The translations under genes were made by a program, and so were the position numbers. Shown here one piece after another: positions 1 to 51,638 of a DNA stretch of 51,638 nt. The number at the start of each line of letters is the position of its first letter. Positions within the stretch are counted from its first letter, which is position 1. The notes under the pieces were generated by a model. The model saw nothing but the letters and a program-made list of their open reading frames with translations, was not told where the DNA came from and ran no database searches. Source of the stretch: Bacteroidota bacterium (lineage in GTDB: Bacteria > Bacteroidota > Ignavibacteria > UBA10030 > UBA8401); contig JAJYOK010000021.1 in assembly GCA_021796215.1 (NCBI GenBank), positions 1 through 51,638 of the forward strand. Reading direction: 5' to 3'.

Positions 1-1990
1 TCATCAGTTCGGTTTCACCCGTGGAGTTCCTCACCGTCAGCGCATAGGATTGCACTGTGGTTGTGTCTTTATTGAGATCGGCATCGGTAAGTGTTATCGT
101 TGACGAATCATCCGGCGCAATGAAACTTGGTACGGCAGAGATTATCGCAGTCGCACCGCCTTTGACCACCGTTTTCGCTGTCAAGGTTGCGCTGCCGCCG
201 TTTGCCTGTAAGCTGTCGCGGTATGTCACAACGAGTGTGTCATTCGCCTTCACATTGAAGATGCCGTCGTTATTCGTTCCGGCAACAGTATCAAATCGCG
301 TGTGAACCCACTTCGTGAAAACGCCGGTGTTGACGCCGGTCTCTGTAACTGTGACCTGTTCCCATTCATTGGTCGTTTTGTTCGTATCCCGCAGCGTGTA
401 GCTTTCGGCGACGGAGGTGTTTTTGTTCAAATCATTATCCGTAACTGTTACCAGTACAGAATCCGCCGGATAAATCGGCGTTGCCGCAGTGATTGTGCCG
501 GTGACGCCGCCTTTGAATCCGCTTCCCGCTTTTAATGTCGGACCAGGCGCGCCGTTCGTTGTAACGGTGTCGACATACGTGACCACCAACGAGTCACCGG
601 TTTCCCCATTGAAGACACCATCGTTGTTTGTTCCGGCTGTCAATCCAAACTGTGTGTGCACCCACGCAGTAAAAATTCCTGTGTTGACACCGGTTTCCTT
701 TACCGTGATATTTTCCCATTCGTGTGTCGTGATATTTGAATCTCGAACAACGTAGCTTTCGATCGCGGCAGCGTTCTTATTCAGATCTGCATCTGTCACT
801 GTTACTTGGACAGAATCGCCGGGGAAAATCGGCGTTGGACTTACTGTGAGTGAACCCGGATTTCCGCCAAGGACATTTGTATTTGCCGTTAGTGTAGAAC
901 CGGGTCCGCCGTTCGCCTGCATTGTATCTTTATAGGTTACGCGGATAACATCGCCGGCTTGCGTGTAAAAGAACCCATCGTTATTTGAACCGGTTACAAC
1001 GCCATAGCGAGTATCAACTTTTCCCGTAAAGATTCCGGTGTTCACTCCGGTTTCAGTTACTGTGATCGTTTCAATTTCATGCGTCACAGTATTTGAATCG
1101 AGCACGGAATAACTTTCGGCAACGGATGAATTCTTGTTGAGATCATTATCCGTTACAGTCACATAAATGGAATCGGTAGGATGAATTGATGAAGTCGCGG
1201 TGAGCGTTGCAGTAGCTCCACCGAGAACATGCGTTGTGAATCGAATCCATCCGCCCGGCGCGCCTGTGCTTGTCACCGTGTCGTAGTAAGCGATGACAAG
1301 ACTATCGCCAGCCTCCGCGTTGAATGAACCGTTGTTGTTTGTTCCGGCGGAGGTACCGAAGACTGTTGCGATAGTACCGGTAAAGATTCCGGTGTTCGCT
1401 CCGGTCTCTGTGAAAAGAATATTCTCAACTTCATTCGTAACCTTGTTGGTATCCTTCAGAGTATAAGTTTCTACAGCAGAGGAATTTCTGTTCAAATCAT
1501 TATCGGTCAGCGTGTAGGAAACTGTACCGCCCGGAAGAATGGTTGCCGTGCCTGTAAGCGTTGCATTGTTGCCTGCGCGAACAACTGTGTTCCATGTTCG
1601 TAATTGATTTGTGTTTCCGACTGAATCTCTCGCATCGAGATAGGTGATTCTCAAAGTATCATTCGGCTGGCACGCAAGCGTGCCGTTGTTGTTGCCATTC
1701 GAAGAAGTGCCATACACCGATGCGCGATTGCCTGTAAAAATGCTCGTATTCACACCGGTCTCTGTGAACTGAACAAACTCCCACTCGTTCGTTCGAATGT
1801 TGAAAACAGAATCTCTAAACGTCTGTACCGAGGTAATACTTGTATTCAAATCCCGATCAGTCAGTGTATAGAACAGTGTATCACCCGGAAGAATAGAGAC
1901 AGAGCCGGTTATAGTCCCCGTAGCGTATTGTGATATTAAAAGTTTTGCAATGGAAGAAGCCTTAAACCGCTGAGCGTTCGTCACCCAAGC
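1..1990 (-). repeat. Six tandem in-frame protein repeats, period 354-357 bp
   Basis: The marker DxDLNxN falls near positions 72, 426, 780, 1137, 1491 and 1845, giving spacings of 354-357 bp (118-119 residues). Each unit has the pattern DNDLNKNSSVAESY, then a stretch with TETGVNTGIFT, then GTNNDG and GDSLVVTY. Units nearest the left edge look more alike than the first two, which suggests stepwise expansion toward the C-terminus. The array continues to or past the window edge. Confidence 0.85.
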
Positions 1991-4081
1991 CGTATCATTG
2001 ATAGTTCCACTTACGCTTGTCAACCTGATCTTATATGTCAGAGTATCGGAAACACCCGGCGCCAACGTTCCAAAATTCCAAACGATCTTTCCTTTTGCAC
2101 CAGATTGGCTCGTCTCCGACCCTGAACCTGCAGAGCCAGTCAACGAGGAAGCAACGTACGTATATGGCGTCGTCCCGCTTGGATATAAAGTGTCAGATAT
2201 TGTAGTTGTTGTTGAAGTTGTTACAGACGAGGTATTTTGAATAATAATGCGGACAGTTGTTGTGTCGTATCTCTTGGTTTTGCCTGGATCGAATGACTTC
2301 GTTATGCTGATAATCGGCTGCGGCCACGCCGTTGTGCTGAGCAGTTGGTCAACCGTCGCTGATTTAACATGCGCTTTGTTCGTGAACGGCGTATCACCGG
2401 TAAATGAAGGGCCAATCTTTACCTTATACACAACCGAGTCACTCGCGCCGATTCCAAGACTTGTAATGTTGGCGAAGGTAATGGCGTGCGTTGTATTGTT
2501 GAAAGAACCTGCTCCCCGCGTAATTGAAAGAATAGTGAATCCCGACGGAACGGTGTCGGTAATGCTTATCGGATTGCCATTGCCGGGTGATACTGCATAA
2601 TTGCCCGTGTTTGTAACCTTGACCGCGTATTGGAGAGTATCGTTAATAATCGGATACGTTCCTCCAACGCTGATGTCCCTGAAAGATTTCGTTGAAGTAA
2701 GGAAGAGCGGTGTTACAAGTGTTATCGAATCTGTTGAGGTATTATTCCACGGACGGCGATCAATTTGCGGGCTCAAAACAGTTGCAGTATTTTTCAATGT
2801 CAAACCGTTCGGGTCTGAAATGTACGCAGCAGTTGTATGAACTGTGATGTTGATCTGCGAGCTCCAGGCCGGCGGGTGAATGCCGGAACTCGTGAAAACA
2901 TACAACGGTCGCGCAGAACTGTCAACTGTCCACCCGGAAAAAGAAGCAGAAACAAATTGAAAGCCGGACTGCAAACTATCTTTCACGGTAATGACACCGG
3001 TTGTATCCGGACCATTGTTCTGAACGTTGAGCGTGAAAGTGAGATTGCTGCCGGCAAGTATGGTCGAGCCGCCTGAATGCGTTTTTGTGATTTGAACATC
3101 TGAGTTGGAAGTATCGGCAACCGAAATTACTTCAGCATTTAAGAGTACCAGATCAGCGCCAGTTGAATACACAGATGTTGCGCTCGTATCACCGGGATGA
3201 AGAAGCGATGTCACATCGTAGGTATCAATGTCAACGCCAAACGTACTGTCTTTAGCGGGAAAGAGCGTGTTGCTAACTGAGTTGAATTGGTTGTCTGTCG
3301 GGTTGTATGAATCGGTAAGTATCTGACCATTGAAACCGAGTTCTTCGCTGTAACCGTTCAACGTGTTAGAATTTTCTGCATCTCCTTCCCACGTTATATG
3401 GGTCATCTTTCCATCAACGCGGCTGAACGGAACGTAAAAATTATTCGGCGTAAAGGTTATCTGAGGATTGGCAGAATTTCCATAAAAGATTTGGAAGCCG
3501 TCGTAAACGTTAATTGTGTGCCGGACTTCAGTTGAAAGATTGTAGACAACAAGCAACGCCCATCCGCCAAGTGCTGCTTGAGATTGCACGTAGTTCGTTG
3601 TCGTGTCAATGGTCAATCCGCTGAAGATGTAACTGTGGCCTGCTGAGTTATTCTGCGAGGAAACATACGTTGTGACGTCGCTAAATCCGCTGAACCAATA
3701 CAACCATGCCGGTCCGTTTTGAAATGATTCTGTAAACGTTCTGCCTGCTGTGACCGCGTTGCCGTCTAATGTTACGGAACCGTCAATAGTTTGCCCCGAG
3801 GCTGCCCAGTACAAATATGCACCGACAACAGTTGCACCGCTTGGAATAGTCAGTGAAGTTGTGTCCGCTGTTTTTGTTCTCACAGCATTGAACGTATTGC
3901 CCATCGTCCGCAGTGAGCCCCCGATAACGGTGTAATTGACAGTGCCGGAAAAACTGTTATAGAGAGTTATCGGAGTCTGCCCAAAAACAAACGAAGAACT
4001 CAAAAAGAATAGACTGAGAAAAAGGGTCACCCTTTTTGAAAAAATAAAATGTACGATTGAGATTTTTTTCTGTGAGAACAT
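1..4081 (-). CDS. Giant secreted DUF11/tandem-repeat surface protein (C-terminus beyond window)
   Basis: Reading the minus strand from the ATG at 4081, I find an open frame that reaches the left edge, about 1360 codons without a stop, so the C-terminus is missing. Residues 1-40 form a Sec signal peptide with a long hydrophobic stretch ending SSFVFGQ. Residues to about 320 are a beta-rich domain with many aromatic and Asp/Asn residues, reminiscent of DUF3344-type domains. Then follow at least three DUF11-like 'conserved repeat' modules of the type ITKTHSGGSTILAG...VQNNGPDTTG. From about residue 700 there are six tandem repeats of 118-119 residues. Such proteins are exported and sit on the cell surface or in the matrix, often as adhesins. 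A C-terminal sorting domain cannot be checked. The ribosome site is weak. The reading frame, secretion and repeats are seen directly; an adhesion role is inference. Confidence 0.85.
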   Translation of the reverse strand, partial: MFSQKKISIVHFIFSKRVTLFLSLFFLSSSFVFGQTPITLYNSFSGTVNYTVIGGSLRTMGNTFNAVRTKTADTTSLTIPSGATVVGAYLYWAASGQTIDGSVTLDGNAVTAGRTFTESFQNGPAWLYWFSGFSDVTTYVSSQNNSAGHSYIFSGLTIDTTTNYVQSQAALGGWALLVVYNLSTEVRHTINVYDGFQIFYGNSANPQITFTPNNFYVPFSRVDGKMTHITWEGDAENSNTLNGYSEELGFNGQILTDSYNPTDNQFNSVSNTLFPAKDSTFGVDIDTYDVTSLLHPGDTSATSVYSTGADLVLLNAEVISVADTSNSDVQITKTHSGGSTILAGSNLTFTLNVQNNGPDTTGVITVKDSLQSGFQFVSASFSGWTVDSSARPLYVFTSSGIHPPAWSSQINITVHTTAAYISDPNGLTLKNTATVLSPQIDRRPWNNTSTDSITLVTPLFLTSTKSFRDISVGGTYPIINDTLQYAVKVTNTGNYAVSPGNGNPISITDTVPSGFTILSITRGAGSFNNTTHAITFANITSLGIGASDSVVYKVKIGPSFTGDTPFTNKAHVKSATVDQLLSTTAWPQPIISITKSFDPGKTKRYDTTTVRIIIQNTSSVTTSTTTTISDTLYPSGTTPYTYVASSLTGSAGSGSETSQSGAKGKIVWNFGTLAPGVSDTLTYKIRLTSVSGTINDTAWVTNAQRFKASSIAKLLISQYATGTITGSVSILPGDTLFYTLTDRDLNTSITSVQTFRDSVFNIRTNEWEFVQFTETGVNTSIFTGNRASVYGTSSNGNNNGTLACQPNDTLRITYLDARDSVGNTNQLRTWNTVVRAGNNATLTGTATILPGGTVSYTLTDNDLNRNSSAVETYTLKDTNKVTNEVENILFTETGANTGIFTGTIATVFGTSAGTNNNGSFNAEAGDSLVIAYYDTVTSTGAPGGWIRFTTHVLGGATATLTATSSIHPTDSIYVTVTDNDLNKNSSVAESYSVLDSNTVTHEIETITVTETGVNTGIFTGKVDTRYGVVTGSNNDGFFYTQAGDVIRVTYKDTMQANGGPGSTLTANTNVLGGNPGSLTVSPTPIFPGDSVQVTVTDADLNKNAAAIESYVVRDSNITTHEWENITVKETGVNTGIFTAWVHTQFGLTAGTNNDGVFNGETGDSLVVTYVDTVTTNGAPGPTLKAGSGFKGGVTGTITAATPIYPADSVLVTVTDNDLNKNTSVAESYTLRDTNKTTNEWEQVTVTETGVNTGVFTKWVHTRFDTVAGTNNDGIFNVKANDTLVVTYRDSLQANGGSATLTAKTVVKGGATAIISAVPSFIAPDDSSTITLTDADLNKDTTTVQSYALTVRNSTGETELM

Positions 4082-4577
4082 TTTTCTCAATAATTTTTTT
4101 AAGCTGAGTCTTTCAAATCGTTAAAAATTGTCATACGTTAAAAAAATCTTCTAAGTTTTTTTATTAGTTTAACTTACGCGGAAATAGAGCAAGGAGTGTT
4201 CCAGAAAAATCTGTCTTTTTTAGGCGTTTTTGAGGGTTGTATTTCAATTTCACGTTACCAATTGTAACAAAATTGTTGCTTGGTAACATACTAAAACGGT
4301 ACAACAAAATCTTAGAAAAATGATAAACAATATCAAATGATGGGTGACAAACAGGGATAAATCTAATTTATTTTTGAGTTTCAGAATTGTAAACAAGACA
4401 AAGGAAAATAATGAGTTACAAAATTTTAAACAGGCAGGATTATTTTAAGCGTGGGAATTGAAAACGTTTTCTGCGAGAAGGTAAGATATGACAGGAAGAA
4501 ATTTTATAAATGTAGCAAAAAAATCTAAACACAATCTATTGATTTTTTCCTTCGCATTTTTGCGGGAAAGAGAAGTC
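4082..4577. other. AT-rich intergenic leader upstream of the giant surface-protein gene
   Basis: This 496-bp stretch separates the NtrC-type regulator gene from the giant secreted-protein gene; both lie on the minus strand. It is AT-rich, with several runs of T or A, and has no convincing reading frame on either strand. It must hold the promoter and a long leader for the surface protein, but I could not fix a -35/-10 pair or a sigma-54 -24/-12 site with proper spacing. A dyad at 4254-4287 is listed separately. Confidence 0.6.
4254..4287. promoter_or_regulatory. Inverted repeat, possible operator of the surface-protein gene
   Basis: The arms GTTACCAA and TTGGTAAC are perfect 8-bp inverted repeats. 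The 18-bp centre holds a second small dyad, AACAA/TTGTT. It lies about 170-210 bp upstream of the surface-protein start and directly downstream of the sigma-54-type regulator gene. A role as a binding site is inference. Confidence 0.35.
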
Positions 4578-5939
4578 TTATTCTAAATTCAATTTTTTCC
4601 GTTTCTCCCAAAGATTTTTTCGGCTGATGCCGAGAATTTCTGCAGCTTTGGTGGTATCGCCATTCACATAACTCAGCACATCAAAAATATGCTGCGCTTC
4701 CAATTCTGCAAGAGTCCTGGCAGCGAAATTCTGTCCGCCGCTATTATTTTTTCCAATCGTTGTGTGAGGCTGCATCCCTAACACCAGTTCATCGGCATCC
4801 ATCTTATTTCGATCCGTGAAAATCATGGCATGCTCAATCACATTATGCAACTCGCGAACATTGCCGGGCCAATTATAATTCAACAATCTGTCCTCTGCGC
4901 TTTTTGTCAACCCTTCAACATGTTTTCGAAATTGGTCATTAAAGTCTTTGATGAATTGCTCGCCAAGAATAACGACATCGCGGCCGCGGTCACGCAACGG
5001 TGGTATTTTGGCAGACACGACGTTGATACGGTAATACAAATCTTCACGGAAATTTTTTCTCGCAACTTCTTCGGCAAGATTGGAATTGGTGGTGGAAATG
5101 AGACGCAAATCAACTTTCAATTCATCAATACTTCCCAACCGGCGAAATGAGCGCGTCTCAATAAACGAAAGCAACTTCGCCTGCAGCGACGGGCTCATCG
5201 AGTTCACTTCATCCAGCATTGCGGTTCCGCCATCGGCAACCTCGAACAGCCCCTTCTTCGGTGCACGCGCATCGGTAAATGCGCCTTTTTCAAATCCGAA
5301 TAATTCCGACTCAAGCAATGCCTCAGGAATTGCCGCGCAATTGATATCAACGAATCGTTTGTTCGTCTTTTGACTGCCGTAATGAATAATTCTCCCAACA
5401 TGCCCTTTGCCCGTACCGCTTTCGCCGGTAAGAAGAATTGTCGCATTCGGATAGTCAATGACACGCCGGATAAATGCTTTTAAATTTTGAATTCCCTCAC
5501 ACTTCCCTAACAAACTATCAATAGAATATTTTTTCTGATTGTCGGTCTGAATATTTTGCAACTCTTCGCGCATCGCCGAATAGTCGAGCAGTTTTTCGAC
5601 CATCAAGTTCAGTTCACCCGGATTGATCGGCTTGCGAAGATATTCGTTCGCGCCGCTTTTAATCGCCTGAATCGCACTTTCAATTCTCGGATCGGCAGTT
5701 ACAACGACAATCGGCATATTCAACAAGCGCTTGCGCAACTCTTTGATCAACTCAATCCCATTGATTTCCGGAATAATCATATCCACCAGCACAAGGTCTG
5801 GCACATTATGGTCAAGAGCATTCAGAAAATCTCTCGAGCGATTAAATGTTTCAATGGCATATCCCCCTTTCTCAAGAGCCTTTTTTGCGAAGTGAAGATG
5901 AATTTCTTCATCATCAACGATATAAATTGTAGCCTTCAT
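4578..5939 (-). CDS. NtrC-family sigma-54-dependent response regulator
   Basis: The 453-residue protein has the full three-domain NtrC layout. An N-terminal receiver carries the acidic pocket D9/D10, phospho-acceptor D53, T81 and K103. The central AAA+ sigma-54 activation domain has Walker A GESGTGKG (172-179) and Walker B MLDEV (241-245). The sigma-54 contact loop reads GAFTDA (219-224) rather than the classical GAFTGA; this variant occurs in some family members. A Fis-type helix-turn-helix ends the protein (TTKAAEILGISRKNLWEKR). When phosphorylated such regulators form a ring that remodels RNA polymerase holding sigma-54. No kinase gene adjoins it; the nearest histidine kinase is at 14695. 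The targets are unknown, but the surface-protein gene downstream, the lipoprotein gene upstream and the pilin-like genes are plausible. Confidence 0.95.
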   Translation of the reverse strand: MKATIYIVDDEEIHLHFAKKALEKGGYAIETFNRSRDFLNALDHNVPDLVLVDMIIPEINGIELIKELRKRLLNMPIVVVTADPRIESAIQAIKSGANEYLRKPINPGELNLMVEKLLDYSAMREELQNIQTDNQKKYSIDSLLGKCEGIQNLKAFIRRVIDYPNATILLTGESGTGKGHVGRIIHYGSQKTNKRFVDINCAAIPEALLESELFGFEKGAFTDARAPKKGLFEVADGGTAMLDEVNSMSPSLQAKLLSFIETRSFRRLGSIDELKVDLRLISTTNSNLAEEVARKNFREDLYYRINVVSAKIPPLRDRGRDVVILGEQFIKDFNDQFRKHVEGLTKSAEDRLLNYNWPGNVRELHNVIEHAMIFTDRNKMDADELVLGMQPHTTIGKNNSGGQNFAARTLAELEAQHIFDVLSYVNGDTTKAAEILGISRKNLWEKRKKLNLE

Positions 5940-6365
5940 GTTCCAAGAACTCCGTTGAAGAGGAAATTTCTAACAAAATATTTATTTAACTAATATTAAA
6001 AATAAGCGATTAAATTGTACAATATTTAGCCCGCACAAGCAAGCAGAAAAAGTGACCGCAGAATGAAACGGGAAAAAGAACAGGCAAATGTTGAACTGCC
6101 AGCAGTGTAAAAGGTGTGTCACAATTTCTCAACAACAATTAGCTCTTAGTTTTTCTACCTTGTTCAAGAGGAAGCAAACTGAGATAAGAATGAACAGGCG
6201 TTCGTTATCGAAAAAATCCAAGATCACTCAAAAAGCGTACATCAATTCATTTTATTACCGATGTATATCATTAGAAATGTGGATTTTAGTTGACATTCCA
6301 TTGCATTCAGAATATATTGAACACAGTAAATTTGGAAAAAAATGATTGAATTGAAGGAGAAAAAA
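5940..6365. other. Divergent intergenic region between regulator and lipoprotein genes
   Basis: This 426-bp, AT-rich region carries promoters in both directions. On the plus strand a near-consensus sigma-70-type promoter is visible at 6290-6318. An 85-codon open frame at 6088-6345 overlaps that promoter, has no ribosome site and an unlikely composition, so I do not annotate it as a gene. Confidence 0.6.
6290..6318 (+). promoter_or_regulatory. Sigma-70-like promoter of the SdrD-B lipoprotein gene
   Basis: TTGACA (6290-6295), a 17-bp spacer and TATATT (6313-6318) match the general bacterial housekeeping consensus with one mismatch in the -10. The expected transcript start is near 6325, giving a leader of about 40 nt before the ATG at 6366. 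This differs from the TTTG/TAnnTTTG promoters typical of Bacteroides. Confidence 0.6.
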
Positions 6366-7580
6366 ATGCGGAAATACTTTTTCTACCCTCTAATAACAAT
6401 TGCAGCCCTCGGATTGTTTTCCGGATGTCAAAGCCCTAGCGGACCAATGGCATCTCAAGGCACCAAGGCAAAGATCGCACAGCAAGTAACGTATCTTGCA
6501 AAGAGTGTGAACACTCTCAATAGTGTTTCTACCTGCGGTGCTGCGGACACCTTAACGTTGTGGGCTGGAAAAACAATCAACGTCGGGATGGTTGTTGTTG
6601 CAAACGACGATTCCAATCTCTATGTAACGTACACCACGACAGGTTCTTGGTACATTAGCGCAACTCATCTTGATATTTCAACTCAACCGTTCACGGCACG
6701 CGGCACTCCGGGACAATATTTATATCAAAGCACAAATCCGGCGGGAACGCAAACATACACATACACGGTGCCAATTACTTGGACGCCGGGAACCGCACTC
6801 TACTTTCTTGCCCATGCCGTTGTCACAAATAGCGGCAGCGGGTCAACGTGCCAAACTAATTCATCGGACAATGAAGAGAACTCTACTAATCTGGAAAGTG
6901 AACAGCAATCGAGCAGCCGAGAAGCCGAGCATGCTATAGGGAAAAAGGGCGGAGATAAATCCGGCAATCACGGAAGCAAATACTATTCCTCAAAAAAACA
7001 AAATCAAGGCAATAATTCCAATAGTGAAGATGACGAACATTATTCTTCCGGCGGGAAAAATAAAAGTGGCAGCCATGAATCATCTGGCAGCAATGAGCAC
7101 CATACTTCTGGCGGAAATTGCGGAAGCGGATCAACAAGTGGAAGCGATGATCATGAATCATCTGGTGGAGACGATGAGAGCGGATCAACATGCCAGACCG
7201 AAACAGCAATGGCGGGAACAGCTGTGATACCGGCAAACGGTTCATGGTATGCAACATTCTCCTACACTGTTCAAATGTGCAACCAACAACTATATTCAAT
7301 TTCTGGCGTTGCATTCTATGATGCCAATATAAACGGAGTACAAGACGCTAACGAAACGGGCATCGCGAACGTTGCAATCGTTTTGAGCAACGGCGCTGCA
7401 ACAACTACAGACGCTAACGGAAATTATTCTTTTGGCGGCTTGACCGTTGGTGTTTACACCGTAACGGGCGGCACCGTGCAAGGTGATGTAACAACAACAA
7501 ATAGTTCTGCGCAAGTTATTATCACAAATGCAGACGCTGCCGTGAGTTTTGGGTACATTACTCAACCAGTTCCGTTATAA
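6366..7580 (+). CDS. Surface lipoprotein with Ser/Gly/His-rich insert and SdrD-B-like domain
   Basis: I take the ATG at 6366 (404 residues) rather than the in-frame ATG at 6342, because GAAGGAG lies six to seven bases before 6366 and the protein then starts directly with a lipoprotein signal peptide ending LFSGC (Cys21). Residues about 25-157 are a beta-rich domain. Residues about 157-276 are low-complexity, rich in Ser, Gly, Asn, His, Asp and Glu, and bounded on both sides by GSTCQT. Residues about 316-395 match the SdrD-B/Cna-B-like pattern (FYDANINGVQDANETG, then TTDANGNYSFGGL), a calcium-binding beta-sandwich used as a stalk in surface proteins. It has a strong promoter and its own terminator, so it is transcribed alone. 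The exact role is unknown; a structural or adhesive surface protein is likely. Confidence 0.8.
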   Translation: MRKYFFYPLITIAALGLFSGCQSPSGPMASQGTKAKIAQQVTYLAKSVNTLNSVSTCGAADTLTLWAGKTINVGMVVVANDDSNLYVTYTTTGSWYISATHLDISTQPFTARGTPGQYLYQSTNPAGTQTYTYTVPITWTPGTALYFLAHAVVTNSGSGSTCQTNSSDNEENSTNLESEQQSSSREAEHAIGKKGGDKSGNHGSKYYSSKKQNQGNNSNSEDDEHYSSGGKNKSGSHESSGSNEHHTSGGNCGSGSTSGSDDHESSGGDDESGSTCQTETAMAGTAVIPANGSWYATFSYTVQMCNQQLYSISGVAFYDANINGVQDANETGIANVAIVLSNGAATTTDANGNYSFGGLTVGVYTVTGGTVQGDVTTTNSSAQVIITNADAAVSFGYITQPVPL

Positions 7581-7605
7581 AAAAGTTTTTTTCAGCTTGG
7601 TGTGA

Positions 7606-7640
7606 AATAAAAAGGCTCCGTTAAGCGGAGCCTTTTTATT
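7606..7640. terminator. Bidirectional intrinsic terminator
   Basis: The stem GGCTCCG/CGGAGCC (7614-7620 and 7626-7632) has a 5-nt loop and is flanked by AATAAAAA on the left and TTTTTATT on the right. It therefore works in both directions, between the convergent lipoprotein gene and the pilin-like operon. Confidence 0.9.
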
Positions 7641-7724
7641 TAATAAAGCCAACGGCAATTCAATCCACGTATTATTGATGAGCGGGGTGAGCTACAACGG
7701 AGAGGAAGAAAATGGAACGCACAG

Positions 7725-8933
7725 TTATTCTCTCCAAGAAAGAATTTCATACTGCCCGGTCAGAGGAAACGCCGGAGGCGAGTTGCCTTTTAATAAAAAG
7801 CGGTCATCGTATTTGTAATTCTTTTGATAACCGTTGATGATTGTCGATCCCGAAAATTGCCCAACCGGACCACGGGTATTTTGCGTAACTCCGCCAAGCA
7901 AATAAATCGTTCCGCTTGGTGCCTTCGTGTTATAATGTTGTGCAGTGAAACTCCCATTGGCAGCATAGATCGTTCCCATGATATTCACATCAGTGAGGTT
8001 CGGTGTGTTATCGGTGATTTCTACATTGTTTTCTGACACAATTCCCAAAAAGTCATTCGATGTTGGATCAACCAATGGGTTTTTATGATACACAATATCG
8101 TCATCAATCCAAACGTTACCGTTTGTCGTGCCGGTGTGATCACTCAAAGCGCCAATCGTTACTTTTCCATTTAAGGTCCCTTTAACATGAATATTTCCTT
8201 TGTCCACAAGTATGACTCCGCCAGGAGCAAAGGTTGAGAGTGCAACGGTGGAATCTGTTCCTCCGGCTGTAGTTCGATACGAGACTGTACCATCAGCATT
8301 GAATGTCAGCCACAAATCGGTGCTGTTAAAAACAATACCAGTGCTTGAAGCGGCATTAGTCAATGCTGACAGATCGGTCTGAATAGGAACGGAAACGCCA
8401 GATTGATACCCGCCGTAAAACTTCGCGGCCGGCTTCCTCGGATTTGTTCCATTCTTCGCCGTTACTTTCCCATAAAAAACAGGCGAGCCTGAAATATTGA
8501 GTCTGGATTCTGTGTGTACGGGACCCCAAACCGTATCGCCCGTGATCCAATAGACAGACCCTTCATTCACAGTATAGTACGCATATTTGGAAAAGCTACT
8601 CGGCTGCATAATAACAGTCACAGTATCATTCAATCCCTGATATGATGACCAGGCAAGAAGCTGAATTTTTCCGCCGCCAATATCGGTAACACTAAGTGAG
8701 AATATTCCTCCGCTCAAAGAAAGATTACTATAGCCACCTCGCCACGTAGGGTTTTCGAAAACCATATTCGCCCCGATATTTGCACCACTCGTAGCAATGT
8801 TATGAGAAACAGTTTGTTTGTAATAACTGAGATAATTATCGAACGCATCATTCGACACGCGCGAAAAATTCAATCCCCGATAAAGGAATAAGAAACTAAG
8901 ACCTATGACAAGATAAAGTGCATTCCGTCCCAT
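7725..8933 (-). CDS. Pilin-like / DUF4900-type pilus assembly protein
   Basis: The 402-residue protein begins with MGRNALYLVIGLSFLFLYRG, a single N-terminal hydrophobic helix right after a Met-Gly. This is the layout of type IV pilin-like proteins with a minimal leader, where a prepilin peptidase would cut after Gly2. The rest is beta-rich and polar, with many Gly, Asn and Thr, and resembles the PilX-N/DUF4900 group that accompanies minor pilins. It is the last of three co-directional genes (14 bp after the previous one). No pilus ATPase or secretin is in the window. It lacks the classical Glu at position +5. Membership of a pseudopilus is inference from layout and neighbours. Confidence 0.6.
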   Translation of the reverse strand: MGRNALYLVIGLSFLFLYRGLNFSRVSNDAFDNYLSYYKQTVSHNIATSGANIGANMVFENPTWRGGYSNLSLSGGIFSLSVTDIGGGKIQLLAWSSYQGLNDTVTVIMQPSSFSKYAYYTVNEGSVYWITGDTVWGPVHTESRLNISGSPVFYGKVTAKNGTNPRKPAAKFYGGYQSGVSVPIQTDLSALTNAASSTGIVFNSTDLWLTFNADGTVSYRTTAGGTDSTVALSTFAPGGVILVDKGNIHVKGTLNGKVTIGALSDHTGTTNGNVWIDDDIVYHKNPLVDPTSNDFLGIVSENNVEITDNTPNLTDVNIMGTIYAANGSFTAQHYNTKAPSGTIYLLGGVTQNTRGPVGQFSGSTIINGYQKNYKYDDRFLLKGNSPPAFPLTGQYEILSWRE

Positions 8934-8947
8934 AGAAGTTAGTGACC

Positions 8948-9547
8948 TTAGCGATTATTGAGATTTCTTGATACCAGTCGAACTTGTCGCCAAAACGCTG
9001 TGGAATATGTCGTGTCATATGCAGCAACGTTTTCAACAGTAATGGTAATTTGCATCGTGTATATTTCACCCGTGACCAAAATTGGAAAATGAATGGTGTC
9101 GCCCTGCGCATTAAAATACAAAAGATTAAATGCCGTCACACCAAGGCTCATTCCCTTGGGTGTTTCATTGTTCACAACGCGATAGAGAAATCTGTCGTTT
9201 GGATTTGGCGTTGATGCAAGCTCTGATACTGGTCCGGTATAGTATTTCATCGTATCTACAACGCCATCGTCGTTCACATCGGTCAAGAAAGCAATGCTGG
9301 TGGAATCTGCAGAAACAATTGATTTCGATGGATCGGGTATCTTAGTCGGATCGGCGCAATAACCGAGCAGTCGAAAATCATGTTCAACCAAACCAGCAAC
9401 AGTAACAAGATTTTCCTGTACTAAAAGATCAAATGTATAGATAAAAGAATTAGACGCGCCGGAATCGTTCACCCGCAGAACTATCAGCAAGAGTATTCCA
9501 TAAATCACTGTTGAACTTATAATATCAAGAATTGTGCTCGTGCCCAT
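8948..9547 (-). CDS. PilW-like minor pilin / pseudopilin
   Basis: This 199-residue protein starts MGTSTILDIISSTVIYGILLLIVLRV, a hydrophobic helix directly after Met-Gly. Downstream come an aromatic-rich beta domain and a stretch DVNDDGVVDTMKYY that looks like an EF-hand-type calcium loop (Asp-x-Asn-Asp-Asp-Gly). Calcium loops of this kind occur in pseudopilins and minor pilins. Size and layout resemble PilW/GspJ-like proteins. It lies 9 bp downstream of the PilV-like gene and 14 bp upstream of the DUF4900-like gene, so the three are probably co-transcribed. I infer a role in priming a type IV pilus or type II secretion pseudopilus; no catalytic function is expected. Confidence 0.6.
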   Translation of the reverse strand: MGTSTILDIISSTVIYGILLLIVLRVNDSGASNSFIYTFDLLVQENLVTVAGLVEHDFRLLGYCADPTKIPDPSKSIVSADSTSIAFLTDVNDDGVVDTMKYYTGPVSELASTPNPNDRFLYRVVNNETPKGMSLGVTAFNLLYFNAQGDTIHFPILVTGEIYTMQITITVENVAAYDTTYSTAFWRQVRLVSRNLNNR

Positions 9548-9556
9548 TTCACACCC

Positions 9557-10051
9557 TTAGCGGAACGTCCAGTAGCTGAATACATAGCTGAATGCCACTG
9601 TATCTGTCATAACCGGACTGCTGACGCTGACAATAATTTTTTTATTCCATGTTGGGCTCGACGACTTCACATCTGGAGATGTAGAAGCAACATAATAGAC
9701 TGTTACATGCGTTGTAAATCTCGCCGCCGGAAGTGTTGAATCAATCTTGGTGTAGCCGTTGAAGTCATCAACATCATTGTAAGAAGTATCCACTTCACCT
9801 GCCTCGGGTCCTAAAGCTGAAGGTGCCGTCAATGACGAGGTGGAGGTGACAGTATTATTGTCTGTCGCATTATCAAACGCCATTCCTTCAATCTGTTCCA
9901 GCATTGAACTGCCTAACGAAACAGCGATAATACCCGACTGAGTAGAAAGCAATACGTCGCTTGTTGTATAGTAAGAATTATTAATGGAAAGAATCATTGT
10001 GCTGAGAAGCATCAACGCCCCCACCGTGAGTATTGTTTGGCCTGTATTCAT
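9557..10051 (-). CDS. PilV-like minor pilin / pseudopilin
   Basis: This 164-residue protein starts MNTGQTILTVGALMLLSTMILSINN. A Gly at position 4 comes just before a 20-residue hydrophobic helix, as in pilin leaders, though Glu5 of the mature protein is absent. The helix is followed by a soluble domain rich in Thr, Ser and Val with no Cys. It is first in a three-gene minus-strand run with gaps of only 9 and 14 bp, which suggests an operon of minor pilins. The assignment rests on layout and operon structure, not on a strong motif. Confidence 0.55.
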   Translation of the reverse strand: MNTGQTILTVGALMLLSTMILSINNSYYTTSDVLLSTQSGIIAVSLGSSMLEQIEGMAFDNATDNNTVTSTSSLTAPSALGPEAGEVDTSYNDVDDFNGYTKIDSTLPAARFTTHVTVYYVASTSPDVKSSSPTWNKKIIVSVSSPVMTDTVAFSYVFSYWTFR

Positions 10052-10518
10052 GAAATTTCTTGCGATTAAACACTACAAAACAATTAGCAAATGTAACATT
10101 CGTAAAAATAAAAGGCAAGCGGTGATACTACATTTTCAAATAGAAATGGTGTTGTGGCCGAGTTCCTACACCATAGGGTTTATAGCAGGCGCGGATGCCA
10201 ATTCCTGTAAATTTCAAGAATGTACCATACCAAGTAAGCATGATCTGAAATTCATTGATTGACAGAAGTTATTGTTTGATCGTATCGCATCCTATAAACA
10301 GAGAATTTCTTTCATAATATCTGGCTGCGACGTCTTGTAAAAGATATTATTAATGGTCCCTATGGTTTTGTTGTTTGAGACGGAATGAAACTCAGTGCTT
10401 CAGATACCACTGTGGTCGCTACTAAAGAACAAAATGAAAGCAAAACAGCTTGATTTGCCTACTCGCCTTTCGTACCTTGAGTATGTTAACCGAGAATATC
10501 GGTACATCTAATAGATTC
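10052..10518. other. Intergenic region between pilin-like operon and tRNA-Leu
   Basis: These 467 bp contain the promoter of the pilin-like operon (minus strand) and that of the tRNA (plus strand). I see no credible gene. A possible Bacteroidota-type tRNA promoter is TTG at 10450-10452 with TACCTTGA at 10473-10480, a 20-bp spacing from the expected -33/-7 pattern; this is only a weak match. Confidence 0.5.
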
Positions 10519-10601
10519 GCCGAGATGGTGGAATTGGCAGACACACTAGCCTTAGGAGCTAGCGCCGTAAGGCATTAAGGGTTCGAGTCCCTTTCTCGGC
10601 A
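10519..10601 (+). tRNA. tRNA-Leu (anticodon UAG)
   Basis: The acceptor stem GCCGAGA pairs with TCTCGGC (10594-10600), followed by discriminator A. The anticodon arm CTAGC-CTTAGGA-GCTAG gives anticodon UAG. There is a long variable arm, as expected for a class II tRNA, and the T-arm GGGTTCGAGTCCC. The 3' CCA is not encoded. Confidence 0.97.
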
Positions 10602-10677
10602 CAAAGCTAAATCATGCCATTGGCGTAATGGCGCCGGAAGGTGCTCATTCCAAAGAAATCCCTTCGAGATTTGTATC

Positions 10678-12861
10678 ATGACATTTCTTAATCCGTTTAT
10701 TCTTTTCGGGCTTGCCGCCGCTGCAATTCCTATCGTTTTGCATTTGTTGAATATCCGCAAGCTTCGCATGATCGAGTTCAGCTCGCTGACTTTTTTGAAA
10801 GAACTTCAGAAAAGCACGATGCGCAAAGTGAAGCTTCGGCAGTGGCTTTTGCTTATTCTCCGCACGTTGTTGATCCTTCTTGTCGTGCTTGCATTTTCAC
10901 GCCCTGCAATAAAAGGAAGCCTTGCCGGATTGGGCACTCATGCAAAAACAACAATGGCAATTATTCTTGACGACACATATAGCATGTCGCTTCACAATGA
11001 ACGCGGCATCTTTTTGAAGCAGGCACAGGCAAGTGCGCTCCGGTTAATTGACATGATGAAGGAAGGTGACGATGCAATATTTCTTCGCCTTTCTGACTTG
11101 CCCCAAGTAATCCCGCAAAACGAAACCGAACCGACTCACGACATTCAACGCCTCCGAGAAGAGGTTGCTCAAACAACAGTATCGTTTAAACAGCGAACGA
11201 TCGAAGATGCGCTGCGGCTTGCCGCGCGGCTGCTTCGACAATCGAAAAATTTCAATAAAGAAATTTATGTCCTCACCGACATGCAGAAATCAACGGTAAT
11301 GAATGCAACGCGGTCGCAAAACACTCAAGAGCATCTGTTCGACGCTAACGCCAAGCTCTTCGTCGTGCCGTTGTCCGACAAAAAATTCGATAACGTCGGA
11401 ATTGACCGCGTGACAATTCCTTCAACACTTTTTCAAGCCGGTAAGCCGTTTACTGTCGAAGCCACGGTCCATAATTACGGCAGCGCGAATATCGCAAATG
11501 AATTGGCGAGTGTGTACCTCGATGGCGTACGTGTAATGCAGAAAAGCATTTCACTCGGCGCAGGAGCAAGCGCGAAAGTTTCGTTCTCGCTTTCTCCGCA
11601 GCGCTATGGGTTCATTTCCGGCATGGTGAAACTGGACGATGATGCATTCGAAGCGGATAACTCATTCTACTTTTCTGTGTACGTTCCACCGCACATCAAT
11701 GTGCTGCTCGTCTCTTCACATCCTCAAAGTTCGAATTACATCAAGCTTGCCTTGACCGTTCCAAGCAGTGAAAATAAAAATGCGATCATCGCTCTTCACG
11801 AAACATCGCCGGCACAGTTGACAACCGACGCAGTGATGCAGTCGGATGCTATTATTCTTTCCGACGTCGCTGAACTGTCTTCAATTCAGGCAACCCAGCT
11901 TGCTGAATTTATTTCAAACCGTGGCGGAATGTTGCTGTTCCCCGGTCCTTCGATGAACCTGCAAAATTACAACACCGTCATTCTCCCAAAACTCGGTTTA
12001 CCGCCGATGCTGCCGCCGAAAACCGGCGACAAAAGCTCTTTCCTCTCGTTTGATAAAATTGATTTCGACCATCCGATCTTCAAAGGAATGTTTGAAGAAA
12101 ATAAAAGCCTTATTCATCAGAAACAAACAATTGAGTCGCCGCGCATTTTTACTTCCGTGCATTTTACTTCGGCAAATTCTCTTCAATCCATTATCACCCT
12201 TGCAGATGGTTCGCCATTTGTATGGGAGAAAAAACTTGGTGCAGGACGTATTATCGGATTTTCTGTCGGAACAAATACGTCGTGGTCTGACTTTCCGGTG
12301 AAAGGAATTTTCATTCCGCTGTTATATCAATCATTGCTGTATGCCGGTTCCACTACAGATCTTTTGTCCGGAGAAAACGAACTATTTGTTGGTGACCCGA
12401 TGACTGTGCAGGCAGCGCAGTTTCGCAGACGGGCCGCAAATCGCGGCACACAATCCATTCAATTGATCGCTCCGAACAAAAACGAATTCCTGCTCCAGCC
12501 GTCAACCCCTTCAGGCAATATCGGACACGGCTCAATTGTGTTCAACATCGATCAAACAACACTGCCCGGAATTTATACTTTGCTTGAAGGAAGAGATACG
12601 CTCGGAATGATTCCTGTGAATGTTAACCCGCTCGAATCGAATGGCGAGCGTGCGACAGAAGAGGAGTTTGCTGCAATGGCTGAACAATATGGACTGGCAG
12701 GAAAATCGGTAACGTTTATCCGCAATGCTGACATTCTCGAATCTTCCGTGCTGCAAACCCGCTACGGCGTCGAGCTTTGGAAATACCTGTTGATCGCCGC
12801 GCTTATTGTCGCCGTTATTGAAATGATTGTTGCCCGTGAAGCAAAGCACGATGCCGTATGA
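10678..12861 (+). CDS. BatA-type membrane protein with von Willebrand factor A domain
   Basis: This 727-residue protein has an N-terminal BatA/aerotolerance-regulator-type segment (FLNPFILFGLAAAAIPIVLH, then EFSSLTFLKELQKST), a second transmembrane helix (about 57-75) and a VWA domain beginning at TTMAIILDDTYSMS. The MIDAS motif is imperfect: the usual DxSxS reads DDTYSMS. A long periplasmic beta-rich and class-I-amidotransferase-like region follows, and a last helix lies near residue 705-722. Related proteins of the Bacteroidota family are found in Bat or DUF4159/VWA clusters; their molecular role in the envelope is not well settled. Its stop overlaps the hflX start by 4 bp (ATGA), so translation is coupled. 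Start at the ATG at 10678 fits the conserved MTFLNP beginning. Confidence 0.8.
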   Translation: MTFLNPFILFGLAAAAIPIVLHLLNIRKLRMIEFSSLTFLKELQKSTMRKVKLRQWLLLILRTLLILLVVLAFSRPAIKGSLAGLGTHAKTTMAIILDDTYSMSLHNERGIFLKQAQASALRLIDMMKEGDDAIFLRLSDLPQVIPQNETEPTHDIQRLREEVAQTTVSFKQRTIEDALRLAARLLRQSKNFNKEIYVLTDMQKSTVMNATRSQNTQEHLFDANAKLFVVPLSDKKFDNVGIDRVTIPSTLFQAGKPFTVEATVHNYGSANIANELASVYLDGVRVMQKSISLGAGASAKVSFSLSPQRYGFISGMVKLDDDAFEADNSFYFSVYVPPHINVLLVSSHPQSSNYIKLALTVPSSENKNAIIALHETSPAQLTTDAVMQSDAIILSDVAELSSIQATQLAEFISNRGGMLLFPGPSMNLQNYNTVILPKLGLPPMLPPKTGDKSSFLSFDKIDFDHPIFKGMFEENKSLIHQKQTIESPRIFTSVHFTSANSLQSIITLADGSPFVWEKKLGAGRIIGFSVGTNTSWSDFPVKGIFIPLLYQSLLYAGSTTDLLSGENELFVGDPMTVQAAQFRRRAANRGTQSIQLIAPNKNEFLLQPSTPSGNIGHGSIVFNIDQTTLPGIYTLLEGRDTLGMIPVNVNPLESNGERATEEEFAAMAEQYGLAGKSVTFIRNADILESSVLQTRYGVELWKYLLIAALIVAVIEMIVAREAKHDAV

Positions 12862-14159
12862 TTGAATTAGCACGCAATGAAAAAGAACGTGCCGTCGTTG
12901 TCGGCTTGGCAATGCATGGTGCAGCGAAACGTGAAGTCGCAGAATACCTTGACGAATTGACGCTGCTTGCCGACACAGCTGGCGCAATTGTGCTTCACAG
13001 AATTTTGCAGGAGCGTGACCGCATTGACCCGGCGTTCTATATCGGGAAAGGAAAAGTTGAACAGCTTGCGCAGCTTGTGGAGGATGACAACATCTCGCTT
13101 GTCATCTTCGATGACGATCTTTCGCCTGCACAGGTGCGCAACCTTGAATCAGCCGTCAAAAGAAAAATCATTGACCGCAGTGGATTGATTCTCGATATTT
13201 TCGCGACACGGGCGAAGACAAACGAAGCGCGTACACAAGTGGAACTGGCACAGCTTCAATATCTTCTTCCTCGCTTGACACGGCAGTGGACTCACCTTTC
13301 AAAACAATTCGGCGGCATCGGCACAAAAGGACCTGGAGAAACGCAGATTGAAACAGACCGCCGGATGATCCGTGAGCGCATTTCCACTCTCAAAAAGAAA
13401 TTGGAAAAGATCAGCCGACAGCGGGAAACACAGCGAAAGCTTCGCAAGGAAATGACCAGCGTTGCACTCGTCGGTTATACCAATGTCGGGAAATCAACTT
13501 TGCTCAACATTCTTTCCGATGCAAACGTCTTCGTCGAAAACCGTTTATTTGCCACGCTCGATACCACAACGCGCACTGTGGCGCTTTCTTCTTCCGCTGC
13601 AATTCTTCTTTCGGATACCGTCGGTTTCATTCGCAAGCTTCCCCATCATCTCATTGCATCATTTAAAAGTACATTGAAAGAAGTTGTTGAAGCCGATCTT
13701 CTTCTTCATGTCGTTGATGTCTGCCATCCGCAATTTGAAGAACAAATGCAGGTCGTCACGACCACTTTGGAGGAAATGGGCGCCGCCGCAAAACCGACAC
13801 TGTATGTTTTCAACAAAATAGATATGCTTGCGGATCGCCACATCCTTCTCGACCTTCACCAACGATATTCTCCGGCAGTTTTTGTATCGGCGTTTCGTGG
13901 AATTAATATTTTAGGGCTGAAGGAAACTCTTCTCGGAATGATTCGCCGGTCGTTCTACACTGTAACATTTTCCCTTCCTCAGAATGACTACAAAACACTT
14001 TCAATGTTGCATGACCTCATTGAAATCTCGGACAAGCAATACGAAAACGGCACTGTGCTTGTCAAAGCGCGCATTAACGAGAAGATGTTCGATCATTTGC
14101 AGCAGCTTTTGAACTCAGCCGGCGCTGTAATTTTAGAAACAAAAAAGCCCGCCACATGA
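12858..14159 (+). CDS. hflX: GTPase HflX
   Basis: The 433-residue protein matches HflX, a ribosome-binding GTPase that splits stalled or heat-damaged 70S ribosomes. An N-terminal HflX domain (residues 1-165) contains AFYIGKGKVEQL and the family signature GGIGTKGPGETQIETDRR. The G domain follows with P-loop GYTNVGKST (near residue 205), switch I TTTRT, DTVGFI (G3) and NKID (G4). Length is normal. Its start overlaps the stop of the VWA gene (ATGA), and a hairpin overlaps its stop codon. Confidence 0.96.
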   Translation: MIELARNEKERAVVVGLAMHGAAKREVAEYLDELTLLADTAGAIVLHRILQERDRIDPAFYIGKGKVEQLAQLVEDDNISLVIFDDDLSPAQVRNLESAVKRKIIDRSGLILDIFATRAKTNEARTQVELAQLQYLLPRLTRQWTHLSKQFGGIGTKGPGETQIETDRRMIRERISTLKKKLEKISRQRETQRKLRKEMTSVALVGYTNVGKSTLLNILSDANVFVENRLFATLDTTTRTVALSSSAAILLSDTVGFIRKLPHHLIASFKSTLKEVVEADLLLHVVDVCHPQFEEQMQVVTTTLEEMGAAAKPTLYVFNKIDMLADRHILLDLHQRYSPAVFVSAFRGINILGLKETLLGMIRRSFYTVTFSLPQNDYKTLSMLHDLIEISDKQYENGTVLVKARINEKMFDHLQQLLNSAGAVILETKKPAT

Positions 14160-14188
14160 TGAAGGTGGGAGCATCATGGGCAGGCTTT
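14144..14188 (+). terminator. Long hairpin overlapping the hflX stop codon, probable terminator
   Basis: AAAGCC pairs with GGCTTT and CATGATG with CATCATG, with a few unpaired bases between, around a loop of about 10 nt. The left arm contains the hflX stop codon. The 3' side ends in CTTTGTT, a modest U run. It could stop transcription or protect the mRNA end. Confidence 0.55.
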
Positions 14189-14240
14189 GTTGCTGTCCGG
14201 CAGTCTCGTGGTTCTACCGGACGCTTTTAACTCTAGAGTT

Positions 14241-14432
14241 TCATTTCGTTCCGTGTTTCATATATAAGAGAGAATCACCTTTACCACTGCGAAGACTTTC
14301 CGCTTCACGCATCAATGACGCAAGGCGCTTTGACGACGGATATTCTTTGATAACTTCCTTCACTTGTACTCCACAGCGATTAAAAATTTTAATCACGACT
14401 GTCAAATTTTTTGTCTTGTGCATCATGCACAA
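14241..14432 (-). CDS. Possible small basic protein (63 residues)
   Basis: This frame is rich in Lys, Arg, Glu and Ser in its second half (VKEVIKEYPSSKRLASLMRE), as real coding sequence here often is, and could form an amphipathic helix. No Shine-Dalgarno site precedes its ATG. Its start coincides with a 17-bp perfect dyad. I do not recognise the family. It may be a regulator, a remnant or chance. Confidence 0.3.
   Translation of the reverse strand: MCMMHKTKNLTVVIKIFNRCGVQVKEVIKEYPSSKRLASLMREAESLRSGKGDSLLYMKHGTK
14416..14432. promoter_or_regulatory. 17-bp perfect dyad, possible operator
   Basis: The arms TTGTGCAT and ATGCACAA flank a single central base. This is a typical size and symmetry for a dimeric helix-turn-helix regulator site. 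It lies about 260 bp before the sensor kinase gene and over the start of the 63-codon frame. Confidence 0.35.
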
Positions 14433-14694
14433 TGATACTTCATCTACCGTGCCAGTTTACACTGCCGTTCAGCTGCGGCAGAACATCTCAATTCCCTGCC
14501 ATTTTTCTAAATATCAGCATCAACATAGTTCAGCACAAAGCAATCATTATGCAGTTTCTACAATCTTCTCTCCCATCGTGACTCCGCTCACTCCATTCCT
14601 TGATTCTCTCTCACGAGATAGCTACATTCTCACAGGAACAATCATCGATCCAAACTCTTGTTCACCCTAAAAGTCATTGCCGCCAAAGGATAGC

Positions 14695-16326
14695 ATGGAA
14701 CAAACACTCCTCACACTTGAAAATCTTCGCTCCAACGCTTTGTTTAAATATTGCAGCGACGCAGACTTAAGAAATTTCCTCCGCATGCTGAAGGAAGAAA
14801 CCTTCCAGGCAAAAACGGTTATCTTCAATGAAAATACCCGCGGCGAACGGCTCTACCTGATCCTCGATGGGAAGGTGCACATTTCGAAGATCACGCATAT
14901 CGGACAGGAAACAACGCTTGCGCTGCTTGAAAAAGGCGATTTCTTCGGGGAAATGGAATTGTTAGATAACGAACCGCGCTCTGCCCGGACACTCGCTCTT
15001 GAAAAAACAATTGTTGCCGGCCTTTCGAAAAACGATTTTGATAATCTCATCAAATCGAATCATATCATTGCACTGAATGTACTGAGAACAATCTCGAAAC
15101 GTCTCCGCACAGCCGACCAAACCATCGTCAAAGAACTGGAACACACAATCGAGATTTCCAGACAGCACATTGAAAAATTAAATTTGCTCATTGACGCCGC
15201 AAAGATCGTCAATTCAACGCTCAACCTCGACAAGCTTCTCGATGTCATTCTCGAGACCGCAATCAAATCTATTAACGCCGACCGCGGAACGCTTTATTTG
15301 CTTGACGAAGTAAAATCCGAAATCTGGTCGACGGCGCTTCGCGGAAACGAAATCATCGAGATTCGCCTTCCCGTTGGGAAGGGACTTGCCGGCTATGTTG
15401 CAAAGACCGGCGAGACCATCAACATTCCCGATGCCTACAACGATTCACGCTTCAATCCTGAGGTTGATAAGAAATCCGGTTACCGCACGAATAACATGCT
15501 CTGCATGCCGATGCGCAACCGCGATAAAAAAATTATCGGTGTGTTTCAGATGCTCAACAAAAACGGGGGCGCGTTCACAACAGGCGACGAGGATTTCATC
15601 AACGCGCTTTCTATTCATGCATCCATCGCCATTGAAAACGCGCGGTTAGCACAGGAGATGGTGAACAACGAACGCCTCTCTGCTGTCGGACGCATGGCTG
15701 GCACCATTATTCACGACATCAAAAACCCGATGAGCGTCTTGCGTGTGTATGCGCAGGTGATGAAAAGAAAATCGGGCAACGAAGAAGCGTCGAAACTTGC
15801 CGACGAAATGATCACACAGGTTGACCGCTTTGTGAACATGACACAGGAAATTTTAGACTTCAGCCGCGGCGTCAGTTCCACCAATATCGAAGAAGTGGAA
15901 TTCGGCGAGACGATGGAAGATGTTCTTACGTTCATCGAAAAAGATCTTACAAAACGAAACATTAAGATCGAGCGTAATCTCAGCTACAAGGGGAAAATAA
16001 AGCTCGACCAGGGAAAAATGATACGCGTATTTTACAACATTGCAGGCAACGCCGCCGATGCGATGCCGAACGGCGGCACGTTGAGTGTTTCAACTGCAGA
16101 ACAGGACGGCATGGTAAAAATTGACTTCAAGGATACCGGTACCGGAATGCCGGAAGAAATAAAACGAAAAATCTTCGAGCCGTTCGTCACCTACGGGAAA
16201 AAGCACGGCACCGGACTCGGCATGGCAATTGTTAAAAAAGTAATGGACGATCACAAGGGGAAAATTGAAATCGAATCGGAATTGGGAAAAGGAACAGCCA
16301 TTCGTTTATTCCTGCCGATTCAATAA
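14695..16326 (+). CDS. Histidine kinase with cyclic-nucleotide-binding and GAF sensor domains
   Basis: I choose the ATG at 14695 (543 residues) over an in-frame TTG at 14677 because AAAGGA lies four bases before it. Order of domains: cyclic-nucleotide-binding domain (about 10-140, with phosphate-binding-cassette-like FFGEMELLDNEPRSART at 83-99), coiled-coil linker (about 140-170), GAF domain (about 175-320), HisKA with phospho-acceptor His340 in GTIIHDIKNPMS, and HATPase with N box NAADAM, G1 box DTGTGMP and G2 box GTGLGMAI. No transmembrane helix is seen, so it is a soluble sensor. It would join a cNMP or redox/ligand input to phosphorelay output. No response regulator is adjacent; the NtrC-type protein at 4578 is a possible partner by proximity only. 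Confidence 0.93.
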   Translation: MEQTLLTLENLRSNALFKYCSDADLRNFLRMLKEETFQAKTVIFNENTRGERLYLILDGKVHISKITHIGQETTLALLEKGDFFGEMELLDNEPRSARTLALEKTIVAGLSKNDFDNLIKSNHIIALNVLRTISKRLRTADQTIVKELEHTIEISRQHIEKLNLLIDAAKIVNSTLNLDKLLDVILETAIKSINADRGTLYLLDEVKSEIWSTALRGNEIIEIRLPVGKGLAGYVAKTGETINIPDAYNDSRFNPEVDKKSGYRTNNMLCMPMRNRDKKIIGVFQMLNKNGGAFTTGDEDFINALSIHASIAIENARLAQEMVNNERLSAVGRMAGTIIHDIKNPMSVLRVYAQVMKRKSGNEEASKLADEMITQVDRFVNMTQEILDFSRGVSSTNIEEVEFGETMEDVLTFIEKDLTKRNIKIERNLSYKGKIKLDQGKMIRVFYNIAGNAADAMPNGGTLSVSTAEQDGMVKIDFKDTGTGMPEEIKRKIFEPFVTYGKKHGTGLGMAIVKKVMDDHKGKIEIESELGKGTAIRLFLPIQ

Positions 16327-16327
16327 G

Positions 16328-16479
16328 TCATGTTACGCAAATAAGGGAAAACTGCTTCGACTTGGCACAATAACAATAGTCATCCTGAGCGAATCCTGCG
16401 TTTTGTGCAGGATGAGTCGAAGGATATCCTTACAAACTTAGGTTGTGCCTCGCTCAGCGTGACTATCTGCGTAACATGA
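16328..16479. repeat. 152-bp non-coding element with terminal and internal inverted repeats
   Basis: The ends TCATGTTACGCA (16328-16339) and TGCGTAACATGA (16468-16479) are perfect 12-bp inverted repeats. Inside, GGCACAA pairs with TTGTGCC and ATAGTCAtccTGAGCGA pairs with TCGCTCAgcgTGACTAT. The core has TCATCCTGAGCGAA and GTCGAAGGAT, which resemble dispersed repeats seen in many genomes. It fills the space between two convergent genes and may be a non-autonomous mobile element. Confidence 0.7.
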
Positions 16480-16498
16480 GTCAAGAAATTAGAAATAA

Positions 16499-16885
16499 TT
16501 ACTCCACAATAATTTTTCCCGTCATTCCTAAATGCCCAATGCCGCAGAAATGCGAGCAGCGAAAACCATACTCCCCTTTTTTCTGCGCGTAAAACTCTAC
16601 CGTAACCGTCTTTCCTTCATCGAGCCTTTCATCAATGCCGAAATCGCTGAGCGCAAACCCGTGCGTCCCTTCGATGGATGTGAGCTCCAGCCGAACAAGT
16701 GTGCCGGCTTTTACATGAATTACATCCGGTGTGAAGTGAAAATCTTGTGCAGTCATTTTGATTGTCTGTTGCGGAACAGTTGAGCGATCAAGTCCCGGCG
16801 GAATTGCGGCAAAATGCTGTGACGCACAACCCGCAAAGAAGATAAAGAGCAACAGCTCGCTCAATAAAAAGCCTGCTTTTCTCAT
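16499..16885 (-). CDS. CuA-type cupredoxin lipoprotein (COX2-like)
   Basis: The 128-residue protein has a lipoprotein signal ending FFAGC (Cys20) and one cupredoxin domain. The ligand set is a His in GTHGFAL and the C-terminal motif CSHFCGIGHLGM, which matches the CuA pattern C-x-E-x-C-x3-H-x2-M except that Glu is His. In CuA that residue binds through its main chain, so the centre may still form. It has no transmembrane helix of a true oxidase subunit II. It probably carries electrons in the periplasm or delivers copper. It lies 94 bp downstream of the flavoprotein gene on the same strand and might be the last gene of that operon. Confidence 0.75.
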   Translation of the reverse strand: MRKAGFLLSELLLFIFFAGCASQHFAAIPPGLDRSTVPQQTIKMTAQDFHFTPDVIHVKAGTLVRLELTSIEGTHGFALSDFGIDERLDEGKTVTVEFYAQKKGEYGFRCSHFCGIGHLGMTGKIIVE

Positions 16886-16979
16886 ACGCCATTCCTTTCC
16901 TTTTTAGGCAGCTTAGGTGGTCAATTTGTTACAATAACTTTTCCAAAATTGTTTAATTCAACCGATCAAAAATGCCGCA

Positions 16980-18125
16980 TTATCCGCGTGTGTATTCGAT
17001 GAGCGAAGAAAGCATGTGCGGAAACATTGCAAGAATCTGTGTTCCCGCCCTCTTCCCCCAGCGCGAAAAAAGCGCATGCTGAATCATCAGCGCAAAACGA
17101 AGACGCCGCTGAAAAAATGATTTCCACATTGCCGAGTACAGTTCCTCCATTGCTTCCTTGCTGAGGTTGTTTCGCCTGCTTTGATCGAGGACTGCAGTAA
17201 TCATCTTCGCGCTTTGCATTGCCATCCCGATGCCGTCTCCGGCAAGCGGTGCAATGACATGCGCCGCATCACCAATCATAAATACTCCGTTCTCTACAAA
17301 GCTTTTCTTTCCGAAAAAAACATTTCCCGCGCCGTAAATTGGAAATGTTTCAATCGCAGATTCAAAATCAGAAGAAACAAGCGCGGCAAAATGCGGATTG
17401 CCGCGAACCAATTCCATAATACGCGCACGCGGCGGCACGTCACTCTTGAAACGCCGTTCGAGAAAACATAATGTGGCGGTATCATCGTTAACCACATTTA
17501 TGCCGCAGTACATATTTCGCGCCGTAAATATGTGAATTTCATTGTTCGAAAAATTTCTCAAGTATTTTACTGGAAAATGAAGCTTAACGCCGTTAAGCCG
17601 CGATTTGTGCTGAAGAAAATCTCTGTGAAAGTTTTTGTCCAACGGGCTGAATTTTCCATACGCGGCAATGACGTGGCGTGCTGTAAGATGCTTCTCGCCT
17701 TCAGAATCTGCAACAACAAGATCGTACTGCACTTCGTTTCGGCAAACGCTCTCGGCCGCCGCCGGTTGATAAATTGTCACACCGGCACTTCGGGCATTGT
17801 CCAGCAAAAATGAATCGAACGTTCCGCGCTTCATTCCATACGCGCTGAATCTAAACTCAGATGTGAACGGATGTGAATGGTCGGGGCAGTAACGAAACGC
17901 GGTCAATGGATTCGGGCGGAGCGATTGAAATTGCTCTGCGAGTTGTAGCTCTTCGAGAATCTCGATCACCTCTTTCGATAAAAATTCCCCGCATAATATT
18001 TCCCGCGGGAAAGATTTTTTTTCAATTAAGCATGTTCGGAACCCCATCCGTGCGGCATAGATCGCGGCTGTAGAGCCGGCAGGCCCGCCTCCAATGACAG
18101 CAATATCATAGTGAAATTCACTCAT
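16980..18125 (-). CDS. FAD-dependent oxidoreductase of the geranylgeranyl-reductase/hydroxylase type
   Basis: The 381-residue protein has a FAD-binding Rossmann motif IGGGPAGSTAAIYA (about 11-24), a motif CLIEKKSFPR for the adenosine ribose, and a second FAD motif GDAAHVIAPLAGDGIGMAM near residue 280-298. These are features of the PHBH-fold flavoprotein family that includes aromatic hydroxylases and geranylgeranyl reductases. The start overlaps the stop of the upstream methyltransferase by 8 bp. Directly downstream of a type III polyketide synthase and a methyltransferase, the likely job is to hydroxylate or oxidise the polyketide ring, as SrsC-like enzymes do; the precise reaction is inference. 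Confidence 0.85.
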   Translation of the reverse strand: MSEFHYDIAVIGGGPAGSTAAIYAARMGFRTCLIEKKSFPREILCGEFLSKEVIEILEELQLAEQFQSLRPNPLTAFRYCPDHSHPFTSEFRFSAYGMKRGTFDSFLLDNARSAGVTIYQPAAAESVCRNEVQYDLVVADSEGEKHLTARHVIAAYGKFSPLDKNFHRDFLQHKSRLNGVKLHFPVKYLRNFSNNEIHIFTARNMYCGINVVNDDTATLCFLERRFKSDVPPRARIMELVRGNPHFAALVSSDFESAIETFPIYGAGNVFFGKKSFVENGVFMIGDAAHVIAPLAGDGIGMAMQSAKMITAVLDQSRRNNLSKEAMEELYSAMWKSFFQRRLRFALMIQHALFSRWGKRAGTQILAMFPHMLSSLIEYTRG

Positions 18126-18822
18126 TATTTTTCACAATGCATACAAGCCAGCGAAATGCCCACGTACGTTGAATAGTGTACGATGCGGATGGAAGCGACG
18201 CACATAATCGTGCAAGTTCGTTCCGTACAAATCCACGGCGCACTGAAATCGGTCCGTCATTTTTCACCATTGCGCTTCGCGAAAACAAACGCGTGAGCAG
18301 CATGATTCCGTAATACGAAAACACCGAGCGGCGAAGATCGTTGATGATAATTCCCTGCCGCGCAATCGAATAAAGCGACAAAAATATGACGCGCAGTTCG
18401 TCTTCCGTAAAATGATGAAGAAAAAGAGAAGCATGAACGATGTCAAACGATTGCGCTTTGAACGGAAGAGCAAGCACCGAGCCGTTGACAAGCGAGATGG
18501 ATGGACCATGGCGCTGAAAGCGACAAGAATATGCCTCGGCTGAATATTCACATGCCCGCAAATTAAGGTCGAGCGACGTCACGCTGATGTTGCAGTGAAG
18601 CGAAGAAATCGCCGGCAAAAGGTCGGAGCCGCCTGCACCGACATCGAGAACTGAAAGAGGCGGCTGCGCACGCTGTGGCGTGGTTTTCAACTTCGGAATA
18701 TGTTTCAACATCTTCCGCATCCCTTTGCGCGATGTCGAATGCCCGCCGAGCCAGGTGTTAATCACGGTGAGTTCGTGAAGTGCATCATCCAAACGTTTAT
18801 CATGGATTGAAACATCATCCAT
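18118..18822 (-). CDS. Class I SAM-dependent methyltransferase in PKS operon
   Basis: I start at the ATG at 18822 (MDDVSIHD, 234 residues), which has AAAAGGAAATC before it; a longer frame would overlap the upstream PKS gene. Motif I is SVLDVGAGGSDLLPAI, followed by SLDLN (motif II), FDIVHASLFLHHF (motif IV/post-I region) and an IINDLRRS stretch. This is a UbiE/Methyltransf_25-like small-molecule methylase. It lies 32 bp after the PKS gene and overlaps the flavoprotein gene. It probably O- or C-methylates the PKS product. Equivalent known clusters (srsB, bpsB) use an ICMT-type membrane methyltransferase instead, so this would be a different solution. Confidence 0.85.
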   Translation of the reverse strand: MDDVSIHDKRLDDALHELTVINTWLGGHSTSRKGMRKMLKHIPKLKTTPQRAQPPLSVLDVGAGGSDLLPAISSLHCNISVTSLDLNLRACEYSAEAYSCRFQRHGPSISLVNGSVLALPFKAQSFDIVHASLFLHHFTEDELRVIFLSLYSIARQGIIINDLRRSVFSYYGIMLLTRLFSRSAMVKNDGPISVRRGFVRNELARLCASLPSASYTIQRTWAFRWLVCIVKNNE

Positions 18823-18854
18823 GATTTCCTTTTGTGCGCTTCGGACAAACACCC

Positions 18855-19943
18855 TTATGCACCTTTCAGAAATGCAACTTCCATTGTCAAACCGGGACCA
18901 AATGCAATTGCGCACACATAGTCATCTTTTGCAATCGTACGCGTTGTGAGGAGCTCTTTCATCACAAAAAGAATTGAAGCCGATGACATGTTTCCATAAT
19001 TTTTCAAAACAGCGCGCGAGGGCGTCATCGCATCATCATCCAAATGCAAACCATTCTGCAATGCATCTAAAATTGCCCGTCCGCCGGGATGCAACACCCA
19101 GTGCCGGATGGAATCGCGGGCGATGCCGTGCTGGCGAAAGAGCGCATCGAGAACGGGAATTGCTTCTTCAGAAATGATTTGCGGAAGTTCGGACGAGAGC
19201 GTCATTTCAAAACCGAAGTTGCCTATCTTCCATCCCATATATTCGGAAGAATTCGGGAACAGATGCGAGTGTGTTTTCACCAATTGCAGGCGCGGTGAAT
19301 ACGACGAGGAGCGGGAAAATAACGCCGCCGCACACCCGTCGGCAAAAATCATATTTGCAAGAATGTTGTCGCGCGTTGGTTCTGTTTGTAAATGGAGGCT
19401 GCAGAGTTCGACCGCCACAAGAAGCGTTGTGCTTTGTTCGGCATCTGCGGCGTGGAGCGCTTCGAGCACGGAAGTGAATCCCACGAGCGCGGCGGCACAT
19501 CCCATAAATCCGATATGTGTGCGCTGGGTAGAAGCTGTAATGTGAAATTCATTCATCAAAAAATAATCAATGCCGGGAGCGAAAAATCCTGTGCATGAAA
19601 TTGTGATAAGCCGGCGGATTGACGACGGGTCGCACTGAGTTTTTTCAAGCAAACGCGCAACAGCCTCCTTCGTCAACACTTTTGCCCAATGCTCGTATTG
19701 GTTCATTCGCTCTTTTGTATCGGGAATAACAGTGCCGTGATCGGTTGAATAAAACTTCTGTGTCGGCTGCAACTCCCCATCCGGAACAACAACATAACGC
19801 GTATCAATGCCGGAATGCTGCGATGCCGCTTCGATCAGGCGCGCAATGGCAGGGCGAACAGCCATGCGGCTTTTCAAAAACTCAGTTGCTTTCGCTTGTG
19901 GAACTTCATACGGCGGCGACGCCGTTGTGATTTCAATAAGCAC
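18855..19943 (-). CDS. Type III polyketide synthase (chalcone/stilbene synthase family)
   Basis: I start at the GTG at 19943 (362 residues): GGAGG precedes it by about 7 bases, and the protein then begins MLIEITTASPPYEVPQ as family members do. The catalytic triad is clear: Cys149 (GFMGCAAAL), His285 (VLHPGGRA) and Asn318 (NYGNMSSAS), with GFGP-type loop AFGPGLTME at the end. Such enzymes extend acyl-CoA starters with malonyl-CoA and cyclise the chain to pyrones, resorcinols or naphthalenes. It is the first gene of an operon with a methyltransferase and a flavoprotein, which recalls phenolic-lipid and alkylquinone pathways. The product cannot be read from the sequence. Confidence 0.95.
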   Translation of the reverse strand: MLIEITTASPPYEVPQAKATEFLKSRMAVRPAIARLIEAASQHSGIDTRYVVVPDGELQPTQKFYSTDHGTVIPDTKERMNQYEHWAKVLTKEAVARLLEKTQCDPSSIRRLITISCTGFFAPGIDYFLMNEFHITASTQRTHIGFMGCAAALVGFTSVLEALHAADAEQSTTLLVAVELCSLHLQTEPTRDNILANMIFADGCAAALFSRSSSYSPRLQLVKTHSHLFPNSSEYMGWKIGNFGFEMTLSSELPQIISEEAIPVLDALFRQHGIARDSIRHWVLHPGGRAILDALQNGLHLDDDAMTPSRAVLKNYGNMSSASILFVMKELLTTRTIAKDDYVCAIAFGPGLTMEVAFLKGA

Positions 19944-20318
19944 TGCTGTTCCTCCGATCTGATGGCTCTCGTTAGCGTGTAATGAATAACGCGGTGATTT
20001 CTCTTTTTGATGGAGCATAAGTAGCAACACACGACATGCCTGCTTAATTCCTTTAGGGATATGTTAGAAACCAGAAACAAAACCACCAACCCGGAAATAA
20101 AATAGCTGGCGGAGTCTTAGTTTCACTCGAACAATATTCGGCAAAAGTCGGAATCCATAAAATTTGCTCTGAATGCCCCCTTAAGCGTGGCATAATATTG
20201 CCATTTCATTTTGAATATTCACAGCGGGACATTGCCACACTTGACTCTTAAAGGCGTCCGCTGTATATTTGTTATGAGCATATGCTCATAACAAATTAAC
20301 CTCTACGAAAGATTTCAT
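19944..20318. other. Divergent control region between PKS operon and DUF134 gene
   Basis: These 375 bp hold promoters in both directions. Visible signals are an inverted repeat TGGCA-N6-TGCCA at 20188-20203 and a perfect 30-bp palindrome at 20267-20296 (listed separately). The first resembles a sigma-54 promoter, but GG and GC are 9 bp apart instead of 10, so I do not call it one. No gene is seen. Confidence 0.6.
20267..20296. promoter_or_regulatory. Perfect 30-bp palindrome, probable DUF134 operator
   Basis: The half site ATTTGTTATGAGCAT is repeated exactly in inverse, so the whole 30 bp is self-complementary with no spacer. It ends 22 bp before the start codon of the DUF134-type regulator, where it would overlap a promoter or the leader. 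Such a position suggests autoregulation of the DUF134/NifX-like pair. Confidence 0.75.
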
Positions 20319-20750
20319 TTGGCTCGGCCGAAACGTCTCCGTCAGCTTGCATTTGCACCTCCGGCGCACCTGTTTTCGCCTTCAAGGGAAAAGAATCAAT
20401 CCATTCCCAGAGAAACAATCGTATTAACGATGGATGAGTTTGAAGCTCTGCGGCTTGCCGACCTTGACTGTCATTCTCAGGAACAAGCGGCGAAGAAAAT
20501 GGGCGTCTCCCGCGCAACGTTCGGGAGAATTATTGAGTCCGCAAGATCGAAGGTTGCGCATGCGCTTGTTTATGGATGCCGTATGGAAATATCAGGTGGC
20601 GCATTTATGTTTGGCCGCGGCAGGCAGCTTCAATGCCCGCGGTGCAGGCGACGGCAGGCAAGATTTATCGGAGGACAGGAACTCACCGAATGCAGGCGGT
20701 GCTGCCAGCCATTACTTAATAAAGACGATATACACAAACGAACATCATAA
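20319..20750 (+). CDS. DUF134-family predicted DNA-binding protein
   Basis: The 143-residue protein starts at a TTG giving MARPKRLRQLAFAPP, the usual beginning of DUF134 proteins. It contains the motif LTMDEFEALRLADLDCHSQEQAAKKMGVSRATFGRII, a sigma-70-region-4-like helix-turn-helix, and a C-terminal zinc-ribbon-like part with CPRC and CRRC pairs. Family members are usually next to NifX/NifB-like 'dinitrogenase iron-molybdenum cofactor' proteins, as here (gene 21 bp downstream). The perfect palindrome 22 bp upstream is the obvious candidate target. The signal it senses is unknown; a link to iron-sulfur or metal status is possible. Confidence 0.9.
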   Translation: MARPKRLRQLAFAPPAHLFSPSREKNQSIPRETIVLTMDEFEALRLADLDCHSQEQAAKKMGVSRATFGRIIESARSKVAHALVYGCRMEISGGAFMFGRGRQLQCPRCRRRQARFIGGQELTECRRCCQPLLNKDDIHKRTS

Positions 20751-20771
20751 TAATTAAGAAGGAAAATGCAC

Positions 20772-21182
20772 ATGGATATCAAAAATGCATCAATAGCAAT
20801 AGCAACAGACGATGGCGTCACAGTAAGCTCTCACTTTGGCCGTGCGCTCTTTTACGAGGTTCTCAATCTATCTGATGGAAAAGTCGTCAAACGAGAACGG
20901 CGCGAAAAAGCAAGCCACCTTATCTTTGCATCGGAAGGAACTGACGGTGAACATAACCATCATCACGGCGAAGCGTACAAACAGCGGCATCAAATGATGG
21001 TCTCACCCATCCTTGATTGTCAGGCAGTCGTTGTTCGCGGAATGGGAACGGGCGCGGTCGAGCACCTTCGCGGTGCAAACATCTCAGCGATATTGACCGG
21101 TTTGCATACCATTGAAGAGGTAGTGCACGCCATCGCGACGGATACGCTTGACAATGATCCGCGGCGTATCCATCAGCATTAA
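20772..21182 (+). CDS. Dinitrogenase Fe-Mo cofactor-binding domain protein (NifX/NifB C-terminal-like)
   Basis: I take the ATG at 20772 (136 residues, MDIKNASIAIATDDG) because AGAAGGA is 8 bases before it, rather than the ATG at 20766. The family pattern is visible: IAIATDDGVTVSSHFGRALFYEV at the start and GMGTGAVEHLRGANISAILT later. A His-rich insert (GEHNHHHGEAYKQRH) about residue 59-74 might bind metal. Homologues outside nitrogenase clusters bind Fe-S or Fe-Mo clusters, or have no known job; no nif genes are present. Co-transcribed with the DUF134 gene. Confidence 0.9.
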   Translation: MDIKNASIAIATDDGVTVSSHFGRALFYEVLNLSDGKVVKRERREKASHLIFASEGTDGEHNHHHGEAYKQRHQMMVSPILDCQAVVVRGMGTGAVEHLRGANISAILTGLHTIEEVVHAIATDTLDNDPRRIHQH

Positions 21183-21227
21183 TTCCTGCAGCGAACTGAT
21201 AAAATTCCATTCGTAGGCATCAATGTC

Positions 21228-21266
21228 ATTCCGGCTTCGCTGCATTTTAGCGGCGAATGCCGGAAT
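21228..21266. repeat. Palindromic hairpin repeat between convergent genes
   Basis: ATTCCGGCTTCGCTGC pairs with GCGGCGAATGCCGGAAT with one bulged base, around a 6-nt AT loop. It lies between the convergent NifX-like gene and the small protein gene. The form recalls REP-like 'GTCATTCC' dispersed repeats. It could act as a weak terminator for both genes. Confidence 0.65.
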
Positions 21267-21272
21267 CCAGTT

Positions 21273-21467
21273 TTACTCTTCGGCAAACTTCTTTATCGCC
21301 TCGTAATGCTTTACAATTGCCTTCGCCTTATTCTTCCCGAACGAAAGCCAATGCCATGAAGTGTCTGGATTCGGATTGTCCACGGTGGGAATGCGCATCA
21401 CAGGCTTACCTTGATATTCACCGATCACCGGCTGTACCGCTTCTCCTTCATTCTTTTCTTGTTCCAT
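21273..21467 (-). CDS. Small conserved-looking protein, function unknown
   Basis: The 64-residue acidic/basic protein has a good ribosome site (AAAGGA seven bases before the ATG). Its core, YQGKPVMRIPTVDNPNP then WHWLSFGKNKAKAIVKHYEAIKKF, reads like a genuine folded domain with aromatic residues and a final helix. I do not recognise the family. It lies alone between repeat-bearing spacers. Confidence 0.65.
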   Translation of the reverse strand: MEQEKNEGEAVQPVIGEYQGKPVMRIPTVDNPNPDTSWHWLSFGKNKAKAIVKHYEAIKKFAEE

Positions 21468-21559
21468 GTTCTTTCCTTTAAGATTTAATAATTGATGTAT
21501 AACTGCTCAGCACCATTCCCGTCCCGCTTACAGCCGGATAAACTCCAGCGGAAATCCAT

Positions 21560-21735
21560 TATTTTAAGGCAGTCTCAAAATAGATTCCCGACAAAAACAT
21601 TCGGGAATGACACTCTTCCATCCGCATCATGCCCGCAGGTTTTTAGCGGGCATCCAAAATGAGACGCCCCCGTTTTTCTTGCAAACACAACTCCGCTCTT
21701 CAGAGCGGGGAAATCATCGCCCCGCCATCTGTCGG
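21560..21735. repeat. Composite repeat region with three hairpins
   Basis: Three stems follow one another: ATTCCCGA/TTCGGGAAT, GCCCGC/GCGGGC and CCGCTC/GAGCGG. GTCTCA and TGAGAC bracket the first two. The ATTCCCG...CGGGAAT motif recurs in the spacer at 28598-28755. No coding frame is credible here. The region lies just downstream of the GNAT-like gene and may hold its terminator. Confidence 0.55.
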
Positions 21736-21738
21736 ATT

Positions 21739-22884
21739 TTAGTCCAACTTTTTCTCCGCTTCCTCCAAATCTTTTTTGTAGCACCTTCTTCTCTTATGCT
21801 GGCGGTGTTCATAAAATTTCCATTGTGCCTGCACTTTCGCATTCGTTTCCAATTCCCTGTTCGTCTCAACCTTTTCCACTTTGTTCTTGACGAATACTTT
21901 ATTGATCTCGTGTATCAATATCGCGTTCACACCTTTGTTCTGCAAATCGGGACGCACCGCTGTAAGATACAAATCTACCTTTTTATTATTCTTTAACGCA
22001 CGAAGCACATGAATAAATCCAAACGGATACAAACTGCCGCGGCACTTTTGAAATGCATTCGATAACGATGGCATCGTAATGCCGAACGCCGCGACCTTGC
22101 CGTGCGAATCCAGCACCACCGGCACATACTCCGGCAGAATAAATCCGAAATACTGCTTCACGTACATCGCTATTTGTTTATCCGATAACTCAACAAAACC
22201 GTAGAGGTCTTTGTATGCATCGTTCAGCACATGAAATATTTCTTCTGCGTACGGAAGCATTTCTTTCGCCTTCTTCACCTTCAATATCGTCAGGCGGTTG
22301 CGCTGTAACGCAATCGCAGCTATCCTCGCCACGTCCTCAGCAATCTCTCCATGCATCGTCACTTCATATTCTATCCAATCGGTGTCTTTCGTGTACCCTG
22401 AATTGCACATGTGTTCCGCGTAATACGGATAATTGTAAATTGCGCCTAACGTGCTTACTTCTTCAAAGCCTTCAATCAGCGTTCCTTCTCCGTCCATATC
22501 GGTAAATCCTAATGGACCGTGAATGGAGTGCATTCCTTTGCTTTGCGCCCATTGTTCAGCGGCATGTAAAAGCGCCGAGGAAACTTCCCTGTCGTCAATA
22601 AAATCAAACCACCCGAAACGCGCCGCTTTCGTTTTCCACTTTTCATTATATTTTTTATTGATGATCCCAGCAATTCTTCCGGCAACTTTTCCGTCCTTAA
22701 ACGCAGTCCAGCATTGTGCTTCGCAGAAATCGAACGCAGGATTTTTTTCTTTGATGAGTGAATTCAATTCGTCGGTGCGAAGAGGCGGGACCCAATATTT
22801 GTTATCGCGGTAGAGCGTGTATTGAAACTCCACAAATTGTTTCAGTTCGCGCTTAGTTTTTGCTTCTTTCAGCTCTATTGCCAT
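21739..22884 (-). CDS. GNAT-fold acetyltransferase-like protein
   Basis: The 381-residue protein starts with IELKEAKTKRELKQFVEFQYTLYRDNKYWVPPL, the typical beginning of a Bacteroidota family annotated as GNAT-fold proteins. It shows a first GNAT-like half (CWTAFKDGKVAGRIAGI) and a second half with VVLDSHGKVAAFGITMP and LQNKGVNAILIHEINKVF, which resembles the acetyl-CoA pyrophosphate loop. A basic and acidic C-terminal tail (KRRRCYKKDLEEAEKK) ends it. The substrate is unknown. It seems to be transcribed alone, with AAAAGGAAAA upstream of the ATG. Confidence 0.75.
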   Translation of the reverse strand: MAIELKEAKTKRELKQFVEFQYTLYRDNKYWVPPLRTDELNSLIKEKNPAFDFCEAQCWTAFKDGKVAGRIAGIINKKYNEKWKTKAARFGWFDFIDDREVSSALLHAAEQWAQSKGMHSIHGPLGFTDMDGEGTLIEGFEEVSTLGAIYNYPYYAEHMCNSGYTKDTDWIEYEVTMHGEIAEDVARIAAIALQRNRLTILKVKKAKEMLPYAEEIFHVLNDAYKDLYGFVELSDKQIAMYVKQYFGFILPEYVPVVLDSHGKVAAFGITMPSLSNAFQKCRGSLYPFGFIHVLRALKNNKKVDLYLTAVRPDLQNKGVNAILIHEINKVFVKNKVEKVETNRELETNAKVQAQWKFYEHRQHKRRRCYKKDLEEAEKKLD

Positions 22885-22980
22885 AAAAATATTTTCCTTT
22901 TCACAATTTGAAGCGAGCTATCGTCAAAAAATTATTTTCCGTTATGCGAACTTGCAACCGATTTTCCTCACAGGTCAGTG

Positions 22981-23655
22981 TTAGCCAAACGACTGCTTCG
23001 GAGGCTGAGTCATGCCAATGTGAATCTTTTCCCGCCCTATTTCCGACCTTGAATATTTCAGTCCCGCCTGTTCGAATAACTGCTGAAATTCTTTTGTGCT
23101 GTACATCTTCACGTGTTCCGGCTCGATAAGCCTGAAGATTTTATCCGCCGCCTTCGCAATCCATGAATCCGCTGTGGGATCGAGAATGTAAACCTTTCCG
23201 CCCGGCGTGAGAAGCCGGCGCATTTCTTTCAACGCTTTGTCCGGATGTAAATAATGATGAAATGAATTTGTGCAGATGATAATGTCGAAGAAATTGCTTT
23301 CCAGCGGGATTGATTCCGCGTTGGCTTGCAGAAAATGGAAGTGGGACATCGCGCTGCCGGCGACATTATCTTTTCCGCTGAAATTCTCTTTCGCCTTTTC
23401 TACCATCTTTGCGGAAAGGTCAACGCCGTAAAACTCACCTTTACCGCCGGCAAGTTCCGCAGCTTTCCCGATTGCCCAGCCTGTGCCGCAGCCGATGTCG
23501 AGAAAGCGAACGTTCTCTTTAATCTCCAGAAGAGAAATGATCTTGCTTTGCGCACGGCGCAGGAAATCTCTTCTCCAGCCTTTTTCGTCAAGCGTGCTTG
23601 CCCACTTGTCCCATTTCGCTTCGTTGAGTTGTTGATGACGTGCTACGGTTTTCAT
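22981..23655 (-). CDS. SAM-dependent methyltransferase (UbiE/Methyltransf_11 type)
   Basis: The 224-residue protein has motif I VRFLDIGCGTGWAIGKAAEL, motif II YGVDLSAKMVEKAKEN, motif III/IV FDIIICTNSFHHYLHPDKALKEMRRLL and post-motif LTPGGKVYILDPTADSW. These identify a class I small-molecule methyltransferase. The substrate cannot be inferred. Its start is only 8 bp after the stop of the DNA methyltransferase gene, so it is likely co-transcribed with the restriction-modification pair, probably by chance of gene order. No ribosome site is visible before the ATG, which suggests coupling to the upstream gene. Confidence 0.85.
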   Translation of the reverse strand: MKTVARHQQLNEAKWDKWASTLDEKGWRRDFLRRAQSKIISLLEIKENVRFLDIGCGTGWAIGKAAELAGGKGEFYGVDLSAKMVEKAKENFSGKDNVAGSAMSHFHFLQANAESIPLESNFFDIIICTNSFHHYLHPDKALKEMRRLLTPGGKVYILDPTADSWIAKAADKIFRLIEPEHVKMYSTKEFQQLFEQAGLKYSRSEIGREKIHIGMTQPPKQSFG

Positions 23656-23663
23656 TTCGAATT

Positions 23664-25106
23664 CTATATCTTCTTACGCTTTCTCATCTGCTTGTAGATA
23701 ATCCCTTTTTTCTTTTTCATGTCTCTTGCGGATTTCACTTTTCTCGGCGTAATTTTCCCTTTTTTCTTCCGTGCAGAAACACGATACCCCAACTTTCGAT
23801 CTGCCGCAATATTGCCAAAGCCTTTACGCATAACAACGATATATTCTTGCGTCATCGTATCGTCAAGCACGCCTGATGCATTCGTTGGACTGTTTCGGAG
23901 CGGCATTCTCTTATTCGGAATCAACCTGTGGTGAGTGGTGATATATTCAAAACCTTCCACAGAAAAGAAATCTCGAATCACAACATCAGTAGGAAGAACA
24001 GTTCCTTTCACTTTGCGATTGCCTACCACATAACAAGCGTAACCGCCATGTTTTATTACCTTCGCAACCTTGGTTATTGATTGTTGTAACTCTGAGTAAA
24101 ACGATGCGACTTCTTGCGCTCGCTTATGATCTTTTTGCCGGATTATGTTTATTGTTTCATTGAGCGAATCGCTGGGAAACACAGGTATTTTTTTTAAGCT
24201 CTGTCCTCCCATAAGCTTTCTATCAATCTTATCCGGCTCTTCCAATCCCAACCATGCCGCTGAAAGTCTGGAGTACTGCCCGTAGGCAACCGTCGTATGT
24301 GAATCGCCGTACGGTGGAGATGTTACAACAATATCGGCAAGACGTTTACCGAAAACTTCGCTTGGCATTTCTTCAACAGAATTGAAGCCGTACACTTTCG
24401 CTTCCGGAAAATCTTTCAATTCCAACATCTTTTCCACGTACTTCTCCAGTCCCAGCCTATTCCTTTTCAGCTTGGAAAACATAATGTAGAATACATTGGG
24501 ATTAAAGATTTTCAATTTGCTCTGCTCATATCGGTACAGCTTGAACTCATCATTTCTCGTGTTCGATGATTCTCTGATAGTCTCGCTGAAAGCAACTTTG
24601 AAAAACAACCGCACGGCATCGTCTTCGATGGTGTCAATAAATACTTTTAAGCGAAGTAGCTTCTCTATTACCAGCGGTTTAAACCAAAACTCAATATTGG
24701 ATATACCGTTGATAACGGGGGGCTTATCTAACTTTATTGGCTGAGAGCGAAGAACAAAATCATTGAACTGCTTTATACTGTTATCTAGCGTGAACAGATC
24801 GGGGAAAGTGACTTCTGCTTCTGCAATTAATCGTGCAAGCGGATTAAGATCGGTGCCGATAACATCAATGCCGCGCAGCATCCCTTCTACTAATGACGTG
24901 CCACTTCCACAGTAAGGATCAAAAAGCAGCTTTGCATTCTCACCGTACATCTCTATCAACTTGGAGGCAACTTGCGGAATCATACGGGCAGGGTAATCGT
25001 GATAACAATGTGTCAATTCGCGTGTCGAAGCGCCATTAAATGTCCAGTCGTCTTCTACGGTAACAACAGGCTCGTCAAGAAAACTTAATTGCTTGTACTT
25101 CAACAT
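23664..25106 (-). CDS. Type II DNA methyltransferase (SPPY motif, probable N4-cytosine)
   Basis: The 480-residue protein has a SAM-binding motif I, DPYCGSGTSLVEG (63-75), followed by DVIGTDLNPLA (motif II), and the catalytic motif IV SPPY at 263-266 (VVTSPPYGDSH). Motif I before IV with a spacer of about 190 residues is alpha-like order, with the target-recognition region probably between them. SPPY is typical of m4C enzymes. The last 45 residues are very Lys/Arg-rich. It starts at the base after the stop of the endonuclease gene (TAGATG), so the pair is translationally linked. It protects the host site from the MvaI/BcnI-type enzyme. Confidence 0.9.
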   Translation of the reverse strand: MLKYKQLSFLDEPVVTVEDDWTFNGASTRELTHCYHDYPARMIPQVASKLIEMYGENAKLLFDPYCGSGTSLVEGMLRGIDVIGTDLNPLARLIAEAEVTFPDLFTLDNSIKQFNDFVLRSQPIKLDKPPVINGISNIEFWFKPLVIEKLLRLKVFIDTIEDDAVRLFFKVAFSETIRESSNTRNDEFKLYRYEQSKLKIFNPNVFYIMFSKLKRNRLGLEKYVEKMLELKDFPEAKVYGFNSVEEMPSEVFGKRLADIVVTSPPYGDSHTTVAYGQYSRLSAAWLGLEEPDKIDRKLMGGQSLKKIPVFPSDSLNETINIIRQKDHKRAQEVASFYSELQQSITKVAKVIKHGGYACYVVGNRKVKGTVLPTDVVIRDFFSVEGFEYITTHHRLIPNKRMPLRNSPTNASGVLDDTMTQEYIVVMRKGFGNIAADRKLGYRVSARKKKGKITPRKVKSARDMKKKKGIIYKQMRKRKKI

Positions 25107-25805
25107 CTATAGCTCTTTGATATTCTTAAAAAGCAACGTTAGCTTATCTTCCGTTGCCCTAAAACCCGTTCCGTGATTTCTTGCCGAAGTTCCTTTGTCG
25201 TGAAGCCGCAAGTCAACAAGAATATTTCCCGCAATAAGCTGATTATGAATAATGCTCACTGACGTTTCAGTCAACACCTGTGCACGGTCGTACTTAAACC
25301 ATTCCGTATCTCCGCGCATTTCGCTGAACGCACTGACAAGCACCAAACCCGGAACCTTTTGCATAAACCGTTTCGTCAATGTTTCCAACTCCCATTCTGC
25401 AACAACCTCGCCCGAAATATGTCGCACCGAAATTATGGCATCGTCAACATACAACAGCAAGCCCATGCTGTTTGGCGTGCGCGCCATAGTAAAATACATT
25501 CCCAATCTTCCGTTCTCATCTTTGGTGCCGTATTTCTTGATGGCGGCAAGCGGTTTCATCTTCCACGCTTTTCTGTTAAAAGTAAACAATGTGATCATGG
25601 AAGCTGAGCCGATGCGGTGAGCTTTTAATTCCACCGTTCCTAAATCGGGCAGAGCCACATTATTTTCTTTCATGCCGATAAGCTGTTCAAGCGTTTGTCC
25701 TACACCTGTCGGTCCCTTCCTCTTCGACTTCACCCACCCCTTTTCTTTTACTTTCTCAAACCTTGTTTTGAATTGTTCTATGGTAAGCTGTCTGTGTTTT
25801 GGCAT
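25107..25805 (-). CDS. MvaI/BcnI-family restriction endonuclease
   Basis: The 232-residue protein matches the MvaI/BcnI family of small monomeric type II restriction enzymes. The conserved block GPTGVGQTLEQLIGMKENN (31-49) is followed by the nuclease motif PDLGTVELK (Pro53, Asp54, Glu59, Lys61), a PD-x4-E-x-K signature, then AHRIGSASMITLFT. Family members cut at CCNGG-type sites and nick strands one at a time; the exact site here is unknown. The endonuclease gene comes first and the methylase second, with no gap. There is no C-protein gene, so control must come from the promoter or translation. Confidence 0.85.
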   Translation of the reverse strand: MPKHRQLTIEQFKTRFEKVKEKGWVKSKRKGPTGVGQTLEQLIGMKENNVALPDLGTVELKAHRIGSASMITLFTFNRKAWKMKPLAAIKKYGTKDENGRLGMYFTMARTPNSMGLLLYVDDAIISVRHISGEVVAEWELETLTKRFMQKVPGLVLVSAFSEMRGDTEWFKYDRAQVLTETSVSIIHNQLIAGNILVDLRLHDKGTSARNHGTGFRATEDKLTLLFKNIKEL

Positions 25806-25959
25806 GAAATATTTTCTCTGTTAGTTTTCGACTGCAATAATGTAGCAAATAATTTTGAAATGAGATAGAAGTTTTCATCTTGCTCTCAACGCCATGTTGC
25901 GAACGTTAACCTGCAACACTCCGCTTCAACCGCCAACTTGAGCAGCCCATCAAGGCGCA

Positions 25960-26346
25960 TCAATCCATAATTTTTAAGGAGTCCACGTTTATTTTCAATG
26001 CGTAATCAACAGCATTGCCAAACATCCAAGGTACCGCAATAGAGTCGAGGATTCCAAATGCCCGCACACGACGATTAAGATAAGAAGAATCAAGCACCGA
26101 CGACAGATAAATGGAAAATCCGGTGTCAGACATTGTAGAAGGAGAAATCCATTTGCTGCTGATCAACTGGGGACCTGGCGGAAATGGGTGCTCAACTGTT
26201 CCTCCACCAACAAAATAAAGGGCGGTCCCTTCGACAATCACTTGGGTGGCACCAGCCGACGACGAATCATTGTTCGGCGTTGTCGGCTCACTTTTTCATC
26301 CCGTCAGCATCGAAACGATCAACGTGAAGACAGCCAGTATTTTCAT
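25960..26346 (-). pseudogene. Small lipoprotein gene with UGA at the lipobox Cys codon
   Basis: From the ATG at 26346 (AGGA seven bases upstream) the frame reads MKILAVFTLIVSMLTG, then TGA at 26296-26298, then KSEPTTPNNDSSS and continues in the same frame for about 110 residues to a stop at 25960. The layout is a typical lipoprotein signal peptide in which residue 17 should be the lipidated Cys; TGC or TGT has become TGA. The remaining protein is a short beta-rich secreted domain of unknown function (VIVEGTALYFVGGGTVEHPFPPG). A restart at the GTG at 26241 has no ribosome site. It follows folD by about 40 bp. Nonsense mutation, sequencing error or recoding are all possible. Confidence 0.7.
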
Positions 26347-26384
26347 ATTCATTTCCTACTTTCTCATGTCGTCTTGCTGCTTTC

Positions 26385-27305
26385 TCAAGACGCTTGATAC
26401 ATTTCCGGGGCTGTTTGTCCGGCACGCGAGTAATACACATTCCCTCGTGCGGCTCGAAGCGTGTTCACCATCAGCATCGCAATCGTCATCGGTCCCACGC
26501 CTTTCGGCACAGGCGTAATTGCGCTGGCAATATCTTTCACCCGCTCGAAATCAACATCCCCAACAGTTCTGAATCCGGTTTTCGTCGAAGCATCCGCAAT
26601 TTTGTTGATGCCCACGTCAATCACCACGGCTCCCGGCTTTACCATCTCCGCTGTGATCGCGCGTGCTTTTCCGACGGCGGCAATAAGAATATCCGCCTGC
26701 TTTGTGTAATAGGAAATATCCGGCGCGGCAGTGTGCGCAACTGTAACAATCGCATTCGCCCATTCTTTTTTCTGCATCAATATCGCCGCAACCGGTTTGC
26801 CGACAATGTTGCTGCGTCCCACAATCACAACATGCTTGCCTGCCGGATTGATGCTGCTTCGTTTCAGCAATTCCCATATTCCTGCCGGCGTACAGGGAAG
26901 AAATCCTTTCAATCCGATCAGCATTCGTCCGACATTCACGGGATGAAAGCCGTCAACATCTTTTTCCGGCAGAATCGTCTCGATCACTTTCTGCTCGCTG
27001 ATGTGAGCCGGCAGCGGAAGCTGTGTGAGAATGCCGTGAATCTTCGGGTCGTTGTTGAATCCACGGATCATCTCCAGCACATCGTGTTCGGACACAGTTG
27101 CTGGAAGTTTTTCCGTCACGGAATAGAATCCGATTTCCTCGCACGCTTTCCCTTTGCTTTTCACGTACGACTGCGATGCCGGATTTTCTCCGACAAGAAT
27201 AAATGCAAGTCCCGGCGTAATGCCGCGTTCCGCTTTCAGCTTTTCCGCTTCCGCCTTGACTTCTTGTTTTATGTCTTCAGATATTTGTTTGCCGTCTATG
27301 ATCAT
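26385..27305 (-). CDS. folD: Bifunctional methylene-THF dehydrogenase / methenyl-THF cyclohydrolase
   Basis: The 306-residue protein is FolD, which makes 10-formyl-THF from 5,10-methylene-THF in one-carbon metabolism. Visible are YVKSKGKACEEIGF (catalytic Lys region), GILTQLPLPAHI, PEKDVDGFHP, PCTPAGIWELL, and the NADP-binding site VIVGRSNIVGKPVAAIL, with the end motif TPVPKGVGPMTIAML. The length is normal. Its start codon lies 6 bp beyond the inverted repeat of a GxxExxY cassette, so its leader and weak ribosome site come from the cassette end. Confidence 0.97.
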   Translation of the reverse strand: MIIDGKQISEDIKQEVKAEAEKLKAERGITPGLAFILVGENPASQSYVKSKGKACEEIGFYSVTEKLPATVSEHDVLEMIRGFNNDPKIHGILTQLPLPAHISEQKVIETILPEKDVDGFHPVNVGRMLIGLKGFLPCTPAGIWELLKRSSINPAGKHVVIVGRSNIVGKPVAAILMQKKEWANAIVTVAHTAAPDISYYTKQADILIAAVGKARAITAEMVKPGAVVIDVGINKIADASTKTGFRTVGDVDFERVKDIASAITPVPKGVGPMTIAMLMVNTLRAARGNVYYSRAGQTAPEMYQAS

Positions 27306-27311
27306 ATTTTA

Positions 27312-27766
27312 TCTCACGCAAAGACGCTAAGAGAACAAAGTATTATTTATTTTCTTCTAAACCATTAACTATTCGTTTAATGCCATCCTTAATCAACACC
27401 GAGCCAAAGTTAATTAGAATACCCAGACGCAGATCAGTCAATCGCAAATATGTCAAAAGTTGTTTCTTGTGAACTGGTAAAAGATTTTCTACCGACTTTA
27501 ATTCAATTATTACTTTTTTCTCAACCAAAACATCTATCCGATATAAGGAGGAAAATTTTTTCCCTTCGAAAATGAGCGGCAGGTCTACTTCGGTTTCTAT
27601 AAATAAACCGCGTTCTCGTAATTTGTAAACCATAAGCTCCTGATAAACAGATTCGAGCAAACCTGGACCCAGAGCTGAATGCAAATGAAATGCAACATCA
27701 ACAACGGTATTTGCAATCTGATTTTCATTCATACTATACTTTACATCTTCGCGTCTTTGCGTGAGA
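27312..27766 (-). mobile_element. 455-bp GxxExxY cassette with inverted terminal repeats
   Basis: TCTCACGCAAAGACGCTAAG (27312-27331) and CTTCGCGTCTTTGCGTGAGA (27747-27766) are inverted repeats that match at 19 of 20 positions. They enclose one gene, a PD-(D/E)XK-type GxxExxY protein, with 11 and 14 bp of spacer. The cassette sits just 5 bp after the stop of the ymdB-like gene and 6 bp before folD. The form suggests a small mobile unit; no transposase is encoded. Confidence 0.6.
27343..27732 (-). CDS. GxxExxY protein (PD-(D/E)XK nuclease superfamily)
   Basis: The 129-residue protein has the family signature GPGLLESVYQE (GxxExxY), the motif YRIDVLVEKKVIIELKSVENL, where Asp and E-x-K form a PD-(D/E)XK-like site, and HKKQLLTYLRL near the end. 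The family (PDDEXK_3) is found mostly in Bacteroidota, Chloroflexi and other environmental genomes; its function is unknown. The gene is the only one in a cassette with inverted terminal repeats and is in the same orientation as its host genes. Its sequence is only moderately similar to the second copy at 31581, so the two were not made by a recent duplication. Confidence 0.9.
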   Translation of the reverse strand: MNENQIANTVVDVAFHLHSALGPGLLESVYQELMVYKLRERGLFIETEVDLPLIFEGKKFSSLYRIDVLVEKKVIIELKSVENLLPVHKKQLLTYLRLTDLRLGILINFGSVLIKDGIKRIVNGLEENK

Positions 27767-27770
27767 AAAG

Positions 27771-28562
27771 TCAGAATTTGGGAAAAATAATCTGTTCAAT
27801 TTTCACTGCTTTCCCGGTTTCAACTTCCACCTCGATTGCTACGCCGCAGAGATGGACATCATGCGATGCAACTTCGTACTTGTGCGGCGTTTGTTTAATG
27901 AAACGCGCGAGCGCCTGTTCCTTCTTCATGCCAAGCACGGAATCGTACGGTCCCGACATTCCCACATCCGTAATATATGCCGTGCCGCGCGGAAGAATGC
28001 GCGCATCGGCGGTCGGCGTGTGCGTATGCGTGCCGATCACCGCACTGACTCTGCCGTCAACATACCATCCCATCGCCATCTTTTCCGCTGTTGCCTCGGC
28101 GTGAAAATCAATGACACAAATTTTCGTCTGCTCGTTGATCTTCGTCAGCGCCCAATCCGCCATCCTGAACGGATCGTCCAGCGCCTGCATGAATGTGCGT
28201 CCCTGCAAATTAATGACGCCGACTTTTACTTCAGGAAGTTCGTACACCACAAAACCGTTGCCGCCGTTTTCACGCGGGTAATTTAGCGGGCGGAGGATAT
28301 TCCTGTTGCCGCCGAGCACTTTTCTGGAATCCCATCGGTCCCACACATGATTGCCGGTGGTGACAACGTGAGCGCCAAGAGCAAATAATGCTTTTGCATC
28401 TTCTTCGGAAATGCCTTTGCCTTCAGTGAGATTTTCTCCGTTGATGATGCAAAAATCTGCGTGATGCTTTTCGACAAGATTCTTAAAAAGTGTGGAGGTA
28501 AGTTCGAGTCCCGGCTTTCCGATAATATCGCCGATAAAAAGAATGTTCAAACGGTTAGACAA
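27771..28562 (-). CDS. YmdB-like metallophosphoesterase (TIGR00282 family)
   Basis: The 263-residue protein has the calcineurin-like metal sites LFIGDIIGKPG, INGENLTEGKG, TTGNHVWDR, DFHAEATAEKMAMGWY and VIGTHTHTPTAD. These match the TIGR00282/YmdB family, which hydrolyses 2',3'-cyclic nucleotides and in Bacillus affects biofilm and sporulation. Its length is that of the family. It was probably directly upstream of folD before the GxxExxY cassette came between them; the stop codon is 5 bp from the cassette end. Confidence 0.92.
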   Translation of the reverse strand: MSNRLNILFIGDIIGKPGLELTSTLFKNLVEKHHADFCIINGENLTEGKGISEEDAKALFALGAHVVTTGNHVWDRWDSRKVLGGNRNILRPLNYPRENGGNGFVVYELPEVKVGVINLQGRTFMQALDDPFRMADWALTKINEQTKICVIDFHAEATAEKMAMGWYVDGRVSAVIGTHTHTPTADARILPRGTAYITDVGMSGPYDSVLGMKKEQALARFIKQTPHKYEVASHDVHLCGVAIEVEVETGKAVKIEQIIFPKF

Positions 28563-28597
28563 TGGGATTTCCTTTGTGTCTGATGGATGAGTAATTG

Positions 28598-28755
28598 ATG
28601 TTACGCAAAAACCGGAACAGCGTCATTCCCGAATATTCTCATCGGGAATCTCATTGTGCACCTGCATTAAAACTGGATTCCCACCGCAGTTTATCCTGCT
28701 GTAAGCCTGCTTGCCGGCGGGCGGACGGGAATGACAATGCTTTTGTGCTTTTTAC
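28598..28755. repeat. Dispersed repeat-like spacer with hairpins
   Basis: Starts with ATGTTACGCAAA, the same 11-12 bp as the end of the element at 16328. It contains GTCATTCCCGA...TCGGGAAT and a stem with TGCTTGCCGGCGGGC, and ends near CGGGAATGACAATGC. Similar ATTCCCG motifs occur at 21583. It fills the gap between ymdB-like and beta-propeller genes. Probably one or more non-autonomous repeat elements. Confidence 0.5.
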
Positions 28756-28807
28756 GGTTCAATTAAATATAGAGGAAATTTGATTGAAAGAAAAGGCGTA
28801 CACACGT

Positions 28808-29800
28808 TCACTGCTGCACGCGGTAGATGCGCAGCTCGGCATTATGACTTCCTTCACGCGGGACAGCAAGAATAAATTCATTCAGCGAAGGCACGAACAG
28901 CGACGTCCGCGCTCCAGGCGCAGTTGGAATTTTTGTGTCGCGGATATACTGGCCGCTGTCCTGCTGGTGAAACACATCAATAAAACCTTCGCCGCAGGAG
29001 ACATAAATTCTTTTCAAAGCAGCGTCATAATAAATATCGTCGGCATCATCGCTGCATTCAAGAGAAGAAATTATTTTCCCCGAATCGGTACTCATCACCA
29101 CGAGGCGTGGCGGATCGCGCGTTCCGATGAACAAGCGGCTGCCTTTGTCGTCAATCGCCATCGGAAAATTTCCCGATAAACTGTCAAGCTGCCATGCTGC
29201 GAGAACCGAAGCCGGCGCATCCCAATCAACCACTGCAATCTCGTGCTGTGCAGGAATGTTCACATACATTCTGTTGCTCGCCCTGTCAAGCTGAAACGAT
29301 TCCGGATGGCCCGGCAGCGAAACCTGTGCCGTAACAATTCCCTTTCCTAAATCGAGTGCAGCAACGCCGCCGTTTCCATATCCGACGTACACCGTTCTCG
29401 ATCCTCTTATACGGCGAACATTGTCGGCGTCATTTTGTAAATTGATGCTCTGCACAAAACCGTACGAATCGCCGTCAATCAACATGCAATTTCCATTGCC
29501 GCCGTTGGCGACAACAATCAATTTCATTTCAGGAACGAACGCAACGCCTTGCGGTTCAGAAAAGCCTTTGAAGCTCCGCACCACTGTTCCGCTGTGAAGA
29601 TTGACAACTTCCAGAGAGTTATTCCCGAGCGCGGCGATAAAGAGCCGCATCGTTTCCGCATCAATATCCATGTGATCAATTCGCCCGGCAACGTTCGGCA
29701 GCGGAATCGTCTGAATCAGTTGAAGCGGCGACCTGGCGTTCTGCGCGAATGCACTCATTACACTACAGCACAACAGCATGGCGATCAACGTGTTCTTCAT
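28808..29800 (-). CDS. Secreted YncE-like beta-propeller protein
   Basis: The 330-residue protein begins with a Sec signal peptide (MKNTLIAMLLCCSVMSAFAQ). The rest has repeating blades with patterns such as GRIDHMDIDAETMRLFIAALGNNSLEVVN, SRTVYVGYGNGGVAALDLGKG and ASNRMYVNIPAQHEIAVVDW, typical of YVTN/YncE seven-blade propellers. Such proteins are periplasmic or secreted and often bind partners rather than catalyse. It has no other obvious motif. A terminator for the upstream toxin operon lies between, so it is likely transcribed alone. Confidence 0.85.
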   Translation of the reverse strand: MKNTLIAMLLCCSVMSAFAQNARSPLQLIQTIPLPNVAGRIDHMDIDAETMRLFIAALGNNSLEVVNLHSGTVVRSFKGFSEPQGVAFVPEMKLIVVANGGNGNCMLIDGDSYGFVQSINLQNDADNVRRIRGSRTVYVGYGNGGVAALDLGKGIVTAQVSLPGHPESFQLDRASNRMYVNIPAQHEIAVVDWDAPASVLAAWQLDSLSGNFPMAIDDKGSRLFIGTRDPPRLVVMSTDSGKIISSLECSDDADDIYYDAALKRIYVSCGEGFIDVFHQQDSGQYIRDTKIPTAPGARTSLFVPSLNEFILAVPREGSHNAELRIYRVQQ

Positions 29801-29818
29801 AAGGCTTCATCTAAAATG

Positions 29819-29853
29819 AAAAAAGGTATCCCCGCAAATCAGGATACCTTTTT
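29819..29853 (-). terminator. Intrinsic terminator behind the toxin-antitoxin genes
   Basis: AAAAAAGGTATCC pairs with GGATACCTTTTT around a 10-nt loop. Read on the minus strand it ends in a run of U, directly after the antitoxin-like gene. It would also work on the plus strand. Confidence 0.85.
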
Positions 29854-29898
29854 AACTATTGATTATCGTCTTTTTCAAAGTGGAATTTCCGGCGGCCA

Positions 29899-30132
29899 TT
29901 AAACCCGATCCGTAAGATGCTGCTCGACAATCTTGTTCACCCACTTATGATAGTTTTTCACGTGTTGCTTCCGTGCAGCATTCTTAAGTTTCTCTGCTGT
30001 TTTCGGTGTCAAAAACACCGGAACTGATTTCTTAGGGTGAACCAGAACAGGTTTTGTCCACTTGCTATCATCATTTGCCTCGGAGACAACAATAGCATCT
30101 ATCTCTTGCTCGGACAGCTTTTTTGATTTCAT
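29899..30132 (-). CDS. Probable antitoxin of BrnT-like pair
   Basis: I start at the ATG at 30132 (77 residues, MKSKKLSEQEIDAIV), which has GGGAT upstream; a start at 30147 has no ribosome site. The second half, SVPVFLTPKTAEKLKNAARKQHVKNYHKWVNKIVEQHL, looks like a ribbon-helix-helix-type DNA-binding domain, as in antitoxins. Its start is 3 bp after the stop of the BrnT-like toxin gene. Gene order toxin-then-antitoxin is the usual one for brnTA. The antitoxin would bind the toxin and repress the operon. Confidence 0.65.
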   Translation of the reverse strand: MKSKKLSEQEIDAIVVSEANDDSKWTKPVLVHPKKSVPVFLTPKTAEKLKNAARKQHVKNYHKWVNKIVEQHLTDRV

Positions 30133-30134
30133 AC

Positions 30135-30383
30135 TTATATATCCCATCCTGTAATTATTCTTACAATTTTATTTGGCTTCAGTTGAAAAATAATTTTCAA
30201 TTTTCTGCCGCCGTTTGTCCGCCCAATAAGCACATAACGGTCTTTAAATGATTTATTGCGACGGGCTTCAAAAGTATTAAAGAATGTTTCTATTGCTTCT
30301 TCATACGTTAAATTATGCTCAGATAATTTATCAGCTACAAAGTCATATTCAATATCCGACGGTGTAAAGTTACGCCAGTTCAT
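30135..30383 (-). CDS. BrnT-like ribonuclease toxin
   Basis: The 82-residue protein resembles BrnT toxins (RelE-like fold ribonucleases): DKLSEHNLTYEEAIETFFNTF corresponds to the family's 'KHG-x-x-FEEA' helix, and DRYVLIGRTNGGRKLKIIF then VRIITGWDI match the 'R-IG-x3-GR-L' and 'RIIS-R' strands. The classical His of the helix is retained as EHN. It lies 3 bp behind ispG and 2 bp before its antitoxin-like partner, so it may be co-transcribed with an essential gene. Assignment is by pattern and is moderately sure. Confidence 0.65.
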   Translation of the reverse strand: MNWRNFTPSDIEYDFVADKLSEHNLTYEEAIETFFNTFEARRNKSFKDRYVLIGRTNGGRKLKIIFQLKPNKIVRIITGWDI

Positions 30384-30386
30384 TCA

Positions 30387-31535
30387 TCAGTTTTCCGGCT
30401 GAAACTTTGCAACTTCTTCTAACACGGTTGAAACAATCTCGCTTTCTTTCACGCGCTTGATCATTTCTCCTTTGCGATATAAAATGGCAACGCCTTTCCC
30501 TGCGGCGATGCCGATATCAGCTTCGCTCGCTTCACCGGGGCCATTGACGACACAGCCAAGCACAGCAATCTTCACCGGTTTTTTCACGCCTTGCAGTTTT
30601 TCTTCAAGCTGACGCATGATGCTGAAAAGGTCAACTTCAAGCCTGCCGCATGTCGGGCAGGCGATGAGTTCAATGTTGCGCGATGCAAGTCCGAGTGAGC
30701 GGAGAATTTCTTTTCCTACAAGCACTTCCTGCACCGGTTCATCGGTGAGAGAGACGCGGATCGTGTCGCCGATTCCTTCGGACAGCAATGTGCCGATGCC
30801 GATTGCCGATTTGATCGTGCCGACACGCGTGAGTCCTGCTTCCGTTACGCCGAGATGAAGCGGGATATCCGTTCGCGCTGCGACGAGCCGGTACGCTTCG
30901 ATCATCAACCGCACGTCGGTGGATTTTACGGAAATGATTACATCTTTGAAATTAAATTCATCGCAAATCTCGACGTGGCGCATTGCGCTTTCATAAAGCG
31001 CTTCGGCTGTCGGGTAGCCGTGTTTCTCAAGAATATCTTCTTCTAATGAACCGGAGTTCACGCCGATGCGAATGGGAATGCCACGGTCTTTCGCCGCAGT
31101 CAGCACTTCACGGATACGGTCTTTCGAGCCAATATTGCCGGGATTAATGCGCACCTTTGCAACGCCCGCCTGAATTGCTTTCAGAGCAAAAATATGATTG
31201 AAATGAATGTCGGCAACAATCGGCACCGGCGACTGACGGACAATTTCCGCCATGGCTTCAGCCGCTTCTTTATCGTTCACCGTTACACGGACAATATCGC
31301 ATCCTTCATCAGCGGCATCGCGAACTTGCTTCACAGTTCCGGCAATGTCGTCCGTTTTCGTTTTCGTCATCGTTTGCACAGAAATCGGTGCGCCGCCTCC
31401 GACTTTCACGTTACCGATAGAAACCTGGCGTGTTTTTCTACGCACTCCGACTTTGTAATTGACATGGGGACCGGCATCGGTGATCGGTTGAAAACCCCCT
31501 TGGGGCTGCTCAAGAACTGGTAATAAATTTTCCAT
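30387..31535 (-). CDS. ispG: 4-hydroxy-3-methylbut-2-enyl-diphosphate synthase
   Basis: The 382-residue protein is IspG (GcpE), the [4Fe-4S] enzyme of the non-mevalonate isoprenoid pathway that makes HMBPP from MEcPP. The N-terminal TIM-barrel shows SVQTMTKTKTDDI and IVADIHFNHIFALKA. The C-terminal cluster domain has the Cys residues of LIACPTCGRLEVD and AVLGCVVNGPGEASEADIG. It lacks the extra middle domain found in plant and some bacterial forms. AAAAGG lies before the ATG. A GxxExxY cassette is inserted directly upstream. Confidence 0.97.
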   Translation of the reverse strand: MENLLPVLEQPQGGFQPITDAGPHVNYKVGVRRKTRQVSIGNVKVGGGAPISVQTMTKTKTDDIAGTVKQVRDAADEGCDIVRVTVNDKEAAEAMAEIVRQSPVPIVADIHFNHIFALKAIQAGVAKVRINPGNIGSKDRIREVLTAAKDRGIPIRIGVNSGSLEEDILEKHGYPTAEALYESAMRHVEICDEFNFKDVIISVKSTDVRLMIEAYRLVAARTDIPLHLGVTEAGLTRVGTIKSAIGIGTLLSEGIGDTIRVSLTDEPVQEVLVGKEILRSLGLASRNIELIACPTCGRLEVDLFSIMRQLEEKLQGVKKPVKIAVLGCVVNGPGEASEADIGIAAGKGVAILYRKGEMIKRVKESEIVSTVLEEVAKFQPEN

Positions 31536-31546
31536 AGACCTTTTAA

Positions 31547-32015
31547 GATTAAACGCTGAGTTGCAGAGACGCTGATGAATTTATTCAAGCAATTTATTTA
31601 CTTTTCTACGAATCCCTTGTTTCAATATCGGTACATTAAAATTGATCAATAAACCTATACGCTTATCTGCAAGTTTTAAATATGTTACAAGCTGTACTTC
31701 GTGAACCGGAAGAAGAATTTCGACGGCTTTTAATTCAACAACAATTTCCTTTCCGACCAAAATATCTATGAAAAATTCTTTGTCTAATTTTTCACCCTTG
31801 TAATAAATTGGAAGTTGAAGTTGCTGTTCAACAAAAAGCTCTCGTTTCTTTAATTCTTTTACTAAACACGCTTCATAAACCGATTCAAGAAGGCCGGGAC
31901 CTAATTCCCGATGAACATCAATCGCCCCGGCAATAATTTTCTCCGTAAGTTTATCATACTTCGCTTTTGTCATATTCAAAAAGTATCTCAGCGCCTCGGT
32001 GTCTCCGCGTTCATC
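31547..32015 (-). mobile_element. Second GxxExxY cassette with imperfect inverted repeats
   Basis: The left end (31547-31581, core ACGCTGAG...CAGAGACGCTGA) and the right end read in reverse (from 32015, core ACGCGGAG...CCGAGGCGCTGA) match at about 24 of 34 positions with one gap. Between them lies only a GxxExxY gene. The right end overlaps the stop codon of the rhomboid gene, and the left end lies 12 bp from the ispG start. Confidence 0.5.
31581..31973 (-). CDS. GxxExxY protein, second copy (PD-(D/E)XK nuclease superfamily)
   Basis: I start at the ATG at 31973 (MTKAKYDKLTEKII, 130 residues) rather than the in-frame TTG at 31979. The signature GPGLLESVYEA and the site IDILVGKEIVVELKAVEIL with Asp and E-x-K are clear, followed by HEVQLVTYLKLADKRIGLLINF. 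It shares the family core with the copy at 27343 but differs over much of its length. It sits alone in its cassette between rhomboid and ispG. Function unknown; nuclease activity is inferred from the fold only. Confidence 0.9.
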   Translation of the reverse strand: MTKAKYDKLTEKIIAGAIDVHRELGPGLLESVYEACLVKELKKRELFVEQQLQLPIYYKGEKLDKEFFIDILVGKEIVVELKAVEILLPVHEVQLVTYLKLADKRIGLLINFNVPILKQGIRRKVNKLLE

Positions 32016-32928
32016 AGTTCAGCTTTTTGCTCGCTTCAAATAAAATCTTCTTTTCATCATCGCTCAAACTCTGATATCCGCCGCGGCTGATCTTATCGAG
32101 GATATCGTCAATTTGCTTCTGCGTAATTCCGGCTTCTTTTTTCTGAGCGTTGTAATCGTGGATATCGTACACTTTTGCGTCGGAAACATTATCATACTCA
32201 ATTGGCCGCCGCTGCTGAGGCTTTGTGCCTGTCCACCCGCCGAACGATTCCCGCAGCGTATTATTTCGCCGCTGGAAGAAATTGTGCCCGTCGGCAACCA
32301 AATAGAGAAATCCGACAAACGCTCCGCCGAGATGCGCAAAGTGCGCGATGCCGTCCATACTTCCGACAGAAACGAATTCGAGTATCATATAAAAAATGAC
32401 AAAATATTTTGCTTTGATCGGAATGAGAAAATAGATATAGATAAGCCGGTCTGGAAAAAGAATTCCGTACGCAAGAAGCACACCGTAAATTGCACCCGAT
32501 GCACCGATTGTCGGACCGGTTGTTGTGAACAGCGGAGCAATGAGAAGATTAGAAATTCCTGCACCGATCCCGCAGATCAGATAATACGTGAGAAATTTTT
32601 TTGAACCCCACACATTCTCCAGTTCCATCCCGAACATCCACAACGCAAGCATGTTGAAAAAGATATGCGCAAAACTTCCATGCAAGAAGAGATATGTGAA
32701 CAACTGCCAAATATAAAAACCCTGTCCCAACGGACGTAATGCAAATAAACTATCAACGACATACCCGAGGGAAAGATCTCCCATATGGAAATTGCCGAAG
32801 AACGATGTTCCCAGCCAAATAACAGTATTGGTAATGAGCAACATCTTGATAACCGGCGGGAAGAAACTAAATCCGCCGAAAAAGTTCGGGCGGTAATAGG
32901 AACTATATTGAGGACGCTTAAAGCGCAT
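32014..32928 (-). CDS. Rhomboid-family intramembrane serine protease
   Basis: The 304-residue protein has six or more transmembrane helices and rhomboid marks: HGSFAHIFFNMLALWMFG, the active-site GASGAIYGV (Ser), and HFAHLGGAFVGF (catalytic His). A soluble tail (TQKQIDDILDKISRGGYQSLSDDEKKILFEAS) is typical of the Bacteroidota form. The enzyme cuts membrane proteins within the bilayer; its substrate is unknown. It lies between pgk and the second GxxExxY cassette on the minus strand. Confidence 0.93.
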   Translation of the reverse strand: MRFKRPQYSSYYRPNFFGGFSFFPPVIKMLLITNTVIWLGTSFFGNFHMGDLSLGYVVDSLFALRPLGQGFYIWQLFTYLFLHGSFAHIFFNMLALWMFGMELENVWGSKKFLTYYLICGIGAGISNLLIAPLFTTTGPTIGASGAIYGVLLAYGILFPDRLIYIYFLIPIKAKYFVIFYMILEFVSVGSMDGIAHFAHLGGAFVGFLYLVADGHNFFQRRNNTLRESFGGWTGTKPQQRRPIEYDNVSDAKVYDIHDYNAQKKEAGITQKQIDDILDKISRGGYQSLSDDEKKILFEASKKLN

Positions 32929-32994
32929 TATTTTTTCTTGCCTTTTCCATTAAATATATTCAGTATTCTTACACAAAGCAATGCTGACAGAATA

Positions 32995-33085
32995 TTGAAA
33001 CCTGGCATTGATGGATTGCTGGAATAATGAATTGAAAAAATCAGAGACTTTGACGACTCATCAATCCACTTATCCATCAATCCGT
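32995..33085. repeat. 'ATCCATCAATCC'-rich spacer repeat
   Basis: Between pgk and the rhomboid gene, short copies of ATGGATTG, CATCAATCC and TCCATCAATCC occur on both strands and could pair with each other. The unit resembles short dispersed repeats common in related genomes. It may form a hairpin behind pgk. Confidence 0.35.
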
Positions 33086-33087
33086 TT

Positions 33088-34356
33088 TCATTTTTTCTCC
33101 ATCAACGCAGCAACACCCGGAAGCGTTTTGCCTTCCAGAAATTCGAGCGATGCGCCGCCACCTGTGGAAACATGCGACACCTGTTTTTCCAATCCTGCCT
33201 GAGCAATTGCCGACGCAGAATCTCCGCCGCCGACTATGGTAATTGCACCTAACTTCGTTGCGTCAGCAAGAGCCTGTGCAACGGCGTTTGTTCCTTTGGC
33301 AAAATTCGGCATTTCGAAAACACCCATCGGCCCGTTCCACACAACAGTTTTTGCTCTCTTGATTTCATTGCTGAAAAGTTTCACCGTCTCCGGTCCTATA
33401 TCTACGCCTGCCCATCCAGTGGGGATTGCGCTGACACTGACAGTTTTCATTGGCGCATTGTTATCAAATTTATCAGCAACGACACAATCAACAGGAAGCA
33501 GGAGCTTGATATTCTTCGCTTTTGCATCAGTGAGAAGCTGCTTTGCAAGTTCAATCTTGTCCTCTTCTAACAACGATTTCCCGATTTCCATTCCCTGCGC
33601 TTTGTAAAACGTGAACATCATTCCGCCGCCGATAAGAAGCGCGTCAACTTTTCCCATCAAATTCTGAATCACATCAATTTTGCCGGAAATTTTTGCGCCG
33701 CCAAGAATTGCAACATACGGCTTCACAGGATTGAGCGTCGCTTTGCTGAGATAGGCAAGCTCTTTTTCCATCAAGAAACCGGCGACCGCAGGAAGGAAAT
33801 GCGCTACTGCTTCCGTTGAAGCATGCGTACGGTGTGCCGAACCGAATGCATCATTCACAAATACATCGCCGTACACCGCCAGCTCTTTTCCCATTCGTGC
33901 GCGATCCGTCGCTTCCTTAGAAGTCTCTTCTTTGTGAAAACGCGTATTTTCGAGCATCAGAATTTCGCCATCGTGAAGAGCATCAGCCATCGCTTTCGTC
34001 TCTGCACCGATTGCCGCCGGCGCAAGCTTGACCGGTTCCCCTAAAAGCTGGGAAAGGCGTTCGGCAACTGGCTTCATTTTATGTTTTCCTTCGATGAAGG
34101 CTTTTTCATCGAATAGCTTCCCGTCCTTCCCGGCTTTTTCTTTTGCTTTCTGTGTATCTTTTTTCGGATCGCCGAGATGCGACATCAGCACAAGGTATTT
34201 CGGTTTCTGTTCAAGAATATATTTGATGGTCGGCAGCGCGGCGCGGATGCGGGTGTCGTCCTGAACAATTCCGTTTTTCATCGGGACATTGAAATCAACA
34301 CGCATAAGTACGCGCTTCCCGGAAAGCGCAACATCTTTAACAGTTTGTTTATTCAT
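33088..34356 (-). CDS. pgk: Phosphoglycerate kinase
   Basis: I start at the ATG at 34356 ([25 protein letters not shown], 422 residues). Conserved blocks include [62 protein letters not shown] and [11 protein letters not shown]. It is longer than most bacterial enzymes because of a Lys-rich insert (about residues 68-98) after SHLGDPKK. The enzyme transfers phosphate from 1,3-BPG to ADP in glycolysis. gapA is directly upstream, but an intrinsic terminator stands between. Confidence 0.97.
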
Positions 34357-34381
34357 GATCTCATCTCTCGGACAAAGTAAG

Positions 34382-34417
34382 AAATAAAAGGGCTGAACCC
34401 GTAACAAGATTCAGCCC
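34382..34417 (-). terminator. Intrinsic terminator between gapA and pgk
   Basis: On the minus strand GGGCTGAA and TTCAGCCC pair around a 12-nt loop, followed by TTTTATTT. It lies 40 bp behind the gapA stop and only 26 bp before the pgk start codon, so it would separate or attenuate transcription of pgk. Confidence 0.8.
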
Positions 34418-34457
34418 AAGTTCAGTTTAGGAATGGCGCCTACCGCACCATTGAATA

Positions 34458-35558
<1,101 letters not shown>

Positions 35559-35671
35559 TCATGAGAGATTTTCTAGAACTCTGAAGTAAAATCTAATAAA
35601 ATTTACCAAGAAATCGAAGGAAAGTCAAGAAAAGCGGGGTAAGGGAAAAAGCTCTCACTAAAAAATGCCTT

Positions 35672-35727
35672 TGGTGGGACAGGTATTGTTACCTGCCTTT
35701 AATTGCTCAGGCAAGAATGTCTGCCTG
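35672..35727. repeat. Palindromic dispersed repeat, 'ACAGG..CCTG' type
   Basis: ACAGGTATTGTTACCTGCC and CAGGCAAGAATGTCTGCCTG follow each other, each with inverted CAGG/CCTG arms. The same GCAGG/CCTGC arms occur inside the neighbouring gene at 36030-36052. It abuts the stop codon of the lipoprotein gene. Confidence 0.6.
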
Positions 35728-36264
35728 CTAATTTTTTTTCACACTTCGAACAGCGGCTGTGATTGAATCAGCAATTGCCGCACAGCGGGAATGAAGAGGA
35801 ACGTGAACTTCTGCATAATCTGGAAGTTCCACTTCTTCATCAAATGTATTCAGTCCGGTGAACGAATAAAAATGAAAACTGATGATCTCCCCTTTAATCA
35901 TTTCAGTCATTGTAAATCCGACGTTGTTCTTCTTCAATAGTGTCTCAAGCCCTTCAACATTGGACATTGTACCGCGTGCAACGATTGTTCCGCTCACGCT
36001 ATCAGCGCTGACAAGAACGGGCTTGGAAGACCTGCCTCCCAGCAAGGCAGGTTTGAAATTCTTCTTAACAAAACGAAGCGATGCATTAAATGCGTTGCGC
36101 GGAGAAAGCTGGGGAATTGTGCGGATAAAAACATGAGTGCGCTGCTCTGTAGTTGCTTCGTGAGGCAAACAGCCGGAGAAAACAATTGCGGCGAGACTGA
36201 TAATAAAGAATTTAGTGCTCGTTATACTTTTCACTGCATTTTCGGGTTCACATTTATGCCGCAT
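35728..36264 (-). CDS. Lipoprotein of unknown function with palindromic insert
   Basis: The 178-residue protein has a lipoprotein signal peptide ending AIVFSGC. The start is unsure: ATG at 36264 or the GTG ten codons later, neither with a clear ribosome site. The mature part has a domain of the type SLRFVKKNF...SADSVSGTIVARGT, with aromatic residues at FHFYSFTGL. It is likely periplasmic. The segment PALLGGRSS is encoded by an in-frame palindromic repeat (36030-36052). I do not recognise the family with confidence. Confidence 0.7.
   Translation of the reverse strand: MRHKCEPENAVKSITSTKFFIISLAAIVFSGCLPHEATTEQRTHVFIRTIPQLSPRNAFNASLRFVKKNFKPALLGGRSSKPVLVSADSVSGTIVARGTMSNVEGLETLLKKNNVGFTMTEMIKGEIISFHFYSFTGLNTFDEEVELPDYAEVHVPLHSRCAAIADSITAAVRSVKKN
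36030..36052. repeat. Palindromic repeat inserted in coding sequence
   Basis: ACCTGCC (36030-36036) and GGCAGGT (36046-36052) pair around a 9-nt loop, inside the lipoprotein gene. The insert keeps the frame. Similar arms occur in the spacer at 35672-35727. Confidence 0.55.
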
Positions 36265-36627
36265 AACAATAGCAATAAATTACATCGAATGCAAACGACC
36301 GGATGAATCTCAAAACTAAGAGCGATTATTTCTTGCATCGCTATCGAATATTCAGTATCTTTTCGCACGAAGATAAGATTTAATGTCGTCTCCAGCGGAA
36401 TACGGGAAAAGCTTGCTTCATACGCAACGACAATCATCCCTTATTCGAATAAAAACTCCAATTTCGTCCGTTTCTTCATACAGAGAGATTGGACTGTGAG
36501 AAAACGAGCATCACTTTGAGGGAAAAGTGAAGAAAATAAATACTCTTATTGTTCGTCTTATCTAAAGTGTATTATTTCCGTTTTTTTGACGGAGCCGCAA
36601 AAACGAATTTCAAAGGATAATACAATA
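36265..36627. other. Divergent intergenic region before the RND efflux operon
   Basis: These 363 bp separate the lipoprotein gene (minus) and the efflux operon (plus). A 68-codon minus-strand frame overlapping 36231-36437 has no ribosome site and looks spurious. A poor promoter (TTGTTC at about 36548, with TTATTT 17 bp on) could serve the efflux genes. I see no clear operator. Confidence 0.5.
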
Positions 36628-37998
36628 ATGACATCACTATGTACACGTTCGCGATACTTCTCCCTTATCGCTTTCGTTTTCTTTTACGCATTTATTTTAC
36701 CGCCTCTCTTCGCTCAGGAAACGGGAAAGCCTCTTGTCCTGACGCTTGATAAGGCGATTGCAATGGCACTGGAACAAAACCGCGATATCCTTATTGCAAA
36801 TCAGGACCGATCTATGGCGGACGCACAGGTCGGTGAAGCATGGTCGGGAGCCTTGCCGCAACTTTCAATCAACGGCGCCTATACAAGAAACATCCTGAAG
36901 CCGGTGCTCTTCATTCCGGCGAACACACCTGGAATCAACCCAACCAGCCAAACGCTGGCAATTGACATCGGATCAACCAACGCGTATTCGATGAACGCTT
37001 CGCTGACTCAGCCTCTCTATAGCCAAAAAATTGGTCTCGCTCTGCAGATAGCCTCGGGGTACCGTGATTATACAAATCAGGTGTTCCGGGCGACAAAACA
37101 GATGGTGATCCGTCAAACAAAAGAATCTTTTTATCTTGTACTTCTCGCAAAAAAATTGGCCGAAGCAAACCGTCAGGGACTCGATGTTGTGAAAGCGAAT
37201 TATGAAAACGTCGAAGCATTGTACCGTCATGGAACGGCATCAGAATTCGATAAGCTTCGGGCAGAAGTTCAACTCGCGAATACGGAACCGCTCGTCATTT
37301 CTGCGGAAAATAATCTCGCGCTTGCAATTAACAACTTGAAGAATTTACTGGCGATCCCATTAAATCAGGATGTCGTTCTTGACGGAGAATTTGAATTCGA
37401 AGAGCTTCCTGAAGCTACTATGACTGAAGCCAGAAATGCCGCGCTCTCCACAAACCCGACAATTCTTTCTCTTTCACTTCAAGAAAAGCTTCTTGAAAAA
37501 AATGTCAGCGTTGAAAAAGCCGGATACTTTCCATCGCTGGATCTTGTGGGAGGATATTCGTGGCAGGCGCAGGATAACACGTTCCAGTTCAATAATTATA
37601 ATTGGGCGAAGATGCTGAACGTAGGTCTCTCGCTGAGAATACCGTTGTTCGATGGACTCCGCACTTCAAGCCGTGTTGAGGAAGCGGAAATCAATCTGCA
37701 GAAAATCCGTTACACGAAATTGAAGGCGGAAGAAGGGCTCAAAATCCAGATTCAATCAAAGGAACTGGAAATGGCAGAAGCGGTAAAACGTGTTGCGGGT
37801 CAGAAAAAAAATATTGATGAGGCACAGAAAGCCGTTCAAATTGCACAAACGCGATTTAAAAGCGGCGTCGGAACACAGCTTGAACTGCTCGATGCACAGG
37901 TCGCAATGACACGCGCACAAACCAATTATGCACAGGCGATCTATGATTATCTCGTTGCCAAAGCGGAATGGGAATATGCCGTCGGCTCATCTAAATAA
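36628..37998 (+). CDS. TolC-family outer-membrane efflux protein
   Basis: I start at the ATG at 36628 (AAAGGA ten bases upstream), which gives 456 residues beginning with a signal peptide (SLIAFVFFYAFILPPLFAQ). Two OEP repeats are visible, e.g. LTLDKAIAMALEQNRDILIANQD and the second QEKLLEKNVSVEKAGYFPSLDLVGGY, with long helices such as FKSGVGTQLELLDAQVAMTRAQTNYAQAIYDYL. It forms the trimeric outer-membrane duct of a tripartite pump. First gene of an operon with adaptor, RND pump and PII-like protein. Confidence 0.95.
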   Translation: MTSLCTRSRYFSLIAFVFFYAFILPPLFAQETGKPLVLTLDKAIAMALEQNRDILIANQDRSMADAQVGEAWSGALPQLSINGAYTRNILKPVLFIPANTPGINPTSQTLAIDIGSTNAYSMNASLTQPLYSQKIGLALQIASGYRDYTNQVFRATKQMVIRQTKESFYLVLLAKKLAEANRQGLDVVKANYENVEALYRHGTASEFDKLRAEVQLANTEPLVISAENNLALAINNLKNLLAIPLNQDVVLDGEFEFEELPEATMTEARNAALSTNPTILSLSLQEKLLEKNVSVEKAGYFPSLDLVGGYSWQAQDNTFQFNNYNWAKMLNVGLSLRIPLFDGLRTSSRVEEAEINLQKIRYTKLKAEEGLKIQIQSKELEMAEAVKRVAGQKKNIDEAQKAVQIAQTRFKSGVGTQLELLDAQVAMTRAQTNYAQAIYDYLVAKAEWEYAVGSSK

Positions 37999-38077
37999 GT
38001 GAAGCATCAAATTGAAAAAACAAGATCAAAATAACCAAAAACTAATTTTGCAGTCGCAGGAGACTCAGGGAAAGCAG

Positions 38078-39133
38078 ATGACACATATCAGCGTAGCTCA
38101 CAAACTTTTAGGCAGCTTTTTCATCCTTTCAATGTTGCTGTTCGGATGTCATTCAAAAACCGACAATAATGCAGACCCCGTTAAAGCGAGAGATGTCCTT
38201 GCGGTGCCGGTTAAAGTGACTGTTGCGGAAAAGAAAGCGTTGTCGGTGACGAAAACTTTTACCGGTACATTCGAGGGCGAGGAACAAGCCAACATTGTTT
38301 CTAAAATTCCAGAACGCGTTACCGGCATCAATAGCCAGGTCGGTGAAGCGGTCCGTGCCGGGCAAGTGCTCATCGTTCTTGATAAGAACGGCACCTCCTC
38401 GCAATTTTATCAGACAGAAGCGAATCTTAACAACGCAAAGAGGAATCTTAATCGCGCAAAATCGCTGTACGACGAAGGCGCTATTGCTCTTCAATCACTC
38501 GATGCGGCACGAACGCAATATGAAGTTTCGAAAGCAAATTTCGAATCTGCACGAAGCGCGGTTGAACTGACAACGCCGATTGCCGGAGTTGTTACCGCGC
38601 TCAACGTCAGCAAGGGTGATCTCGCAACTCCGGGCAATGTTCTGATGACCATCGCGAAGATTGATCATATGAAAGTCACTTTCAACATTGATGAAAATGA
38701 TGTGCCGAATCTTGCAATCGGAGAAAAGGTTCAGGTCTATGACGAAACGAACGCCAACGCGAAAATCGAGGGACGAATCGTACAATTATCAAAGTCTGCC
38801 GACACACGCTCTCGTTCATTTGAAATCAAAGCGCTGTTTCCAAATACAGCGGCAAAATGGTTCAAGCCGGGCATGTTCGGCAAAGTGGATGTCAATTTCT
38901 CCACAAGGAAGGAAACACTCGTCATTCCAAACACTGCCATTCAAAGTGATGGCATCACAAGCAGAGTGTTTGTGGAGCGCAATGGACAGGCATTCGAACA
39001 AGCGATTACGGTCGGCGAGACCGATGGACAACAAACGGAAGTCCTTGGTGGTCTTAACCTTCATGATACGGTCGTGACGGTCGGTGCCAATAATGTGAAA
39101 GACAGCAGTTTTGTCAATGTGGTGGGTCAATGA
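38078..39133 (+). CDS. RND efflux periplasmic adaptor (membrane fusion) lipoprotein
   Basis: I start at the ATG at 38078 (AGGGAAAG upstream), rather than a TTG at 38012; the 351-residue product then starts with a lipoprotein signal ending LLFGC. Layout: lipoyl/barrel-sandwich half (ANIVSKIPERVTGINSQVGEAVRAGQVLIVLD), alpha-hairpin (NLNNAKRNLNRAKSLYDEGAIALQSLDAARTQYE), second lipoyl half (ELTTPIAGVVTALNVSKGDLATPG), beta-barrel and membrane-proximal domain (ENDVPNLAIGEKVQVY, then VVTVGANNVKDSS). It links the TolC duct to the RND pump. Confidence 0.95.
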   Translation: MTHISVAHKLLGSFFILSMLLFGCHSKTDNNADPVKARDVLAVPVKVTVAEKKALSVTKTFTGTFEGEEQANIVSKIPERVTGINSQVGEAVRAGQVLIVLDKNGTSSQFYQTEANLNNAKRNLNRAKSLYDEGAIALQSLDAARTQYEVSKANFESARSAVELTTPIAGVVTALNVSKGDLATPGNVLMTIAKIDHMKVTFNIDENDVPNLAIGEKVQVYDETNANAKIEGRIVQLSKSADTRSRSFEIKALFPNTAAKWFKPGMFGKVDVNFSTRKETLVIPNTAIQSDGITSRVFVERNGQAFEQAITVGETDGQQTEVLGGLNLHDTVVTVGANNVKDSSFVNVVGQ

Positions 39134-39185
39134 CGAACGCCGGAATTAAGATTTTTATCAATTTGAACCAAGGAGTAAACGACCA

Positions 39186-42100
39186 ATGAAACTGGCGGAT
39201 GTCTCGATCAAACGGCCCGTATTTGCAACCATGATGATTTTCGCACTGATTGTGCTTGGGTTGTTTTCCTATACAAAACTGAATATTGACGAGTTTCCTG
39301 ACGTAGATATTCCGGTAGTTACAATCGCAACAGTTCTCCCCGGTGCCGGTCCTGAACAAATTGAAACAGACGTAACGAAAAAAATTGAAGACGCCGTCAA
39401 CACCATCGGCGGCATCGATCATATTGCCTCGACCTCGCAGGAAGGCCTTTCGATCATCACCATTCAGTTTAAACTTGAAGTCGATGGCAAACAAGCGGCA
39501 ACCGAAGTGCGGGAAAAAATTGCCGCCATTCGTGCCGATCTTCCCGACGACACAAAAGATCCTGTCATCCAGCGGTTCGATCCTGCAAGCCAGCCGATTC
39601 TCACTCTTGCAGTATCGGGTGAACGTTCTGAAAAAGAGATAACAACATTCACAAAAGATGTCATCAAAAAGCGGCTTGAGAATGTTGAAGGCGTCGGCTC
39701 TGTTGACCTTGTTGGCGGTAGTGAACGCGAGATTCAGATCGAGGTTGACGCTGCACAGTTGCAGGCATACAATCTTTCGATTCAGGATGTTATCCAAAGC
39801 GTTGCAAATGCAAATGTCGAAATTCCCGCAGGCAACCTGATCCAGGGACCGAGACAGCTTCTTGTCCGCACAATGGGCAAATACAAAAATGTCGAAGATT
39901 TTAAAAATGTTATTGTTGCGACGCCCGGAGGCAAGGTCGTTCATCTCTCCCAGGTCGCAAAGATTGTAGATGGCGTAAAGGAACAAGAAAGTCTTACGCG
40001 TGTGAACGGCAAGCGCGCCGTCGGCTTGAATATTTTGAAACAATCCGGTGGCAACACCGTGCGGGTCGCAGACGCAATAAAAAAAGAAATCTCGAGAATT
40101 GAAAAAGAGATTCCGCCCGACATCAACATCATGATTGCGAACGATAACAGCACCTTCATCCGCGATTCGGTGAACGACGTGCTGTTTGACATCGTGTGGG
40201 GCGGACTTCTTGCAATCATTGTCGTGTACCTTTTCCTCGCAAATTTGCGTCCGACGATTATCAGTGCCATTGCGCTGCCGACGTCCATCATCGCAAGCTT
40301 TATCATCATGTATGCGCTGAACTTCACGTTGAACGTCATGTCCCTCATGGCGTTATCGCTCGCTGTCGGCTTGCTTATTGATGATGCTATCGTCGTCATC
40401 GAAAATATCTACCGGCACATGCATGAAGGCGCAACGCCGATGGAAGCAGCAAAGGCAGCAACGAGTGAAATCGGGCTTGCGGTTATGGCCACAACCTTCG
40501 CCATCGTTGCGGTATTCGTACCCGTCGCCTTTATGCCCGGCATCGTCGGACGCTTCTTCTTTCAATTCGGCATTACTGTTTCTGTGTCGGTGCTGGTGTC
40601 GCTCTTCGTCGCGTTCACACTTACGCCGATGCTTTCTTCGCGCTGGTTAAAGAAAGAGGATGAAGAACTGACAAACACCGGCAATCCCTTGCGCCGAGGG
40701 CTGTTTTATTTCAATCACTTTTTTGAATTCCTCAGCGACAAATATCAGAATGCGATTACATGGTCCTTGCATCACCGCAAGACTATTGTGTTCGGTTCGT
40801 TGGCAATTTTCTTCATGAGTTTTTTTCTGATGCGCTTTCTCGGGTCATCGTTTTTCCCGAGCAGCGACCAGAGTCAGTTCACCGTCGGTGTAACGGCATC
40901 GCCCGGAAGCTCTCTCGAACAAACGAGCGATATTTGCAAAACCATCGAACATATTCTCAGGAAGCGCCCGGAAGTTATAACAACTCTTACCACCATTGGT
41001 GCTGGTAATGATCCGGTCACAAGAGCGAATATTTTGGTTAAGCTTGTCAAAAAGGATCAACGCAAAAAAGGCATCGAACAAATCATGGACGAAGTCCGTG
41101 CGGATATGAAGAATATTCCGGGAGCGAACATCAGCGTGCTTATCCCGCAGGGTCCGGGAGGCGGACAGAAACCTGTCACGATGAGCGTTCGCGGAAGCGA
41201 TATTCCTACACTTCAGAAGCTTGCGGAAAAAGTAGAATACATCGTCCGCACGACACCCGGCGCCGTTGATGTTGAGAACAGTCTTGAAACCTCAAAGCCG
41301 GAAGTGCGCATTCATATTGACCGCGAGAAAGCATCCGATCTCGGTGTGAATGTGGGCTTAATTGCAACTACCATTCGGGCAATGGTTGACGGTGTCGTCG
41401 CGACAAAGTTTCAGGCGGGTGACGAACAGTTCGACGTACGCGTCCGTCTCGCCAAGAACGATCGAACAACACTCGAGAACATCAACGACCTTACCATCAA
41501 GGGAAACAAAAATCTTCCGGACAACCAGAAGCTTCTTATTCCGGTAAGTTATGTTGCCAATATTGATCAGGGCGTCGGACCTTCAAAGATCAACCGTTTC
41601 GACCGTCAGCGCGAGATACGAATTGATGCAAATCTTTCAGGACGACAATTAGGGGAAGTTCTGGCGGATATTCAGAAAAGAACAAAAGCTCTCGCTGTCC
41701 CGCCCGGATATTCGATCGGCGTTACGGGCCAGGGTGAACAACAAACCGAAGCATTTCTGAATATACTCTTGTCACTTGGTCTGGCGGTTATTTTTGTGTA
41801 CATCGTTCTTGCATCGCAGTTCGAAAGCTTCACGTATCCTTTCGCCATTATGCTTGCGCTCCCTATGTCCTTAATTGGTGCAGTGCTTGCCCTTCTTATA
41901 TGGGGAAGCGCATTGTCGGTCATGTCAATGATCGGCATTATCATGCTCATGGGACTCGTCACAAAAAACGGCATTCTCCTTGTGGACTACACAAATGTTC
42001 TACGCGATCGCGGACTTGACCGCACTCCGGCATTGGTAAAAGCAGGAGCAACGCGTCTGCGGCCGATTTTAATGACAACGCTCGCTATGATTTTCGGCAT

Positions 42101-42356
42101 GGTGCCGGTAGCATTTGCTGTAAGTGAAGGAAGCGAGTTTCGCTCGCCGATGGGACAAGCAGTGATCGGCGGACTTATCACATCGACGTTGTTAACTCTG
42201 TTTGTCGTGCCCGTAGTATATTCGATTATTGATGATTTTTCATTTCGTAAATTGTTCGGTTTTTTGTTCCGGTTCAAGGATCTTTTTGCAGCATCGTCAA
42301 AAAAGAAATCTGAAGCTCTCGCTCCGGGCACATTGCAATCGGAATCGAAATCATAA
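39186..42356 (+). CDS. RND multidrug efflux transporter (HAE1/AcrB-like)
   Basis: The 1056-residue inner-membrane pump has the AcrB layout: start [27 protein letters not shown], twelve helices and two large periplasmic loops. The proton-relay residues are seen: Asp-Asp in [17 protein letters not shown] (TM4), Lys in [16 protein letters not shown] (TM10) and the downstream [10 protein letters not shown]. It exports hydrophobic compounds using the proton gradient. Antisense frames over this gene are shadows. Operon context: TolC, adaptor, pump, PII-like. Confidence 0.97.
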
Positions 42357-42404
42357 TACACGACATTTACTCAACCAACATTCTTATTGTGAAAGAACAT
42401 CACG

Positions 42405-42704
42405 ATGAAACTCTCATACGTCATTTCTAATGAAATATATGCGCCGCGTGTGATGGAGATTCTCAAAAAGCTTAATATAGATTACTTCACACAGTGGGAA
42501 GAGGTCAAAGGAAAAGGACATGGCACCGAACCACATCTTGGAACACGTAGTTTTCCCAATATAAATTCAGTATTGATGATTGCATTTGACGATGAAACAG
42601 CTCTCAACAAATTGGCGGACGAGATCGTTAGAGCAAACGCCGAAATCCTGAAGCCGGACGACCAGATCAGGATGTTTCAGGTTCCGTTAGAACGGATTGT
42701 GTAG
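42405..42704 (+). CDS. PG0541-type PII-like transporter-associated protein
   Basis: The 99-residue protein has a ferredoxin-like/PII fold pattern: MKLSYVISNEIYAPRVMEILKKLNIDYFTQWEEVKGKGHGTEPHLGTRSFP, where the T-loop-like GKGHGTE stands. Family members (PG0541 of Porphyromonas) follow RND transporters in the Bacteroidota. They resemble PII signalling proteins; the ligand is unknown. It lies 48 bp after the pump gene and could tune its activity. Confidence in family is good; regulation is inference. Confidence 0.8.
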   Translation: MKLSYVISNEIYAPRVMEILKKLNIDYFTQWEEVKGKGHGTEPHLGTRSFPNINSVLMIAFDDETALNKLADEIVRANAEILKPDDQIRMFQVPLERIV

Positions 42705-42789
42705 GCAGCAAATCTAAAATATAATTCCTTTCCCTTGCAATCGTTTTCCATAATCTGTAAATTGAAGAAGGTTTGAAAGATTTTCGGAT

Positions 42790-42861
42790 GGCGCGTTCGT
42801 CTAGCGGCTAGGACGGAGCCCTCTCAAGGCTTAAACACGGGTTCGATTCCCGTACGCGCTA
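42790..42861 (+). tRNA. tRNA-Glu (anticodon CUC)
   Basis: The sequence begins GGCGCGTTCGTCTAG, the acceptor stem pairs with ACGCGCT (with a G-U first pair), the anticodon loop CTCTCAA gives CUC, and the T-arm is ACGGGTTCGATTCCCGT. No CCA is encoded. It is near the end of the efflux operon and before the cytochrome genes. Confidence 0.95.
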
Positions 42862-42958
42862 CTTCACTATTGGTAATTTGAATATTCTTCTACAACACTA
42901 ATCTTCGGGTAAGAATTCTGCAGTTCTCAACAGACCATATTGAATTGAAAGATGTAAC

Positions 42959-43837
42959 GTGAAGGGGCTTCCGCATAGAATATTGACTGCGTTCCTTTTT
43001 TCCCTCGTCATTCTCACGGCGGTTACAATTTGGCTGAGGAATTCAGATTATTATCTTCTGCCTTTGCAGGAACGGGCATTCTATCCCCGTTACGATCAAT
43101 TAAAGCCAAGCGGAATAGAAAGCCATGGATACGGAATTATCGGCACAGCAATGGTGTTCATTGGAGTAATAACGTATTCGACGCGCAAACGCGTCAAGCG
43201 GTTTTCACAAATTGGAAAAATTCGGGGCTTCCTTGAATTCCACATTTTTATGTGTTTGCTGGGACCTGTCTTGATACTGTATCATACGACACTAAAATTC
43301 GGAGGTGTAGCCGGTGCCGGCTTTTGGTGCATGTCGGCGGTCGTAGCAAGCGGAGTTATTGGACGATACCTGTACCGCCACATTCCAAAAAATATTGAAG
43401 GGAAAGAATTAAGCGCGAAAGAGTTGGATGAGGAGCGTAACCGACTGTTACAAACGCTGAAGGAAAAATACGGGTTGGGCGATACTGTAGTTGAATCGCT
43501 CGATAAGCTGCATGCTCCAAAAGCCGATGCAAGTGACGCCGGCTTATTGAAGCTTTTCTCACGTATGCTTGTTACCGATCTCGCCCATACACAGCGCATG
43601 CACTCTCTTCACACTCTTCTTGAAAAACACCACGTTGACAGATCTTCAATTAGAGAAATTGCCCGCATTGCCAATGAACGCATTGTGCTGCAGCAGCGCA
43701 TTCTTCTGTTGGAAAAAATCCGGGGCGTCTTTCACTACTGGCATGTTATACACCTGCCGTTTTCCCTGATTGTTCTCGCAATTCTTATCGTTCATGTAGG
43801 CGTGGCCGTCGCATTCGGGTACACCTGGATTTTTTAA
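42959..43837 (+). CDS. Polytopic membrane protein, likely b-type cytochrome
   Basis: The 292-residue protein starts at a GTG. It has four or five hydrophobic helices: near the N-terminus, YGIIGTAMVFIGVITY, FHIFMCLLGPVLILYHTTLKF, and at the end IHLPFSLIVLAILIVHVGVAVAFGY. His residues sit at helix edges (EFH..LILYHT, HYWHVIH...IVHVG), as in haem-b membrane proteins that move electrons across the inner membrane. A central soluble segment (about 130-245) is helical and charged. I do not know a close named family. It precedes the multihaem cytochrome genes by 289 bp and may supply electrons from quinol. Confidence 0.65.
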   Translation: MKGLPHRILTAFLFSLVILTAVTIWLRNSDYYLLPLQERAFYPRYDQLKPSGIESHGYGIIGTAMVFIGVITYSTRKRVKRFSQIGKIRGFLEFHIFMCLLGPVLILYHTTLKFGGVAGAGFWCMSAVVASGVIGRYLYRHIPKNIEGKELSAKELDEERNRLLQTLKEKYGLGDTVVESLDKLHAPKADASDAGLLKLFSRMLVTDLAHTQRMHSLHTLLEKHHVDRSSIREIARIANERIVLQQRILLLEKIRGVFHYWHVIHLPFSLIVLAILIVHVGVAVAFGYTWIF

Positions 43838-44126
43838 GAATGAGAATTCCTTGATGAGAAAGATTATTATGTTTCTAATGGTTTCCGCAAAACTTTTCCT
43901 TATTAAAATGGACTTCCCGGCATAACATTTCTTGTTACTGCTTTACCGCTTGTTCTTCTTTTTCAGAAATATGAACAGCGGCAACAAAAACCTAAGCATA
44001 AAATTAATCGTGAAAGCGACACAACTTTCTGCGTTGCAAACAATCAGGCATTACGAAATTGTGAAACCGTTCAAAGCTCTTCAAAGAATTAAAGAGAAGA
44101 TTTTTTTCCAATCAGGGCTGCTTAAC

Positions 44127-45770
44127 ATGGTACGAATTAGTGCCCAACTTTTTTTTATTGGAGTTTTATTCACATGTACTCTTCATGCACAAATTTCTCC
44201 CGGTGAACTTTCTTCTGCTCATGCAAATTTAGAAGGCATCAGCAATTGCACACAATGCCATACAGTCGGCAAATCATTGTCAAACGCAAATTGCCTTAGG
44301 TGCCACACGGAAATCGATTCGCGCATTAAACAGAAAGTCGGGTTTCATGCAACAATTGGCTCGAAAGAATGTGCTGTGTGCCATCAGGAACACCTTGGCA
44401 GAAATTTCAGCATTATCAAGTTAGACACTACAACATTCGATCATACGCGTGTCGGATTTCCTCTGGAAGGAAAGCATCGAACAACCGGATGCAGACAATG
44501 CCATACGCCGGATAAAATTGCAGCAAAAGATGTCCAGCAGCTTTCCAATGCGCAGAAACAAAACACATATCTGGGCTTGTCGCCGAAATGCGCATCATGC
44601 CATCAGGATATTCACAAAGGGCAATTCACTCAGAATTGCTCATCGTGTCATTCTTCAGTTCATTGGAAGCCGGCGGACAATTTCTCACACGACCGCACAC
44701 GCTACCCTCTCACCGGCAAACATAAAACTGTGAATTGCTATAGCTGCCACAAACCAATGCTCAGTGATGAAAAAACGATCAGATTTACTCGCATGGAATT
44801 TTCCTCGTGTGCATCTTGCCACGCTGATCCGCACAAAGGAAGATTCCGGCAGCCATGCGCATCGTGCCATACCACCGACGATTTTCATCGTATCGTCAAA
44901 GCAGAATTCAACCACGCTGAAACGCAATTCCCGTTGCTGGGAAAACACGCGCTTGTCAAATGTTCGCAATGTCATGAGGACAATCCGAAAAAGAGAAACA
45001 TCAGCGGAGAACTCGGCTTCCATATTACGAAATTCCGTTTGTGCATGGATTGTCATGCCGATGCACATGCGGGGCAATTTGAACATCGTACCGACAAAGG
45101 AAAATGCGAAGCATGTCATACCGTAGCAGGATTCACACCTGCAAAATTTACCTTGGCAGATCATCAAAAAACACGATTCCCATTGACCGGCGGACATATT
45201 GCGGTACCCTGCGTAAGCTGTCATCTCGAAGGAAAAGTGAAAGCGAAATCCACACGGCAGTTCCGCTGGAATGGAAAGATTACCTGTGCAACATGCCACA
45301 ATGATGTTCACAAAGGACAGTTTGAAAGCATGATGACGAACGGCTGCGAGACATGCCATTCAACGGAACGGTGGCAGGCATTATCATTCTCCCATGATAA
45401 AACGAGATTTCCACTTCGAGGGAAACATGCGGAGATCGCTTGCTCGAAATGCCACACACAACCAACCAATCCGTCATTGCCGGTACAATATGTTGGATTA
45501 ACAATGGTATGCAGTTCGTGTCACCACGATGAACATGAGGGACAATTTGCGCTGGATGGCTTTACGAATTGCAGCCGTTGCCATTCAGTAGTGAGATGGA
45601 AAGATTTGACATTCAATCACAACACGCAATCAAAATTTCCTCTCACCGGCAAACACGCGGATGTTGCATGTGAAAAATGCCACAAGCAAGTCATCATCAA
45701 CAAACGAATGGTGGCTCTCTACAAACCGCTAGGAACTCAATGCGTGGACTGCCATTCAGATAAAATATGA
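44127..45770 (+). CDS. 20-haem periplasmic/secreted c-type cytochrome
   Basis: I take the ATG at 44127 (547 residues), which begins with a signal peptide (VRISAQLFFIGVLFTCTLHAQ); a longer frame has no sense as a start. I count 20 CxxCH motifs. A module with [FL]xHxxTxFPLxGKHxxVxCxxCH recurs about six times (e.g. SHDRTRYPLTGKHKTVNCYSCH), so the protein is built of tandem cytochrome units with bis-His ligands. It can serve as an electron wire. Its stop overlaps the start of the next cytochrome gene (ATGA). Confidence 0.92.
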   Translation: MVRISAQLFFIGVLFTCTLHAQISPGELSSAHANLEGISNCTQCHTVGKSLSNANCLRCHTEIDSRIKQKVGFHATIGSKECAVCHQEHLGRNFSIIKLDTTTFDHTRVGFPLEGKHRTTGCRQCHTPDKIAAKDVQQLSNAQKQNTYLGLSPKCASCHQDIHKGQFTQNCSSCHSSVHWKPADNFSHDRTRYPLTGKHKTVNCYSCHKPMLSDEKTIRFTRMEFSSCASCHADPHKGRFRQPCASCHTTDDFHRIVKAEFNHAETQFPLLGKHALVKCSQCHEDNPKKRNISGELGFHITKFRLCMDCHADAHAGQFEHRTDKGKCEACHTVAGFTPAKFTLADHQKTRFPLTGGHIAVPCVSCHLEGKVKAKSTRQFRWNGKITCATCHNDVHKGQFESMMTNGCETCHSTERWQALSFSHDKTRFPLRGKHAEIACSKCHTQPTNPSLPVQYVGLTMVCSSCHHDEHEGQFALDGFTNCSRCHSVVRWKDLTFNHNTQSKFPLTGKHADVACEKCHKQVIINKRMVALYKPLGTQCVDCHSDKI

Positions 45771-46597
45771 TAAAACATTTGCGGGATATTTTGTCTGTTG
45801 CCGTCTTTTCCGGAACGATTCAATTCGCTTTTGGACAAGCATCTCCTCACGGAAAACTTTCCATGCAATGTACGGATTGCCATACAACGAAAAATTGGAC
45901 GACGCTTGTAGATCCGATGAAATTTAATCACGCCAATACTGCTTTTGCATTGCACGGTCAGCACCGTAATATTTCGTGTAAACAGTGCCATACCGATATG
46001 AAATTTTCCGGAACGCCCCGCTATTGCATTTCATGCCATGCAAAAGATTATGATGCGGCATTGACAATTGACCATCGCGCGGCGGGATTTTCAACCGATT
46101 GCACGCTCTGCCATAATGTCGACAGGCTGTCGTGGCAGGCAAGTTTCGATCATAATAAAACTCAATTCCCGATACGCGGTGCACACGAAGCGGTCGCCTG
46201 CAATGCATGTCATGTGAATAATCGTTATCGCGGAATTCCTATGGAATGCGCCGCGTGTCATCAAACCGAATATCTTGCAACAGTAAATCCAAATCATCAA
46301 GCTGCTGGATTCTCGACCGACTGCGCCGTTTGTCACCGTGCTTTAACGTGGATTCCCGCCGCATTTTATCCGCACAGCTTCTTCCCTATCAAATCCGGCG
46401 ACACGCATCGCCCCGGCGTATGGAGCAGTTGTGTAGATTGCCATCCGGCACAGCCGACGTACTCGACCTTCGAATGCATCAACTGCCATGAACATACCAG
46501 AGCAAGGACAGACCCGCGGCATGATGATGTTCCCGGTTATCAATATCAAAGCAGTTCATGCTACCATTGTCATCCAACAGGTTCACGCGGCGGTTAA
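45767..46597 (+). CDS. 10-haem c-type cytochrome
   Basis: The 276-residue protein has a signal peptide (LRDILSVAVFSGTIQFAFGQ) and ten CxxCH motifs. Module signatures FNHANTAFALHGQHRNISCKQCH and FDHNKTQFPIRGAHEAVACNACH resemble those of the neighbour, so both share an ancestor. It is exported to the periplasm or outside. It starts within the stop of the 20-haem gene and its stop overlaps the barrel gene start (TAATG), so the three are tightly coupled. Confidence 0.92.
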   Translation: MIKHLRDILSVAVFSGTIQFAFGQASPHGKLSMQCTDCHTTKNWTTLVDPMKFNHANTAFALHGQHRNISCKQCHTDMKFSGTPRYCISCHAKDYDAALTIDHRAAGFSTDCTLCHNVDRLSWQASFDHNKTQFPIRGAHEAVACNACHVNNRYRGIPMECAACHQTEYLATVNPNHQAAGFSTDCAVCHRALTWIPAAFYPHSFFPIKSGDTHRPGVWSSCVDCHPAQPTYSTFECINCHEHTRARTDPRHDDVPGYQYQSSSCYHCHPTGSRGG

Positions 46598-48213
46598 TGG
46601 ATAATCTTACTATAAAAAAAACCTGTATCGTCGGCATGTTTTTCGTGTGTGCAATAGCCGCGCCAGCACAGACAAAAAAAGAATTGCATTGTGCCATCTC
46701 CTACATCGCATCATCGGCGGTCTATATTAACGCGGGCGGCGCGCAGCATCTTGCCGTTGGAGATACGTTGAGCATTGTTCGTTCCGGAACAAAAATCGGA
46801 TCAGTTGTCGTCACCGCCATTTCAGAACATTCCAGTGCGGCGAATATCATTACACAAACTGTTCCGTTCGCTGTCGGCGACGAAGCGCTCATAATGAAAA
46901 TCCTTCCTCAGGAAAACAACACACCAAATGAAAATGAAGTACAAACTTCGTCACAAACTCCGCTTGTCACAAATACTCTTCCTGACAAGGCTCATTCCGA
47001 CGAAAATATTGTCTCCGGAAGAGCCGCTCTGCAGTATAACGGGATAGCGGCAGAAGATTCCCGATTCAATTTTAGCCAGCCGGCGGCTTTTCTTCGGCTG
47101 AACGTGCAAAACCTTTTTGGAACAGGAATGTTATTAACATTATATGACAGAAGTTATTATGACAATTCAGACCATTATGCGCTTTACGGAAATTCTTCAG
47201 GATTGAAGCACAACATGTACACCATTGCCTTACAGCACGATGTACCGAACGACGAATTCGGATACGGCATTGGAAGGATGTCTTCCCGATATGTCGGAGG
47301 AATGGGAACATTCGACGGCTTTCAATTTTTTTACCGCTACAACCATTTCACCGGAGGAATTATCGGCGGCACTGCGGTCCCTTTGCCGTCGTCATCGTTC
47401 AGCAACAACACGACGAAAGGATCGTTTTTTTTGAACTATCGCGATGGAGAAGATTACTCTCATTACTACGACGGAACAATTGCATACGCACGTCAAATGG
47501 TAAGCTCACAGCTTGACCGCGAATTTCTTTATGTGCAGAATTCTTTGTCGCTTGGTTCCGATCTTTCTGTATTCGAAAATTCAGAAATTGAATTGAATGA
47601 CATCGTGAGCGGCGTACGCAAACCGGCATTCAAGTTCTCCAATACATTTCTTTCTGTCAATTATTATCCAAACGATTGGCTTTCTCTCAACACCGGCTAC
47701 GATGCAATGCGCAACGTTTATCTTTTTGAAACGATGAGGTCGCTTTCCGATACACTCTTCGATAAAACGTTTATGCAGGGATACCGCGCCAATGCTACCG
47801 TACGGCTGTCGCCGCTTATGACCGTGTCCGGCTTCGCAACGTATCGCACAAAGAAAAGCGACGGGTATGATTCACACACACTCGGCGGGACATTCCGCAT
47901 CAGCGATCTTTTTGACTGGGATACCGATGCCGGCATACGATATGCCGCAATTACAGGCGCGTATTCCAATGGAACAAATTTTACGATCGACATCAATCAA
48001 ACGTTGTTTTATGTTTTCGACGCTTCGCTGCGATACGATTACTACAAAAACAGCATCGCAGTACTCCGGCAAACATACACGACACAAACAATTTCTGCCG
48101 ATATTAATTATATTATCTCCCGAGCACTTTACTCATCATTTGGCATTGATGATGTATTCGATGCCACAATGAACAGTTACCGCTTTTATGCGGAAATGGG
48201 AATTCGCTTCTGA
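46597..48213 (+). CDS. Outer-membrane beta-barrel, porin-cytochrome-like
   Basis: I choose the ATG at 46597 (538 residues). It has a signal peptide (TCIVGMFFVCAIAAPAQ), a small N-terminal SH3-like domain (about 25-100, HLAVGDTLSIVRSGTKIGSVVV), a linker and a long alternating-residue barrel ending in the aromatic C-terminus RFYAEMGIRF (final Phe, typical of outer-membrane proteins). No haem motifs occur. Next to two multihaem cytochromes it is the candidate sheath or porin that lets electrons cross the outer membrane, like MtrB. This role is inference; the protein has no clear similarity to MtrB that I can see. Confidence 0.75.
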   Translation: MDNLTIKKTCIVGMFFVCAIAAPAQTKKELHCAISYIASSAVYINAGGAQHLAVGDTLSIVRSGTKIGSVVVTAISEHSSAANIITQTVPFAVGDEALIMKILPQENNTPNENEVQTSSQTPLVTNTLPDKAHSDENIVSGRAALQYNGIAAEDSRFNFSQPAAFLRLNVQNLFGTGMLLTLYDRSYYDNSDHYALYGNSSGLKHNMYTIALQHDVPNDEFGYGIGRMSSRYVGGMGTFDGFQFFYRYNHFTGGIIGGTAVPLPSSSFSNNTTKGSFFLNYRDGEDYSHYYDGTIAYARQMVSSQLDREFLYVQNSLSLGSDLSVFENSEIELNDIVSGVRKPAFKFSNTFLSVNYYPNDWLSLNTGYDAMRNVYLFETMRSLSDTLFDKTFMQGYRANATVRLSPLMTVSGFATYRTKKSDGYDSHTLGGTFRISDLFDWDTDAGIRYAAITGAYSNGTNFTIDINQTLFYVFDASLRYDYYKNSIAVLRQTYTTQTISADINYIISRALYSSFGIDDVFDATMNSYRFYAEMGIRF

Positions 48214-48223
48214 TGAATTACTT

Positions 48224-49525
48224 ATGAATGATACACTCACCACATTGCTCATTACCGCTTTACTCATCCTTGCAACGGTTACGCCATATTTCCGTCGTCT
48301 CAGAAAAAAGGAAGCGGTAGCAAAGAAAAAATTTCAGGAGCTTCAGGTAACCGGACTGCACGAAGCATCCACGATGCACCCGCACATTGACGTTACAAAT
48401 TGCATCGGGTGCGGCGGCTGTGTCAAAGCGTGCCCCGAAGAAAACGTGCTTGCGATTATTAACGGCAAAGCGACACTCATCCACGGCGCGAAGTGCGTCG
48501 GGCATGGGTTGTGTGCCGAAGCGTGTCCGGTCAATGCAATTGAATTGATCATGGCAAAGCCGGGCAGAAGCGCAGACCTTCCACTCATTGATGAAAATTA
48601 TGAAACAAGCGCGAAGGGAATTTTCATCGTCGGCGAACTTGGCGGCATCGGATTGATAAAAAATGCGGTAACGCAGGGAAAACGCGCTGTGGAATTCATT
48701 GTGTCAACCTCTACTCAACATAAGGCTGAATATGATGTCGCAATTGTCGGTGCTGGTCCCGCAGGGCTCGCCGCCGCGTTGACAGCAAAACACAATAATC
48801 TGAAACACATCATTTTCGAGCAAAGCGATATCGGCGGAACAATTCTTCATTATCCACGTGCCAAAGTGGTGATGACTTCCCCGGTCGAACTTCCGATCTG
48901 GGGCAAACTGAAGCTTACGGAAGTATCAAAAGAAGCATTGCTCGACGTGTGGCAGAAAATCATCGCAAAAGCTTCTCTTGATATTCACGTCAACGAGAAA
49001 GTGCTTGAGGTAGAACACACCGACGGATATTTTACCGTCGCAACTCCGAACCGAAAAATCACGACACAAAAAATTGTGCTCGCATTGGGCAGGCGCGGAA
49101 CGCCGCGCAAGCTTGGTGTTCCGGGTGAAGAACTCTCAAAAGTTGCCTATCGCCTTATTGATGCGTCGACTTATAACAATCAGCAGGTGCTTGTTATCGG
49201 CGGCGGAGATTCGGCAATCGAAGCGGCAATCGGTCTCGCAATTCAGAAGAACAACACTATCACTCTTTCTTACCGCGGAAAAGAATTTTCACGCATCAAA
49301 GAACGCAACCGAAAACATCTTGAAGAGCTTGTTGGGCGAAACAAGATCAGTGTGATCTTTAATTCTCAGGTGAAAGAAATCCTCGACACCAGCGTTACGC
49401 TTATGACACCGACCGGCGAGCTTCAGTTGCCCAACGAATTCGTTTTCATTTTCGCCGGCGGCGAATTACCTTTCGAATTCCTCAAAAAAATCGGCATCTC
49501 AATGCAGCGGCAGGAAGTGCAGTAA
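48224..49525 (+). CDS. Membrane-anchored ferredoxin-FAD oxidoreductase
   Basis: I choose the ATG at 48224 (433 residues). An N-terminal helix (LTTLLITALLILATVTPY) anchors it. Then comes a ferredoxin domain: C60-x2-C63-x2-C66-x3-C70, and a second set C91-x2-H94-x2-C97-x3-C101 in which His replaces one Cys. The rest is a TrxR-like FAD/NAD(P) core: IVGAGPAGLAAALTA and VIGGGDSAIEAA. It lacks a redox CxxC pair, so it is no thioredoxin reductase. It probably moves electrons between NAD(P)H and Fe-S clusters or quinone. It closes the cytochrome cluster and starts 10 bp after the barrel stop. Confidence 0.85.
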   Translation: MNDTLTTLLITALLILATVTPYFRRLRKKEAVAKKKFQELQVTGLHEASTMHPHIDVTNCIGCGGCVKACPEENVLAIINGKATLIHGAKCVGHGLCAEACPVNAIELIMAKPGRSADLPLIDENYETSAKGIFIVGELGGIGLIKNAVTQGKRAVEFIVSTSTQHKAEYDVAIVGAGPAGLAAALTAKHNNLKHIIFEQSDIGGTILHYPRAKVVMTSPVELPIWGKLKLTEVSKEALLDVWQKIIAKASLDIHVNEKVLEVEHTDGYFTVATPNRKITTQKIVLALGRRGTPRKLGVPGEELSKVAYRLIDASTYNNQQVLVIGGGDSAIEAAIGLAIQKNNTITLSYRGKEFSRIKERNRKHLEELVGRNKISVIFNSQVKEILDTSVTLMTPTGELQLPNEFVFIFAGGELPFEFLKKIGISMQRQEVQ

Positions 49526-49663
49526 GTTCATCGCACATATGTGACGCACCTCAATTGCTTTAGGGTAAAAAACTTATTACCTTCCATCACCTCGTTCCGC
49601 ACAGATAGCGGGCTTGTTGAGGCCATTACTAACAACATTCACATTTATATGCAAGGAGGATTC

Positions 49664-50203
49664 ATGAAAAAGTATCTTGGGTACTGCATTGTTCTACTGC
49701 TTTTGGCGGGCAGCACTCTATCGTTCGGTCAGAATGCCTACAAAAAAGGAGATCGTGTTGTTACCGCCGGAATCGGGTTAGGCGGTTTGGGCGGAGTTTA
49801 CGGCAGCACTACCCTTCCCGCAATCAACGTTGGTTACGAGTCAGGCTTTGAAGACAAAATTTCAATCGGCGGACTTGCCGGCATTGCCGGTTCAAGCCAA
49901 GATTATGGATGGGGCGGGAAATATAGCTACACATATATTATCATCGGTGCACGCGGTGCGTACCATTTTCTTGAAAACAACGAGAAGATTGATGCATATG
50001 CCGGTCTCATGCTCGGCTACAACATTGTATCAGCATCGTATTCCGGCCCATCGGCTTATAATGTGTCGGCTTCCGGCAGTTATCTCGCATTGGGCGGATT
50101 TGTTGGCGGGCGATACTACTTCACTCCGCAGCTCGCAGGCTTTGCTGAACTCGGGTACGGCATCGGGCTCTTGAACCTTGGCGTAACGTACAAGCTCGAC
50201 TAA
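49664..50203 (+). CDS. Small outer-membrane beta-barrel (porin-family) protein
   Basis: I start at the ATG at 49664, with AAGGAGG five bases before it, giving 179 residues. A signal peptide (CIVLLLLAGSTLSFGQ) precedes an OmpW/OmpA-barrel-like domain rich in Gly, Tyr and Ala with alternating pattern (GLGGLGGVYGSTTLPAINVGYE), ending GLLNLGVTYKLD. It may be an outer-membrane barrel of eight strands. It has its own promoter region (138 bp after the previous gene) and an intrinsic terminator. The role is unknown. Confidence 0.8.
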   Translation: MKKYLGYCIVLLLLAGSTLSFGQNAYKKGDRVVTAGIGLGGLGGVYGSTTLPAINVGYESGFEDKISIGGLAGIAGSSQDYGWGGKYSYTYIIIGARGAYHFLENNEKIDAYAGLMLGYNIVSASYSGPSAYNVSASGSYLALGGFVGGRYYFTPQLAGFAELGYGIGLLNLGVTYKLD

Positions 50204-50226
50204 CTCTCTTATTCACATTCTTTTAG

Positions 50227-50259
50227 AAAAAAGGCGCCGAGGCCTCGGGCGCCTTTTTT
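50227..50259. terminator. Intrinsic terminator
   Basis: AAAAAAGGCGCC and GGCGCCTTTTTT pair around GAGGCCTCG, which itself is partly self-complementary. It lies 24 bp after the small barrel gene and before the helicase gene. Confidence 0.92.
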
Positions 50260-50289
50260 GTTTTCCCTCCTTTTTCTTAACTTCTATGT

Positions 50290-51638
50290 ATGGAAAACGT
50301 GGATTCACTTAAGAAATTTCATCCCGTTGTACGATCCTGGTTCGAAAAAACATTCGGCACGCCAAGTCCGCCGCAGCAGCTTGGCTGGCCTTCGATTGCT
50401 GCAGGAAAACATACACTTATTGTCGCGCCAACCGGTTCCGGAAAAACGCTTGCCGCATTTTTGTGGTGCATCAATCATTTGGTTGTAGAAAATATCGAAC
50501 ACAGCGAAGATGAAGTCCACCACAGTCAAAAAGATGGTCTCCACCTCAGAGGTGGAGACCATTTTGGTTCAGGTGTTCGAGTGTTGTACATTTCTCCTCT
50601 CAAGGCACTGAACAATGATATTCATCGCAACCTTGAAATTCCTCTAAAAGAAATTCAAGAAGAAGTGGCGAAGAGCACCATGGCGCCTTCGGCGCTTACG
50701 CACGTACGAAAAATTCCACTGAACAAAATCCGCAGCGCTGTACGCACGGGAGACACTACCGCATCCGAACGGCGATCCATGCTTCATGATCCGCCGGACA
50801 TTCTCATCACAACGCCCGAATCGCTGTACTTAATGTTGACATCTCCACAAGCGCGGAAACTTTTTACCTCAGTGCGCTATGTGATCGTAGATGAAATCCA
50901 TGCACTCAGCGGCAACAAACGCGGCGTGCATCTTTCCCTCACGCTTGAGCGGCTTGAACGCATCGCCAAACAGCCGCCCGTGCGCATCGGACTTTCCGCC
51001 ACACAGCGTCCGCTTGATGTCATTGCACGATTTCTCGGCGGACAACAGTGGGAAGATAAACAGCTTATTCCACGCAAAGTTACAATCGTGGATGCCGGAT
51101 ATAAAAAGGAAATGGATTTGAAAGTTATTTGCGCCGCGCGCGACTTTTCCGATCTTCCGCTCGACAGCATCTGGCCGCTTATCTTTCCGCAGCTTCTTCA
51201 ACAAATCGCGGCTCATCGCACTACGCTTATCTTCGTGAACAACCGCAGGCTGGCGGAACGTGTCGCCGCTAGACTGAATGAATTGCTCACCGGACAGGAA
51301 CAGACATTCAATAATTATGCAGTGCCAATCGGAGCAATTTCACAAAGAGAGCAAAAGCAGACTTCTCAATTTACAGTTCATGCGTACCACGGCAGCATGT
51401 CGCGCGCCACACGGGAACGATTGGAATCCGAACTGAAAGCAGGAACACTCAAAGCTCTTGTCACAACATCGGCGCTTGAATTAGGAATTGATATCGGCAG
51501 CATTGATCTCGTCGTGCAAATTCAATCACCGAAAGGAATTGCACGCGGGCTTCAGCGCGTCGGACGTTCAGGACATCTCATCAGCGCGCAAAGCAAAGGA
51601 CGAATTTATCCGACGCATCGCGAAGATTTATTGGAATC
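50290..51638 (+). CDS. Lhr-like ATP-dependent helicase (C-terminus beyond window)
   Basis: The frame from the ATG at 50290 is open to the right edge (449 codons). Helicase motifs are in order: Q-like PSPPQQLGWPSIAAGKH, motif I APTGSGKT, Ia YISPLKALNNDI, TTPESLY, motif II VDEIHAL, motif III LSATQRP, then VNNRRLAERV, VTTSALELGIDIGSIDLV and QRVGRSG. This is the Lhr/DEAD-box family that unwinds DNA or RNA/DNA. Two extra stretches lie in the N-domain (50534-50562 and near 50683-50695), both made by palindromic repeats. The C-terminal DEAD_assoc domain is outside. No ribosome site is clear. Confidence 0.93.
   Translation, partial: MENVDSLKKFHPVVRSWFEKTFGTPSPPQQLGWPSIAAGKHTLIVAPTGSGKTLAAFLWCINHLVVENIEHSEDEVHHSQKDGLHLRGGDHFGSGVRVLYISPLKALNNDIHRNLEIPLKEIQEEVAKSTMAPSALTHVRKIPLNKIRSAVRTGDTTASERRSMLHDPPDILITTPESLYLMLTSPQARKLFTSVRYVIVDEIHALSGNKRGVHLSLTLERLERIAKQPPVRIGLSATQRPLDVIARFLGGQQWEDKQLIPRKVTIVDAGYKKEMDLKVICAARDFSDLPLDSIWPLIFPQLLQQIAAHRTTLIFVNNRRLAERVAARLNELLTGQEQTFNNYAVPIGAISQREQKQTSQFTVHAYHGSMSRATRERLESELKAGTLKALVTTSALELGIDIGSIDLVVQIQSPKGIARGLQRVGRSGHLISAQSKGRIYPTHREDLLE
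50534..50562. repeat. Palindromic repeat inside the Lhr-like gene
   Basis: ATGGTCTCCACC (50534-50545) and GGTGGAGACCAT (50551-50562) are perfect 12-bp inverted repeats with a 5-nt loop. Translated in frame they give DGLHLRGGDHF, between the ATP-site motif and motif Ia, where most family members have no such segment. Confidence 0.8.

Follow-up and report, generated by a model that had tools for sequence, protein, structure and literature searches.

A GxxExxY gene between inverted iteron arms: a probable REPtron-like mobile unit with a nuclease proposed to recognise its own ends

The window, by which we mean the whole analysed stretch of 51,638 nucleotides from a Bacteroidota bacterium (contig JAJYOK010000021.1), carries between a ymdB-like gene and folD a cassette that belongs to a very widespread family of mobile units of about 0.4-0.5 kb, each with one GxxExxY gene between two arms. 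The mobility of these units is well supported and we regard it as highly probable, since empty sites were found and inverted ends flank most GxxExxY genes in many phyla. The unit is probably REPtron-like, with a nuclease that recognises its own iteron ends. A reading made beforehand from the letters of the window (the sequence-only reading) had proposed a tiny mobile unit consisting of a nuclease and its own ends, without a transposase; the form of such a unit is well supported, while the part of the nuclease as the mover is what we infer.

Within the window, the cassette and its neighbours are arranged as follows:

26385-27305, minus strand: folD, the downstream neighbour.
27309-27332, plus strand: left arm, facing inward, with iterons CGCAAAG (27317-27323) and CGCTAAG (27325-27331), the third being degenerate.
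27343-27732, minus strand: GxxExxY gene encoding a predicted PD-(D/E)XK nuclease of 129 aa (PF13366, TIGR04256, Cas4-like fold).
27739-27769, minus strand: right arm, with iterons CGCAAAG (27755-27761), CGCGAAG (27747-27753) and TGTAAAG (27739-27745), read on the minus strand.
27771-28562, minus strand: ymdB-like metallophosphoesterase gene (PF13277, TIGR00282), the upstream neighbour.

Positions 27309-27332 and 27746-27769 are inverted with respect to each other over 24 nt, with 92% complementarity and 413 nt between them. The core (27312-27331 and 27747-27766) is matched at 19 of 20 positions, and the local inverted repeat scores 19, compared to a maximum of 9 in shuffled sequences. The 20-bp inverted ends noticed earlier are thus real, and a chance origin is ruled out by these shuffles and, at other loci, by offset controls. 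As ends of the element they also stand, but the length of 20 bp represents only one flavour of a variable arm. That they enclose a single gene with a PD-(D/E)XK-type site likewise held, and the active-site residues are invariant in relatives. The gap of 6 bp to folD (start at 27305) was given correctly; that to the ymdB-like gene (stop at 27771) is 4 bp and not 5. Each arm consists of two good and one degenerate 7-bp iteron (CGCAAAG-A-CGCTAAG.. on the left and CGCAAAG-A-CGCGAAG-A-TGTAAAG on the right). Two further intergenic repeats of the window (28594-28706 and 33004-33096) match several dispersed places in congeners and are not iteron arms.

The window protein belongs to the GxxExxY family, scoring above the curated cut-offs over the full model for both TIGR04256 'GxxExxY protein' (134.8 bits, cut-off 35) and PF13366 PDDEXK_3 (132.8 bits, cut-off 22). 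Among 54 relatives, residues E27, D67, E77 and K79 are invariant and Q91 and Y95 nearly so; the active-site motifs E77-x-K79 and Q-x3-Y are intact in the window protein. Its predicted structure (pLDDT 95) is best matched by the Cas4 protein SSO0001 (Foldseek E 2.8e-4; superposition of the predicted structure with Z 9.2 and rmsd 4.5 over 103 residues), followed at lower ranks by restriction enzymes, AddAB and Holliday-junction resolvases. The conserved D, E-x-K and Q-x3-Y residues together with this fold match identify it by prediction as a Cas4-fold PD-(D/E)XK nuclease of the Cas4/RecB kind; fold and residues indicate a nuclease but do not tell which DNA is cut. A search of the PDB by sequence returned no relative. 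PADLOC gave nothing beyond weak matches to Cas4 models, and the protein was therefore rejected as a known defence gene; it was also rejected as a phage or plasmid gene, with no phage match and eight scattered replicons. In the literature, GxxExxY proteins were found mentioned in passing or in a virus genome paper (judged by its title), and PF13366 in unrelated work.

To what extent such ends belong to the gene family was determined for a cross-phylum sample of 80 GxxExxY loci from named organisms of at least 15 phyla, 79 of which had enough flanking sequence. Flanking inverted repeats above the 99% shuffle level were present at 65 of these 79 genes, again from at least 15 phyla, whereas the same test slid to offset places in these loci was passed in 8 of 284 cases. 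The expectation of the sequence-only reading that inverted ends should recur next to other GxxExxY genes was accordingly borne out. Two further sets of the order gave similar results (30 of 39 and 11 of 16), with several of the misses still displaying iterons by eye, and none of 29 ymdB genes passed the test.

An order-wide line-up showed that the ends of GxxExxY loci follow one design in several sequences. An arm consists of about three 7-bp iterons of the type C-R-C-N-R-A-G (or T), separated by spacers of 1, 2 or 3 bp and facing inward on both sides; flavours include CGCAAAG, CACAGAG, CGCAGAG, CACGAAG, CACGGAT and CGCAACG. In a divergent GxxExxY subfamily (L077, L083, L336, L338, L347, L404 and L407), the iterons are of the CACNGAT type and stand 2-3 bp apart, and an arm often has four to five of them. 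At another locus (L112, G022:C16:123394-124062), out-facing and in-facing arms alternate around one GxxExxY gene with regular gaps of 15-17 and 7-8 bp. Searches with the arms in Rfam returned no known RNA family, and iteron strings were not found in the literature, where single flavours turn up solely in work unrelated by title.

The two arms of an element are matched to each other. Within elements, agreement is 0.92 at iteron letter 2 and 0.89 at letter 5, compared to 0.50 and 0.54, respectively, between elements (in both cases the lowest P value attainable with 2,000 permutations). The free fourth letter (0.53 within and 0.40 between elements) and the spacers (0.41 and 0.34) hardly agree. 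Pairing within a stem would need a match at all positions, whereas recognition of the iterons by a protein would not; agreement limited to certain letters hence makes stem pairing an unlikely cause of the likeness of the arms. In addition, an arm is a run of direct iterons and is itself no palindrome.

Arms also occur dispersed in the genomes. In 98 genomes of the order, 1,159 exact triple-iteron arms (spacer 1 or 2) were counted, compared to about 9 for a reversed-pattern control. The 65 genomes with GxxExxY genes contained 1,137 of these arms and the 33 genomes without such genes 22. The number of arms followed that of GxxExxY genes with a Spearman coefficient of 0.73, and partial correlations with arm number were 0.58 for GxxExxY, 0.02 for S23 and 0.14 for Y1 transposases; as the 98 genomes are related, these values are descriptive and overstate independence. 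In many genomes the arms far exceed twice the number of GxxExxY genes (e.g., 108 arms and 11 genes), indicating that most are solitary, or belong to gene-less hairpins. The window's genome likewise has dispersed end sequences that lack a gene, and these often form hairpins of about 57-110 bp (L010, L011, L013, L014 and L020).

Neither of two other gene families of the same genomes shares these arms. CRCNRAG arms were found at none of 29 S23 genes and none of 30 RAYT genes, the latter having ordinary REP-like hairpins, and with the low partial correlations both RAYT/REP as the source of the arms and S23 as their partner were rejected. S23 four-helix genes (TIGR02436; L172-L201; L325 1653-1976) have inverted repeats of their own in 17 of 29 cases (2 of 55 in the offset control), built from other iterons of the TAGGCAA, TAGGGTA and TCAGCGA types, and form a parallel, undescribed system. 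In the congener G001, an S23 gene occupies a site that in the window's genome holds a GxxExxY-type hairpin.

On a tree of 106 GxxExxY proteins, which rests on few columns and leaves many forks unresolved, two iteron letters and the spacer length required 13, 13 and 10 changes, compared to 21, 20 and 21 with shuffled labels. Arm type thus tracks the GxxExxY protein clade. Phyla are intermixed on this tree (49 changes), and the nearest relative of the window protein comes from a Desulfobacteraceae genome (62% identity), while none of the other copies compared from the window's own genome exceeds 51% identity with it.

An unlikely explanation is that DNA with iteron ends is moved by a machinery of the host or by one acting in trans, with GxxExxY as cargo or as an iteron-binding regulator. 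The shared architecture and sites of the S23 genes suggest a common moving process, and the congener G002 has 10 arms although it lacks any GxxExxY gene. This explanation is opposed by the specificity of the iterons for the gene family, by the dependence of arm number on GxxExxY number after S23 and Y1 transposases are accounted for, and by the tracking of the protein clade by arm type.

Presence or absence of the units was compared at orthologous sites. Throughout the order, ymdB lies next to folD, in most cases without any insert. At the window site, G002 has kept the left arm without the GxxExxY gene, and G001 has a copy with an internal stop. The window contains a second element:

31552-31576, plus strand: left arm with iterons CGCTGAG, TGCAGAG and CGCTGAT.
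31581-31979, minus strand: second GxxExxY gene, encoding 132 aa, 46% identical to the first.
31987-32011, minus strand: right arm with iterons CGCGGAG, CACCGAG and CGCTGAG.

The site of this element (about 31552-32011), which like the iteron make-up of the arms had escaped the sequence-only reading, is empty in both G001 and G002. Of the copies elsewhere in the window's genome, G002 lacks the one beside leuS, and one further copy is missing from both congeners. A unit located between atpD and atpC in the ATP synthase operon (L002, G000:C14:287296) has an empty counterpart in G002 and another hairpin repeat in its place in G001. An empty or differently filled site was thus encountered at every own-genus locus compared. 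In another genus of the order, with six species, G050 and G084 have one site filled that is empty in G083; there, G081 has a hairpin of another flavour that contains no gene, and G085 has other DNA. A unit in Sphingomonas parapaucimobilis separates fabD from fabG; in S. paeninsulae and Rhizobium, these two genes are direct neighbours with no unit between them. The search for empty sites that had been proposed together with the cassette was therefore successful within the genus and beyond.

Another check proposed at that time, for target duplications, yielded none: direct repeats at 67 junctions were not longer than in re-paired controls (2.94 and 3.04, respectively), with element boundaries being uncertain. 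Intergenic flanks near the insertions have been rewritten, so that exact junctions and duplications are unreadable. Copies within one genome are usually only 40-50% identical, suggesting that bursts are rare. The most recent duplication seen is a pair of units 27 kb apart (L365 and L366, G084:C364:4150 and 31014) whose proteins are 87.5% identical and whose arms are of one type. In another genus, the ymdB-folD site (L041/L110, G008:C93) has a GxxExxY gene with gene-less hairpins on both sides, in the order A-B-gene-A-B.

The sequence-only reading had considered the cassette to be perhaps homing-like. In such a scenario, iteron hairpins would be older dispersed repeats invaded by a nuclease gene, and gene-less hairpins would be empty sites; hairpins with the same arms do exist (L010, L011, L013, L020 and the array in G008), and the left arm kept in G002 would fit as well. 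However, most empty sites are without any hairpin, no common loop target was seen, and the one hairpin read closely shares subterminal sequence with a gene-bearing copy, as deletion derivatives would. Instead of the one conserved target site of a homing endonuclease, differing insertion sites were found (ymdB/folD, ispG/rhomboid, atpD/atpC, fabD/fabG and radA/FAD protein), and arms disperse without the gene. Homing is therefore not supported, and we consider it very improbable. Slightly less probable still is that the iterons serve a useful operon gene as operators or in RNA processing, with ordinary gain and loss, which would suit the position of 51 of 58 clear named cases (88%) downstream of a same-strand gene and the retention of the gene at a Flavobacterium locus in several species, but not the solitary arms, which number in the hundreds and are located away from such genes, the empty or differently filled own-genus sites, or the copies with stop codons (five of the 80 named loci and the G001 copy).

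Among known systems, the closest likeness is to the REPtron, a solitary RAYT (TnpA-REP) gene flanked by inverted REPs, in which the repeats disperse genome-wide and have co-evolved with the transposases (PMC3733652, PMC8266576). As in REPtrons and TIRtrons, a solitary small gene lies between inverted repeats that spread as singles, pairs and arrays, mostly downstream of genes; gene copies are mostly single and divergent, and repeat and protein appear co-evolved. However, the enzyme is a predicted PD-(D/E)XK nuclease and not a Y1/HUH transposase, and the arms are three short iterons and not GTAG- or CGTC-tagged palindromes. Since, of the defining features, dispersed inverted flanking repeats were found but neither a Y1/HUH gene nor a tagged self-palindromic REP, the GxxExxY element is not a REPtron, although by architecture it works like one.

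The intervening sequences of 23S rRNA, which sit in the rRNA and are excised by RNase III, also consist of a 0.4-kb unit with one small ORF between long inverted repeats, with patchy presence and no transposase (PMC4990558). They encode the S23 four-helix protein and have other iterons, whereas GxxExxY units lie between protein genes, and no S23 protein inside an rRNA gene is involved here. As in MITEs, gene-less hairpins share inverted ends with gene-bearing copies, but neither a transposase family with these ends nor a target duplication was found. The Cas4 family, including solo-Cas4 and MGE-Cas4 (PMC5704561), shares the Cas4-like fold, the E-x-K and Q-x3-Y motifs and weak profile matches; it differs in that the GxxExxY protein has 129 aa, does not match a solved structure by sequence, carries its own ends and is located outside a CRISPR or virus context.

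Taken together, we favour a REPtron-like unit in which the nuclease most likely recognises, by binding, the iterons of its own arms. It would then cut at these iterons and drive the movement, and the unit and its gene-less arm derivatives would reach further gaps between co-directional genes, either by copying or by relocation, and leave no target duplication; the joining of the new copy would belong to the same model. The nuclease as the recognising engine appears reasonably probable. Against it count the junctions, which yielded neither a target duplication nor exact boundaries, the dispersed CACCAAG arms of G029, which do not fit any of the five GxxExxY loci read in that genome, and the within-genome copies, which are mostly old and divergent. 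Beyond that, it is conceivable, if rather less than an even prospect, that GxxExxY elements constitute a separate, undescribed class of mobile DNA across much of bacteria, in which a Cas4-like nuclease of 130 residues is sufficient to recognise triple-iteron ends and to spread both the unit and arms lacking the gene, with no transposase, recombinase or reverse transcriptase taking part, and that S23 genes with their own iterons constitute a parallel second class.

GxxExxY is a common gene of 'function unknown', and intergenic repeats of this kind are common in environmental genomes; tying the gene to the repeats would explain both as parts of a nuclease-driven REP-like system. Provided that the nuclease is the engine, one protein of 130 residues and ends of 25 bp would represent a minimal transposition mechanism, whose iteron specificity looks programmable. 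The model is open to test with one protein and one oligonucleotide.
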